A DNA stretch of 46,635 nt from positions 1 to 46,635 of the forward strand of contig NEUY01000002.1 of the NCBI GenBank assembly GCA_002304425.1, given 5' to 3'. The notes under the pieces were generated by a model that was not told where the DNA came from, did no database searches, and saw only the letters and a list, made by a program, of their open reading frames with translations. Positions 1 through 46,635 of the stretch are shown here, one piece after another. The position numbers were made by a program, and so were the translations under genes. The stretch is from Opitutia bacterium Tous-C10FEB. Its GTDB lineage: Bacteria; Verrucomicrobiota; Verrucomicrobiia; Opitutales; Opitutaceae. How positions within the stretch are numbered: the first letter of the stretch is position 1; each line of letters starts with the position of its first letter.

Positions 1-129
1 GGTCTGATCCACTGCGGCAAGTGCGGCACGTGTGTCGAACGCCGCGAGGCCTTCCTGCAAGCAGGGTTAGTTGATCCGACCGTCTACGAGTCGCAGCCGC
101 CTTTGCCGGTTAACCCAGCCAAGCATTAA
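1..129 (+). CDS. queC: 7-cyano-7-deazaguanine synthase QueC, C-terminal end only
   Basis: Reading frame 1 is open from the first base to a TAA at 127-129 and gives the last 42 residues of a protein. It contains [14 protein letters not shown], the zinc-binding cysteine cluster found at the C-terminus of QueC. QueC converts 7-carboxy-7-deazaguanine to preQ0 in the queuosine pathway. The next gene, 62 bases downstream on the same strand, is queE, which makes the QueC substrate, so context agrees. The N-terminal part with the ATP-binding loop lies outside the window. Confidence 0.9.
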
Positions 130-191
130 ATGCCCGCAGAAATTATTTCTTACTCGGCTTCGCGCTTACGCACTCGTTTAAACCTCCCTCA

Positions 192-884
192 ATGTTGATA
201 TCTGAAATATTTTATTCGCTCCAAGGCGAAGGCGAGTTAACCGGCGTACCGTCAGTTTTTGTCCGCACGAGTGGATGTAATCTTCGCTGCAATTGGTGTG
301 ATACGCCTTATGCCTCATGGCAGCCGGAAGGAAAGCAGATGACGGTAGGCGAGATCGTGGCGGCGGTTAGCCCGCATCCCGCCCGGCACGTTGTGCTAAC
401 CGGAGGCGAGCCGATGATGGCGCCAGACATTCAGGCACTCGCGGTCGCGTTAAAAAAATTAGATTACCACCTCACGATTGAGACCGCTGCGACCATCATG
501 CCGGCCGGCATTGCGTGCGATCTCGCCTCGCTGAGTCCGAAGCTAAAAAATTCCTCCCCGGATGAGCGGCTCGATGACACCTGGCGCCGGAAACACGAGA
601 ACTTGCGCTGGCAGCCGGAAGTGGTGCGGGCTTGGCTCGATCGGGGGGGCTATCAACTCAAGTTTGTGGTCGCTCAAGCAACGGATCTTATAGAAATCGA
701 AACATTGCTGGCTTCGTTAGAGCGGGAGATTCCTCGGGCCAAGGTATTGTTGATGCCGGAGGGAACCACGGTCGAGGGCTTGCGGGCCCGTGCCGTTTGG
801 TTGAGTGAATTATGCAAGACGCGTGGCTATCGTTACGCCCCGCGCCTGCACGTGGAACTATACGGCAACAAACGCGGCACATGA
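192..884 (+). CDS. queE: 7-carboxy-7-deazaguanine synthase QueE (radical SAM)
   Basis: A 230-residue radical SAM enzyme that rearranges 6-carboxytetrahydropterin to 7-carboxy-7-deazaguanine, the step before QueC. The N-terminus carries the family start EIFYSLQGEGELTGVPSVF. The [4Fe-4S] cluster motif CNLRCNWCDTPY (CX3CX2C) is at about residues 29-36, and LTGGEP, a SAM-contact motif, is at about 69-74. Length fits the family. The ATG at 192 was chosen because the conserved N-terminus begins right after it. The stop codon overlaps the start of the following gene (ATGA), suggesting translational coupling. queC lies just upstream, so the two probably form one operon. Confidence 0.95.
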   Translation: MLISEIFYSLQGEGELTGVPSVFVRTSGCNLRCNWCDTPYASWQPEGKQMTVGEIVAAVSPHPARHVVLTGGEPMMAPDIQALAVALKKLDYHLTIETAATIMPAGIACDLASLSPKLKNSSPDERLDDTWRRKHENLRWQPEVVRAWLDRGGYQLKFVVAQATDLIEIETLLASLEREIPRAKVLLMPEGTTVEGLRARAVWLSELCKTRGYRYAPRLHVELYGNKRGT

Positions 885-1525
885 AAAAAAATTCAAAAAT
901 TAACGCAAATCTACCCCGCAAGTTATCGGAGGAGTTGGCTGATTTGCGGAATCGCTCCGCCCTGGGTGCATTAACGCTGCGGGAGGTTATTTACACGCTT
1001 GGCGGCCGGGCCTACACGCTGCTGGTGCTATTGTTGGCCCTCCCTTTTATTACGCCCATTCCGTTGCCGGGTTTGTCCACCCCCTTTGGATTAGCGATCG
1101 CCCTGATCGCGCTCCGGTTGACGTTGGGTCAGCGCCCTTGGCTCCCGATGAAACTGCAGCGCAAGGTATTGCCGCCCGGTTTTTTTGGAAAGCTTTTCAC
1201 GGTCGCCGAGAAAACGATTCGGATCATTGAAAAACTAATCCGGCCCCGCCTCACTTTTTTAACCGACACGCCCGGGTTAGTGCAACTGCACGCGGTTTTA
1301 ATGCTGATCGCGGCGCTGGTGTTGGTGTTGCCGATCCCGATTCCTTTTACGAATTCCTTTCCGGCTTGGGCTATTTTAATGGTCGCAGCCGGATTGCTGG
1401 AGCGCGATGGCCTCTTTATTCTCGCGGGTTATCTCATCTTTGCGCTGGGCGTGCTTTATTTTATTTTTCTCGGGGAGGCCGCGACGGCGTTACTGCAGGA
1501 GTTGGTGCAGTGGATTCGCGCTTAG
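881..1525 (+). CDS. ExoD family membrane protein (exopolysaccharide synthesis, ExoD-like)
   Basis: The ORF track starts this at 812, but the ATG at 881 overlaps the queE stop as ATGA and gives MKKNSK followed by a sensible protein of 214 residues; I prefer it. The protein has a basic N-terminus, then hydrophobic stretches at LLVLLLALPFITPIPLPG, in the LVQLHAVLMLIAALVLVLPIPIP region and at the C-terminus, with the repeated pattern PITPIPLPG / LPIPIPFTN. This double proline-rich repeat is typical of the ExoD family. ExoD was named for its effect on exopolysaccharide in rhizobia, but its biochemical function is not known. Coupling to queE looks like genome packing rather than a shared pathway. 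Confidence 0.8.
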   Translation: MKKNSKINANLPRKLSEELADLRNRSALGALTLREVIYTLGGRAYTLLVLLLALPFITPIPLPGLSTPFGLAIALIALRLTLGQRPWLPMKLQRKVLPPGFFGKLFTVAEKTIRIIEKLIRPRLTFLTDTPGLVQLHAVLMLIAALVLVLPIPIPFTNSFPAWAILMVAAGLLERDGLFILAGYLIFALGVLYFIFLGEAATALLQELVQWIRA

Positions 1526-1545
1526 CCGTCAGGCTGAGGGCAAGG

Positions 1546-2541
1546 CTAGATCGCCAACACAATTTTCCCGAACTGTTCGCCGGACGCCATGCGCCGGAAG
1601 GCGGCATCCGCTTCCGCGAGGGGAAATACCTTATCCACTACGGGCGTAATTTTATGGGCAGCGACAAAGGTCATGAGGCTCGAAAAATCTTCCGGCGACC
1701 CCATCGTAGTGCCCAGCATATTGATCTGCCGGAAAAAACATTTACGGAGATCGAGGCTCGTGGGGTTTCCCCGCGTGGCCCCGAAGAATACAATGCGCCC
1801 GCTCGGCGCGGTGAGATCGATCAGTGGGGCAAAACCTGCGCCGCCGGCGCTATCCACGATCACCTCAAATCGTCCGGCTTGTTGTTGTAAAGCCTCCGCC
1901 CAATTATCCTCACGATAATTTACCCCGCCTAAAGCTCCGAGGGTGATGGCGCGCGCGATTTTCTCCGGTGAGCTAGAGGTAACCCAGACTTGCGCCCCCG
2001 CGGCCACCGCCAACTGCAGCGCGATGAGCGCGGCACCCCCGCCGATTCCCGTGATGAGCACGCGCTCATTTGGTTGGAGTTGGGCTCGCGTAAATAAAGC
2101 GCGCCAAGCCGTCAGTCCCGTGAGCGGTAAGGCGGCCGCTTGCTCCCATGACAGGTGACTGGGCTTAAGTACCAGGTTAGCAGCGGGGATGACGCATTGC
2201 TCGGCAAAGGTACCGGCATCGGGTAAACCAAGAATGCGAAATGCAGATCCTTGGGCGCGGGGATTTACCCCCCAGTCGAGCGCTGGGTTAATAATGACTT
2301 CGCGACCGACCCAAGCGCTATCTTCGGGCGAACCAACGGTCAGGACGGTGCCCGCGCCATCTGAACCGAGAATCACCGGAGTTTTGATGCCGGCATATTG
2401 GCCCAGTTGAATCCAGAGATCTCGGTGGTTAAGAGCCGCCGCTTTGAGTTGCACGACGGCCTCACCCCGCGCGGCCAGCGGATTGGGCACCGCTTGCACC
2501 GTTAAGGGTTTTTTAATCTCGGTGAGGACGGCGGCTTGCAT
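1546..2541 (-). CDS. Zinc-independent medium-chain dehydrogenase/reductase, quinone oxidoreductase-like
   Basis: A 331-residue member of the medium-chain dehydrogenase/reductase superfamily. The N-terminal GroES-like domain has ALNHRDLWIQLGQY and GSDGAGTV. The Rossmann domain starts near residue 160 with ITGIGGGAALIALQLAVAAG. The catalytic zinc ligands of alcohol dehydrogenases (GHE motif) and the four-cysteine structural zinc site are absent, so it should be an NAD(P)H-dependent quinone or enone reductase. Substrate cannot be told from sequence. It is convergent with the ExoD-like gene (20-base gap) and separate from the amidohydrolases upstream. Confidence 0.8.
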   Translation of the reverse strand: MQAAVLTEIKKPLTVQAVPNPLAARGEAVVQLKAAALNHRDLWIQLGQYAGIKTPVILGSDGAGTVLTVGSPEDSAWVGREVIINPALDWGVNPRAQGSAFRILGLPDAGTFAEQCVIPAANLVLKPSHLSWEQAAALPLTGLTAWRALFTRAQLQPNERVLITGIGGGAALIALQLAVAAGAQVWVTSSSPEKIARAITLGALGGVNYREDNWAEALQQQAGRFEVIVDSAGGAGFAPLIDLTAPSGRIVFFGATRGNPTSLDLRKCFFRQINMLGTTMGSPEDFSSLMTFVAAHKITPVVDKVFPLAEADAAFRRMASGEQFGKIVLAI

Positions 2542-2612
2542 GAAATTAAAATTATTTGGTTCGAGTTGAACGCAAAGCTTCCGGCCGAATAAACAAACCT
2601 TCCGCGCTAGAT

Positions 2613-3851
2613 TTAGTGCGCCCCGTCGGCGAAGACGATCCCACCCACAATCGTGCCAAGGCAGTGGCTCGTATATTCAAAGGGGTCGCCGTCATAGAGG
2701 GCCAGGTCGGCATCTTTTCCTACAACGAGGGAACCGGTGCGATCGGCGATGCCGAGTAAACTGGCCGCACCACTCGTAATGCTGGCAAGGGCAGGCTCAA
2801 AGCCGAGGCCATGGGCGGCCGCGACCGCTGCTTCAAAAAGCACCACGCGGGTCTTGGGCACATAGGCTTCGTAACTGCTTTGTAAGGCAATGGGGATGCC
2901 GGCTGCATGAAGTTTTCCGGCCGTTTCTACGCTGAGATTTTCCATGTCTTCATAGCTGCGTTGCATCGTGGGGTGTACAATGACGGGAAACCCACTGGCT
3001 TTAATTTGGGCCAAAACCATCGGCGCATCAGCACAGCCATCGAGAATAATTTTGAGATTAAATTCCTGGGCGAGGCGGAGGGCGGAGATAATATCCTGCT
3101 GACGATTAGCCGTAATTAAGAGGGGCTGCACTCCAGCCAGAGCGCGGAGGAGGGTTTCGGTTTTTAAATCCCGGCCCGGTCGCTTGCTCTCGTCTTTAGC
3201 CTCGCGCTTCTTGGCGTACTCTTGAGCTTTGATTAATTCAGCGCGCAACATCGCGACGGCTTTGGAGCGGTTGCCTGGTGATTTGCTCGCGGCAGGCCCA
3301 CCTTCGGCGTTAGTCAGACCGTTGCGACCCAGCGTGACGGCGGTCATCGCGGCAGGATTAATCACATCCTCATCAGCGGTCCGACCAAATGTTTTCACAA
3401 TCATCGTTTGACCCGAGATCAGCGCGGCGGGGGCATGACCGGTATTGACGGTGGTGACACCGTAAGAGCGCACCCAGCTGACCAACGGATCTTTGGCGTT
3501 ATAGGCATCCAGGGCGCGGAGTTCAGGTTGCACGGCCGAAGATTTTTCTAACATATCTTGATCCTGAGCTTGGTTGAGCAAGCCCGAGAGGCCGACGGTA
3601 GCATGGGCATCAATTAATCCAGGCGTAACGACGGCGGCTTGAAGGATGCGGTAGCCCTCGGGAATTTTTACGGAAACCTTGGGGCCCAGCGCGGTGATTT
3701 TACCATCACGCATGAGAACAACGCCGTCTTTTAGCGGTGCACCGGCCATCGTGTAGATAGTTGCGCCCATGACCGCAATATTTTCGGCGTGCGCGCCGCC
3801 TAGGGCGATGAGCCAAGTGACCAGTAAGCTAAAGCGAGTAATTGTTTTCAT
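2613..3851 (-). CDS. Exported amidohydrolase-like protein lacking the metal ligands
   Basis: A 412-residue protein with a signal peptide (MKTITRFSLLVTWLIALGGAHAEN) and the overall plan of imidazolonepropionase-like amidohydrolases: a small beta domain, then a TIM barrel starting near TPGLIDAHATVGLSG and ending with VGKDADLALYDGDP. The neighbour starting at 5191 aligns well with it. Here the HxH motif reads DAHAT, the strand-4/5 region NHTHRHDD is ITANRQQD, VLHH is ILDG, and the terminal HTDDP is QSSYE. Nearly all metal ligands are therefore gone, and I expect it to be catalytically inactive or to use another chemistry. It starts inside the stop codon of its partner (ATGA, 3848-3851), so the two are co-translated. 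A heteromer partner or substrate-binding role is inference. Confidence 0.8.
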   Translation of the reverse strand: MKTITRFSLLVTWLIALGGAHAENIAVMGATIYTMAGAPLKDGVVLMRDGKITALGPKVSVKIPEGYRILQAAVVTPGLIDAHATVGLSGLLNQAQDQDMLEKSSAVQPELRALDAYNAKDPLVSWVRSYGVTTVNTGHAPAALISGQTMIVKTFGRTADEDVINPAAMTAVTLGRNGLTNAEGGPAASKSPGNRSKAVAMLRAELIKAQEYAKKREAKDESKRPGRDLKTETLLRALAGVQPLLITANRQQDIISALRLAQEFNLKIILDGCADAPMVLAQIKASGFPVIVHPTMQRSYEDMENLSVETAGKLHAAGIPIALQSSYEAYVPKTRVVLFEAAVAAAHGLGFEPALASITSGAASLLGIADRTGSLVVGKDADLALYDGDPFEYTSHCLGTIVGGIVFADGAH

Positions 3852-5191
3852 TGGTCCCCTCCATTATTGGCGTTGGCGATTAAGTCCCATGCGCTGGTGA
3901 AACAACAGAGCTGGGCGCGGCGGGCATCACCGGCGCCCACCCCACCGACTGCATAAAGATGATCGGCTGGGCGCGAGAGATCGAAAACTTTGGTTCCCTC
4001 AACCCAGGTTTGCTCAATGTGCGCATAGACACTCAATGGATCAGCGGAGAGCACAATGAAGTCCGCATCTTTACCCGGTTCCAGTGAGCCGACGCGGGCG
4101 TCGAGGCCGAGAATTTTAGCGTTGGCGATCGTGACCGCGGCGAGGGCCCCTTGGCGCGTCATGCCCGCCCGAACGGCCAACGCCGCTGAGCGCAGGAAGC
4201 GCCGTGAATCGCAGATCGGGTCGTCGGTATGAAAACCCACGAGAACGCCGGCTTGTTCTAAGATGGCTGGTGTGCGCCAGTCGGCATCTTTGGTTTCTAA
4301 TTTACCACCGGGTGAATCAATCATGATCACAGAGCAAGGCGCGTGGGCCGCGGCAATTTCTGGGGCCACCCTCCAGCCTTCGCTAACGTGGTGGAGAACA
4401 ACCTTGAAACCAAATTCTTGGGCGAGGCGCAGCACCGTGAGAATATCGTCGTGGCGGTGCGTGTGATTTTGGACGATGCGTTGGCCGGCGAGGACCTCAC
4501 TCATTTTCTCGAGCGCGAGGTCGCGCGGCGGAAGTTTTTCGGCGTCGCCATTGGCGCGTTTAATTTTGTCCCGATATTCTTGCGCTTTAATATATTCTGC
4601 CCGGACCAAAGCGGCCGATTTGGCGCGCGTTCCGGGAAAGCCATTGGCCCCGCGCATGGAATTGGTGCCATTGGCCATCTTGAGGCCGCCCGCGTTGGTG
4701 CCATCCGGCAGCTTGATCAATAAATCATCAACGGTGCGGGCTTCGCGTAGTTTCAGATAAAGCGTTTGCCCGCTGATCAGGTGGCCGGAGCCCGGCATCA
4801 CGTTGACGGTGGTGATACCGCCGGCTCGGGCTTTTTGAATCGAGGTATCGCGCGCATCGAGCGAGTCGAGGACGCGCGTTTCCGGTTGGATCGGGCCGGA
4901 GCCATCGCCGCCGCTGCCGGAGCCAATGTGGCTATGGGAATCGACGAGTCCCGGCATGAGCACCTTACCGGTGATATCGTGGATTTCGGCGCCCGCGGGA
5001 ATCGCAATTTTGTCGGCCGTGCCGACGGCGACAATCTTGCCGCCCGCGACGACGAGCACGCCGTGGGCGATGGGCGCCCCGCTCATCGGAATAATTTGGG
5101 CGCCGATAAAGACCTGCGGTTTCTCTTGGGCGTTAACTCTAGCGGTTAATCCGAGCAGTGCCGCGAGGCATAACAGGAGGCGATTTAGCAT
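3848..5191 (-). CDS. Exported metal-dependent amidohydrolase (imidazolonepropionase-like)
   Basis: A 447-residue amidohydrolase with a signal peptide (MLNRLLLCLAALLGLTARVNAQ). The metal-ligand set looks complete: LVDSHSHIG (HxH) near residue 84, NHTHRHDDI, VVLHHVSE, and the late aspartate in GFHTDDP. The C-terminal strand VGSLEPGKDADFIVLSADPL is the usual return of the beta domain. Family members cleave cyclic amides, dipeptides and related bonds; the substrate is not predictable here, and a periplasmic location follows from the signal peptide. About 40 residues beyond the barrel (from SRPADHLYAV on) look like an extra tail. It is the first gene of a two-gene unit with the degenerate paralogue at 2613-3851. 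Confidence 0.85.
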   Translation of the reverse strand: MLNRLLLCLAALLGLTARVNAQEKPQVFIGAQIIPMSGAPIAHGVLVVAGGKIVAVGTADKIAIPAGAEIHDITGKVLMPGLVDSHSHIGSGSGGDGSGPIQPETRVLDSLDARDTSIQKARAGGITTVNVMPGSGHLISGQTLYLKLREARTVDDLLIKLPDGTNAGGLKMANGTNSMRGANGFPGTRAKSAALVRAEYIKAQEYRDKIKRANGDAEKLPPRDLALEKMSEVLAGQRIVQNHTHRHDDILTVLRLAQEFGFKVVLHHVSEGWRVAPEIAAAHAPCSVIMIDSPGGKLETKDADWRTPAILEQAGVLVGFHTDDPICDSRRFLRSAALAVRAGMTRQGALAAVTIANAKILGLDARVGSLEPGKDADFIVLSADPLSVYAHIEQTWVEGTKVFDLSRPADHLYAVGGVGAGDARRAQLCCFTSAWDLIANANNGGDQ

Positions 5192-5285
5192 GGATGTAAA
5201 CGTAGGCCATGGTGAGGTTTCAGCAAATGCAAAGCATGGTTGTAATTTGACACTTTCGCTCGCGCTTCAACGGTGGGAATTGTCT

Positions 5286-6563
5286 ATGACGACTGTCGCT
5301 CCCAGTAAAAAATTTCATTATGCCTGGATCACCGCAGGCGTAACCTTCTGTACGTTGTTGGCGGCGGCGGGAGCGCGGGCCGCGCCGGGAGTTCTTTTGC
5401 TGCCCTTGGCTAATGAATTTCAATGGAGCCGTGCCACGGTGTCCTCGATCGTTTCGATCAATATCTTTCTTTATGGTTTGATGGGCCCATTTGCCGCCGC
5501 GCTCTATCAGCGCTTCGGCCTCCGGCGCACAATGATGGCGGCAATGACTTTGCTCGCGGCGGGTTACGGTCTTTCGACCCAGGCCACCAGTTACTGGCAG
5601 TTTGTGGTGCTGTGGGGCGTGGTCGTCGGCATAGGCTCGGGCCTGGCGGCAACTGTTCTCGGGGCGGCGGTTGCTAATCGCTGGTTCACGCATCGGCGCG
5701 GCCTCGTGATGGGTTTGCTTACGGCCAGTACCGCCACCGGGCAGTTAATTTTTCTCCCCAGCCTTGCTGCAGTGGTAACCACGCATGGCTGGCGCGGAGC
5801 TCCCCTCGTCGTGGCCGCCGCCGCCGTGCTGGTGACTCCCCTTATTTGGTGGTTGATGCGTAATGATCCGCGGGATGTTGGTTTGCGGCCTTATGGTGAG
5901 ACCGGTCCGGTGGAGTCGACGATCCCCGTGATGGGGAATCCCCTGAAGCGGGCAATTGATGCTTTGCTGGAAGCGATGCGGCGGCGTGATTTTTGGCTAT
6001 TGGCCGGTTCCTTTTTTGTCTGTGGAGCCAGCACTAATGGTTTGATTGGGACGCATCTTATTTCAGCGGCTTTTGATTGCGGGATTCCGGCGGTGCGGGC
6101 GGCGGGGCTGTTGGCGATGATGGGGCTATTTGATCTTGTTGGGACAATGGCCTCGGGCTGGTTAAGCGATCGTTACAACTGTCGCTACCTCTTATTCATT
6201 TACTACGGGTTGCGCGGCATCTCGCTCTTATTTTTGCCTATGGCGCTGCTTGGTCCGGTGGCCGGGTTGGGCGTGTTTGCCGTATTCTATGGACTGGACT
6301 GGATCGCGACAGTGCCGCCAACCGTGAAGCTGACCGGCGAGGTTTTTGGGCGCGAGAAGGCCAGCATCGTCTTTGGTTGGGTGGTCGCAGCCCACCAAGT
6401 GGGGGCGGCGTGGGCATCGTATGCGGCCGGGGTGCTGCGCACCGTGACGGGGACTTACACGCTCGCTTTCTTCAGTGCAGGGGCGCTGTGTGTGATCGCG
6501 GCGCTCGTCGTACTGCCGATCGGCCGGGGTCAACGGGCGACCAGGCGTCCAGGCTTAGCTTAG
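5286..6563 (+). CDS. MFS transporter (monocarboxylate/oxalate-formate antiporter-like)
   Basis: The ORF track begins at 4926, inside the amidohydrolase on the other strand. The ATG at 5286 (MTTVAPSKKFHYAWITAG) gives a normal 425-residue major facilitator starting just before the first membrane helix, so I use it. About 12 hydrophobic segments are visible. A short loop after helix 2 carries RFGLRRTMMAA and, in the second half, SGWLSDRYNCRYLLF, both matching the MFS loop 2-3 signature. The HYAWIT start resembles the oxalate/formate and monocarboxylate branch. Substrate is unknown. The stop codon overlaps the end of the convergent small gene at 6560. Confidence 0.85.
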   Translation: MTTVAPSKKFHYAWITAGVTFCTLLAAAGARAAPGVLLLPLANEFQWSRATVSSIVSINIFLYGLMGPFAAALYQRFGLRRTMMAAMTLLAAGYGLSTQATSYWQFVVLWGVVVGIGSGLAATVLGAAVANRWFTHRRGLVMGLLTASTATGQLIFLPSLAAVVTTHGWRGAPLVVAAAAVLVTPLIWWLMRNDPRDVGLRPYGETGPVESTIPVMGNPLKRAIDALLEAMRRRDFWLLAGSFFVCGASTNGLIGTHLISAAFDCGIPAVRAAGLLAMMGLFDLVGTMASGWLSDRYNCRYLLFIYYGLRGISLLFLPMALLGPVAGLGVFAVFYGLDWIATVPPTVKLTGEVFGREKASIVFGWVVAAHQVGAAWASYAAGVLRTVTGTYTLAFFSAGALCVIAALVVLPIGRGQRATRRPGLA

Positions 6564-6727
6564 CGTTTTAACTTGGCGCGGAGTTTTTTAATTTCCGGAC
6601 TAACCGCGCTACAACCCTCCTGACCGCAACCGGCACCGGGGTTTTTTTTTAGCCAAGAGCGCATGAGCAGAGCGACGGCCATGCCCACAATCGCGAAAGC
6701 CATGAAGGTTTGGGTCGAGGCAGACAT
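6560..6727 (-). CDS. Small FeoB-associated-type membrane protein with a CX4C pair
   Basis: A 55-residue protein from the ATG at 6727 (MSASTQTFMAF). The track start at 6754 would overlap the end of feoB by 11 bases and adds nine residues; either is possible. It has one membrane helix (about residues 6-22, MAFAIVGMAVALLMRSW), then a short Cys pair in GCGQEGCSAVSPE and a very basic tail (IKKLRAKLKR). Short single-helix proteins with a cytoplasmic Cys pair or cluster often follow feoB and are annotated as FeoB-associated Cys-rich membrane proteins. Position (16 bases after the feoB stop) and shape agree, although the Cys content is low for that group. A role in iron handling is inference. Confidence 0.65.
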   Translation of the reverse strand: MSASTQTFMAFAIVGMAVALLMRSWLKKNPGAGCGQEGCSAVSPEIKKLRAKLKR

Positions 6728-6743
6728 GGATAAAATTAGCCTA

Positions 6744-8879
6744 TTAATAACCAAGCGCTCGGCCGATTTGATAGATGGCGAAGCACACGAGCCACGCGGT
6801 GCCGGTCATGTAGGCGATTTGAAACAGGGGCCAGCGCCATGAGTTGGTTTCACGTTTTACGACGGCGATCGTGCTCATGCACTGCATCGCGAAAACATAA
6901 TAAACCATCAGGGTGATACAAACGAGTGGCGTGAATAAGATGGCGCCGTTCGGCCAGCGGGCCGCGCGCAAAGCATCGCGGACCGGCAAAGCGTCCTCCC
7001 CGTTGTCCTGCACGCCAAAAATGACACTCATCGAGCTGACAAAAACTTCGCGCGCGGCAAATGATGTCACTAGGCCGATGCCAATGCGCCAGTCGAAGCC
7101 CAGTGGTTTAATCACTGGTTCCAGCAGATGGCCCGCTTGACCAGCAAAGCTGACCGCAATTTGCGCCTCAGCCGAGGCTTTAGGATCGGGGTGTTTAGGG
7201 TAAGCGGTGAGGAACCACAGCACGATCGAGATCCCAAGAATAATGGTCCCGGCATTTTTTAAAAAAAGCCAGCTGCGCTCCACCATTTGGCGGAGGATTT
7301 CCTTTAGGCGTGGCGGCTGATAAGCCGGCAGCTCCATAATCATTAACGGCCGCGCGCTCTTGAAGAGCGTGCGTTTAAAAAGCCAGGCGAAGCCAAAAGC
7401 TCCGGCGGTACCCAAGAGATACATGAGCAGCATGAGACCGGCTTTCCACGTAGCCGGCAGGGCCGCGGCGGGTAGCAGAGTCGCGATCATGAGGAGATAG
7501 ACGGGGAGCCGAGCGGAGCAGCTCATCAGTGGGGCGATTAAAATTGTGACAAGCCGATCTTTGGCATTTTCGATCGTCCGGGTGGCCATAATCCCCGGAA
7601 TAGCACAGGCGAAGGAGCCCAAGAGGGGGATAAATGATTTTCCATGCAGCCCCACTTTGCTCATGGGGCGATCCATCAGAAAAGCCGCGCGCGCCATATA
7701 GCCGGTGCTTTCGAGTAGCCCCACGAAGAAAAATAAAATCAAAATTTGCGGCAAAAAGATGACGATGCCCCCGACTCCACTAATCACGCCATCAGTTATC
7801 AGATCGCGTAAATCACCCGGCGGCAAAACGGTTTTAATTCCACTGCTCAGCGCGGCGATGTGAGCATCGATCCAGTTCATCGGGTATTCCGCGAGGGAAA
7901 AAATAGAGAAAAAAAGCGCGCCCATGATGAATCCGAAAAACAACCAACCCCACACAGAATGGACGAGAACGGCATCCAGTCGGTCGGAGCCGGATAATTC
8001 TTGCGTGCGCGTCCGGCGAAGAACCTCGCCGCACAGCGCATTGATCGCCGCGTATCGACTGCGAATGAGGGTGCCGGACCAATTATTTTCTTCGCGCAGG
8101 CAGCGTTGTTTCCAGGCGGCGAGCACGGTCGTGGTGCGCGCACTCAGGGGTTTAGACCCCGCAATCCGCACGCTTTCGAAATCGGTGAGCAGCAGCAGGG
8201 CCTCAGCTCGCGCGATGAGCGGTGATTGGGCATCAGCATCGCTCAGGGAGGCTTGGAGTTCAGCCACTGCCGGTGCGATTGGCGCCGGCACATCCCAGCG
8301 GTGACGGGCTAACGGCAGATCGCTCCGGCTCATGGCGAGCTTAAGTTCAACCAAACCCTTCCCGTGCACGGCAGAGCAAGAAATGACGACAACGCCGAGG
8401 GCGGCTGCAAGCTGATCGGTATCAATCCGCAGCCCAGCTTTAACGGCTAAATCCATCATGTTAAGCACCACAATGACTGGTCGACCTAGGTCGAGAATCT
8501 GGTGGGCGAGGTAAAGATTGCGCTCGAGATTAGTGGCATCGAGCACACAGATAATTCGATCTGGCTGTGGGGTATCTTCCCGCCGGCCCAATAAAACATC
8601 CCGCAAGACCGCTTCATCAGGCGAGCGCGCGGCCAAGGAGTAAGCGCCCGGAAGATCGATGATCTTCATGGGCCGACCATGCTGCGAGTAGCACTCGCCA
8701 ATTTTTTTCTCCACCGTTACCCCGGGATAGTTACCGACTTTTTGCCGCAACCCCGTGAGAGCGTTGAACAGCGTGGTCTTGCCGCAGTTCGGATTGCCCA
8801 CCAGGGCGTAAATCGGCGTGCGGTCGGATCCCGTGGGGCGCTTTTTACCGAGCGGCGTGATGTGCGGGGGCAAAATCAC
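6744..8879 (-). CDS. feoB: Ferrous iron transport protein B (GTPase-permease)
   Basis: A 711-residue FeoB. The N-terminal G domain has GNPNCGKTTLFN (P-loop), IDLPGAYSL (G3) and VLNMMDLA (G4). The membrane part has the gate motif region ATRTIENAKDRLVTILIAPLMSCSARLPVY, with the conserved cysteine of CSARLPVY, and the second gate near TSFAAREVFVSSM. Length is normal for the family. The start is GTG at 8879, 55 bases after the feoA stop. It imports Fe(II) across the inner membrane. With feoA upstream and the small Cys protein downstream it forms a compact iron-uptake unit; no Fur box was identified. Confidence 0.97.
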   Translation of the reverse strand: MILPPHITPLGKKRPTGSDRTPIYALVGNPNCGKTTLFNALTGLRQKVGNYPGVTVEKKIGECYSQHGRPMKIIDLPGAYSLAARSPDEAVLRDVLLGRREDTPQPDRIICVLDATNLERNLYLAHQILDLGRPVIVVLNMMDLAVKAGLRIDTDQLAAALGVVVISCSAVHGKGLVELKLAMSRSDLPLARHRWDVPAPIAPAVAELQASLSDADAQSPLIARAEALLLLTDFESVRIAGSKPLSARTTTVLAAWKQRCLREENNWSGTLIRSRYAAINALCGEVLRRTRTQELSGSDRLDAVLVHSVWGWLFFGFIMGALFFSIFSLAEYPMNWIDAHIAALSSGIKTVLPPGDLRDLITDGVISGVGGIVIFLPQILILFFFVGLLESTGYMARAAFLMDRPMSKVGLHGKSFIPLLGSFACAIPGIMATRTIENAKDRLVTILIAPLMSCSARLPVYLLMIATLLPAAALPATWKAGLMLLMYLLGTAGAFGFAWLFKRTLFKSARPLMIMELPAYQPPRLKEILRQMVERSWLFLKNAGTIILGISIVLWFLTAYPKHPDPKASAEAQIAVSFAGQAGHLLEPVIKPLGFDWRIGIGLVTSFAAREVFVSSMSVIFGVQDNGEDALPVRDALRAARWPNGAILFTPLVCITLMVYYVFAMQCMSTIAVVKRETNSWRWPLFQIAYMTGTAWLVCFAIYQIGRALGY

Positions 8880-8934
8880 CGTGAAAAATTACCGCTAGCG
8901 TGGTACCGGTTCGCCATAATCTGGCGCCAACTGC

Positions 8935-9186
8935 TCAGCGAACCCCGGCGGGCAAGGCTTCCACCAGAATAGCCATCGCCGCGTTGTGGTTGAGAGCGAT
9001 GCGCGTGCCGTTAACTTGGCAAAGGCTGGTGGTGCGGCCAGATATTTTGGTAACCAAAGCGGCTTCGCCAAAGCCCATCTCGCGCAACCGTTGGGCGAAG
9101 CCGTCATCACCGTTAATCACACAAATTCGCCCAGTGGCTCCAGCGGCAAGCTGGCAAAGCGGCAAAAGGTGAAGTGCAGATGACAC
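8935..9186 (-). CDS. feoA: Ferrous iron transport protein A (SH3-like)
   Basis: An 83-residue FeoA with the typical LRLREMGF-like segment (FAQRLREMGFGEAALVTKI) and a C-terminal strand region NHNAAMAILVEA. FeoA is a small cytoplasmic SH3-like protein needed for full FeoB activity. The GTG at 9186 was used because an in-frame start further upstream would run into the terminator of the atp operon, and the protein from GTG has family length. No strong ribosome-binding site is visible before it. It is first in the feo unit. Confidence 0.92.
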   Translation of the reverse strand: MSSALHLLPLCQLAAGATGRICVINGDDGFAQRLREMGFGEAALVTKISGRTTSLCQVNGTRIALNHNAAMAILVEALPAGVR

Positions 9187-9219
9187 GGTAGGTGAGACTA
9201 AGTATCAGGAATGAAGCAG

Positions 9220-9262
9220 AAAAAAGCCCTAGGTCAAACTACTCGTGGAGTAGGCCTAGGGC
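9220..9262 (-). terminator. Intrinsic terminator of the ATP synthase operon
   Basis: On the minus strand the RNA reads GCCCTAGG, then an inner stem CTACTC-cac-GAGTAG, then CCTAGGGC, followed by TTTTTTC. The 8-bp outer stem is perfect, the inner stem is 6 bp with a small bulge between them, and the T-run directly follows. It lies seven bases after the atpC stop codon and separates the atp operon from feoA. Confidence 0.9.
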
Positions 9263-9268
9263 AAAAGG

Positions 9269-9676
9269 TTAGCGGCGACGACGTTTGACAGCGAGCTGAA
9301 CCCCAGAATAGCGCACCAGACTCTGCAAGTGTTCGTATTGCTGGGGATCCATATCGTTCGCGGCCTTGAGCTCCTGCTCGGCCCGTTTCATCGCTACCTC
9401 AACCGCATTTTCATCAATCTTCTCTTCCGTGATGGCATGCTCCGCGAGCACGCGAACGGTGTCGCCATCGATCTGGGCGAAGCCCCCACCCACCGCCAAC
9501 CACTGAATGGAGTTGCCTTTGGTGACGCGCAATTCGCCGCTCTCAATTTGGGTGAGCAAGGGAATGTGACCGGGGAGAATACCAATTTCACCCTCAACGG
9601 TCGGAATCACGACACTATCAATCGTATCGGCATAAACCTTCGCTTCGGGCGTGACGATTTCGAGGATGAGCGACAT
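9269..9676 (-). CDS. atpC: F1F0 ATP synthase epsilon subunit
   Basis: A 135-residue epsilon subunit. The beta-sandwich domain starts MSLILEIVTPEAKVY and includes EGEIGILPGHIPLLT and LAVGGGFAQIDGDTVRVLAE; a short helical C-terminal domain rich in Glu/Lys follows. It links the rotor gamma subunit to the c-ring and regulates ATP hydrolysis. It is the last gene of the operon, 47 bases after atpD, and is followed by the terminator at 9220-9262. Confidence 0.95.
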   Translation of the reverse strand: MSLILEIVTPEAKVYADTIDSVVIPTVEGEIGILPGHIPLLTQIESGELRVTKGNSIQWLAVGGGFAQIDGDTVRVLAEHAITEEKIDENAVEVAMKRAEQELKAANDMDPQQYEHLQSLVRYSGVQLAVKRRRR

Positions 9677-9723
9677 GGGGGGGTGAAATATTAAGTAACG
9701 AGGATGAGCGTGAGCGGGTCTCG

Positions 9724-11148
<1,425 letters not shown>

Positions 11149-11176
11149 TTAAACGGGTGGGGGGTGATTATAAAAG

Positions 11177-12049
11177 TTAGGCCGCGCTGAAAGCCGCGGC
11201 AGAGATTTCAAGAATTTCTTGGGTGATGGCTGCTTGCCGCGCTTTGTTATATTCGAGCGTGAGATCGCCGAGGAGGCTGGTGGCATTATCCTTGGCGGTC
11301 TTCATTGCGACCATGCGGGCACTGTGTTCCGAGGCTTTGGCGGAGAGCACCAACTGGTAGACGTAGCGATTGACGTAGAACGGCAGCAGAGCGGCGAGGA
11401 CGGCATCAGCGTTCGGTTCGAAAAGCATGTCCCGCGTGTCGAGGGCCTGACTATGGCCGCTCTCTGCGCGCAGGTGGGCCACAAAGTCGGCCACATTGGA
11501 AAGTGGCAGTACGGGGCGAACGATCGCCTCTTGGACCAAGGTATTCTTATAGCGCGAGTAGATAACTTCGACGGTGTCGACGGTGCCCTCGAGAAAAAGC
11601 TTAACCAAAAATTCTACGGGAGTTTTGATTTCACCGAAGGGGACCCGGTCGTTCACGCTAAAATCTGCGAGCACCGTGCGCTTGGTGCGGGCGAGAAACT
11701 GCGCGCCCTTACGACCGATGGCCACGTACTTGACCGGTGTTTTAATTTCGGCCACGAGCTTGAAGAGATTAGCGTTCAGCGGACCGCACAGGCCTTTATC
11801 GGTCGTAACCAGAATGATTCCGCGAACCTTGACCTCGCGGCGGCTGAGCAACGGATGTTGGGTGTCGCTCACTCGTGGAGCGAGGGCCGCCAGCATATTA
11901 GCCATCAGTTGGGCATAGGGCCGACCGGCGAGCGCAATTTGTTGCGCTTTCTTCATCTTGGAAGCCGCCACCAGTTCCATCGCCTTGGTGATTTGGCGGG
12001 TATTTTTGACCGACTTAATGCGTCGGCGGATGTCGCGGGTGGAGGCCAT
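11177..12049 (-). CDS. atpG: F1F0 ATP synthase gamma subunit
   Basis: A 290-residue central stalk subunit. It opens with DIRRRIKSVKNTRQITKAMELVA and contains TTDKGLCGPLNAN; it closes with the other coiled-coil arm, LLGDLTLEYNKARQAAITQEILEI, which is the family signature. Both coiled-coil ends and the Rossmann-like middle are present, so the subunit is complete. It is 94 bases downstream of atpA, the widest gap between F1 genes in this operon. Confidence 0.97.
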   Translation of the reverse strand: MASTRDIRRRIKSVKNTRQITKAMELVAASKMKKAQQIALAGRPYAQLMANMLAALAPRVSDTQHPLLSRREVKVRGIILVTTDKGLCGPLNANLFKLVAEIKTPVKYVAIGRKGAQFLARTKRTVLADFSVNDRVPFGEIKTPVEFLVKLFLEGTVDTVEVIYSRYKNTLVQEAIVRPVLPLSNVADFVAHLRAESGHSQALDTRDMLFEPNADAVLAALLPFYVNRYVYQLVLSAKASEHSARMVAMKTAKDNATSLLGDLTLEYNKARQAAITQEILEISAAAFSAA

Positions 12050-12143
12050 GAAGATCTACGATGGGTGATTTACGATTTCAGAATGAGCCCAAGAGCACAG
12101 GGTGAATTAAGCAGTGAGTTGAATCGTAATACTCGTTTTTAAA

Positions 12144-13673
12144 TTATTGAGCGGCGAAGGTGCTCTTCCATTCGTCAGCCGCCGCCTTGAGGCCGGCTTC
12201 GATTTCGTCCGAGAGTTTAGCCTCGGTGCGAATCTTCGTCAGGAGCGCGTCTTTGCGGCTGGTGAGGTAATCTTTGAGCGAGTTAGCGGCGCTCACCACA
12301 TTTTTAACCTCAATGGCATCGAAGTAAGTTTTTTGGAGGGCCCACAGAATAGCCGCCTGTAACTCAATGGAGAGCGGGTTCAGTTGGGGTTGCTTGAAAA
12401 GCTCCACGATACGGGAGCCGCGCTCGAGCTGGGCTTTAGTTTTCGCATCGAGGTCGGAGCCGAATTGCGCGAAGGCCGCGAGTTCGCGGAACTGCGCTAG
12501 CTCGCCCTTGAGTTTGCCGCCGACTTGTTTGGTGACCTTGATTTGCGCGGAGGAACCAACGCGGGAGACCGAGAGACCGACGGATACGGCTGGGCGAATA
12601 CCTTGATTGAAAAGATCGGTCTCAAGGAAGATCTGGCCGTCGGTGATGGAGATAACGTTGGTCGGAATATAAGCTGACACGTCGCCAGCTTGGGTCTCGA
12701 TGACGGGCAGCGCGGTGAGCGAGCCTTTGCCATCGAGGCGGGCAGCGCGCTCGAGCAGGCGGCTGTGGAGATAAAATACATCGCCCGGATAGGCTTCGCG
12801 GCCGGAAGGCCGTTTTAGGATCAGGGAAATTTGGCGGTAAGCCACGGCGTGCTTCGAAAGGTCATCGTAAACAATGAGCGCATCCATGCCATTTTCCATG
12901 AACCATTCGCCGATCGAGGCGCCGGAGAACGGGGCGAGATATTGGTTGGCGGGATTGTCTCCGGCGGTGGCGGCGACGATGACTGTATATTCGAGCGCGC
13001 CGGCGGCTTCGAGCGCGGCAATGGTCCGCACGACGTTGGACTGCTTCTGGCCAATGGCGACGTAGATGGAGTAGACGGGGCGGAAGCTCTTATCGCCCGA
13101 GGCCAAGCCAACTTTATTGATGCGGCCTTGGTTGATAATCGTATCGATACAAATGGTGGTTTTACCGGTGCCACGATCGCCGATGATTAATTCGCGTTGG
13201 CCGCGACCGATGGGAATCATGGAATCAATCGCCATGATGCCAGTGAAGAGCGGCTGGTTTACCGATTTGCGCACCATGATCCCTGGGGCAATTTTCTCTA
13301 CCGGATAAAATTCTTTGGCATCGATTGGGCCTTTGCCATCAACGGGCCGACCAAGGGCATCGACCACGCGACCGAGCAGGGCGCGACCGACGGGTACGGA
13401 GAGAAGTTTGCCGGTGGTCTGAACTTCGTCGCCTTCCTTCAGTTGCGAGACGTCACCGAGGACGACGCAACCCACTTCGTCGGCTTCGAGATTGAGGGCG
13501 ATGCCGATGGCGCCGCCCGGAAACTGCACCATCTCATTATACATGACGTCGGAGAGACCGTCGAGTTTGGCGACGCCATCGGCGACTGCGCGGATGGTGC
13601 CAGTGTTCTTCTTGATGGCCTTGCTGGAAAGCTTGGCGATCTGCTGTTCGATTTGTTCAACGACGGTGCTCAT
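12144..13673 (-). CDS. atpA: F1F0 ATP synthase alpha subunit
   Basis: A 509-residue alpha subunit with the P-loop [15 protein letters not shown], the signature [14 protein letters not shown] and the usual N-terminal crown region [15 protein letters not shown]. It forms the non-catalytic nucleotide sites and anchors the delta subunit. Length is normal. It starts at an ATG 28 bases after the atpH stop. Confidence 0.98.
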
Positions 13674-13701
13674 CTGGAGGAGGAATTAAAAGGAGACGGG
13701 G

Positions 13702-14094
13702 TTAGACTGCGTGGGAAAGAGTAGCGAGTTGGCCGGCGACGGACGACTCATAGAGATCGGAGCCGATGCGCACGCGCAGGCCAGCCAACAAGCGCGGGTT
13801 CGGTTGAGCGGTGGCGGTGACGGGGCGCGCGTATTTTTTGGTCATCGCGCTGGCGATTAATTGCAGGGTGGCGGCGCTGATGGGACCGGCGTGTTCCACG
13901 CGGGCGTGGGACTTGGCCAACTCGGTGACGATGGCCTGCTGGTAAAGTTTCAGCAACGCGAGGGCGTGGCGCGGGGCGGCTTGCTCAATATAACCTAACA
14001 CGCCGGCGACTTGCTCGGATGACACTTGGCCATCGCGCAGGCTCAGCTTGAAAAGCTGTTTAGCCAAAAGCTTGGTTTTTTTATCGCCGCGCAT
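13702..14094 (-). CDS. atpH: F1F0 ATP synthase delta subunit, short form
   Basis: A 130-residue protein in the atpH position between atpF and atpA. The end matches the delta/OSCP family: VTATAQPNP, then LLAGLRVRIGSDLYESSVAGQLATL, where most homologues have GGFVIRVGDKVIDGSVRGQL. Usual delta subunits have 175-185 residues with a six-helix N-terminal domain of about 105. Here only about 75 residues precede the C-terminal part, so the N-terminal domain is cut down. The gene begins eight bases after the atpF stop, leaving no room for a longer start. It therefore looks like a natural short form rather than a mis-called start. Confidence 0.85.
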   Translation of the reverse strand: MRGDKKTKLLAKQLFKLSLRDGQVSSEQVAGVLGYIEQAAPRHALALLKLYQQAIVTELAKSHARVEHAGPISAATLQLIASAMTKKYARPVTATAQPNPRLLAGLRVRIGSDLYESSVAGQLATLSHAV

Positions 14095-14102
14095 AGATCA
14101 AA

Positions 14103-14645
14103 TTAAGCTGAGGTGAGTTCTTTGCTGGCAGCTTCATTATAAGCTGCGCGGTCGGCCTCAGAGAGTTTCTTGGCCAAAACCTGCTCGGTCGTTTTGACGA
14201 CCAGCCGGGCAATTTCACTACGCGCTTCGTTGAGCATTTTCTTGTGCTCGAGCTCAATGGCCTGTTGCGCTTTGACTAGGGTATCCGCGGCGCGGGCGGT
14301 GGCTTCGGTGTTTTGTTTGTCCGCAAATTCCTTCGCGGACTTGCGGGCTTCCTCAATTACTTTCGAAGCTTCGAGTTGGGCGGTCTTGATGAGTAGCGCG
14401 CTCTCTTGGGCGGCAGCGGCGAGGCGGATGGCGGTTTCCTCCGCATGCTTGAGTCCGTCGGCGATCTTCTGGTTGCGCTCGGCCATCGTGGTGATGGTCG
14501 GCTTAATCCCAAATTGGTAGAGGACGCCAAAGAGGATCAGAAAGCTGACCACCTGCATGATCACGAATTTCGGCTCGAGCCCGAATTGCTGAACGATGCC
14601 AGATTCTTGGGCGGATTCCGTGACAGCGAGGAGAGTAGTCAGCAT
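14103..14645 (-). CDS. atpF: F1F0 ATP synthase b subunit
   Basis: A 180-residue peripheral stalk protein. An N-terminal membrane helix (about residues 28-45, FVIMQVVSFLILFGVLYQFG) is followed by a long charged helix rich in Ala, Glu and Lys with no proline after residue 50, as expected for the dimeric b stalk. The segment before the helix, LAVTESAQESGIVQQFGLEPK, is a short periplasmic tail. It lies between atpE and atpH in the standard order. Confidence 0.93.
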   Translation of the reverse strand: MLTTLLAVTESAQESGIVQQFGLEPKFVIMQVVSFLILFGVLYQFGIKPTITTMAERNQKIADGLKHAEETAIRLAAAAQESALLIKTAQLEASKVIEEARKSAKEFADKQNTEATARAADTLVKAQQAIELEHKKMLNEARSEIARLVVKTTEQVLAKKLSEADRAAYNEAASKELTSA

Positions 14646-14705
14646 GACGAGAAAGGGACTGGCGAGCGCAGCGTTGGGCGGCGCGTCGCCAGTGAAGAGG
14701 GTTGA

Positions 14706-14915
14706 TTACTTGGCGAGGAACAGCGCGAGAATGCCGAGGCCTTCGGCGAGCGCCATACCGATGATGGCTTGGACAAGGATCTTGCCGGATGCACCAGGGT
14801 TACGACCGACGGCTTCGGCGGCCTTGTTGCCGATGAGGCCGACGCCGATGGCGGCACCGAGTAGACCGAAAGCGCTGGCGATATTACCGGTAATTTCAGC
14901 GAGGAGGAGGTTCAT
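14706..14915 (-). CDS. atpE: F1F0 ATP synthase c subunit
   Basis: A 69-residue hairpin of two membrane helices. Helix 1 carries the glycine motif GLLGAAIGVGLIG, the polar loop is VGRNPG, and helix 2 holds the ion-binding glutamate in MALAEGLGILALF (Glu58). The residue after this Glu is Gly, whereas sodium-binding c subunits usually have Ser or Thr there, so proton coupling is the better prediction. It is 60 bases upstream of atpF. Confidence 0.95.
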   Translation of the reverse strand: MNLLLAEITGNIASAFGLLGAAIGVGLIGNKAAEAVGRNPGASGKILVQAIIGMALAEGLGILALFLAK

Positions 14916-14983
14916 ATATTTATTTTAGTTGTGGTTGCAGTGGTCGCCGTGCGCACGCGAGGCACGCTCCCGGCGATAAATTA

Positions 14984-15859
14984 TTAGTGGTGAGCCTCAG
15001 CGGCGGGGCCGGCTTCGTGATCATCGCCATGATTGCAGAGGAGGCCGATATAGACCGAGGTGAGGAGCGTAAAGACGGTGGCTTGAATCAGCCCGACGAG
15101 CAATTCCATGAAATAGAAAATGAAAATGAAACCGGTTCCATGGAGAAGGTTTTCACCGCCAAAGACGTTGCCGAAGAGCCGCACTGAAAGAGTGAAGGGT
15201 CGGATGACAATGGAGAAAACCTCAATGCAGCCGACGAGCAGAAAAACCAGAGTCAGAAAAGGGTAAAGCCAACCTGGGGTTTCTTTTTTATCGGCTTTAT
15301 TGCCAAAAAGATCCCACAGGATGAGTTTCGGTCCGGCATACTTGAAGATGATGATGAGGTAGGCTCCGAAGGAAACTAAGGCCAGCGCGATGGTGCTATT
15401 GAAGTCGGCGGTAAAAGGGCGAATCCACGGTGAGGTGATATGAAAAGCTCCATCCACGTCATGCCCCCAGCCGATCGTCCCGACCCCCGGTAGCAAACCC
15501 ATCCAGTTTTGAATAAGAATGAAGATAAAGAAGGTAACCAGTAAGGGGAAAGTCGCGGGAAAGGCTTTTTTCCCCACAATCGGCTCGAAGAGATCACGCA
15601 GCCCTTCCAAGAGTGACTCAAAGACGGCCTGACTCTTAGTCGGCAGCACTTGCGGTTTGCGCACCGCGAACAAAATTAGGGCGATGAGCACGGCCGATAC
15701 AGTCCAGCCCGTTGCCATGCTATTAGTAATGGCCCAGCCGTTACCAAAATCATACAATTTAGCGGCCGCTGGCGCGACCCCCTGCCCTTCACTCGCGAAC
15801 ATAGCAACGGCGCTTACCAGAGCGGCGGAGGTGGCGATAATTTTTTTGGCGAGGCGCAT
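14984..15859 (-). CDS. atpB: F1F0 ATP synthase a subunit
   Basis: A 291-residue membrane subunit forming the ion half-channels. The essential arginine is in FTLSVRLFGNVFGGE, and QNWMGLLPG and the final helix VFTLLTSVYIGLL are recognisable. A signal-like segment (MRLAKKIIATSAALVSAVAMFA) precedes the first typical helix, and the C-terminus ends in a His/Glu-rich tail (GDDHEAGPAAEAHH). It is the first gene of the operon; no atpI is present ahead of it. A promoter candidate lies about 40 bases upstream. Confidence 0.95.
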   Translation of the reverse strand: MRLAKKIIATSAALVSAVAMFASEGQGVAPAAAKLYDFGNGWAITNSMATGWTVSAVLIALILFAVRKPQVLPTKSQAVFESLLEGLRDLFEPIVGKKAFPATFPLLVTFFIFILIQNWMGLLPGVGTIGWGHDVDGAFHITSPWIRPFTADFNSTIALALVSFGAYLIIIFKYAGPKLILWDLFGNKADKKETPGWLYPFLTLVFLLVGCIEVFSIVIRPFTLSVRLFGNVFGGENLLHGTGFIFIFYFMELLVGLIQATVFTLLTSVYIGLLCNHGDDHEAGPAAEAHH

Positions 15860-15900
15860 GCGTATTCTAATGAAGACAAAATCGACAGTGAGAGAGCGAT

Positions 15901-15930
15901 TAGGTAGGTTTCTGCGCGAAGCAGCGTCAA
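15901..15930 (-). promoter_or_regulatory. Sigma-70-like promoter candidate for the atp operon
   Basis: On the minus strand TTGACG (15925-15930) is followed after 18 bases by TACCTA (15901-15906), then AT. The -35 matches the consensus at 5 of 6 positions and the -10 at 4 of 6. Transcription would begin about 35 bases before the atpB ATG. The remaining 120 bases towards the next feature are AT-rich and show no further gene. Confidence 0.45.
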
Positions 15931-16050
15931 CCCTCTAAATATAAAAAACGGGTTAATAAGGTGGAATAAGGGCTGACCCAAAACAACCCGACGAAAACTT
16001 ATGCGCGCAGCAGGCTTGCGCTAGCCGTCGTAAAGTCTGATTGCTGCAAT

Positions 16051-16218
16051 ATGGACTTAGCCACTCGCGCATTACTCGATCGCACAGCGCCCGCTCGGCG
16101 CGGTAACGGCGAGCGGCAACTGGCGCATAATATTTTCATGCAGGTAACCTGGAGTCTGCTGGCGGCGGCACTGCTGGGGCAGTTATTTCTGCTGATTTGG
16201 CTGGATGTGATGTCCTGA
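16051..16218 (+). CDS. Possible 55-residue single-helix membrane protein
   Basis: An ORF too short for the track: it begins MDLATRALLDRTAPARRGNG and ends in a strongly hydrophobic helix (WSLLAAALLGQLFLLIWLDVM). The first half is basic and would face the cytoplasm. It is divergent from the atp operon, close to where atpI might be expected, but it is not AtpI-like in sequence. The hydrophobic half lies antisense to the Ala/Pro-rich tail of trmB, so it may be a chance product of that codon pattern. No strong ribosome-binding site precedes the ATG. Confidence 0.25.
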   Translation: MDLATRALLDRTAPARRGNGERQLAHNIFMQVTWSLLAAALLGQLFLLIWLDVMS

Positions 16219-16798
16219 CTAAGATCAGCGATTGGTAGCTTTCGGCGCGGGCTTGAAAGACAGTTTCATGTTCTAAGGGCCAGGGCTCTTCTCCTTTGGG
16301 GATTTCCCAGGTGTCCAAACCAGGCAGTAGTGCCTGCACGGCCTGGAAATAGTCGATTGAGTCTGTGCGAAAATACAGTCGGGCCTCAGCCGGCGCATAG
16401 GCAGCCAGGGCGGCCAAAAAATCAGGCTGTAAAATGCGGTTCTTGTGGTGGCGTTTTTTGGGCCAGGGATCAGGGAAAAGCACCCAAATCTCTTGAAGGG
16501 TAACTCCTTTCGGCAGGGCGTGGAGAAAATCGAGCGCATCGGCGCGGATGAAGTGGCAATTGAGTAACTTGCCCCGCTCAGATTTGCGTAAAGCCCGGGT
16601 TATCCGCTCACTGGCTAAATCTACTCCGAGGCAAAGGCGCAGGGGGAATTCGGCGGCGTAGCGCTCGAGAAAATGACCGTGACCGCAGCCTATTTCCCAG
16701 ACAATCGCTCGCGGTGCGGGAAAAATTGCGTTAAGTTTAGCGGTTAGATCGGCGCGCCGCTGCGTCATTAGCTCTACAAATGCTGGTTTAATAGGCAC
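16136..16798 (-). CDS. trmB: tRNA (guanine-N7)-methyltransferase
   Basis: A 220-residue SAM-dependent methyltransferase that makes m7G46 in tRNA. The SAM site is WEIGCGHGHFLERYA, and the family signature VLFPDPWPKKRHHKNRI is present, as is FRTDSIDYF. It uses a GTG start at 16798. The last 25 residues or so (HPAKSAEITAPAVPPPADS) are low-complexity and outside the conserved fold. It follows mnmG by 51 bases and probably shares a transcript with the two MnmEG genes. Confidence 0.94.
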   Translation of the reverse strand: MPIKPAFVELMTQRRADLTAKLNAIFPAPRAIVWEIGCGHGHFLERYAAEFPLRLCLGVDLASERITRALRKSERGKLLNCHFIRADALDFLHALPKGVTLQEIWVLFPDPWPKKRHHKNRILQPDFLAALAAYAPAEARLYFRTDSIDYFQAVQALLPGLDTWEIPKGEEPWPLEHETVFQARAESYQSLILVRTSHPAKSAEITAPAVPPPADSRLPA

Positions 16799-16849
16799 GG
16801 GGCTTATTGGAGTATGATCAACCCAGGGAGCGATCGCTCAGCAACTGGC

Positions 16850-18724
16850 TCACGATGCTTCAGTCGCTCGACGTTGGGCCGCGATTTGAATCATGAGAAT
16901 ACTGATGTCAGCAGGGTTGACTCCGCTAATCCGACTCGCCTGGCCCAGGTTTTGGGGACGGAACTGGGCTAATTTCAGGGCGCTTTCTCGCCGCATGCCT
17001 GGAATAGCGGCATAATCCATGGCCAGCGGGATGCGGATTTTTTCGACGTGCTTGAGTTTCTCAACTTGGCGTAACTCACGTTCGAGATAGCCAGCGTAAA
17101 TTACGCGATAGAGCACTTCCTCCCGAATTTCTGCGGTCTCCGCCGCCAGTTCTGACGGTAGCTTCGCGATCTCTTTATCACGGCGGATGCCCTCCGCCCA
17201 TATCCCCGCGCCTGATCGGGTGTTTTCAAGATAATTTTGCCAATAGTGCACTCGGTTTAATTTATGTAAAATTTTACCTATTCTATTATCAGAAAGCAGT
17301 TTATGAGATTTAGAATGTTCGAAAAGGCGCAATTCAGCGCTGCCGTGGTTAAAGAGTAACCGATGCTCGGCGCGACTCGTAAACATGCGGTAGGGTTCGA
17401 TGGTTCCTTTGGTGACCAAGTCATCGATGAGCACCCCAATATAGCCTTCGTGGCGTTGTATAATCAGAGGATCTTCCCCCCTCACCTTTAGGACCGCATT
17501 GACCCCAGCGATCAGCCCCTGGGCGGCGGCTTCTTCGTAGCCAGAGGTGCCGTTGATCTGACCGGCTAAAAAAAGATTTTCGGCCTTGCGCGATTCCAGC
17601 CATGGAAAGAGTTGGGTGGGCGGCGCGAAATCATATTCCACCGCATAGGCCGGCCGCAGCAGGACGGCCTGTTCGAGCCCGGGGATGCTGTGCACGAGAT
17701 CAAGTTGCACCTCAAATGGCAGGCTCGTGGATAAGCCATTAACATAATATTCATTCGTGCTTCTCCCCTCCGGCTCCAAAAAGAGTAAGTGACGGGGTTT
17801 ATCCGCGAATCGCACAAATTTATCCTCGATGCTCGGGCAATAGCGCGGGCCGACCCCCTCAATTTCGCCCGAGTACATGGCTGATCTATGCAGATTATCA
17901 CGCACGATCTTTTCCGAGGCTGGAGTGGTGTAAGTCATCCAGCACGATGCCTGCTCGCTGCCAGGGCTCCAGCCCAGCCGGCGCTCACCGGTCTGTTCCA
18001 CGTGGAACAAGTCCTCGGGGTCGCGAGTATCGTGGAATGCAAACAGGGTCGGTTTAGCATCCCCTTTTTGTTCTTGGAGCCCGGTAAAGTTGATACTGCG
18101 CCCTAATAGCCGCGGGGGTGTGCCTGTCTTGAGGCGCTGGAGCTCAATACCGGCTTCCAGCAAGCTTGCCGAGAGGGTTTTGGCGCTAAAGTCCCCTAGC
18201 CGCCCGCCTTCGTTCTTATTTTGGCCGACATGCATCAGCCCGCGTAAAAAAGTGCCGGTGGTTACGACTACCGTGCGGCCCATAAACTTAATATCCAGGT
18301 TGGTTTGGCAGCCAATTACCTGCCCATTTTTGTAAATCAGGCCAGTAACCGTCGCCTGAAAGATCTGCAGGTTTTTTTGTAACTCGAGCGTGTGTTTGAG
18401 GCGGAATTGATAAGCTTTTTTATCGCATTGAGCTCGCGGTGAACGGACGGCCGGACCTTTAGATTCATTAAGCAGTCGGAACTGGATCGCCGTCACGTCG
18501 GTGTTAATGGCCATTTCTCCGCCAAGGGCATCAATTTCCCTCACCATCTGGCCCTTGGCTTGCCCGCCGATGGCTGGATTACAGCTCATTTGGGCAATCG
18601 TATCGATATTTCCCGTGAGCAAGAGGGTAGAGGCCCCCATCCGCGCCGCTGCCAGACACGCCTCCACCCCAGCGTGCCCTGCTCCGCAGACGATTACGTC
18701 AAAGGGATTTTTATCGTATATCAC
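16850..18724 (-). CDS. mnmG: tRNA uridine-34 5-carboxymethylaminomethyl modification enzyme MnmG
   Basis: A 624-residue FAD enzyme. It shows the dinucleotide fold CGAGHAGVEACLAAARMG, the signature QMSCNPAIGGQAKGQMVREIDALGG, and GTPPRL; the C-terminal helical part ends with the family pattern PADISILMIQI. It acts with MnmE to install the cmnm5 group on U34 of several tRNAs. The start is GTG at 18724. It lies 41 bases after mnmE in the same direction; the pair encodes the two subunits of one complex. Confidence 0.97.
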   Translation of the reverse strand: MIYDKNPFDVIVCGAGHAGVEACLAAARMGASTLLLTGNIDTIAQMSCNPAIGGQAKGQMVREIDALGGEMAINTDVTAIQFRLLNESKGPAVRSPRAQCDKKAYQFRLKHTLELQKNLQIFQATVTGLIYKNGQVIGCQTNLDIKFMGRTVVVTTGTFLRGLMHVGQNKNEGGRLGDFSAKTLSASLLEAGIELQRLKTGTPPRLLGRSINFTGLQEQKGDAKPTLFAFHDTRDPEDLFHVEQTGERRLGWSPGSEQASCWMTYTTPASEKIVRDNLHRSAMYSGEIEGVGPRYCPSIEDKFVRFADKPRHLLFLEPEGRSTNEYYVNGLSTSLPFEVQLDLVHSIPGLEQAVLLRPAYAVEYDFAPPTQLFPWLESRKAENLFLAGQINGTSGYEEAAAQGLIAGVNAVLKVRGEDPLIIQRHEGYIGVLIDDLVTKGTIEPYRMFTSRAEHRLLFNHGSAELRLFEHSKSHKLLSDNRIGKILHKLNRVHYWQNYLENTRSGAGIWAEGIRRDKEIAKLPSELAAETAEIREEVLYRVIYAGYLERELRQVEKLKHVEKIRIPLAMDYAAIPGMRRESALKLAQFRPQNLGQASRISGVNPADISILMIQIAAQRRATEAS

Positions 18725-18738
18725 AATTTAAACTTTTG

Positions 18739-18760
18739 CATCAAATTATATATTTTGATG
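18739..18760 (-). other. AT-rich hairpin between mnmE and mnmG
   Basis: CATCAAA (18739-18745) is complementary to TTTGATG (18754-18760) with an eight-base TA-rich loop. It fills most of the 41-base gap just before the GTG of mnmG. There is no T-run after it in the mnmG direction, so it is not a clear terminator; it could influence mnmG translation or mRNA processing. Confidence 0.35.
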
Positions 18761-18765
18761 TCATA

Positions 18766-20118
18766 TTATTTACCTATGCAGAATGAAGCGAATAATTCAT
18801 CAAGTATTCTTTCGTGGTCTATTTTCCCTGATATTTGCGCAAATGATTCTAGGGCAGACCTTAAGTCACTTGATAATAGTTCGCTTGCTATGTTCTGAGC
18901 TAATTTCAACTTGGCTGACTGAAGGCAGTTTTGCGCCTGTTCCAGCGCTTGGGTGTGTCTCGCGTTGATCGCAATTACTTCAGAGCCCACGTTTACCTGA
19001 AATGATGCACCCAGATTGACGAGGGCAGCTTGAAGCTCGGTTAGGCCATCCGCCGTAATAGTTGAAAAATTTACGCTCTGGAAGGGCTGGGGCAGGGGGC
19101 TCTGAGCGACTACCGGCAGATCACATTTATTATACACCACGAGGGTGTTTTGAGTCGTGAGGAGTCGGCTAAAATCACTGGGCAGGTCTGGTCGCGGGTG
19201 GGTCGCGTCGATAACCCATAAAAACAGGTCGGCTTGAGTTGCTTGCTCGAGGGATTTATCAATGCCGCGTTGCTCGAGTGGCGCCGGGGTGAGATTAAGC
19301 CCAGCCGTATCAATCAGCCTCAGCCAGTAGGGCCCGATGATGATTAGCTCTTCGAGGTAATCGCGGGTCGTCCCAGGCTCGGGACTAACCAAGGCGCGCT
19401 CGTGTCCGACTAAGCAATTCAACAAGCTGCTCTTGCCGGCATTAGGTTCACCCAAAATGACCGTCTTAATACCTTCCCTAAGTAGGGCCCCGTAGTGGCT
19501 GGTGGCTAATAATCTAGCGGTATCGCTTATAAGTGTATCTATATCATTATTAATACTTTGCCTGTTTTCTTCGGGCAGATCCTCATCTGGGAAATCGATA
19601 TAAGCTTCAATATGAGCGAGGGTTTTTATGAGGCGCGTAGTGAGCTCGGCCATGTATCGACCTAGGGAGCCGCGTAATTGTTGATTAGCGGCGGCGAGCG
19701 CTTGATCACTGCGGGCATGGATGAGATCCATCACCGCTTCGGCTTGGCTTAAATCCAGGCGCCCGCTGAGAAAGGCGCGTTTACTAAATTCGCCCGGATC
19801 AGCGGAACGACAACCCCGCGCGAGCAGATCGGCCAAGATCTTTTGGGCGATGAAGGGATTTCCGTGACACGAAATCTCCAAACAATCTTCGCCGGTAAAT
19901 GAATTGGGGCCCGCAAAAAAAGTAAACAGGACATCATCGATTAGAATTCCCTGTGGGTCGCGGTAGTCAGCGTGCTGCGCGATGCGGGGCAGGGGGGCTT
20001 GCGCAAATAGTGCGGGCACGAGCAAGCGCGCCATCGGGCCGCTGGCGCGGATGAGCGCCAGCGCTGAGGTGCCGACGGGCGTCGCGAGCGCCGCTATGGT
20101 ATCCGAAGGAACTAACAT
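18766..20118 (-). CDS. mnmE: tRNA modification GTPase MnmE
   Basis: A 450-residue protein with the three MnmE parts. The N-terminal formyl-tetrahydrofolate-binding domain contains FTGEDCLEISCHGNP. The G domain, from about residue 215, has GEPNAGKSSLLNCLVG, DTAGLN and NKCDLP. The C-terminal helices end in the required cysteine motif FCIGK. It is the partner of MnmG, encoded directly downstream. The 3' third is more AT-rich than its neighbours but intact. Confidence 0.97.
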   Translation of the reverse strand: MLVPSDTIAALATPVGTSALALIRASGPMARLLVPALFAQAPLPRIAQHADYRDPQGILIDDVLFTFFAGPNSFTGEDCLEISCHGNPFIAQKILADLLARGCRSADPGEFSKRAFLSGRLDLSQAEAVMDLIHARSDQALAAANQQLRGSLGRYMAELTTRLIKTLAHIEAYIDFPDEDLPEENRQSINNDIDTLISDTARLLATSHYGALLREGIKTVILGEPNAGKSSLLNCLVGHERALVSPEPGTTRDYLEELIIIGPYWLRLIDTAGLNLTPAPLEQRGIDKSLEQATQADLFLWVIDATHPRPDLPSDFSRLLTTQNTLVVYNKCDLPVVAQSPLPQPFQSVNFSTITADGLTELQAALVNLGASFQVNVGSEVIAINARHTQALEQAQNCLQSAKLKLAQNIASELLSSDLRSALESFAQISGKIDHERILDELFASFCIGK

Positions 20119-20175
20119 TCGCCTGACGCAAGCGAACGTCGCGGCGAAGGCAAAGTGAAAGCACGGGTCGGGGTG

Positions 20176-20637
20176 CTACTTTTTTTCGGGGAAAATCTTG
20201 GCTACCTGTTCTGCGCGATAATCAAAAATCTGTTTGAGCTGCCGCTTAACCCATAATTTTTCCGCTAACCAACCGGCGGGACCCCAGCCAACCGCGTAAG
20301 TTACTTCATCAAACATGCGCACGCCACCCGCCTCAGGAACAAAGCGATGTTCATGGTGCCATAATTTGTAGGGTCCTTTCCGCTGGATATCGACAAAGCT
20401 TAGCCCGGCTTGGACGTCACTAATCTCCGTGATCCAATTTAACCACAGGCCGGGCAGCGGCGAGATGCGATAGGTGATAATTTGGCCAGCATACATCGTG
20501 GTCGGAACTTGACCGATAATTTGAAAGCGCACGCTAGGCGGCGTCAGTTCGTTAAGGTTTTTGGGCGTCGCAAAATAGGCCCAGACCGTTGCCGGTGACG
20601 TGGCGATAAATTGTTCGCGCCGTAAATAATGAATCAT
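20176..20637 (-). CDS. SRPBCC (START-like) ligand-binding protein
   Basis: A 153-residue protein beginning MIHYLRREQFIATSPATVWAYF, the usual first strand and helix of polyketide-cyclase/START-like folds, followed by NLNELTPPSVRF and a C-terminal amphipathic helix. These proteins bind hydrophobic ligands or assist oligoketide chemistry, but this subgroup (often near NAD-dependent epimerases or photolyases) has no defined role. It lies 57 bases after the end of mnmE's start region and could be the first gene of that unit. Confidence 0.7.
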   Translation of the reverse strand: MIHYLRREQFIATSPATVWAYFATPKNLNELTPPSVRFQIIGQVPTTMYAGQIITYRISPLPGLWLNWITEISDVQAGLSFVDIQRKGPYKLWHHEHRFVPEAGGVRMFDEVTYAVGWGPAGWLAEKLWVKRQLKQIFDYRAEQVAKIFPEKK

Positions 20638-20732
20638 CCGCCTAGCCTAGTCAAAAAATGCCCGCGCGCCACTGCCAGTTATAATCATGGCATTCCGCTG
20701 AGCTGATCCTTAATTCCGCTGAAAAATTAGTC

Positions 20733-20800
20733 GCCGAAACAAAAAAGCCGGCAGCGCGGCAAACTTTCGGCCCAGGATTTCGGTGGGCTCGCCCCCACCG
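20733..20800 (-). other. Structured 3' region after the recA-Sel1 unit (terminator or small RNA)
   Basis: On the minus strand, 24 bases after the Sel1 gene, CGGTGGG-ggcgag-CCCACCG forms a perfect 7-bp hairpin (20781-20800). A second set follows: GCCGAAA (minus strand of 20765-20771) can pair with TTTCGGC (20733-20739), enclosing a short GCCG/CGGC stem and a TTTTTT run (20741-20746). The small stem plus T-run looks like a weak intrinsic terminator, and the perfect hairpin is extra. The rest of the 20638-20823 gap shows no gene. Confidence 0.45.
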
Positions 20801-20823
20801 CGGACCAATCAATTCTTTTAGGA

Positions 20824-21657
20824 TTATTTGTTGGGCGCGCCGGGCTCGATCGGCATGGGCGGCAAAGAAATCTTAAATAAATCGGGCGACTCAATTTTAG
20901 GCGGAGCGATATTCGTCAGGGGACTGGGGGCTAAAATTACCGCGGGAATTTTTTCCGGAGAGGGCGGTCCGACGTCAGGGTTTTTGACCAAGAGCGTAGC
21001 CCGAACGGTCGCCTGCGTGAGATCCTTGAGCAGTTCGGCGGCGCGCGCCTCGGCGGCGGCAATGTCCTTCGGGCGTTGGGTTAAGCGGGTGCGCACTTGC
21101 GCGGCGGCGCCCGAGGTGTCGCCAAATTTATTGGCGATCAATAACCAGGTTAGACTCTCGACGAGATCGCGTTTTACCCCGCGCGCGCTAGCTAACATGG
21201 CTCCGATATTATGCTGGGCTTCCATCACGCCGGCTTGGGCCGCGATCGTGTAATAGTCGAGTGCGCGGGGGTAATCGACGGGGACCCCGAGTCCGTCGTG
21301 ATAAATTTTTCCGAGTCGAAAGGTGGCATCATTGACTCCGCCCTGCGCGGCTTGAGTAAATAGCGCGATCGCCTGAGCCGTATCTTGCGCAACGCCGTCA
21401 GCTTCCAGCAGGCGAACGCCTAGCTCAAAACAGGCGGCGGCGTTACCCTGCGCGGCAAAATGCTGCAGTTCGGAGAGCGTCTTCCAGGCTGGTGGACGGC
21501 TCTTAGTTGAGAGCAAGACCGGGGCCGCATCTTCTGCGGTTGGCTGGCTGACGGTTGGCTTGGCGGCTAAGACGACCGCCGTCACGATGAGAGTGACGGC
21601 GGTTCGGTAGGCCGATAATGGACGCAAGGATAGGTTCAGCTGAACTAAGCGCACCAC
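20824..21657 (-). CDS. Sel1-repeat protein with N-terminal membrane/signal segment, downstream of recA
   Basis: A 277-residue protein. A hydrophobic segment (YRTAVTLIVTAVVLAA, about residues 17-32) is probably a signal peptide or anchor. Three Sel1/TPR-like repeats cover about residues 65-180: AACFELGVRLLEADGVAQD, ATFRLGKIYHDGLGVPVDY and AQHNIGAMLASARGVKRD. A proline-rich tail follows. Sel1 repeats bind other proteins; no partner can be named. The GTG start is five bases after the recA stop, so it should be co-transcribed and possibly coupled with recA, in the place where recX sits in many bacteria. Confidence 0.82.
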   Translation of the reverse strand: MVRLVQLNLSLRPLSAYRTAVTLIVTAVVLAAKPTVSQPTAEDAAPVLLSTKSRPPAWKTLSELQHFAAQGNAAACFELGVRLLEADGVAQDTAQAIALFTQAAQGGVNDATFRLGKIYHDGLGVPVDYPRALDYYTIAAQAGVMEAQHNIGAMLASARGVKRDLVESLTWLLIANKFGDTSGAAAQVRTRLTQRPKDIAAAEARAAELLKDLTQATVRATLLVKNPDVGPPSPEKIPAVILAPSPLTNIAPPKIESPDLFKISLPPMPIEPGAPNK

Positions 21658-21662
21658 AAGGA

Positions 21663-22742
21663 TTACTCGGGCGTTCCGACCGTAGCGACGGCGCCGCCTT
21701 TAACTTTTTCGATAATACCAGCCTTCACTTTAGCCGCGAGATCGGGATTGGTCCGGAGCGCTTCCTTGGCGGCTTCGCGACCTTGACCGACTAAGTCACC
21801 ATTGTACGCGATCCACGCCCCTTTCTTTTCGAGTACCTTATGTTCAACGCCGAGATCAACGAGTGAACCGCTCGCAGAAATGCCTTCGTCGTACATAATA
21901 TCGAATTCTACCTCAGTAAATGGCGGGGCCACTTTGTTTTTAACGGCCTTCAACTTTGTACGATTGCCAATAACTTTACCTTCCGGCGTCTTGAGCTGAT
22001 CTTTGCGGCGAATATCGAGACGAACCGAAGCGAAGAATTTAAGCGCGCGACCGCCAGAAGTGGTCTCGGGGCTCCCAAACATAACGCCAATTTTTTCGCG
22101 GATTTGATTGGTGAAAATACAGACGCAATTCGTCTTGCTGACGACCGCGGTGAGGCGGCGCATGGCTTGCGACATCAGGCGGGCTTGGCTGCCCATGGTC
22201 ATGTCGCCCATTTGGCCATCAAGTTCGGCCTTCGTGATCAGGGCCGCGACTGAGTCGAGAATGATCACATCAATGGAGTTTGAACGAATGAGCGTCTCCA
22301 TGATGTTGAGCGCGTCTTCGCCCGAATCGGGTTGGGAGACGAGGAGGTCGTCGAGACTGACGCCAACGACGCGGGCATATTTGGGGTCAAGGGCATGTTC
22401 GACGTCGATAAAAGCGGCGAGGCCACCTTGCCGTTGGGCTTCGGCAATAACGCTCAAGCAAAAGGTGGTTTTACCGGAGGATTCTGGTCCGTAGATTTCG
22501 ATGATGCGTCCGCGGGGCAGGCCGCCGACGCCGAGCATGAGGTCGATGGCGAGGGAACCGGTTGAAAGCGTGTCGACCTTCATCTTGGCGTTGCTGCCGA
22601 GACGCATGATGGAGCCTTCGCCGAATTGTTTGGTGATTGAAGAGAGAGCGAGATCGATATTTTTCTCGCGGGCGGCGTTGGCAGATTTTTCTGCGGGGGC
22701 GAGGCGGGATTCGGTAGACTTGGATTTATCGGCTTTGGACAT
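21663..22742 (-). CDS. recA: Recombinase A
   Basis: A 359-residue RecA. The P-loop is [12 protein letters not shown], Walker B is [11 protein letters not shown], loop L1 contains [20 protein letters not shown], and loop L2 contains [23 protein letters not shown]. It drives strand exchange in homologous recombination and SOS co-protease activity. The N-terminal extension before [19 protein letters not shown] is about 30 residues, Lys/Ser-rich and longer than in E. coli. The mRNA just before the ATG is AACCTCCCCC, with no Shine-Dalgarno match. No LexA-like palindrome was recognised upstream. Confidence 0.98.
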
Positions 22743-22816
22743 GGGGGAGGTTATGGTTTAAAAAGTTATTTTCACGGTGCGCGCCTAGCGTAATTCGGCA
22801 AGCGTGGAGTGGGTGA

Positions 22817-22838
22817 GAAAAGGCCTAAAATTAGGCCT
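22817..22838 (-). terminator. Intrinsic terminator after the DUF486 gene remnant
   Basis: AGGCCTAA (22821-22828) and TTAGGCCT (22831-22838) form a perfect 8-bp stem with a two-base loop. On the minus strand it is followed by TTTTC. It sits nine bases after the stop of the DUF486 remnant and before the recA promoter region, so it insulates recA. Confidence 0.75.
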
Positions 22839-22847
22839 GGAAGCGTT

Positions 22848-23116
22848 TCAGATAGCGGTGGCGGCGGGTTTATTGAATGCGAAAGCAAAATAAGCGGCGA
22901 GGGCCATGAAAAACAGGCTGCACGCGTAATTCCAGCGGAGTTTTTCCCCGAGGACGAGCGAGGCAAAGCCCACAAAGACGACCAAAGTGATGATTTCCTG
23001 CATAATTTTTAATTGGTAGCCGGTGAACTGGCGGTACTCCCAGCGTATTTTAAATGACCGCACCAAGCGCAGGTCATAAAAATATTAGAGAGGCTGAGTA
23101 ATAAAATGGTGCTCAT
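22848..23116 (-). pseudogene. Broken DUF486 (DMT-like small membrane protein) gene
   Basis: The track shows only 22848-23066, whose conserved part starts at YRQFTGYQLKIMQEIITLVVF and ends like DUF486 proteins (ASLVLGEKLRWNYACSLFFMALAAYFAF). The missing family N-terminus is in another frame: from an ATG at 23116 the sequence encodes MSTILLLSLSNIFMTCAWCGHLK, the exact start expected of DUF486 proteins. The frames meet near 23045. About 30 residues (normally a membrane helix ending in ANRIGY) are absent at the junction, so a deletion whose length is not a multiple of three removed the second helix and broke the frame. A translated product from the first ATG would stop after about 36 residues. 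Confidence 0.75.
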
Positions 23117-23159
23117 GGGCCACAGGGTGCGCCGCCCGACTTCCTGCGCTAGGCGAAAA

Positions 23160-24173
23160 TTATTCCGTCAGGGCGTAAACGGCAAAAGAGGCCAACCAGT
23201 GGGCGCGGTTAAAATCTTCGGTGCTCAGCAAGGGGATCGCTGCTTCCAAATGGCGTCTAGCGGCTTCGCGCGCTCGATTTTGACGGGGATCAGATTCAGG
23301 CAAGGCGAGGGCGATGCGGCGCCAGCACCAGGCGCGATTTAAATTAAGACCGATGAGGTGAGCAATTTTCGGATCGTTTGGATTGCTCACGCGGACGGGG
23401 GTAAACAGTCGGACCGGTTCTCCCGTATGGAGATTGGGCAAAAAGCGCCCAAGCCAGCGGCTAAAATTTTCTGGGGGCAGCACCGAAGCCATCACTTCTG
23501 CTTCGGTGAGCGCGGGAGAGAGAAAGTCTTCGCCGGAGGGTTCCCATTGGGCGGAGTAGTTGGCATCATGACCAAACCAATAGGCCATGCGGCTCGTGCA
23601 AAAAAGTTTGAGCTCTTGATCGTCCGCCGCGCGCGTGTAGTCGATGGTGAGTTTAACCGCAAAGGCCGTGTTGTTGTGCACACCGTGTCGGACGGGGTGG
23701 GTGAGGGAATTCAGGTAGGTGAGTAGCCCCTCACGCATAACCGCGACGAGCGGCGCGAGGTTTTGCGCAAGCTTGGGATCATAATGGAATAATTCCTCGG
23801 CTAATTTTAATAACCAAGCCCAGCCATAGGGTCGCTCAAAAAATCCTCGGCCCGGAGAACGAAAATAGGCGGTCTCCACCGCTAGATTCTCAGCTGTCAG
23901 GTGTGCGTGCAGGACTCGGTCAATTTCTGCCCGTTCCGGGAGCTGGGGGAAAAGGCGCGCGAGGCGAGCCAGCATGCAGTGTTGGTGCACACAAGAGTGC
24001 CAGTCATAGCTGCCGTAAAATGCAGGATGGAGTGCGCGGGGCGCCCGCACATCTTCAGGTCCATTTAGGACGTGCTGGAGAAGGTGGGGGTATTCACGGC
24101 AAATATTCCGGAGACCAAGCTGCGCAAATTCGGAAGCTTGCGCGGGAGCGAGAAGAGGGAAGGCGGGTGACAC
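23160..24173 (-). CDS. DUF2891 family protein
   Basis: A 337-residue protein with the DUF2891 hallmark HPAFYGSYDWHSCVHQHCML near residue 48 and RPYGWAWLLKLAEEL near residue 115. The fold is expected to be an alpha/alpha barrel, rich in Trp, His and aromatic residues, like glycoside-processing enzymes, but no activity has been assigned as far as I know. It starts with GTG at 24173 and is divergent from the glutaredoxin gene. No signal peptide is evident. Confidence 0.85.
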   Translation of the reverse strand: MSPAFPLLAPAQASEFAQLGLRNICREYPHLLQHVLNGPEDVRAPRALHPAFYGSYDWHSCVHQHCMLARLARLFPQLPERAEIDRVLHAHLTAENLAVETAYFRSPGRGFFERPYGWAWLLKLAEELFHYDPKLAQNLAPLVAVMREGLLTYLNSLTHPVRHGVHNNTAFAVKLTIDYTRAADDQELKLFCTSRMAYWFGHDANYSAQWEPSGEDFLSPALTEAEVMASVLPPENFSRWLGRFLPNLHTGEPVRLFTPVRVSNPNDPKIAHLIGLNLNRAWCWRRIALALPESDPRQNRAREAARRHLEAAIPLLSTEDFNRAHWLASFAVYALTE

Positions 24174-24251
24174 GAGCGAAAGGGAGAAAGTTTAAGTTGA
24201 AGTAGCACGGCTGACGCATAAGTTGTGCCGTCTCAACATCTCGACGACCTT

Positions 24252-24587
24252 ATGAAAATCAAAGCCTATCTCAAACCTCAATGCGGCTGGTCCAATGGCG
24301 TTCGCGCTATTATGGCCAAACACCAGCTGGCCTTTGAGGATATCGACATCATTAACCAGCGGGCCAATTACGAGGAAATGGTGCGTAAGTCTGGCCAACC
24401 GCTATCGCCCTGTGTCGAGATTGATGGGGTGATGCTCGCGGATATTTCTGGGGAGGAAGTTGAAAATTATATGCTAGCCAACAATTTGGTGAACGCCGGG
24501 GGGGCGCCCTTAACCGTTCCCACCAATGCCGGTTGCTCGCCCGAAGAGCATGAGCGCATGGCCGCTAAGCCCGTGCGCTTCTTCTAA
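24252..24587 (+). CDS. Glutaredoxin-like protein with CGWS site
   Basis: From the ATG at 24252 (MKIKAYLKPQCGWSNGVRAIM) this is a 111-residue glutaredoxin-fold protein; the track start at 24225 adds nine residues before the first strand. The active site is CGWS, a monothiol (CxxS) form, and the cis-proline region is QPLSPCVEIDGVMLAD, with Ser-Pro-Cys in place of the common TVPQVF. GEEVENYML forms the last helix. A 30-residue tail follows (GGAPLTVPTNAGCSPEEHERM) with a further cysteine. A disulfide or Fe-S role is possible, but no partner gene is adjacent. Confidence 0.8.
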   Translation: MKIKAYLKPQCGWSNGVRAIMAKHQLAFEDIDIINQRANYEEMVRKSGQPLSPCVEIDGVMLADISGEEVENYMLANNLVNAGGAPLTVPTNAGCSPEEHERMAAKPVRFF

Positions 24588-24611
24588 GACCCTGATTTTG
24601 CATTAAGCCGG

Positions 24612-24639
24612 CGCCGGACTCATGGGAGTCCGGCGTTTT
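24612..24639 (+). terminator. Intrinsic terminator after the glutaredoxin gene
   Basis: CGCCGGACTC (24612-24621) pairs with GAGTCCGGCG (24626-24635), a perfect 10-bp stem with loop ATGG, followed by TTTTGCTTT. It is 24 bases after the stop codon and 20 bases before the end of the convergent serA, so it terminates the plus-strand gene. Confidence 0.9.
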
Positions 24640-24659
24640 GCTTTGGGGGGTCGGCTTGC

Positions 24660-25895
24660 TTAATAAAGAATCCGCGCGCGCAGGGTGCCGGGCACACTTT
24701 GCAGCTCATCAATCGCGATTTTGCCGGCGGCGGTGTCCACATCCATCACACAGTAACCAATATGCTCGGTTGTTTGCAGATATTGGGCCGAAATATTTAC
24801 TTTATGCCGACTGAAGCGCTCGTTGATGTGCGCCAGCACTCCAGGAATATTCCGGTGGATATGTAGCAGGCGGGTTTTACCGGTGCCCGCATGTTCGGGC
24901 AGATTAACCTCAGGGAAATTAACCGCCGTCATCGTGGACCCGTTGTCTGAATAGCGGATTAATTTTTCTGCTACCTCCGTGCCGATGTTGGCCTGCGCTT
25001 CGACGGTGGAACCACCGATGTGCGGGGTAAGAATTACGTTATCAAATTTTCGTAGTGGGGACAGGAACTCCTCGTCATTACCCGTTGGCTCGACCGGAAA
25101 AACATCGAGGGCAGCGCCGGCGAGCTGATCATGCTCCAAGGCTTCAGCGAGTGCCGGAATATCTACGATGGTCCCGCGGGCCGCGTTGATCAGGTGGGCC
25201 CCTTTTTTCATTAGGGCCAGCTGAGCGCGCCCGATGAGATTTTTAGTGGCGGCAGTTTCGGGCACGTGCAGCGAGACGATATCGCTTTCGGCCAGCAGGC
25301 GGGCGAGTTTCGGGACCGGGCGGGCGTTTCCCAGAGGGAGTTTACCCATAATATCGTAATACAGCACCCGCATCCCAAGATGTTCGGCGAGCACTCCTAA
25401 TTGGGTGCCGATGTGGCCGTAGCCGACAATGCCGAGCGTCTTGCCCCGTACTTCCACGCTGCCTGCGGCGCTCTTAGTCCAACCGCCGCGATGGACCAAT
25501 GCATTTTTTTCGGGAATGCCGCGTAAGAGCATGATGATTTCCCCGAGGACCAATTCAGCGACGCTCCGGGTATTAGAGTAAGGGGCGTTAAAGACGGGGA
25601 TGCCACGTTTGGCGGCGGCGGCGAGATCGACTTGATTTGTACCGATGCAAAAACAGCCAATTGCCGTAAGTTTGGGTGCGGCGGCGAGAATTTCATCAGT
25701 TAATTCGGTCCGCGAGCGAATGCCAAGAAAGTGCACATCTTTGAGGGCGGCTTTCAGCGCATCGTCGGTCAGCGATTTGGGCAGGTTACGGACGGCGGTG
25801 TAACCAGCTTGGGCCAGCGCGGTCGTGGCCTGAGCGTGGACGCCTTCTAAAAAAAGAAATTCAATGCGCCGTTTATCGAAAGAGAGCTTTTGCAT
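24660..25895 (-). CDS. serA: D-3-phosphoglycerate dehydrogenase
   Basis: From the ATG at 25895 (MQKLSFDKRRIEFLFLEGVH) the protein has 411 residues and lines up end to end with the E. coli-type SerA; the 29 extra residues in the track are not conserved. The NAD site is GIVGYGHIGTQLG, with AIGCFCIGTNQVDL, NAPYSNTRSVAEL and TPHIGGSTVEAQ. The C-terminal ACT domain (RLLHIHRNIPGVLAHIN to the end RARILY) suggests serine feedback control. It makes phosphohydroxypyruvate for serine synthesis, which also supplies sulfur-amino-acid and one-carbon metabolism; metY is nearby. Confidence 0.96.
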   Translation of the reverse strand: MQKLSFDKRRIEFLFLEGVHAQATTALAQAGYTAVRNLPKSLTDDALKAALKDVHFLGIRSRTELTDEILAAAPKLTAIGCFCIGTNQVDLAAAAKRGIPVFNAPYSNTRSVAELVLGEIIMLLRGIPEKNALVHRGGWTKSAAGSVEVRGKTLGIVGYGHIGTQLGVLAEHLGMRVLYYDIMGKLPLGNARPVPKLARLLAESDIVSLHVPETAATKNLIGRAQLALMKKGAHLINAARGTIVDIPALAEALEHDQLAGAALDVFPVEPTGNDEEFLSPLRKFDNVILTPHIGGSTVEAQANIGTEVAEKLIRYSDNGSTMTAVNFPEVNLPEHAGTGKTRLLHIHRNIPGVLAHINERFSRHKVNISAQYLQTTEHIGYCVMDVDTAAGKIAIDELQSVPGTLRARILY

Positions 25896-25997
25896 GCTGC
25901 GGCCACTTTTACTGTATTTAGTTAACGAGCAAGTCTGGGCTCCGCGCGTGAGGCGCGGCTTGCCACGGAGGCTTCCCTGCATTCGATTGTGGTCGCG

Positions 25998-26459
25998 ATG
26001 TTAGCCCAACCCATTCCTGGCTCTTCCGGAGAAGTGTTGCGTAGTTTGCCGTCGGCTTATCAGCCGCATGCGGCGACTGGGCTCCTGCATTTGCCCCGCT
26101 TTCTCGCCAAGTGTAAGTATATCAAAGAGCATGGCGCTTTGCCGGCGAGTTATGCGAAAAATTTTAAACGGGGGATGGACCGTTTCCTCTGCCTGCATCT
26201 GGGGATCGATCCGGCCGCCGTGGAAAAAATTGTGCTAACCTCAACGACGGAGGCTGAAATAGAGGCGCAGTTAAAAGAACTGCTACCGGGCGATCTCCGC
26301 GTCGCTAAATGGAACCGTAATTACGTGCAAAAAGGCATGACGCCCAGTGGCCGGGAATTTCTCAAGGAAGCGCTCACCAATATGGGTTGTGCTGATCGCG
26401 TGGACCAGATTACCAGCGTCGTCGATCTCATGGAGTTCGACGAGGGCCGAATTGAATAG
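25998..26459 (+). CDS. DUF5069 family protein
   Basis: A 153-residue protein from the ATG at 25998; a GTG three codons upstream is the track start. Family-typical parts are LHLPRFLAKCKYIKEHGALPASY near residue 30, FKRGMDRFLCLHLGI, and the acidic end VVDLMEFDEGRI. DUF5069 is a small soluble family common in Verrucomicrobiota and Planctomycetota with no known function. It is divergent from serA. A second member is encoded at 42376-42822. Confidence 0.8.
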   Translation: MLAQPIPGSSGEVLRSLPSAYQPHAATGLLHLPRFLAKCKYIKEHGALPASYAKNFKRGMDRFLCLHLGIDPAAVEKIVLTSTTEAEIEAQLKELLPGDLRVAKWNRNYVQKGMTPSGREFLKEALTNMGCADRVDQITSVVDLMEFDEGRIE

Positions 26460-26540
26460 CGCCCCAAAGGCTTATACGGGCGGCGGCTATTCAATTAATC
26501 GGGGCTAATTAATGCTCGTGCGTGGACGCGCCTTGGTCCT

Positions 26541-26569
26541 TTGACGTAAAACAGCTTCCGGTTGATAAA
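26541..26569 (+). promoter_or_regulatory. Promoter candidate for metY
   Basis: TTGACG (26541-26546), a 17-base spacer, then GATAAA (26564-26569). The -35 matches at 5 of 6 positions and the -10 at 4 of 6. Transcription from here would give a leader of about 185 bases before the metY ATG. TTGATAA (26562-26568) and TTATCAA (26580-26586) also form a 7-bp inverted repeat over the -10 and start region, which could be an operator. Confidence 0.4.
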
Positions 26570-26678
26570 TATTAAATTGTTATCAATAAGCATTTTGTAG
26601 ATTACGCCTTGGCATTATCAGGGACAAAGTATTTTTGATTTGATTCGATATTATCATGAGTAAAGATATATAGTAAGA

Positions 26679-26732
26679 ATCGCTAGAGGGTTTTCGCCCG
26701 CCGGGCTCTGAGACTACTTTAGCGATCTTTTT
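26679..26732 (+). terminator. Terminator-like hairpin in the metY leader (possible attenuator)
   Basis: ATCGCTAGAG (26679-26688) pairs with CTTTAGCGAT (26717-26726), 10 bp with one G-U, and is followed by CTTTTTC. The enclosed 28 bases contain a second small stem, GCCC-gcc-GGGC (26696-26706). The hairpin ends 29 bases before the metY ATG, a place where a plain terminator would make little sense unless regulated. The rest of the 26460-26761 gap is AT-rich and holds no ORF of note. I found no SAM-I type core sequence in it. Confidence 0.5.
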
Positions 26733-26761
26733 CGGCCTAAAAATCCAACTCCGCGCTCCTT

Positions 26762-28051
26762 ATGAAATTCGAAACTCTCTGTCTGCATGGTGGCCAAGTA
26801 GCTGATCCGACTACGGGGGCTTGTGCGGTGCCGATTTATCGGACCACCGCGTTTGTTTTCAAAAACACCGAACACGCCGCCAATCTTTTCGCGTTAAAGG
26901 AGCTGGGGAATATTTACACGCGCCTGATGAACCCGACGACCGATGTGCTCGAGAAGCGCGTCTGCTTGTTAGAGGGGGCTCATCCGATGGCGGGTCTTGG
27001 GCTGGCTTCGGGAACGAGCGCGGTATTCTACGCGATCATCAATTTGGCGCAGGCCGGGGATAATATTGTATCGGCGCGCAATCTTTACGGCGGCACCTAC
27101 ACGCAATTCGCGAATATTTTACCCGCCTTAGGGATTACGGTGCGGTTTGTGGATTCAAACGATCCGGCCAATTACGCTGAAGCCATCGATGGTAAAACCC
27201 GCGCCCTCTTTTGCGAGACGGTCAGCAATCCGGCGTTAGAGGTGACCGATTTAAAAGCGGTGGCCGATATCGCCCACGCGCATGGCCTCCCGCTCATCGT
27301 CGACAGCACCTTCAGCACGCCTTATCTAACCCGGCCGCTGGAGCATGGCGCTGATATTGTGGTGCACTCGCTGACTAAGTGGTTTGGTGGCCATGGCACG
27401 GGGCTCGGCGGCGTGGTGGTGGACAGCGGAAAATTTAACTGGGCGGGAGGCAAACATCCGCTCTTTGATCAACCGGACGCTTCCTATCATGGTTTGCGCT
27501 GGGGTCACGATCTCCCGGCGGGTTTAGCGCCGCTCGCTTATATTCTGCGGATGCGGACGGTGCCGCTGCGTAATCTAGGGGCATGCATCGCGCCCGATAA
27601 TGCGTGGCTCTTCCTGCAGGGGATTGAGACTTTGCCGCTGCGGATGGAGCGTCATTGCAGTAATTCGCTCGCGGTTGCGCAGCATTTGCAGTCACACGCT
27701 GGGGTTACGTGGGTGCGCTATCCCGGATTAAAAAATGATCCCGAGTACGCCAAAAATCAGCGCTACCTCGCGGGGAAAGGGGGCGGCATGGTGGTATTCG
27801 GCATCAAGGGCGGGAAGACAGCCGGCCAGAAATTCATCGATCACCTAAAACTTTTTTCGCACGTGGCTAATGTCGGTGATGCGCGCAGTCTCGCGATTCA
27901 TAGCGCGACCACGACGCATAGTCAGCTGAGTGAGTCCGCGCAAATTGCCGGTGGGATCACCGCTGACCTCGTGCGCCTCAGTATCGGCCTGGAAAATATC
28001 GCCGATATCATCGCCGACCTCGACCAAGCCCTCGCGGCGGCCACAAAGTGA
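26762..28051 (+). CDS. metY: O-acetylhomoserine aminocarboxypropyltransferase (sulfhydrylase)
   Basis: A 429-residue PLP enzyme of the Cys/Met metabolism family. The start [24 protein letters not shown] is typical, [19 protein letters not shown] follows, and the PLP lysine lies in [18 protein letters not shown] near residue 205. The long form (about 430 residues) is usual for O-acetylhomoserine sulfhydrylase, whereas MetB/MetC are near 380-400. It makes homocysteine from O-acetylhomoserine and sulfide. The leader hairpin suggests transcription attenuation. Confidence 0.93.
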
Positions 28052-28113
28052 ACGGTGGGCGGTCGGCTAGGCTGCCCTTGAGGCGCTGGGCTGGCTGCCG
28101 CCGCCGTTGGGCA

Positions 28114-28485
28114 TCAAGCCGCGGTGATCAAAGACAGGCTGACGCTTAGAATTAGCATCACCAAGGCGGGTAAATTCTTTTTAAGCGGATCGCGAATTCT
28201 GAAGTGCATAAATATTGCCCCCACCATGAGGCCGACGATCAAGAGCGCGGCAGGCAGCACCCAGTGGGGGTGCCATAGTCCGATGATTAGGGCTAGGCCG
28301 GCGCCGATTTTCAAGAGTCCGACCAAATAGGTGGACCACCGCGGGAGGCCGTACGCCAAAAATTCTTCAGGCATCGTCCCCGCGGCGCCGCCGCGGTACG
28401 GAGTCGATTGGGAGAAGCGCAAGAGCCAGACGTTAAATAAGCCGAGCGCGATGACAACCTGGAGAATAGAGGTGATAGTTTGCAT
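28114..28485 (-). CDS. DoxX-like small membrane protein (copy 1)
   Basis: A 123-residue protein with four membrane helices: ILQVVIALGLFNVWLLRF, YLVGLLKIGAGLALIIGLW, LPAALLIVGLMVGAIFMHF and LPALVMLILSVSLSLIT. The layout, with PYRGG, then EFLAYGLPRWSTYLVGLLKI, matches DoxX-like families. The cytoplasmic motif FRIRDPLKKNLPAL is shared with the gene at 28509 on the other strand. DoxX relatives have been linked to redox or quinone functions in some species, but nothing here fixes a role. Confidence 0.7.
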   Translation of the reverse strand: MQTITSILQVVIALGLFNVWLLRFSQSTPYRGGAAGTMPEEFLAYGLPRWSTYLVGLLKIGAGLALIIGLWHPHWVLPAALLIVGLMVGAIFMHFRIRDPLKKNLPALVMLILSVSLSLITAA

Positions 28486-28508
28486 TTATAGAAGATTAGA
28501 ATTTACCC

Positions 28509-28919
28509 ATGGGACGTAGTGAGCAACCGCCTGACCTAAAAAGCAAAGTGCATTTTTTAATTACTCTCATCCAAGGAATTTTGATTATCTCCTTCGGCTG
28601 GTACGGGCTCAGTTGCTGGCGATCGAGTCGGATGGTCCTAGAATTTGAGCGTTACGGCATGGCGCGTTGGCGCCGTCTGACCGGCGCGCTGCAACTGCTC
28701 GCCAGCCTTGGTCTTAGTGCGGGCTATTTCTATCCAATGCTTTTATTCGCGGCGGCGGCCGGACTGAGCGGGATGATGTTTTTCGCGGTGCTCGTACGTT
28801 GGCGAATTCGCGACTCGTTGGTGGCAACCCTGCCCGCGTTAATTTTCTTGGGGCTCAATCTTTGGCTAACCCTTACCACTTGGCCGTCAGGGGGTGTCCT
28901 GCCCGCGATAAGACCTTAA
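28509..28919 (+). CDS. DoxX-like small membrane protein (copy 2)
   Basis: A 136-residue four-helix membrane protein with the same plan as the gene at 28114-28485: a helix, then EFERYGMARWRRLTGALQLLASLGL, a third helix, and WRIRDSLVATLPALIFLGLN. It has a polar N-terminal extension (MGRSEQPPDLKSK). The two paralogues are divergent with only 23 bases between their start codons, so they share any promoter region. No function is known. Confidence 0.7.
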   Translation: MGRSEQPPDLKSKVHFLITLIQGILIISFGWYGLSCWRSSRMVLEFERYGMARWRRLTGALQLLASLGLSAGYFYPMLLFAAAAGLSGMMFFAVLVRWRIRDSLVATLPALIFLGLNLWLTLTTWPSGGVLPAIRP

Positions 28920-28940
28920 TTCCGCAGGGTACACCGCCAC

Positions 28941-30014
28941 TTAAAGCGGGGCAAGCGCTCGGTCTGAGCCGATGGTGCGGCGGAGCGAAGCGAGATTTTC
29001 TTGGACGAGGGCGCCCATCGATTCGCAGCGGAGATAGCTGTCGGACTGGAAATGCTCCGCGAGTCCGGCCCGCAGGGTTTGGATGTGTTCGAGCGGGGCG
29101 ATGGGATCACGCGTCATGACTGCGAGCAGCGGGTTGAGCCGACCTGTGGCGAGTTCGGCCCGATGTAACATGAGCGACTGTTCTTCACGCTGATACTGTA
29201 AGGCAGTTTGGCGGTGAATATGTTTATCGCAGAAACGAACCAGGGTCGCGTTTTCTTTAAAAAATTGCGGCAGGTAAAAATTCTTTTTCCCACTGTAACT
29301 TTGTTGGTCAAAATCCATCGCGCGGATACGAATCTGCGAATCCTCGAAATCGGGCGTGATCACCACGACGTAATTATAGCTGCGCATATCACCTAAGAGG
29401 CGGATGAAGCAGCGCTCGTTGAATTTCACGAGTTCTTTAGCGATGCGGATGGGTTTTAACTCCGGGCGGTCGAGCCAGCGCTCGCTGAAGGTATCGGCTG
29501 GGATGCCGGCGATGTGCTCTTCCACTAGCGTGCATTGGTGCGTCAGAAAATTTAGCCGATTGGGGGAGAGGAGATGTTCGAGCTCCAATCCATAGACGCG
29601 GGAAGCATCGGCTTTTTTAATATAAAAATAATCCTGATTGTCGTTGTAAGCATTAACGATCCGGATGCGAAACGGCGTCGAATTGCCAAAGCTGCAAAAA
29701 TCTACCCGATCGATATATAGATGCTCCATGACGGAAAAGTCGCCATTCACGCGGAGCAGGGCATAAATAAGTTTCAAGCCTTCGTTCAGCGCCGGCATAT
29801 CTTCCGCGCGGTAGGCCACCGTTTCCCACAGGGTGTTGCGACCGACGGAATCGAGCAGCGGCACCGAGGTGTGAAATTCGCGGAGTCGTTCGTACGTTAC
29901 TGGCAATTCCCGCTCGCGGCGGAATTGTTTTAAATAATGACGCAGCGCCTCCCCAATCGGATAGCTGGGTTTTTTTAGCGTCCGCACCCGGAGAGGATCA
30001 AGCGCTTCGTCCAT
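28941..30014 (-). CDS. Conserved protein of unknown function, possible kinase-like fold
   Basis: A soluble 357-residue protein that I do not recognise. It starts with a basic region (RVRTLKKPSYPIGEALRHYLKQFRRE). In the middle, TLVEEHIAGIPADTF (about residue 161) resembles the hinge region of kinase-like folds, and YVVVITPDF with IRIRAMDFDQQSY (about residues 215-240) resembles the end of such a fold with a DFD metal motif. No glycine-rich loop is obvious. The C-terminal 100 residues look helical. No signal peptide or membrane helix is seen. It lies 57 bases beyond the end of the sugar ABC operon, on the same strand, and could be its last gene. Confidence 0.75.
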   Translation of the reverse strand: MDEALDPLRVRTLKKPSYPIGEALRHYLKQFRRERELPVTYERLREFHTSVPLLDSVGRNTLWETVAYRAEDMPALNEGLKLIYALLRVNGDFSVMEHLYIDRVDFCSFGNSTPFRIRIVNAYNDNQDYFYIKKADASRVYGLELEHLLSPNRLNFLTHQCTLVEEHIAGIPADTFSERWLDRPELKPIRIAKELVKFNERCFIRLLGDMRSYNYVVVITPDFEDSQIRIRAMDFDQQSYSGKKNFYLPQFFKENATLVRFCDKHIHRQTALQYQREEQSLMLHRAELATGRLNPLLAVMTRDPIAPLEHIQTLRAGLAEHFQSDSYLRCESMGALVQENLASLRRTIGSDRALAPL

Positions 30015-30071
30015 GGGGCTCAGCTTACGACGGAAGGTTGGCGTGGCAAGAGTCCGTCGTGGGTCACTCGC

Positions 30072-31034
30072 TTAGGCCGCGGCGCGACCTTGCCGCAAAC
30101 GATCGAGGAACACCGCGACGATAATAACCAAGCCAATAATAATTTCCTGAAAATACGTGGGCCAACCCATCTGTTGCGAGCCGTTGCGAAGAACCGCCAT
30201 GATCAGAGCGCCGATCATAGAACCTAAAATAGTGCCAACCCCACCGCTGAGACTCGCGCCGCCGATGATCACGGCAGCAATAATATCTAGCTCGAGGCCG
30301 ACCGCTACCGTCGGGTCACCTTGGCGCAAGCGGGAGAGTTGAAATAGTCCCGCTAGGCCAAAAAAGCAGCCGGCGAGAACATAAATCAGAATTTTGAGCC
30401 GCTTGGTCGCAATGCCGCACAAACGAGCGGTAGCTTCATTTGAACCCAGCGCAAAAATATGCCGGCCAAAGACGGTATGCCGGAGCAGGAGAGAAGTCAG
30501 TAGCGCCAACACCAGGGCAACCCAGACGCCCGTGGGCAAGGTGAGGCTGAATGGATTCGCCGTGGTCATCCAACTATTAAGCGGCGAGCTATCGTAATTG
30601 ACGGTTTGATTATCGGCTAACCACTTGGCTGAACCGCGGGCTACCCCGAGCGTGCCGAGCGTAATGATAAAAGGGGTCATGCGCAGACCGGCGATGGCTG
30701 AGCCGTTCAGCAGACCGATTAGCCCACCCGAGGCGATGACGGCCAAGAGGACCGCGATTGGGCCCCAGCCATGTTGAATCAGTAAGGCGCCGACAACACT
30801 CGTGAGAGCAATGGTCGAGCCGACTGATAGATCAATGCCCCCACTGACGATAATCATCGTCATGCCGAGCGCGCCAATGGCGACGATCACCGTCTGGGTA
30901 AAAATAATCTTAAAATTATTATAGGTCAGAAAATATTCTCGGGTCTCCGTTGGGAGAGAGAAAAAAGCAATAACCAGAATGAGCCCGATGAAGGGGCCGC
31001 TCTTGGCGAGGATAGTTTTTAAGGTAGCGTGCAT
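30072..31034 (-). CDS. Sugar ABC transporter permease (RbsC-like)
   Basis: A 320-residue inner-membrane permease of the ribose/xylose/galactose group. It has about eight to ten hydrophobic segments, the family pattern MTMIIVSGGIDLSVGSTIALTSV near residue 60, TPFIITLGTLGVARG, and the late loop DIIAAVIIGGASLSGGVGTILG. It pairs with the ATPase upstream (54 bases) and the binding protein before that. Such permeases act as homodimers. Substrate is not predictable beyond a pentose or hexose-like sugar. Confidence 0.9.
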   Translation of the reverse strand: MHATLKTILAKSGPFIGLILVIAFFSLPTETREYFLTYNNFKIIFTQTVIVAIGALGMTMIIVSGGIDLSVGSTIALTSVVGALLIQHGWGPIAVLLAVIASGGLIGLLNGSAIAGLRMTPFIITLGTLGVARGSAKWLADNQTVNYDSSPLNSWMTTANPFSLTLPTGVWVALVLALLTSLLLRHTVFGRHIFALGSNEATARLCGIATKRLKILIYVLAGCFFGLAGLFQLSRLRQGDPTVAVGLELDIIAAVIIGGASLSGGVGTILGSMIGALIMAVLRNGSQQMGWPTYFQEIIIGLVIIVAVFLDRLRQGRAAA

Positions 31035-31087
31035 AGCAGTTAAAATGGGTCTCGGGTAAGGGATCGGTAGCTTAAAAGCGAAAATGA

Positions 31088-32620
31088 TTACGTGCTGCCA
31101 GTGGCCGCGCGCATGATGTCGGTTTCACTCCAGTCGGCGCGGGGGCGGATGGCCGTGAGTTCGCCGCGGCACATGACTCCGATGGTGTCGCAGAGACCGA
31201 GCAGTTCGGGTAAGTAGGAGCTAACGATCACCACCGCTTTGCCGGCGGCCGCGAGTTCGCTCACGAGTTGATAAATTTGCGCCTTGCTGCCCACATCGAT
31301 TCCCCGGGTCGGTTCATCGAGCAGAAAGATTTGGGCGGGGTGTTCGAGTAAGCGAGCGAGGGCGACCTTTTGCTGATTGCCGCCGGAAAGTTCGCTGATG
31401 GTTTGCGCCGAGTCGCGGCATTTCACGCGTAAAGCATCCACCCAGTGCTGAGCGGCGCGTTGTTGTCGATTTTGCTGAACCCAGCCGCCGCGGCCAAACG
31501 TGTTCATTTTTGTTAACGTCAAATTATCCGCGATGGATTGATTGAGCATCAGGCCTTCCTCTTTACGATTTTCACTCAAAAATCCGACGCCCTGTTGCCA
31601 GCGGTGGCGGGGCGTGGCCGCTTGGGCGTCGGCGCCGATGAGACAGACTTCCCCGCGGGTGAGGGTATCGAGGCCAAAAATTGCTCGGAGTAAATCAGTG
31701 CGGCCGGCCCCGATGAGACCGGCTAGACCAAAAATTTCTCCCGCGCGTACTTCTAGACTACAGGTCGGTTGGACGGATGAACCGTGGCCTGAGGATACAT
31801 TTCTTCCGGCAAAGCGTGCCAGTACGGCCGTCTTCACGGCGAGCACGACGGCGCCCGGCTGATGGGGGGTGCGCGGATAAAGATCTTTGACCTCGCGGCC
31901 GGTCATTAAGGTGACGAGGTGATCAAGGGTGGCGTCTTTCATCGCGCCGGAGCCGACCGTCTCCCCATCTTTTAAAACCGTGTAACGATCCGCGATGCGG
32001 CTGCACTCTTCGAGAAAATGGCTAATATAGATAATGCTGACGCCTTGCGCGCGGAGTCGGCTGATGGTCGCGAACAATTTTTCGGTGTCCGCTTGGGTCA
32101 GGCTGCTCGTCGGTTCGTCCATGATGAGGACTTGCGGTTGCAGCAGCAGCGCTCGGGCAATTTCGATAATCTGTTGTTCCGCGATCGAAAAATCTCCCGC
32201 TTTCTGATCGAGCGCGAGGCCGCCGTGCCCTAATTGTTCCAGGGCGGTTTGGGCGCGGGCGCGGGAAGTTGCCTGATCGACGCAGCCCCAGCGGGTGGAT
32301 TCGGCGCCGAGGAGAATATTTTCCTGCGCGGTGAGGTGGAGCGCGAGATTGAGCTCTTGATAGATCATCGCGACGCCCTTGAGGCGGGCATCGTGGGGGT
32401 TTTCAGGCTGATAAGACTGACCGCTCAGCTCCATCGTGCCGGCATCAGCGGCATGAGCGCCGCTGAGAATTTTCATTAAGGTGCTTTTACCCGCCCCATT
32501 TTCCCCAATGAGCGCGTGGACTTCGCCGGGGGCAATCGCGAGTGAAACGCTGCGGAGCGCGCGCGTGGCGCCGAAGCTTTTCTGGAGGCCGGTAAGGCGC
32601 AGCCGGATAGCGGGAGTCAT
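31088..32620 (-). CDS. Sugar ABC transporter ATP-binding protein (RbsA-like, double domain)
   Basis: A 510-residue fusion of two nucleotide-binding domains. Domain 1 has GENGAGKSTLMKILSG and the divergent signature DFSIAEQQIIEIARALL, with Walker B VLIMDEPTS. Domain 2 has the altered P-loop GLIGAGRTDLLRAIFG, the true signature ELSGGNQQKVALARLL and IFLLDEPTRGID. This asymmetry is normal for RbsA/MglA/XylG. It begins inside the stop codon of the binding-protein gene (ATGA, 32617-32620), so expression is coupled. Confidence 0.93.
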   Translation of the reverse strand: MTPAIRLRLTGLQKSFGATRALRSVSLAIAPGEVHALIGENGAGKSTLMKILSGAHAADAGTMELSGQSYQPENPHDARLKGVAMIYQELNLALHLTAQENILLGAESTRWGCVDQATSRARAQTALEQLGHGGLALDQKAGDFSIAEQQIIEIARALLLQPQVLIMDEPTSSLTQADTEKLFATISRLRAQGVSIIYISHFLEECSRIADRYTVLKDGETVGSGAMKDATLDHLVTLMTGREVKDLYPRTPHQPGAVVLAVKTAVLARFAGRNVSSGHGSSVQPTCSLEVRAGEIFGLAGLIGAGRTDLLRAIFGLDTLTRGEVCLIGADAQAATPRHRWQQGVGFLSENRKEEGLMLNQSIADNLTLTKMNTFGRGGWVQQNRQQRAAQHWVDALRVKCRDSAQTISELSGGNQQKVALARLLEHPAQIFLLDEPTRGIDVGSKAQIYQLVSELAAAGKAVVIVSSYLPELLGLCDTIGVMCRGELTAIRPRADWSETDIMRAATGST

Positions 32621-33597
32621 TTCAGATACTTATCGAGTGGCGGATGGACGATGTCCGCCATGGAGGGGTCATCAAAATTAGCGAGGGTCACAAAGCCCAC
32701 CCCGGTGTCGATCTGGGCCGGCACTTTTTCCCCGCGCAGGGCAGCGACGACCGTTTTGACCCCGAGATAACCCATATTGAGGGGATTCTGGACGACGAGA
32801 CCGTCGATGTGGCCAGCCTTGAGGCCAGCGTTGAGTGTTTCGCCGGAGTCGAAGCCCACAAATTTTACTTTGCCGGCGAGACCGGCGTCGCGGAGGGCGA
32901 GGAGGAGGCCAGCGGTGGTGGATTCATTGCAGCCATAAACTCCGGTGACTTCACGACCGTAGCGGCTCAAGAGATTTTCGGCGGCGCTCTTGGCGGTATC
33001 GCGGGTGGCGCCGGCGTGTTGATCCGTGGAGAGCAGATAAATGCCCGGGAAATCCTTTTTCATAACCTCAAGAAATCCTTCCTCGCGTTCTTCGGTGCTG
33101 GCGGAGCCGACCTGGAGGCGGAGCATGATCACCTTGCCCTTGCCCTCGAGGAGGCGGCCGAGGTTGCGCGCGGCGATCCGGCCGCCTTCGCGGTTATCAG
33201 TGGAGACATAGCTCGTAATCGCCTTCGTTAGGAGCGCCGAGTCGATGATGACTACGGGGATTTTGCCGCGCGCGGCGGTCTCGACCGGAGCGACGAGGGC
33301 TTTGTTGTCGAGTGGGGCGAGGACGATCCCATCGACGTGGCGGCCGATAAAGTTTTCCACGACTTGGATTTGTTGTTCGCGGTCATCTTCCTTAAGCGGA
33401 CCTTTCCAGATAATATTTACCGTGATGCCTTGGGCAGCCAGCTCGAGCTTGGCCTTTTCCGCGCCGGCGTGAATGGATTTCCAAAATTCATGCGTCGTGC
33501 CCTTCGGGATAACGGCGATGGTGTAGGTATCAGCCGCCCAAGCGGCGGCGGTAGAGCAAGCAAGCAGGAGGAGGATTTTATACCAGCAATTCTTCAT
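32617..33597 (-). CDS. Sugar ABC transporter substrate-binding protein (RbsB-like)
   Basis: A 326-residue periplasmic binding protein of the ribose type, with a signal sequence (MKNCWYKILLLLACSTAAAWAAD). LLAC within it could also be read as a weak lipobox. Family motifs: YTIAVIPKGTTHEFWKSIHAGAEKA, GIVLAPLDNKALVAPVE, VYGCNESTTAGLLLALRDAG and FVGFDSGETLNAGLKAGHIDGLVVQNP. It is the first gene of the importer operon. The 114-base upstream gap shows no confident promoter. Confidence 0.92.
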   Translation of the reverse strand: MKNCWYKILLLLACSTAAAWAADTYTIAVIPKGTTHEFWKSIHAGAEKAKLELAAQGITVNIIWKGPLKEDDREQQIQVVENFIGRHVDGIVLAPLDNKALVAPVETAARGKIPVVIIDSALLTKAITSYVSTDNREGGRIAARNLGRLLEGKGKVIMLRLQVGSASTEEREEGFLEVMKKDFPGIYLLSTDQHAGATRDTAKSAAENLLSRYGREVTGVYGCNESTTAGLLLALRDAGLAGKVKFVGFDSGETLNAGLKAGHIDGLVVQNPLNMGYLGVKTVVAALRGEKVPAQIDTGVGFVTLANFDDPSMADIVHPPLDKYLK

Positions 33598-33711
33598 GGG
33601 GAGGGAGGGGCAGGGGTTATAAATAAACCAAAGAGAAATAGCTGAGCGAGTTCCACCTTTTTTGTGGCAGGAGTCGCATCAAATTTAGGCTTTGGCAATG
33701 GGCCGGGGGGG

Positions 33712-34629
33712 TTACAGCGGCGGAGGCACGGGGCTATGGGCTTGCAGTAATCGTTCGCCGATCACGATCAGTTGCGCCCGCAATGGCTGGCTGCGCGCAG
33801 CGAAATCACGTTGGTGGGCCTCGTATTCTGTCCGGCCTTCTGGGGTTTCGATGCGAATGGGCGGAAAACCGAGTGGGGCGAGGTCGTAGGGACTGGCGCG
33901 CATATCGATTTCGCGGATGTCGCGGGCGAGCGCAAAGCAGTCAGCGATCAGTTCGCTCGGGATAAACGGGGCGAATTTAAAGGCCCATTTATAAAGATCC
34001 ATATTCGCATGCAGACAGCCCCGCTGTTCGAATGCCGAGGTATCCGCGCGCGTCGGTTGTAATTTATTCAGCGACTGCGCTGGGGTGGTGAAAAAACGAA
34101 AGGCATCGTAATGGGAGCAGCAGATCGGTTGAGCCTCGACGAAGCGGGCGAGTTCGTCGGGCGGAAAGCGCAAGGGCCAGGCATTGTGCCGCACTTCGTC
34201 CGGGGTCTGCCGATACACCATCGCCCACTCGTGGAGGCCGAAGCAGGCAAATTGCGGCGGCCGCAGCGCCGTGAGCCGCAGCAGGTTAACCATCCAGGTT
34301 AAGCTTTCGCGGCGGTGGGGCTCGAGGGCGGCGGCGTTGAGGGCTATGCCGCCCTCGACTGCGTGATATTCTGGCCAGCGGAGAAATTCCCGCGCGGTTG
34401 CACCAGCGAGTACGCAGTGAGGTCCAGGATGCCAACGCCGCAGCCAGCTGGCGCGAAACCGATAGTATTCGAAAAGAAAGTCGTAGACCGGATGTTTTTC
34501 GCCGCGCGCGGTTCGGGCTTGGTGCGGATCGGTCCACGCTCGCACCCGCTGCTCGTGGAGGGCGCGGCGCTCGCCCCAGTCGGCTTCCTCGAGGACCGAG
34601 TAACTGGCCGCGAGCGAGTTCACGGCCAC
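33712..34629 (-). CDS. Conserved protein usually labelled 3-methyladenine DNA glycosylase
   Basis: A 305-residue protein with KHPVYDFLFEYYRFRASWLRRWHPGPH near residue 45, FACFGLHEWAMVYR near residue 150 and RADTSAFEQRGCLHANMDLYKWAFK near residue 220. I recall this pattern from actinobacterial and verrucomicrobial proteins that databases call 3-methyladenine DNA glycosylase, but it shows neither a helix-hairpin-helix DNA-binding motif nor similarity I can see to Tag or AlkA. I regard the functional name as unproven. It is soluble, rich in His, Trp and Arg. It is on the same strand as the sugar-kinase-like gene upstream. Confidence 0.6.
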   Translation of the reverse strand: MAVNSLAASYSVLEEADWGERRALHEQRVRAWTDPHQARTARGEKHPVYDFLFEYYRFRASWLRRWHPGPHCVLAGATAREFLRWPEYHAVEGGIALNAAALEPHRRESLTWMVNLLRLTALRPPQFACFGLHEWAMVYRQTPDEVRHNAWPLRFPPDELARFVEAQPICCSHYDAFRFFTTPAQSLNKLQPTRADTSAFEQRGCLHANMDLYKWAFKFAPFIPSELIADCFALARDIREIDMRASPYDLAPLGFPPIRIETPEGRTEYEAHQRDFAARSQPLRAQLIVIGERLLQAHSPVPPPL

Positions 34630-34748
34630 ACCACCGTCGTTCGGACAGCGGTAGCCACGTGGGAATCGACGCCGCGCACGCCACCTTTAGCTAAGAGAGC
34701 GGTGAGGGCCGCGAACCCCGCCAAAAGAAGTGCATCGAGCCACCACAT
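34620..34748 (-). CDS. Possible 42-residue membrane peptide
   Basis: From the ATG at 34748 the frame gives MWWLDALLLAGFAALTALLA and ends 10 bases inside the next gene. The track reads it from a TTG at 34844, inside the upstream gene. One hydrophobic helix is present, and the C-terminal part is antisense to nothing known. It could instead be random reading of the 139-base gap. I list it only because the gap otherwise has no content and the helix is clean. Confidence 0.2.
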   Translation of the reverse strand: MWWLDALLLAGFAALTALLAKGGVRGVDSHVATAVRTTVVWP

Positions 34749-34768
34749 ACGATTAGGGTGATAAGAAA

Positions 34769-35698
34769 TTAGCGTCCGGCCAGCAGCATCCGCCGCACGC
34801 CTTCGATCGGAGCGGTCGTGATAAATTGTAATTCCACTGGCCAATTAAGTTTACTCGCGAGTGAACGCAGGGCGAAGCTGGCGGGGGCGCTGTTGAGGAT
34901 GCGGCCACTGACACCGCAAGGTAGTTTAGTAATCGGTGACGGGAAAAGTTGGTGAATCACGGCATCAGCTTGGCGCGCGAGATCAGTGAGGGAGTCAGCG
35001 AGCACTTGTTGAGCGGGTCCACAATCTTGGGTGGCTAGCTCGATGACCATTGGAGCAAAGGCGGCTATTTGGGCGTTGGCCGCAGGATCGTTATAAAGGA
35101 AAAGCGAATGATCAGAGGCCGTTGTTAATCCCGTATGGGCCTGCAAGGCGGTAACGAGCGGTGAAGATTTAAGCCCAGTGGCCGCTGAAGAACTTTGTAG
35201 TTCCAGCATGGCTAAGGCGATGGCGCGGCGACCGAGATCATAACCGCTACTCGGGTCGCCCAATTTCCAGCCGAGGCCACCGGCATAGTGAATCGACCCA
35301 TCGGGGGCGCGGGCGGCAATAAAAGAACCCGTGCCAGCATGGAGGACGAGCCCCGGCGCGCCGTGCGTGGCGAGTTCAAGCACTGGCCGCGAATCATCGC
35401 AGGTCGTGATTACACCGAAGTTATTTAAAGTATCAGCAGTTTCTCGCCAGAAAGCACGATTCCCCGCCATGCAAAGTAATGTGCTCGTGACGGTAAGTGA
35501 GGCTTGGCCGGCTTTTGCTTTTAGCAATAGGGCGGCGAGGGCTTCAGTTAAGATTGCCCGCGCCGCCGCTGGCCCAATTTGGCTGGGGTTGCAACCGGGC
35601 GCAAGGTGTTGGGCTATGATGGCCCCTTTTGCATTAAGCAGAATGCACTCGGTCTTAGTGCCACCACCATCGACCCCAATTTTGCAAGGTGTGCTCAC
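34769..35698 (-). CDS. BadF/BadG/BcrA/BcrD family ATPase, N-acetylglucosamine kinase-like
   Basis: A 309-residue protein of the ASKHA fold. The first phosphate motif is IGVDGGGTKTECILLN, the second is LVLHAGTGSFIAAR, and KLGDPSSGYDLGRRAIALAML follows, as in GlcNAc/glucosamine kinases. The likely reaction is ATP-dependent phosphorylation of an amino sugar. The GTG start overlaps the TGA of the methyltransferase (GTGA). The nearby sugar importer makes a sugar-salvage role plausible, but the genes are not in one transcription unit. Confidence 0.8.
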   Translation of the reverse strand: MSTPCKIGVDGGGTKTECILLNAKGAIIAQHLAPGCNPSQIGPAAARAILTEALAALLLKAKAGQASLTVTSTLLCMAGNRAFWRETADTLNNFGVITTCDDSRPVLELATHGAPGLVLHAGTGSFIAARAPDGSIHYAGGLGWKLGDPSSGYDLGRRAIALAMLELQSSSAATGLKSSPLVTALQAHTGLTTASDHSLFLYNDPAANAQIAAFAPMVIELATQDCGPAQQVLADSLTDLARQADAVIHQLFPSPITKLPCGVSGRILNSAPASFALRSLASKLNWPVELQFITTAPIEGVRRMLLAGR

Positions 35699-36588
35699 TG
35701 GGCTGACCAGCGGCCGAAGATGCCGCAGGGCAAAATTTTCTTATCCTGCTGAACAGGTAACCCGACTTCGCCCCCAGAGAGATGGCCGCCGGCACCGGCC
35801 AGCAAGGCAGCGAGCAGATTAACGACGACGGTGGGGGAAAGCCGAGCGGTGTAGGCGTTGATCAGAAAGAACACCGGTTGGTCACTGAGAACCTGTTTAC
35901 ACTCATTGAGCAACTCCCAGAGATGGTCCTCGAGCTTCCACATCTCTCCCGTGCTGCCCCGTCCGTAAGTGGGCGGATCCATAATGATCGCATCATATTT
36001 GCGGCCCCGTTTGATTTCGCGGCGGACAAATTTGAGGCAATCATCCGTAATGTAGCGGATGGGCGCATCCGCGAGGCCGGAGAGCACTGCATTTTCTTTG
36101 CACCATTTAACCATCCCTTCGGCCGCATCGACGTGGCAGACGCTGGCACCCGCGGCTGCGGCGGCGATCGTGGCGGCCCCGGTGTAACCAAAAAGATTGA
36201 GAACGTTGACTTCGCGACCGGCGGCGCGCGCCGCTTTAATTTTTGCAGTAAACCAGTCCCAATTAACGGCCTGTTCTGGGAAAAGGCCGGTGTGTTTAAA
36301 GCTGGTGGGATGAATCTTAAAAGTCAGGGCGCCGTAGTTGATGCTCCAGTGATCGGGTAATTTCTGACGAAATTCCCATTTGCCGCCGCCGGTCTCGCTG
36401 CGGTGGTAAAACCCGTCCCAATTTTCCCAGCGGGCTTGTTTACTCGGACGCGGCCAGATAATTTGCGGGTCAGGGCGCACCAAGGTATAAGGACCCCACT
36501 GCTCGTGTTTCATCCCTTGGCCACAATCAAGCAATTGGTAGTCTTTCCAACCGTCGGCTACGATCAGACCTGGGCGCTCAATAATCAT
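35695..36588 (-). CDS. Class I SAM-dependent methyltransferase (RlmI/RlmK-like domain)
   Basis: A 297-residue protein. The SAM-binding loop is VLNLFGYTGAATIAAAAAGASVCHVDAA near residue 130, and motif IV is YDAIIMDPPTYGRGSTGEMWKLEDHL, which matches the catalytic domain of 23S rRNA m5C1962 and related methyltransferases (DPPxY). The PUA domain found at the N-terminus of RlmI is missing; instead there is an unrelated 100-residue lead-in. The substrate could be rRNA or another nucleic acid. It is translationally coupled to the kinase-like gene downstream. Confidence 0.82.
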   Translation of the reverse strand: MIIERPGLIVADGWKDYQLLDCGQGMKHEQWGPYTLVRPDPQIIWPRPSKQARWENWDGFYHRSETGGGKWEFRQKLPDHWSINYGALTFKIHPTSFKHTGLFPEQAVNWDWFTAKIKAARAAGREVNVLNLFGYTGAATIAAAAAGASVCHVDAAEGMVKWCKENAVLSGLADAPIRYITDDCLKFVRREIKRGRKYDAIIMDPPTYGRGSTGEMWKLEDHLWELLNECKQVLSDQPVFFLINAYTARLSPTVVVNLLAALLAGAGGHLSGGEVGLPVQQDKKILPCGIFGRWSAQ

Positions 36589-36725
36589 ACCAGTAGGATT
36601 TGCCTGTGAATTGCCTCGTTGAACACGAAAAAATGGACGGCCCTCATGAATTGCGACCTAGGCAGTTGTAACGCTTGCGGTGCTTTGCCGTTGCGGCGCA
36701 GGCCGCCGCGCGTTTGCGTGAGGTG

Positions 36726-37739
36726 ATGAAACGCTGGTTACCCCTGCTTGGGTTGTCGCTGGTTAGCCTGAGTTTGCTGCCTCCTCCCTTGCTGGGCGCA
36801 GAGTCGGCGTCAGATGTGACGCTGACCGCTTTGCCCGATCGCGTGCGGGTAGAAATAGCGGGCCAGCTTTTCACCGAATACGTCCACGGTGATGGGGCCT
36901 CGCGGCCCTATTGTTATCCAATTCTTGCCGCTGATGGTCAGGGGCTGACCCGCGATTTCCCCATGAAGCAAACGCCGGGGGAGGACCGTGATCATCCCTG
37001 GCACCGGTCCTTGTGGTTTGCGCATAGCATGGTCAACGGGGTTGATTTTTGGAATGAAGCCGGGGGCGACATGGGTAAATCACCTAAAGAAAAAGGGCGG
37101 ACCGTGTCGGTCGGTTTGGTCGAGACGACCAGTGGAGCGATCGGTGTGCTGCGCGCGCGAAACCATTTGGTGGCACCCGACGGCCGGTTAATTTGCCGCG
37201 ATGAGCGGACGCTGCGTTTTCACGGCACCGCCACCGGAAGATTTATCGACTACGAGGTTACCTTGCGGGCTTTGCCGGATGCACCGCTGTTATTGGGTGA
37301 CAACAAAGATGGTACGATGGCCATTCGGCTCGCCCAATGGATGACGCTGCCGCATCAGTACCAGAAGCGCCAGCTCCCCGGTAATGGCCACATCGTCACT
37401 GCGACGGGGGCGCGCGATGCCGCCGCCTGGGGTCAACGCGCGCCGTGGTGTGATTTTTACGCACCGCATGCCGGTAAAGTTTATGGCGTTGCCATCTTCG
37501 ATCATCCGGAAAATTTGCGTCACCCTACTTGGTGGATGGCGCGGGGTTACGGTCTGTTTGCGGCTAATCCTTTTGGCCAACACGATTTTGAGGGGCGCAA
37601 GGATCAACCTCATCTTGGTGATTATACCATCCCCGCAGGCGGCCACTTAACATTACGTTATCGTTTTTATTTCCATCTCGGTAATGAAACCGAGGCCCAA
37701 GTCGCGGCTCATTATGCCGAATATGCGGCCGGCAGATAA
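36726..37739 (+). CDS. PmoA-like (DUF6807) exported protein
   Basis: I start it at the ATG at 36726 (MKRWLPLLGLSLVSLSLLPP), preceded by GTGAGG, rather than at the track's 36675, because this places a signal peptide right at the N-terminus. The mature part has the DUF6807 pattern YVHGDGASRPYCYPILAADGQGLTRDF, DHPWHRSLWFAH, VNGVDFW and the late YGLFAANPFGQHDF. Mature length is about 310 residues. Proteins of this family occur widely in Verrucomicrobiota and Planctomycetota next to Gfo/Idh/MocA oxidoreductases, as here. Biochemical role unknown; carbohydrate processing is likely. Confidence 0.8.
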   Translation: MKRWLPLLGLSLVSLSLLPPPLLGAESASDVTLTALPDRVRVEIAGQLFTEYVHGDGASRPYCYPILAADGQGLTRDFPMKQTPGEDRDHPWHRSLWFAHSMVNGVDFWNEAGGDMGKSPKEKGRTVSVGLVETTSGAIGVLRARNHLVAPDGRLICRDERTLRFHGTATGRFIDYEVTLRALPDAPLLLGDNKDGTMAIRLAQWMTLPHQYQKRQLPGNGHIVTATGARDAAAWGQRAPWCDFYAPHAGKVYGVAIFDHPENLRHPTWWMARGYGLFAANPFGQHDFEGRKDQPHLGDYTIPAGGHLTLRYRFYFHLGNETEAQVAAHYAEYAAGR

Positions 37740-37755
37740 TTTTAAATCCCAACCT

Positions 37756-39210
37756 ATGCACTTTCTTACTCGACGTAATTTTCTAAAAACCACCACGCTC
37801 GCGGCCGCCGGCGCGGCCTTATCTGCCCGCTCATGGGGTCAGGTGGTCGGCGCTAATCATACGATCCGCGCAGCCGTGGTGGGGCTCAATGGCCGCGGCC
37901 GGTCGCACGTAAAAAACCTTAATGCCGTTCCCGGCGTACGCGTCGTCGCCCTGTGCGATGTTGATGCGATGGTCCTGAGAAAAAATGCGCAGGAGTTAGG
38001 CGCGGGCATTAAAACCTACACCGATATTCGCGAGTTACTCGCGGCGCCCGATATCGATGTTATCTCGGTGGCGACGCCTAACCACTGGCATGCCCTCATG
38101 GGGATTTGGGCCTGCCAAGCGGGCAAGGACGTGTACATGGAGAAGCCGATTTCGCACAATATCTGGGAGGGGCGACAATTTGTGGCTGCCGCCAACAAAT
38201 CTCGGCGCGTGGTGCAAGCGGGCACGCAGATTCGTTCCAGTGAGGGCCTTATTGAAGCAGTCGCCTATGTGCGGTCAGGTCAGCTGGGCAAGGTCACCGC
38301 GGCGCGCGGCTTTTGCTATAAGCGCCGCCCTAGCCTCGGCCAAGTGACGGGACCACAAGCCGTCCCGGCCAACATCAATTATGATCTCTGGTCTGGTCCG
38401 GCGCCTTTGATCGCGCCGCATCGCAATTCGGCCAAAAATGGCCCCGTGCATTACGACTGGCATTGGTTCTGGGCCTACGGCAATGGCGACGTTGGCAATC
38501 AAGGCATTCACCAAATGGATGTAGCGCGCTGGTTCCTCGGCGAGGCTGGGTTGCCGCGCCACACCCTCAGCGTGGGCGCCCGGCTAGGTTACGTTGACGA
38601 TGGCCAGACGCCTAATACCCAAATTATCGTTCATGATTATGCGACGGCTCCCTTGATTTTTGAGGTGCGTGGCTTGCCAAGAGCCGATGGCACCGCGATG
38701 GATAAATACCGGGGAGTTTCGATCGGCAACGTGATCGATTGCGAACACGGCTACATTGTTAGTGACTCCTATTTTGCTGCTTCCGCCTACGATTTGAATG
38801 GGCGCTTACTGAAAGAGTTCAAGGGCACGGACCGCTTGATGCAGAATTTTATCGATGTCGTGCGCAGTCGTAAGACCGCGGAACTTTACGGGCCCCTTGA
38901 GGAAGCGCATGTTTCTAGTTCGCTTTGTCATCTTGGTAACATTTCTCACCAACTCGGCCAGAGTGTCGTCGCCGGCGAGGCGCGGGCTAAGCTCCAGGGC
39001 CAGCCGTTGCTCGCGGAGGCTCACGGTCGCATGGTCGAGCATCTAGCGAGCAACCAAGTCGACTTAGCAAAAGCGTCACTCACCCTCGGGGTGCCGTTGG
39101 CCATCGACGCGCAACGCGAACGCTTTATCGGCCCAGAGGCGGCGGCGGCGAATGCTCTTTTGACGCGCCAGTATCGGGCCCCGTTTGTGGTTCCGGCGGT
39201 GGCGACGTAA
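37756..39210 (+). CDS. Tat-exported Gfo/Idh/MocA family oxidoreductase
   Basis: From the ATG at 37756 the protein has 484 residues and begins with a twin-arginine signal, MHFLTRRNFLKTTTLAAAGA. The track's start at 37684 would overlap the previous gene. The NAD(P) fold starts at IRAAVVGLNGRGRSHVKNL, with the conserved EKPISHN near residue 130. The second half contains HWFWAYGNGDVGNQGIHQMDVARWFLGE, as in the large secreted group of these enzymes in Verrucomicrobiota. The cofactor is probably acquired before export. It follows the PmoA-like gene by 16 bases and probably works on the same sugar. Confidence 0.88.
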   Translation: MHFLTRRNFLKTTTLAAAGAALSARSWGQVVGANHTIRAAVVGLNGRGRSHVKNLNAVPGVRVVALCDVDAMVLRKNAQELGAGIKTYTDIRELLAAPDIDVISVATPNHWHALMGIWACQAGKDVYMEKPISHNIWEGRQFVAAANKSRRVVQAGTQIRSSEGLIEAVAYVRSGQLGKVTAARGFCYKRRPSLGQVTGPQAVPANINYDLWSGPAPLIAPHRNSAKNGPVHYDWHWFWAYGNGDVGNQGIHQMDVARWFLGEAGLPRHTLSVGARLGYVDDGQTPNTQIIVHDYATAPLIFEVRGLPRADGTAMDKYRGVSIGNVIDCEHGYIVSDSYFAASAYDLNGRLLKEFKGTDRLMQNFIDVVRSRKTAELYGPLEEAHVSSSLCHLGNISHQLGQSVVAGEARAKLQGQPLLAEAHGRMVEHLASNQVDLAKASLTLGVPLAIDAQRERFIGPEAAAANALLTRQYRAPFVVPAVAT

Positions 39211-39268
39211 ATTTTTCCGTCACCGCGCTCAATGAGGTCTGGGGTAAGTTGCTTGGTCCGCTGGTCCT

Positions 39269-39886
39269 TTAAGTGCCGTACAACCGATCCCCAAAATCTC
39301 CTAAGCCTGGGAGAATATATTTTTTTTGGTTAAGCTCACGATCAAGGGCGCCGGCGTGAATGGGAATTTCTGGGTGCGCTTTTTGTAAAGTGGCAACCCC
39401 CTCCGGTGAGGCGACGATGCAGACGAAAATAATTTCTGTGCCGCCCGCCGCCTTAACAATATCGATCGCTTGGACCGCAGAACCACCCGTCGCCAGCATC
39501 GGGTCAACGACGAGGACGCGTGCGGCCGTGAGTGGCGGCAACTTGCAATAATAACTGCGTGCCACGGCCGTCTGATGATCGCGCTCCAAGCCGACGTAGC
39601 CAACCGAGACATCAGGAAAGATATCGTGAAACGGCTGCAGCATCCCGAGGCCGGCGCGCAATATAGGAACGATCACCAGCGGCTTCGCGAGCACGCGGCC
39701 GGTGGTGGATTCCATGGGGGTGGCGATCAGCTTATCCGTCGTGGCGAGATCGCGGGTAGCCTCAAGCGCGAGGAGGAGAGAGATTTGATAACTGAGGGTC
39801 CGGAAAAGGGCGGGCTTAGTCGTCTGGTCGCGCAAATGCGTCAGCACATGAGCGCCGAGCGGATGGGGCAGGAGGTGGAGGGACAT
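39269..39886 (-). CDS. upp: Uracil phosphoribosyltransferase
   Basis: A 205-residue type I phosphoribosyltransferase. The PRPP loop is VLVVDPMLATGGSAVQAID, and ILRAGLGMLQPFHDIFPDVSVGYVGLERD is the family region; the uracil loop near the end is YILPGLGDFGDRLYGT. It converts uracil and PRPP to UMP in pyrimidine salvage. Length is normal. It is convergent with the oxidoreductase gene and stands alone. Confidence 0.96.
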   Translation of the reverse strand: MSLHLLPHPLGAHVLTHLRDQTTKPALFRTLSYQISLLLALEATRDLATTDKLIATPMESTTGRVLAKPLVIVPILRAGLGMLQPFHDIFPDVSVGYVGLERDHQTAVARSYYCKLPPLTAARVLVVDPMLATGGSAVQAIDIVKAAGGTEIIFVCIVASPEGVATLQKAHPEIPIHAGALDRELNQKKYILPGLGDFGDRLYGT

Positions 39887-39947
39887 AATTGGGAGGGGAA
39901 AGTGGCGCCGTAATTTAGCGATAGGCTCTGCTATGATTAGAAAAATA

Positions 39948-42371
39948 TCAGGGCTGCAGGATCAAGGTGTGTTGGGTCGGGCCGGGTAGTAATGGGGTCG
40001 GTTCGCCTCGCACCCACGCCTCATGACCAGCGCGGTAGTAAGGAGAGAGCGGGTGGCCGCTTTGGCCGCCAGGCATCGTAAAAATCCCTTCGCTCTCACG
40101 GCCAGGCGAGACCACGAGCCGTTCAGATTGGCCGGCGCGCGGACTTTGCACGCGCGGCATGTCGTTGTCGCCCGGCAGCGGCTGCGCGGGAAGGTTGAGG
40201 AATTGGGCGATCCATGCCGGCAGAATGCGGCTGAAGGGATGCTGCATGGCGAGGCGGTTGCGATCACCCCAGGTGAAATCGGCCGACGCTAGACCGGCTG
40301 CTTGCGTATCAGCGAGGACATCATTCGCGGCCGCCAGCAGCAGAGCTGACCACGAAGCATGCGCGGGATTGAGTAAGCGGGCCGGTTGCTCGTGCACTAA
40401 TTGCCAGAGCGCATCTTCAAACATGAAGTTGCGATAATTAAACGGGGTGTCGCTGGCTTCAGCGAGCTCGGTGAATGGCGCCAACGCGCGTTCCGCTACG
40501 TGGCCGCGAAAATTTTTTACTAGCCGGTAAGCAGCTGAGTCGATGCTAGCGTGCCCCTGCCATTGGCGCACGGTGGCGCGCAGTTGAGCGAGGGCCGGAT
40601 TGGTGACAATCACCGCATCAGTTAGCACCTCATTAAAAAATTTCTGCCAGCGTTCCAAGAAGACAGCGCGATCATCGAGTTGCACCGCGTGCAGATCGGC
40701 GGCGGTCGCTTTTTTTCCTGAGGCCAGTAGCGCTCGGAGATCATCGCGAATCTGGCGAGCGCGGGGACCATCATCATATCCGCTGTCGCCCAGTAGCGCG
40801 TAGGCGGCGCCGCCGACCGCTCGATTATTGCCCGACCATAAAATCCCCTCGGTTGCCAAGCTAGCCGCAGCGTGACCTTGGGGTTGCGTTGTGATGACCG
40901 GGATTTCCTCGGGCTTGAGCCAGCCGTCCCAGCGGCGGTCCCCATAAGCCCAAGAGACCGGCAAGCGGCCATCGTAGCCCACGCGCCGAGGAACCCGACC
41001 GATAATGGTCCAGGCAATTTGTCCGTCGGCGTCAGCGAGCAGGATATTTTCATTGGGTAAACCAGCTTGGTGCGCCACGGCCAGTGCTTCGGTTGTCGTG
41101 CGCACTGTTTCCATATCGCGCAGGCGGAGGTTGGTCGCCTCGGCATCGTGCGCTGTCCAACGCAAGACGAGGTAGCGGCCATCTTTGGGCCCCGCAATAA
41201 TCGGGCCCCACTCAGTCCAACGGGCAATAAACGGTACCGATTTTTCGCCCTTCACTTTAATTTCCTCCTGCCGGTCTTGGATTTCGGCCCAACCATGCGG
41301 GGTGCGGTAGTAAGTTTGCGCCACAGCTTCAGTTTCAGTTACGATGACATCCGTCGTATCGGCGTAGGCATCGGTGAAGCCCCAAGCTACATGGCCATTG
41401 CTGCCGATAGTCATGATCGGGGTGCCGGGTAAAGTGACCCCGACGATGCGGCGCGGACCGGTTGCATCCGTCCACTGTAATACTGCGCGATACCAAATGT
41501 GCGGCACGGCGAGGCCGAGGTGCATATCGTTCGCGAGCAGGGCGGCGCCGGTGACGGTGTGGGCGCCACTGACGGCAAAGGCATTAGAACCGAGGACGAA
41601 ACGCGATTCAGGTTCGGGCGCCAGACGGGCGCTTCGCGTCGGCGTCCCGTTAGGCTTAAAACCAAACTTCGGTAGCGGCGCGACGGGGAATACACTCCCA
41701 TCCAAGGCGGCATCCCATGAGTTGCCGCGCGGGGCGAGAAAATCGAGTGCCCCTTGGCCGAGGGTTCGGCGCAGCGCTTCGCGATTAAGCTCGAAAGATC
41801 CTTTGTGGTCCTGGAGGTCAAACCACATGGCGTAAATGCAAAGCACCGAATCTTCTTCGCGCCAAGGCTGCGGGGTGAGCCGAAGAGCCAGGTATTCCCA
41901 GGGGGTTTGGGCGAGGGCGGCGAGTCCGGCATTAACTCCCGCCGTGTAAGCGCTCAGTAAGTCGCGATCCGCTGGATTCGCTTGGGTCAGTACCTGCGCC
42001 GCCGTCCGCCGGAATCCGTGGCGCCGCGCTTCTTGATCGAGGGAGAGCGCGGCGCGGCCGAAGAGTTCCGCTAATTCTCCGGCGCCCCGCCGCCGCAGAA
42101 GATCCATTTGAAAAAAACGATCCTGCGCATGGACAAAGCCGGTGGCACGGGCGACATCGCGGCGGCTAGCGCCAGTAATCGTGGGTACGCCTAGCGCATC
42201 GCGCGTGATAGTGACGGCCGCGGCGAGACCGCTCACGGTTTGAACGCCGTCTAATTGGGCCAGGCTGCCCCGCATCTGTCGGCGCCCCCAGGCAAGCGCG
42301 GCTAAAGCGAGCAGGAGGGGGCCGATGATTAAAATGAGCCAAGTGCGGCGGCGGAGGCGAAAGCGGGCCAT
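39948..42371 (-). CDS. Penicillin acylase family N-terminal nucleophile hydrolase
   Basis: I begin it at the ATG at 42371 (MARFRLRRRTWLILIIG), four bases after the upstream gene's stop; the track's 42509 start would overlap that gene heavily. The 807-residue protein has a basic leader and membrane anchor or signal (residues 11-28), an alpha part with IPTITGASRRDVARATGFVHAQDRFFQMD-type sequence, and the self-cleavage site VLG/SNAFAVSG, whose Ser262 would become the nucleophile. NDMHLGLAVPHIWY and GVTLPGTPIMTIGSN follow. It should mature into two chains in the periplasm and cleave an amide, perhaps an acyl-homoserine lactone or peptide; the real substrate is unknown. Confidence 0.88.
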   Translation of the reverse strand: MARFRLRRRTWLILIIGPLLLALAALAWGRRQMRGSLAQLDGVQTVSGLAAAVTITRDALGVPTITGASRRDVARATGFVHAQDRFFQMDLLRRRGAGELAELFGRAALSLDQEARRHGFRRTAAQVLTQANPADRDLLSAYTAGVNAGLAALAQTPWEYLALRLTPQPWREEDSVLCIYAMWFDLQDHKGSFELNREALRRTLGQGALDFLAPRGNSWDAALDGSVFPVAPLPKFGFKPNGTPTRSARLAPEPESRFVLGSNAFAVSGAHTVTGAALLANDMHLGLAVPHIWYRAVLQWTDATGPRRIVGVTLPGTPIMTIGSNGHVAWGFTDAYADTTDVIVTETEAVAQTYYRTPHGWAEIQDRQEEIKVKGEKSVPFIARWTEWGPIIAGPKDGRYLVLRWTAHDAEATNLRLRDMETVRTTTEALAVAHQAGLPNENILLADADGQIAWTIIGRVPRRVGYDGRLPVSWAYGDRRWDGWLKPEEIPVITTQPQGHAAASLATEGILWSGNNRAVGGAAYALLGDSGYDDGPRARQIRDDLRALLASGKKATAADLHAVQLDDRAVFLERWQKFFNEVLTDAVIVTNPALAQLRATVRQWQGHASIDSAAYRLVKNFRGHVAERALAPFTELAEASDTPFNYRNFMFEDALWQLVHEQPARLLNPAHASWSALLLAAANDVLADTQAAGLASADFTWGDRNRLAMQHPFSRILPAWIAQFLNLPAQPLPGDNDMPRVQSPRAGQSERLVVSPGRESEGIFTMPGGQSGHPLSPYYRAGHEAWVRGEPTPLLPGPTQHTLILQP

Positions 42372-42375
42372 CGGG

Positions 42376-42822
42376 TTAAGGTAACCAAGCTTGGGCGGCG
42401 ACGGCATCGCGCCCTTCGTCAAATTCGTTAAGATCAAAAAAAGTTTCGATGGGTTTTCCCTCAAGGCCAAATTCTTTGATGCGCGACTTAAGGGTAGCGC
42501 TGCCGTCATCGCGCCAGCCGCGTTTCATGAGAAACGAATTCCAAGCGAGGCATTCTTCGTCCGTGCGCGCGCCACCCGTCGCGAAGGCCCAAGCGAGAAT
42601 CTCTTCATCCGTGCCGCCGGTGAGGGTGCGCGCCTGCAGAGTGGCGTACGGCACGCGTAAGAAATTACAGCAGCGGAGGTCAAAGCCTTTGCTGAGGTTA
42701 CCGACGTAATCCGCCGGCAGCTGGCCGCCGGCCTGCAGGCGGATTTTGTCCAACATGCGGCCAAAATAAACCAAGCGGCCAGTTTTTAGATAGTTACTAC
42801 GGAGACCAGGAACGGCGGGCAT
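42376..42822 (-). CDS. DUF5069 family protein (second copy)
   Basis: A 148-residue protein starting MPAVPGLRSNYLKTGRLVYFGRMLDKIRLQA and ending FFDLNEFDEGRD. The shared DUF5069 elements are the FGRMLDKIRL helix, the segment YVGNLSKGFDLRCCNFLRV and the acidic FDEGR end, also seen in the copy at 25998. It lies directly before the penicillin-acylase-like gene with a four-base gap, so both are probably read from one mRNA. No function known. Confidence 0.78.
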   Translation of the reverse strand: MPAVPGLRSNYLKTGRLVYFGRMLDKIRLQAGGQLPADYVGNLSKGFDLRCCNFLRVPYATLQARTLTGGTDEEILAWAFATGGARTDEECLAWNSFLMKRGWRDDGSATLKSRIKEFGLEGKPIETFFDLNEFDEGRDAVAAQAWLP

Positions 42823-42927
42823 AATAATGAAGAATTAATGGATGGAGTTAGTCCCCCAACCGAAAAGCTGAGGGCAGCGGACTACAGTCAGCAGCTAAAT
42901 ACTAAAAGCCCCAATCAAAAACGGTGC

Positions 42928-43200
42928 TTACTCGTCCCCGTAATAAACGAGCGTGGCGAGGAGCCCGAGCAAGAAGGTTGGGCCGTTAATCCAGAGCTGA
43001 TGGAAAGGCACGGCGTAATGCGACACCGCCCAGATCACCGCAATATGCTTTACTGCGATGAGACCCCAGCACAGTAGGATAATTTTTTCTACGCGGGGGT
43101 TGCGTGGTTCTGGCGGGCGAACGACGACTGCCGCGATGATGGGCTCAGGGTAATCCCGCGAATGGCGGCGGGATTTAAAATGAAAAAAATCGGCAAACAT
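42928..43200 (-). CDS. Small membrane protein of unknown function
   Basis: A 90-residue protein with a polar, basic N-terminal half (FFHFKSRRHSRDYPEP, PPEPRNPRVEK) and two hydrophobic segments, IILLCWGLIAVKHIAVIWAV and FLLGLLATLVYYG. It ends with the acidic residues DE. The start ATG at 43200 is clear. I do not recognise a family. It could be co-transcribed with the DUF5069 gene, which starts 106 bases downstream on the same strand. Confidence 0.55.
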   Translation of the reverse strand: MFADFFHFKSRRHSRDYPEPIIAAVVVRPPEPRNPRVEKIILLCWGLIAVKHIAVIWAVSHYAVPFHQLWINGPTFLLGLLATLVYYGDE

Positions 43201-43326
43201 CGTAACTAAACTTAGGTGGTTTTAGATTAAAAGCAAAGCCGCTTGGTTAAGTAGAGTAGGCGGACGAGAGGCCAAGATTCTTCGGCCTTGCCCGGCGGGG
43301 TCGGATCAGCTAACGCTCATAGTCTT

Positions 43327-44058
43327 ATGGGACGTCAATGGCTGCATGCAAAACGCGCGATCGTTAATTTAAGAAAAGGCCAAACGGTCGGCAAGCTGGT
43401 GAAGGAAATTACGGTCGCCGCCAAAATGGGCGGCGGGGATCCCGAAGGCAATGCACGGCTGCATGCGGCGATTGAAAAGGCGAAGAAAGCCAGCGTGACG
43501 CGCGATGTGATTGAGCGAGGCATCGCCAAGGGCGCCGGCACCGGCAGCGAAAAAATGCATCTCGATCACGTTATCTTTGAGGGCTACGCGCCGCATAAGG
43601 TCGCCGTGATTGTGGAGTGCATGACGGACAATCATCAGCGCATTACCCCCGAGATTCGGTATCTCTTCAAACAAGGTGTGCTCGGGACGGCCGGCAGTAA
43701 TAAATTTCTTTTTGATCACGTAGGCTTAGTGGAAGCGTACCATGCCGATCGCAGTATCGACCTCGAAGGGGTGGCCATTGAAGCGGGGGCGAATGATTTT
43801 GAGGCCTTAGCGCACGCGCAGAACGATGATATTCCTGAGGGCAGTAATGGCGCGCGGTTTATCACCGAGCGGACCGCGGTGCATGCGGTCTCCGTGTGGT
43901 TGAAGCAGCACGGCTGGGCGGTGATCACCAGTGAAATTGGGTACACCGCTAAAACTTTTCCGGAGCTCGATGAAGCCACGCGGGCGCAGGTCGGCGAATT
44001 TCTGCAGGCGCTCGAAGATCACGACGACGTGCAGCGCGTTTGGGCGGCCGTTAAATAA
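43327..44058 (+). CDS. YebC/TACO1 family protein
   Basis: A 243-residue protein from the ATG at 43327 (MGRQWLHAKRAIVNLRKGQTVGK), the true N-terminus of the family; the track start at 43288 adds 13 unrelated residues. Also typical are MGGGDPEGNARLHAAIEKAKKASVTRDVIERGI and YAPHKVAVIVECMTDNHQR. Long called a transcriptional regulator, the family is now also tied to translation; human TACO1 and bacterial YebC help ribosomes through difficult stretches such as polyproline. The start MGRQW, in place of MAGHSKW, is a known variant type. Confidence 0.9.
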   Translation: MGRQWLHAKRAIVNLRKGQTVGKLVKEITVAAKMGGGDPEGNARLHAAIEKAKKASVTRDVIERGIAKGAGTGSEKMHLDHVIFEGYAPHKVAVIVECMTDNHQRITPEIRYLFKQGVLGTAGSNKFLFDHVGLVEAYHADRSIDLEGVAIEAGANDFEALAHAQNDDIPEGSNGARFITERTAVHAVSVWLKQHGWAVITSEIGYTAKTFPELDEATRAQVGEFLQALEDHDDVQRVWAAVK

Positions 44059-44085
44059 CGGTGTGGGCGACTGAAATTAGGGCGT

Positions 44086-44115
44086 AAAAAAACGCCGGCT
44101 TATTAGGCCGGCGTT
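44086..44115 (-). terminator. Intrinsic terminator for the polylysine peptide gene
   Basis: CGCCGGC (44093-44099) and GCCGGCG (44107-44113) form a 7-bp GC stem, extended by AA/TT pairs. On the minus strand it is followed by TTTTTTT (44086-44092). On the plus strand the hairpin is followed by GAGGGG, so it is not a terminator for yebC. It begins 27 bases after the stop of the tiny ORF at 44142. Confidence 0.85.
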
Positions 44116-44141
44116 GAGGGGAGAAAGAAGCAACGCGAGCG

Positions 44142-44210
44142 TTACTTCTTCTTCTTCTTAGCAGCTTTCTTAGCAGGTTTCTTTTTGGCCATGCAGTCAG
44201 TATCAGTCAT
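44142..44210 (-). CDS. Tiny lysine-rich peptide (16 or 22 residues)
   Basis: The ORF reads MTDTDCMAKKKPAKKAAKKKKK, or starts at the inner ATG (44192) as MAKKKPAKKAAKKKKK. Ten of the last 16 residues are Lys, the rest mainly Ala and Pro, like the tails of histone H1-like bacterial proteins. It is far below the track's size limit. Its reality rests on the strong minus-strand terminator right after it, since no other gene on that strand lies between malQ and the terminator. A weak CGGA precedes the outer ATG. It could be a nucleoid or ribosome-binding peptide or an RNA-level regulator; I know of no assigned function. Confidence 0.55.
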   Translation of the reverse strand: MTDTDCMAKKKPAKKAAKKKKK

Positions 44211-44246
44211 GTTCCGCTGAGTTGCACTAATAATTTTTCATTTCGC

Positions 44247-44274
44247 GCAGATTTATTTTATCCAAAAAATCTGC
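44247..44274 (-). other. Hairpin between malQ and the lysine-rich peptide gene
   Basis: GCAGATTT (44247-44254) pairs with AAATCTGC (44267-44274), a perfect 8-bp stem with a 12-base AT-rich loop. It lies 24 bases after the malQ stop on the minus strand. No T-run follows (next bases CGCGAAATG), so it is at best a weak terminator or an mRNA-stabilising stem. The AT-rich DNA around it may also carry the promoter of the peptide gene (TAAAAT within the loop). Confidence 0.35.
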
Positions 44275-44297
44275 CAAAATTTAATTTTTTAAAAAAA

Positions 44298-45857
44298 TCA
44301 GCGCAGAAAAAGTTGCGCGAGTTCGCGCAGATAAGCCGCGGAGTTAAGATTTATTTTTTCTAGCGCAGCCGCGCGATACCGCCACTGCCAATTACCAGTG
44401 GCGCGAGCGGGGGTGTTGAAACGCGCGTTCGCGCCGAGCGCGAAAATATCCGTGAGCGGAATAATCGCGAGGCGCGCGACGCTCGCGTAGCAGGTGCGAA
44501 TAAAATCCCAGGAGATGTCGGTGCCCGCGATGCGGAGATAGCGGCGGACGTGATTGCGCTCCGCTTCACTCACCGCTTCATACCAGCCGCGCGTTGTGTC
44601 GTTATCATGCGTGCCGGAGTAAATCACTGCATTGGGCTCAGCATTATGCGGCAGGTAATTGTTCTGGGCGTCGCCGCCCCAGGCAAATTGCAAGACGAGC
44701 ATGCCCGGCAGGCCCGTCGCTTGGCGCAATTGCACCACCGCTGGGGAAAGCACGCCGAGATCTTCCGCGATTATCCGCGCGGTCGGTAATTCGCGTTGGA
44801 ACGCACGGAAGAGGTCGAGCCCCGGGCCCGCGACCCACGCGCCAATGCGGGCATTTTGCGCGGGGAGTGGAATTCGCCAGTAGGCCTCAAACCCGCGAAA
44901 ATGATCGATGCGAATAACGTCACAGCAGGCGAAGGCGGCGCGTAAGCGCGCGAGCCACCAACGATAGCCGTCCGCTTGATGGGCGGGCCAACGATAAAGG
45001 GGGTTGCCCCAAAATTGTCCGTCCGCAGAAAAATAATCAGGCGGGACGCCCGCCACCGCGAGCGGCAAAAAAGTTTTTGGGGCTAGCTCAAAAAGCTCTG
45101 GGTGTGCCCACGCATCAGCAGAATCGCCCGCCACAAAAATCGGTAAGTCACCAATAATTTCAATGCCGCGCTCACGGCCGGCGGTGCGCAGCAAGGCCCA
45201 TTGACCAAAAAAAAGATATTGGGCGAACCGGCAGCTGGCCTGCGCTTCGGCGAGGCTGTGACGAAGCGGGGATTTTAAAGCGCGCCGGTAATCGCGTGTT
45301 TCAGCCGGCCATTCCCACCAGGGCAATCCGCCCTGGTGCGCTTTCAGCGCGTGAAAGTAAGCGTAAGCATCGAGCCACGCCGCATTTTTTTTACAGAACG
45401 CGGTAAAATCACCATAGGGCAGTGCTGGTCGCACAATTTGGTATTGGCGGTAAGCCTGCTGCAATAATTGCGGTTTAATTTGGTAGAGTGCGCCATAGTC
45501 GGTGTGGTCCGCCGACAGCGTCGCCAAAGGGGTCAGGTCAGCAGCGGTCAATAAGCCGAGGGGAATCAGTGCGGTCAGATCGACGAGGTAGGGATTGCCG
45601 GCGAAAGCCGAGAAGCATTGGTACGGTGAGTCACCGTAGCCCGTAGGACCAAGCGGGCAAACCTGCCAGTATTTCATTCCGGCTGCTTGCAAGAAATCCA
45701 GAAACTTAAGCGCGTGGTGATCTAACACCCCGCAACCCTGCTCACTGGGTAGACTCGTTGGATGCAGGAGGACGCCGGCGGCGCGAGTTTGTAGCCAGTT
45801 AAATAACGGTGGAGCCGCTGCGGGAGTAGCCGGAATTTTATTTTTCGGTGAGACCAT
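44298..45857 (-). CDS. malQ: 4-alpha-glucanotransferase (amylomaltase)
   Basis: A 519-residue GH77 enzyme. Motifs: GVLLHPTSLPSEQG at the start, YWQVCPLGPTGYGDSPYQCFSAFAGNPYLVDL, GDLPIFVAGDSADAWAHPELF, VIRIDHFRGFEAYW with the nucleophile Asp, IIAEDLG with the acid/base Glu, and YSGTHDNDTTRGW. It transfers maltodextrin segments between glucan chains, for glycogen or starch-derived dextrin metabolism. No other glycogen gene is in the window. Upstream, TAACGAT-T-ATCGCTA (45874-45888) is a near-palindrome 17 bases before the ATG that could be a repressor site. Confidence 0.96.
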   Translation of the reverse strand: MVSPKNKIPATPAAAPPLFNWLQTRAAGVLLHPTSLPSEQGCGVLDHHALKFLDFLQAAGMKYWQVCPLGPTGYGDSPYQCFSAFAGNPYLVDLTALIPLGLLTAADLTPLATLSADHTDYGALYQIKPQLLQQAYRQYQIVRPALPYGDFTAFCKKNAAWLDAYAYFHALKAHQGGLPWWEWPAETRDYRRALKSPLRHSLAEAQASCRFAQYLFFGQWALLRTAGRERGIEIIGDLPIFVAGDSADAWAHPELFELAPKTFLPLAVAGVPPDYFSADGQFWGNPLYRWPAHQADGYRWWLARLRAAFACCDVIRIDHFRGFEAYWRIPLPAQNARIGAWVAGPGLDLFRAFQRELPTARIIAEDLGVLSPAVVQLRQATGLPGMLVLQFAWGGDAQNNYLPHNAEPNAVIYSGTHDNDTTRGWYEAVSEAERNHVRRYLRIAGTDISWDFIRTCYASVARLAIIPLTDIFALGANARFNTPARATGNWQWRYRAAALEKINLNSAAYLRELAQLFLR

Positions 45858-45917
45858 GGGACAAAGAGAAAACTAACGATTATCGCTAAAGTCGTCCACC
45901 CCTGTTTAGGTGGGCTA

Positions 45918-45931
45918 TCCGGCGCGCCGGA
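45918..45931. promoter_or_regulatory. 14-bp perfect palindrome between malQ and the OPT gene
   Basis: TCCGGCGCGCCGGA is self-complementary and sits in the 203-base divergent gap 45858-46060, 61 bases from the malQ start and 130 from the OPT gene start. It could be an operator shared by both genes. It is all G and C in the core, so chance is not excluded. The rest of the gap shows a small CCACC/GGTGG stem and no gene; I could not place confident promoters. Confidence 0.25.
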
Positions 45932-46060
45932 GCTTTTGAAAATTCTGGACCGAGCGAGAAGACAGGTTGCCTGAATGGTCGGAAGTCTGCAAGTTGCGCC
46001 GGTCATATTTCCCTAGAGGAAGTTATGCCCTTCGAGCGTTAACCCTTAAAATCACCCCTT

Positions 46061-46635
46061 ATGGCCTTGCAGCAGCTGAATGATGAACAAATCAAAACTT
46101 GGTCGCGGGCGCAAAAAGATGGGTGGTGGTTAAAAAATATTTATCGCGGTGATATGCCGCAGCTCACCTTGCGGTCTGCCCTCACTGGCTTCCTTCTCGG
46201 GGGAATTTTGGCGGCGACCAATCTTTATATCGGCGGCAAAACGGGCATCACCACCGGCGTGGGGCTGACGTCGGTCATTCTGGCTTTCGCTTTTTACCGG
46301 ATTTTAGCGCAGAGCGGTATCGCCAAAGATTTTACCATTCTTGAAAACAATTGCACGCAGTCGATTGCGACCGCCGCCGGATATATGACTTCGCCGCTCA
46401 TTTCGGCTTTAGCCGCTTACATGATGGTGACCGGAAAAATTATTCCCGCGTGGCATATTCTGGCATGGTTGGTGGTGGTATCGATTCTGGGGGTCTTGTT
46501 GGCCTTTCCGCTCAAGCGCCGTTTTATTAATGACGAACAGTTGCCCTTTCCGGAAGGCCGGGCGGCGGGCGTGGTGCTCGACGCGCTCTATCACGGGCAG
46601 GGGGATGCAGGAATGTTGAAGGCAAAATTGCTCGG
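46061..46635 (+). CDS. OPT family oligopeptide/metal-chelate transporter, N-terminal part
   Basis: Open from the ATG at 46061 to the window end (191 codons, no stop), so it is missing from the track. It begins MALQQLNDEQIKTWSRAQKD, then IYRGDMPQLTLRSALTGFLLGGILAATNLYIGGKTGITTGVGL, the typical first helices of OPT proteins. ENNCTQSIATAAGYM and LPFPEGRAAGVVL follow, both family hallmarks. OPT proteins move small peptides or metal-siderophore-like ligands with protons. The full protein should have about 600-700 residues. No close operon partner is visible in the window. Confidence 0.9.
   Translation, partial: MALQQLNDEQIKTWSRAQKDGWWLKNIYRGDMPQLTLRSALTGFLLGGILAATNLYIGGKTGITTGVGLTSVILAFAFYRILAQSGIAKDFTILENNCTQSIATAAGYMTSPLISALAAYMMVTGKIIPAWHILAWLVVVSILGVLLAFPLKRRFINDEQLPFPEGRAAGVVLDALYHGQGDAGMLKAKLL

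Follow-up and report, generated by a model that had tools for sequence, protein, structure and literature searches.

A putative exported amidohydrolase gene paired with a metal-site-less paralogue in at least four bacterial phyla

Pseudoenzymes are already known in the amidohydrolase superfamily. CRMPs, or dihydropyrimidinase-related proteins, have the amidohydrolase fold without its metal site and fulfil non-catalytic roles. Another example is the pseudo-dihydroorotase (pDHO) of the Pseudomonas aeruginosa aspartate transcarbamoylase (ATCase), which is inactive yet required for ATCase activity (PMC7053772). The iota-carrageenan sulfatase CgsA, with an amidohydrolase-like C-terminal module and propeller modules (PMC4144425), was considered as a two-barrel precedent and set aside, since it has no second barrel. 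In the open-access literature, outside which most subscription papers fall, we found no description of the pair presented here or of its fused or triplet versions, and equally nothing about TM0814, its structure 3OOQ or proteins in which two amidohydrolase domains are combined. The novelty would thus lie in a seemingly obligatory, phylum-spanning pair of an active and an inactive paralogue, accompanied by fusions and triplets. With a probability of roughly 0.72, we read this pair as an exported heteromeric amidohydrolase in which protein A would be catalytic and protein B an obligatory pseudoenzyme subunit.

The pair is encoded on contig NEUY01000002.1 of Opitutia bacterium Tous-C10FEB, positions 1 to 46,635. 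This whole 46,635-nt stretch is referred to as the window, and all coordinates are given within it. The features of the pair are the following:

3848–5191, minus strand: protein A, putative exported TM0814-like amidohydrolase with the full ligand set, 447 aa
2613–3851, minus strand: protein B, putative exported paralogue without the metal site, 412 aa
3848–3851, minus strand: ATGA, in which the stop codon of A and the start codon of B overlap by 4 nt, read in the sequence
3857–3863, minus strand: GGAGGGG, Shine-Dalgarno-like candidate 5' of the B start and within the end of A, placed by eye and accurate to a few bases
5129–5191, minus strand: probable signal peptide of A, MLNRLLLCLAALLGLTARVNA, a hydrophobic N-terminus judged from sequence only
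3786–3851, minus strand: probable signal peptide of B, MKTITRFSLLVTWLIALGGAHA, a hydrophobic segment judged in the same way

A preliminary description of the locus had proposed this coupled pair, and its coordinates, reading frames and ATGA overlap all check out against the sequence. A and B share 34% identity across 392 aa (E 5e-52), and both match Pfam Amidohydro_1/3 above the cut-off. Of 178 B homologues, 87% have a hydrophobic segment before the domain, and we infer that both proteins are exported. No hydrophobic N-terminus was seen in the solitary relatives from other Verrucomicrobiota families (L119–L136), which have complete ligand sets.

The closest solved relative of both proteins is TM0814, an amidohydrolase from Thermotoga maritima (3ooq), matched by phmmer with an E-value of 1.8e-63 for A (residues 27–404) and of 1.9e-39 for B. 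TM0814 has the HHKHHD ligand set of A, which is complete, unlike that of B. However, it groups in the tree with the solitary relatives, and A and B differ from it in their signal-like N-termini. The next closest folds are of the imidazolonepropionase and Xaa-Pro dipeptidase types (2gok, 3mtw, 3feq), which share the ligand pattern of A, but at only 12–20% identity and as complete enzymes with no inactive partner. B resembles the CRMPs in having the amidohydrolase fold and no metal site, whereas CRMPs are eukaryotic, cytosolic and without a fixed gene pairing with an active paralogue; DPYSL5 (4b91) was among the matches of A in the phmmer search. Like pDHO, B would be a catalytically inactive amidohydrolase-fold chain beside a partner, which in the case of A would likewise need it. 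However, pDHO belongs to another amidohydrolase branch and supports an unrelated enzyme, ATCase, while the partner of B is its own active paralogue.

A carries the motifs DSHSH (84–88), NHTHRH (242–247), VLHH (265–268) and HTDD (321–324), and at the same places B reads DAHAT (81–85), TANRQQ (247–252), ILDG (269–272) and QSSYE (324–328), exactly as first described. The ligand set of A has a sixth member that was missing from the earlier list, K171 in LKMANGTN, which we take to be the carboxylated lysine usual on strand 4 in this amidohydrolase subfamily; there is no Lys at this place in B, and the active domains of solitary relatives and triplets present it as KxAxGxN. The complete set (H86, H88, K171, H243, H268 and D323) is invariant in 178/178 distinct A homologues. 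The six corresponding places in B are occupied by H83, T85, T173, T247, G272 and either E328 or S326, and the full set is held by 0/181 distinct B homologues. Lys at the K171 place is found in none of them, and neither is His at the H88 or the H268 place; His at the H243 place appears in two. Only the H86 place has its His half kept, H83 being His in 127/181 and Arg in 54. The early assignment of a full ligand set to the first protein and of a missing metal site to the second thus extends to their homologues. Since it is common to all 181 distinct B homologues, the loss is far beyond chance.

Even though the metal site is gone, B keeps features of its own. Its own invariant motifs are N93..D97-Q98 and E328-x-Y-V-P-K-T-R335, with H293, E328, Y330, K333 and R335 present in 181/181 homologues, and N93 and D97 in 180/181. 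The loop after strand 8, QS[SG][YF]ExYVPKTR, is the most conserved among B loops of that length, and 47 positions are invariant across 81 B homologues. Against Opitutaceae relatives, dN/dS is 0.04–0.10 for B and 0.05–0.16 for A, so purifying selection is as strong on B as on A. AF2 models, built with 81 homologues for B and 75 for A, reached pLDDT 88.1 and pTM 0.88 for B, and pLDDT 86.6 for A. In fold comparisons the best match of both was 3ooq (TM by target 0.91, E 1.7e-34 for B; 0.89–0.90 for A). As the model of B fits 3ooq best, B is predicted to retain the barrel of the amidohydrolase fold, a TIM barrel plus a small beta domain.

Two of these conserved residues, H293 and E328, could be taken as part of the site of a second enzyme, in which B would act in the pathway of A through a relocated-metal or metal-free site formed by D271, H293, E328 and possibly H83 or H139. 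According to the secondary structure of the model, D271 (strand 6), H293 (after strand 7) and E328 (after strand 8) lie at the C-terminal ends of neighbouring barrel strands, and in unfused B proteins the first is conserved in 169/181 (Glu in 10) and the other two in all. However, in the five B domains fused to an A domain, D271 is replaced by Ser, Thr or Gly in 5/5, H139 is kept in 0/5 and H293 in 2/5. The Arg that replaces H83 in so many homologues also speaks against this explanation, and a separate enzyme would need neither strict adjacency to A nor fusion with it. We regard an enzyme of its own as an unlikely role for B.

The genomic distribution was followed by scanning species-representative genomes once with B, and then through phylum surveys, whose genomes were opened in part, and extra loci. 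The scan returned 80 loci, almost all with A directly before B; by their labels, the genomes concerned belong to Verrucomicrobiota, Acidobacteriota, Planctomycetota and Bacteroidota. In the surveys, B was found in 10/388 Verrucomicrobiota and about 46/297 Acidobacteriota genomes, and A in about 49/294 Planctomycetota genomes and about 69/297 genomes of the phylum of locus L100 (titled Bacteroidota). As fetched loci partly overlap, pairs were counted by distinct B sequence, which gave 178, of which 117 overlap by 4 nt and 25 by 1 nt. A is located directly upstream on the same strand in 188/188 B genes of the fetched loci that have upstream room, the four remaining B genes beginning at contig ends. 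Tandem active/inactive pairs therefore do recur, in at least four phyla, and a second gene alone or broken, which the preliminary description had named as evidence against its proposal, was never seen in the fetched loci. Apart from one chimera, contig ends are the only places in these loci where A lacks B; five loci considered as A only were rejected, three of them being fused triplets and two contig ends. Between A and B, the mirror distances show a correlation of r 0.88, as expected from shared ancestry alone.

The chimera (L279:2591–3772, genome G1203, in a 3.7-Mb contig from the phylum of L100) is a natural single gene whose N-terminal part is A-like, with HxH, K and H kept, and which is B-like from the strand-6 region (VIDGAAEDYLVLDEIK...FQSGFEEYVPKTRV). 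By its sequence, it looks like an in-frame A/B recombination that left an incomplete metal site.

In the window, the pair is flanked by genes for FeoB (6744–8879), ExoD (812–1525) and a QueE-like radical SAM protein (192–884). The three are also found beside the pair in close Opitutaceae relatives, but in other phyla we did not see them recur next to it. Further along, an F-type ATP synthase gene cluster (9724–15859; A, alpha, gamma and beta subunits by Pfam) is followed nearby by MnmG (16850–18724) and MnmE (18766–20118). No flanking gene is conserved outside Opitutaceae, so the A-B pair itself is the unit; a hint of the substrate was sought in this gene context, with no conserved neighbour outside Opitutaceae to provide one.

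Besides the overlapping genes, five Planctomycetota genomes (L269–L273) encode A-B fusions as single chains of 851–948 aa, where an A domain with complete ligands precedes a B domain without them; these fusions probably represent one lineage, with divergent A and B domains. Other clusters of the family also join an active and an inactive domain in one ORF (L183–L188). The order inactive-active-inactive is spread over three genes at L206 and L207, and at L198, L199, L204 and L205 it is made up of a fusion and one further gene. Three individual loci illustrate the range of architectures. An Acidobacteriota locus (L185:1170–8867, genome G429) has three active/inactive couples in succession, of which one is a fusion of 835 aa and the other two consist of separate genes. 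At L202:4332–8483, a single 1384-aa ORF contains three amidohydrolase barrels in the inactive-active-inactive order, and in a Planctomycetota genome (L203:3632–16114, G416) about ten tandem TM0814-like domains extend over 12.5 kb, with complete ligands in only one.

In the tree built without the ligand columns, A and B form sister clades (bootstrap 95, SH-aLRT 89). One ancient origin of all inactive domains was not rejected by the AU test (p 0.335), so the recurrence of active/inactive arrangements across clusters may reflect one event and may not be independent support. For the same reason, repeated independent loss of the metal site is not claimed.

B might also be a separate exported protein that binds a ligand or presents a substrate and is co-expressed with A without forming a stable subunit. 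This would agree with the new conserved loops on the former active-site face and with the probable export of both proteins, and strict linkage and coupling also fit co-regulated, separately acting proteins. However, the single-chain fusions and the near-fixed gene overlap point to a fixed association, which makes this explanation improbable, to a slightly greater degree than an enzymatic B. A functionless, decaying duplicate, which would account for the ligand loss and nothing else, is rejected as next to impossible by the low dN/dS of B, its invariant positions, the frame kept intact in all 178 distinct pairs and the spread over at least four phyla.

We thus favour the heteromeric amidohydrolase. 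The recurrence of the active and inactive pair across at least four phyla makes a working subunit the most likely role of B, and the early view that B is not a decaying copy now has strong support in its A-like purifying selection and constant company. The accompanying suggestion of a heteromeric enzyme, or of a binding or regulatory subunit, gains support from the A-B fusions and the similar clusters, in so far as gene architecture can indicate it. According to this model, A and B would be the two subunits of one exported TM0814-like (COG1228/HutI-type) hydrolase, where A would hold the binuclear metal centre and perform the chemistry. B would derive from the duplication of an A-like ancestor, its metal site having been lost before the sampled lineages split, and would replace the second protomer, stabilising or completing A. 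Its rebuilt barrel mouth, made of the N93/D97 loop and the E-x-Y-V-P-K-T-R loop, may serve in substrate binding, in regulation or in docking onto A. A broader and more tentative proposal, to which we give somewhat less than an even chance, is a widespread family of exported amidohydrolase complexes, each with a catalytic barrel and one or two metal-less barrels whose rebuilt mouths would bind the substrate or gate the catalytic barrel. Such a family would encompass the overlapping A-B genes, the active-inactive fusions and the inactive-active-inactive triplets, which can be one chain.

Pseudoenzymes are usually spotted singly; here, an enzyme and its inactive paralogue stay together, in a fixed order and with overlapping genes, in at least four phyla. 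Most members of the amidohydrolase superfamily carry the plain annotation "amidohydrolase", and activity screens with A alone, or the annotation of B as a hydrolase, may mislead. The natural fusions and triplet clusters represent ready constructs to probe the role of the inactive barrel.

Follow-up and report, generated by a model that had tools for sequence, protein, structure and literature searches.

Strongly basic, disordered protein segments rich in Lys, Ala and Pro are known in bacteria as histone H1-like tails, as in Chlamydia Hc2 and at the C-terminus of Pseudomonas AlgP; AlgP binds DNA and sits on polyphosphate granules (PMC9239181). In published surveys, leaderless bacterial genes carry a -10-like TANNNT box about 12 bp before the start codon (PMC3160421), a geometry that has been tested in Deinococcus (PMC12340547). 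A third kind of system, the CcaF1/CcsR unit (CIN1 locus), combines a small RNA-binding protein with structured RNA in one short transcription unit, CcaF1 having 71 aa and a DUF1127 domain and being followed by separate sRNAs (PMC10253847).

Here we describe a micropeptide gene in a 46,635-nt window of the genome of Opitutia bacterium Tous-C10FEB (Opitutaceae; contig NEUY01000002.1), which shares features with each of these systems. Like the H1-like tails, its product is made of Lys with Ala and Pro and would be disordered and strongly basic, but across its family it comprises 11-22 residues, with neither a globular domain nor a repeat array. As in leaderless genes, a -10-like box lies about 12 nt before the ATG and a Shine-Dalgarno sequence is missing; unlike them, it has an additional conserved GTGC at -35 and a 16-codon ORF with its own terminator, and its transcription start is predicted from sequence. 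Compared with CcaF1/CcsR, there is no separate sRNA in the unit. The gene is a previously unannotated kind of gene. Gene callers miss proteins so short and repetitive, as do family libraries and masked similarity searches. This one nonetheless displays clear coding constraint and a conserved dedicated promoter, and it persists where its neighbours have changed. Provided that it is expressed, few stand-alone genes recognised through conservation would be smaller, and one could ask directly whether a polycationic tail by itself serves the cell.

Distribution and coding constraint of the reading frame

The ORF sits between malQ and a convergent yebC-family gene (Table 1). Its peptide MAKKKPAKKAAKKKKK, read directly from the sequence as the translation of ATGGCCAAAAAGAAACCTGCTAAGAAAGCTGCTAAGAAGAAGAAGAAGTAA, has 16 residues, 10 of them Lys. 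The first-pass annotation of the window had correctly claimed a short Lys-rich ORF on the minus strand, together with a 22-residue version starting at 44210. We dropped the longer form as unsupported, since L003 and L004 have ATT in place of its ATG and the codons that it adds would read through the conserved -10 box. The genomes compared carry two YebC-like groups, and the second copy is 34-38% identical to the yebC beside the micropeptide.

Table 1. Features of the micropeptide unit and its neighbours (positions within the window)
Feature	Position	Strand	Remarks
AT-rich stretch ATGAAAAATTATTA	44228..44241	-	Just upstream of the -35-like element; A/T conserved at -44 to -37 across members
GTGC core, -35-like element	44224..44227	-	35 nt before the ATG; at -34 to -36 in 38/38 members
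-10-like hexamer GATACT	44199..44204	-	-12 to -7 from the ATG; position kept in members
Micropeptide ORF	44142..44192	-	ATG 44192, TAA 44142-44144, 16 codons plus stop; frame conserved in 38 members
Stop-codon hairpin (putative)	44124..44151	-	5' arm includes the last Lys codons and the stop; z = -3.6; compensatory pairs in relatives
Intrinsic terminator (predicted)	44086..44115	-	9-bp GC-rich stem and T run; stem covaries
malQ (4-alpha-glucanotransferase)	44298..45857	-	Pfam PF02446; upstream neighbour, outside the micropeptide unit
yebC-family gene (TACO1/YebC)	43288..44058	+	Start codon putative; Pfam PF01709, PF20772; convergent, outside the micropeptide unit

We compared yebC-anchored loci from 57 relatives. 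The earlier annotation had proposed looking in relatives for the same short Lys-rich ORF and terminator beside yebC or malQ, and the ORF is seen between malQ and yebC in 20 of the 21 genomes of the genus itself. It had also named a conserved hairpin without a conserved frame as the outcome that would speak against the gene; we found the opposite, both being conserved. The one exception in the genus, G019 (L007), in which malQ runs directly to yebC and the micropeptide gene is gone, is a clean natural loss. A degenerate DNA pattern matched 33 of 252 family genomes (reversed-pattern control, 0), and on inspection 26 of the 33 matches were true micropeptides, in genera g1, g49 and g55, the remainder being starts of longer proteins. 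Genomes of g1, g49, g55 and g58 (L163/L219) share the order malQ - peptide - yebC, and among these loci identity falls to 61% for malQ and 71% for yebC. Further members, in g40 (MATKKPAKKTAKKKKK), g68 (MATKKPAKKVAKKPAKKAAKKK) and g2 (MASKKPAKKTAKKPAKKGKK and MATKKSAKKPAKKKGKK), were added by an independent search with R1, a covariance model restricted to the final six codons, both hairpins and the T run. These carry the same promoter although R1 did not contain it, and the ~1-2 kb fetched around them showed no malQ and no yebC. The gene is thus present in its own genus and six more, seven genera of one family, with no member outside the family among 273 genomes drawn from the order. Most other genera of the family lack it and one genus-mate has lost it, so it is dispensable.

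In 19 disjoint member pairs, the differences at codon positions 1, 2 and 3 numbered 26, 22 and 65, a third-position share of 65/113 (p=1.2e-7 against one third); equal-length gap-free pairs alone, where alignment choice cannot help, gave 18/32 (p=0.006). Length differences were multiples of three in 10 of 10 pairs, and the non-coding spacer after the stop differs by 1, 2, 4 and 6 nt besides 3. No Asn codon occurs among the 331 Lys codons of the peptide alignment, and each of the four bases occurs at the third position of the members' Ala codons. The AAR-only pattern could be due in part to pairing with the pyrimidine-rich 3' part; the Ala/Pro pattern and the indels cannot come from it. These comparisons point to clear coding constraint on the ORF. 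It is short and of low complexity, and its members are related by descent, all of which might be expected of an ORF that arose by chance where a purine-rich stretch adjoins a terminator. Such an origin seems very improbable in the face of the frame and indel tests, the empty reversed-pattern control and the persistence of the ORF where neither malQ nor yebC lies nearby, and of the fact that 117 of the 119 look-alike matches listed in the wider scan described below are in frame, although that pattern did not demand it. A polylysine peptide gene with its own terminator, as first proposed, is strongly supported by the conserved reading frame, promoter and terminator.

Some R1 matches belong to other units and were set aside. 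In g7 they are proteins ending in KKK followed by a terminator. The match in g62 (L237) is a 219-aa protein with an N-terminal domain and a long Lys/Ala/Pro H1-like tail that ends in KKKKK ahead of a terminator. Those in g65 (L222, L225, L227, L229-L232 and L234) are peptides of 23-41 aa, MAKAKK...KKKK, related in composition and encoded at a different locus, with a GGAA-type site ahead of the start and a stop hairpin and terminator similar to those of the micropeptide gene.

Promoter, predicted transcript and terminator

The hexamer at about -12 to -7 reads GATACT, GACACT or GACAAT in most of g1, and TAAAAA, TAGAAA or TAATTA in g49 and a few others. Position -1 is a C in 37 of 38 members, and none of the 38 has a Shine-Dalgarno sequence. 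With the box so spaced, transcription would start on the A of the ATG or next to it, and the mRNA is predicted to be leaderless. The GTGC element is not the sigma-70 -35 consensus. We considered a wider regulon and rejected it, since the promoter motif ATTNTTMGTGCAAC occurs only once more in G000, inside coding sequence. In at least five genomes of g51 (L258-L262), a GTGC lies ~35 nt before the ATG of a conserved 157-158 aa protein, SmpB-like by eye; no GANACT-type -10 box was found at this gene in those loci, and the GTGC there is probably a coincidence.

The predicted transcript of 107 nt has a folding z-score of -3.0. The hairpin around the stop codon, with AAGAAGUAA in its 5' arm, reaches a z-score of about -4 in L034 and L038, compared with -3.6 here, and lies near zero, not significant, in the g2 and g40 examples. 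Compensatory pairs are seen in per-sequence folds: the second base after the stop pairs as G-C, C-G or A-U, A-U replaces G-C in the last Lys codon of L243, and in L014 and L220, where the stop is UAG, G-C replaces A-U. Simply asking whether the stop codon is enclosed in a hairpin is uninformative, as ~70% of the stops of ordinary long ORFs qualify too in these GC-rich loci; the claim therefore leans on z-scores and covariation, which argue with moderate strength that the hairpin is real.

The arms of the terminator span 44107-44115 and 44091-44099, and its seven-T run ends at 44086. The GC-rich hairpin and T run had been described as facing the minus strand alone, and terminator-like character is indeed confined to that strand; the hairpin follows the ORF as claimed, at a measured distance of 26 rather than 27 nt. 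The malQ stop (44298) lies ~180 nt from the hairpin, again as the annotation had it, and weaker terminator-like sites, likewise on the minus strand, exist at the malQ end itself (44301-44329), so malQ need not use the terminator at 44086-44115.

A short Lys-rich ORF followed by a terminator also recalls a leader peptide or attenuator, and one planctomycete look-alike (L066) is placed upstream of an ornithine/DAP/arginine-family decarboxylase. Gene order refutes attenuation at the present locus: in all malQ-yebC members, the minus strand downstream holds only the antisense of yebC, so that no gene is left to be controlled. Ribosome stalling as a means of controlling a downstream gene, an idea that could be drawn from the first-pass annotation, is excluded at the locus on the same ground, and a leader function deserves almost no credence.

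The possibility that the transcript itself is the active product has more substance. Its size, its own promoter and terminator, its two hairpins with covariation in both, and its folding z-score would all suit a dual-function small RNA, for which CcaF1/CcsR (PMC10253847) is a precedent; such an RNA would regulate other mRNAs, perhaps through the pyrimidine-rich linker CUUCUUUCUCCCCUC, the peptide being secondary or acting on that same RNA. We nevertheless think this unlikely, because the coding constraint is clear, the C-rich linker is not kept in g2 and g40, and no Rfam family reaches its gathering score, the best match being at chance level (23 bits, cut-off 42). An sRNA directed against Shine-Dalgarno sequences was rejected, the C-rich linker of g1 not being kept in g2 and g40.

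Proposed action of the micropeptide

Our preferred reading is that of an autonomous leaderless gene with its own terminator, encoding a 16-residue polycation that acts by binding polyanions, and we regard the chances of its being correct as even. At the level of sequence, comparison of the members establishes the reading frame, the geometry of the promoter, the hairpins and the independence from neighbours, and we infer that the gene is transcribed and translated. Its promoter would start transcription at the ATG, giving a leaderless mRNA of ~107 nt that would be translated into the highly basic peptide, and the gene's own terminator would end transcription. The stop-codon hairpin would probably protect the 3' end or slow termination. 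The disordered polycation would then bind polyanions in the manner of an H1 tail, most likely nucleoid DNA or ribosomal or other RNA and possibly polyphosphate.

Judging by its composition and by H1-like tails such as that of AlgP, a disordered peptide in which 10 of 16 residues are Lys should bind polyanions, with DNA, rRNA and polyphosphate as candidates; however, any polylysine would do so in vitro, and the expectation therefore says little about the real target. Binding to DNA or rRNA is plausible. The likening of the peptide to an H1-type tail in the first-pass annotation holds for its Lys/Ala/Pro composition, and the resemblance is one of composition only. Neither Pfam nor NCBIfam gave a match for the 22-aa reading or for homologues, and a 22-aa homologue matched nothing in the PDB up to E=10, ribosomal chains of the bTHX, bL36 and eL41 type included, short biased sequences being hard to match in all of these. 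Literature searches for such polylysine micropeptides returned nothing relevant.

With 11-22 residues, a peptide does not emerge from the ribosomal exit tunnel before termination. Since the micropeptide would still be inside the tunnel at that moment, and its terminal Lys run adjoins a stop codon held in a hairpin, it may be that the nascent or released peptide tunes translation from within the tunnel or on rRNA, with the hairpin slowing termination. Some members have only a weak stop hairpin, and there is no downstream gene for control in cis; we judge such a ribosome-directed role to be rather improbable.

Look-alike micropeptides in other phyla

We scanned one genome per GTDB species with a pattern encoding MAKK[KQ]xA...KKK-stop, across a gap that did not enforce frame, and at least 118 stretches matched. 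Of the 104 distinct matches listed, 101 are ORFs no longer than 25 residues, and 72 of these 101 have a Shine-Dalgarno-like site; the matches listed come from Rokubacteria, Chloroflexi/Dormibacteraeota, Planctomycetes, Eisenbacteria, Omnitrophota, DPANN and other archaea, and the second Opitutae group described below. The Shine-Dalgarno-led MAKKK...KKK* micropeptides share with the Opitutaceae family the start MAKKK, a length of 11-21 residues and the terminal Lys run, and differ from it in their strong Shine-Dalgarno site, their neighbours and their downstream sequence. Convergence on a simple polycation is possible.

Several look-alikes have a gene for a chromosome-handling protein no more than a few hundred nt away: recG or a recG-like start (L074, L094, L109, L126, L147), ftsK (L093, L121, and L145 by similar N-terminus only), smc (L082, L111), recA-like genes (L107, plus look-alikes L112, L118 and L138) and DNA ligase (L097, L139). 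These RecG, FtsK, SMC, RecA-like and DNA ligase neighbours are listed as found and serve as a lead only; secA, icd, a class II tRNA synthetase and a lipase are found beside others. Free-standing MAKKK...KKK* micropeptides of 11-22 residues might form a widespread, unrecognised class of prokaryotic gene products, leaderless in Opitutaceae and Shine-Dalgarno-led in Rokubacteria, Chloroflexi, Planctomycetes, Omnitrophota and DPANN archaea, there often near recG, ftsK, smc, recA-like and DNA ligase genes, and serving as minimal counterparts of histone tails on the chromosome or the ribosome. We offer this generalization tentatively and rate its chances somewhat below even.

Four planctomycete/Phycisphaerae loci (L065, L114, L142, L177) share a conserved RNA-like stretch, GTCGTC...CGCCACGG...GACGAC, which in three of the loci follows directly after the micropeptide and for which Rfam gave no match at gathering score. 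In a second Opitutae group (L067, L073, L075, L080 and ~25 similar loci), the peptide MAKKKAAAKKSAKKATKAKKK is encoded upstream of isocitrate dehydrogenase, with strongly conserved flanks, a GC-rich hairpin before it and UUCUUC after the stop.
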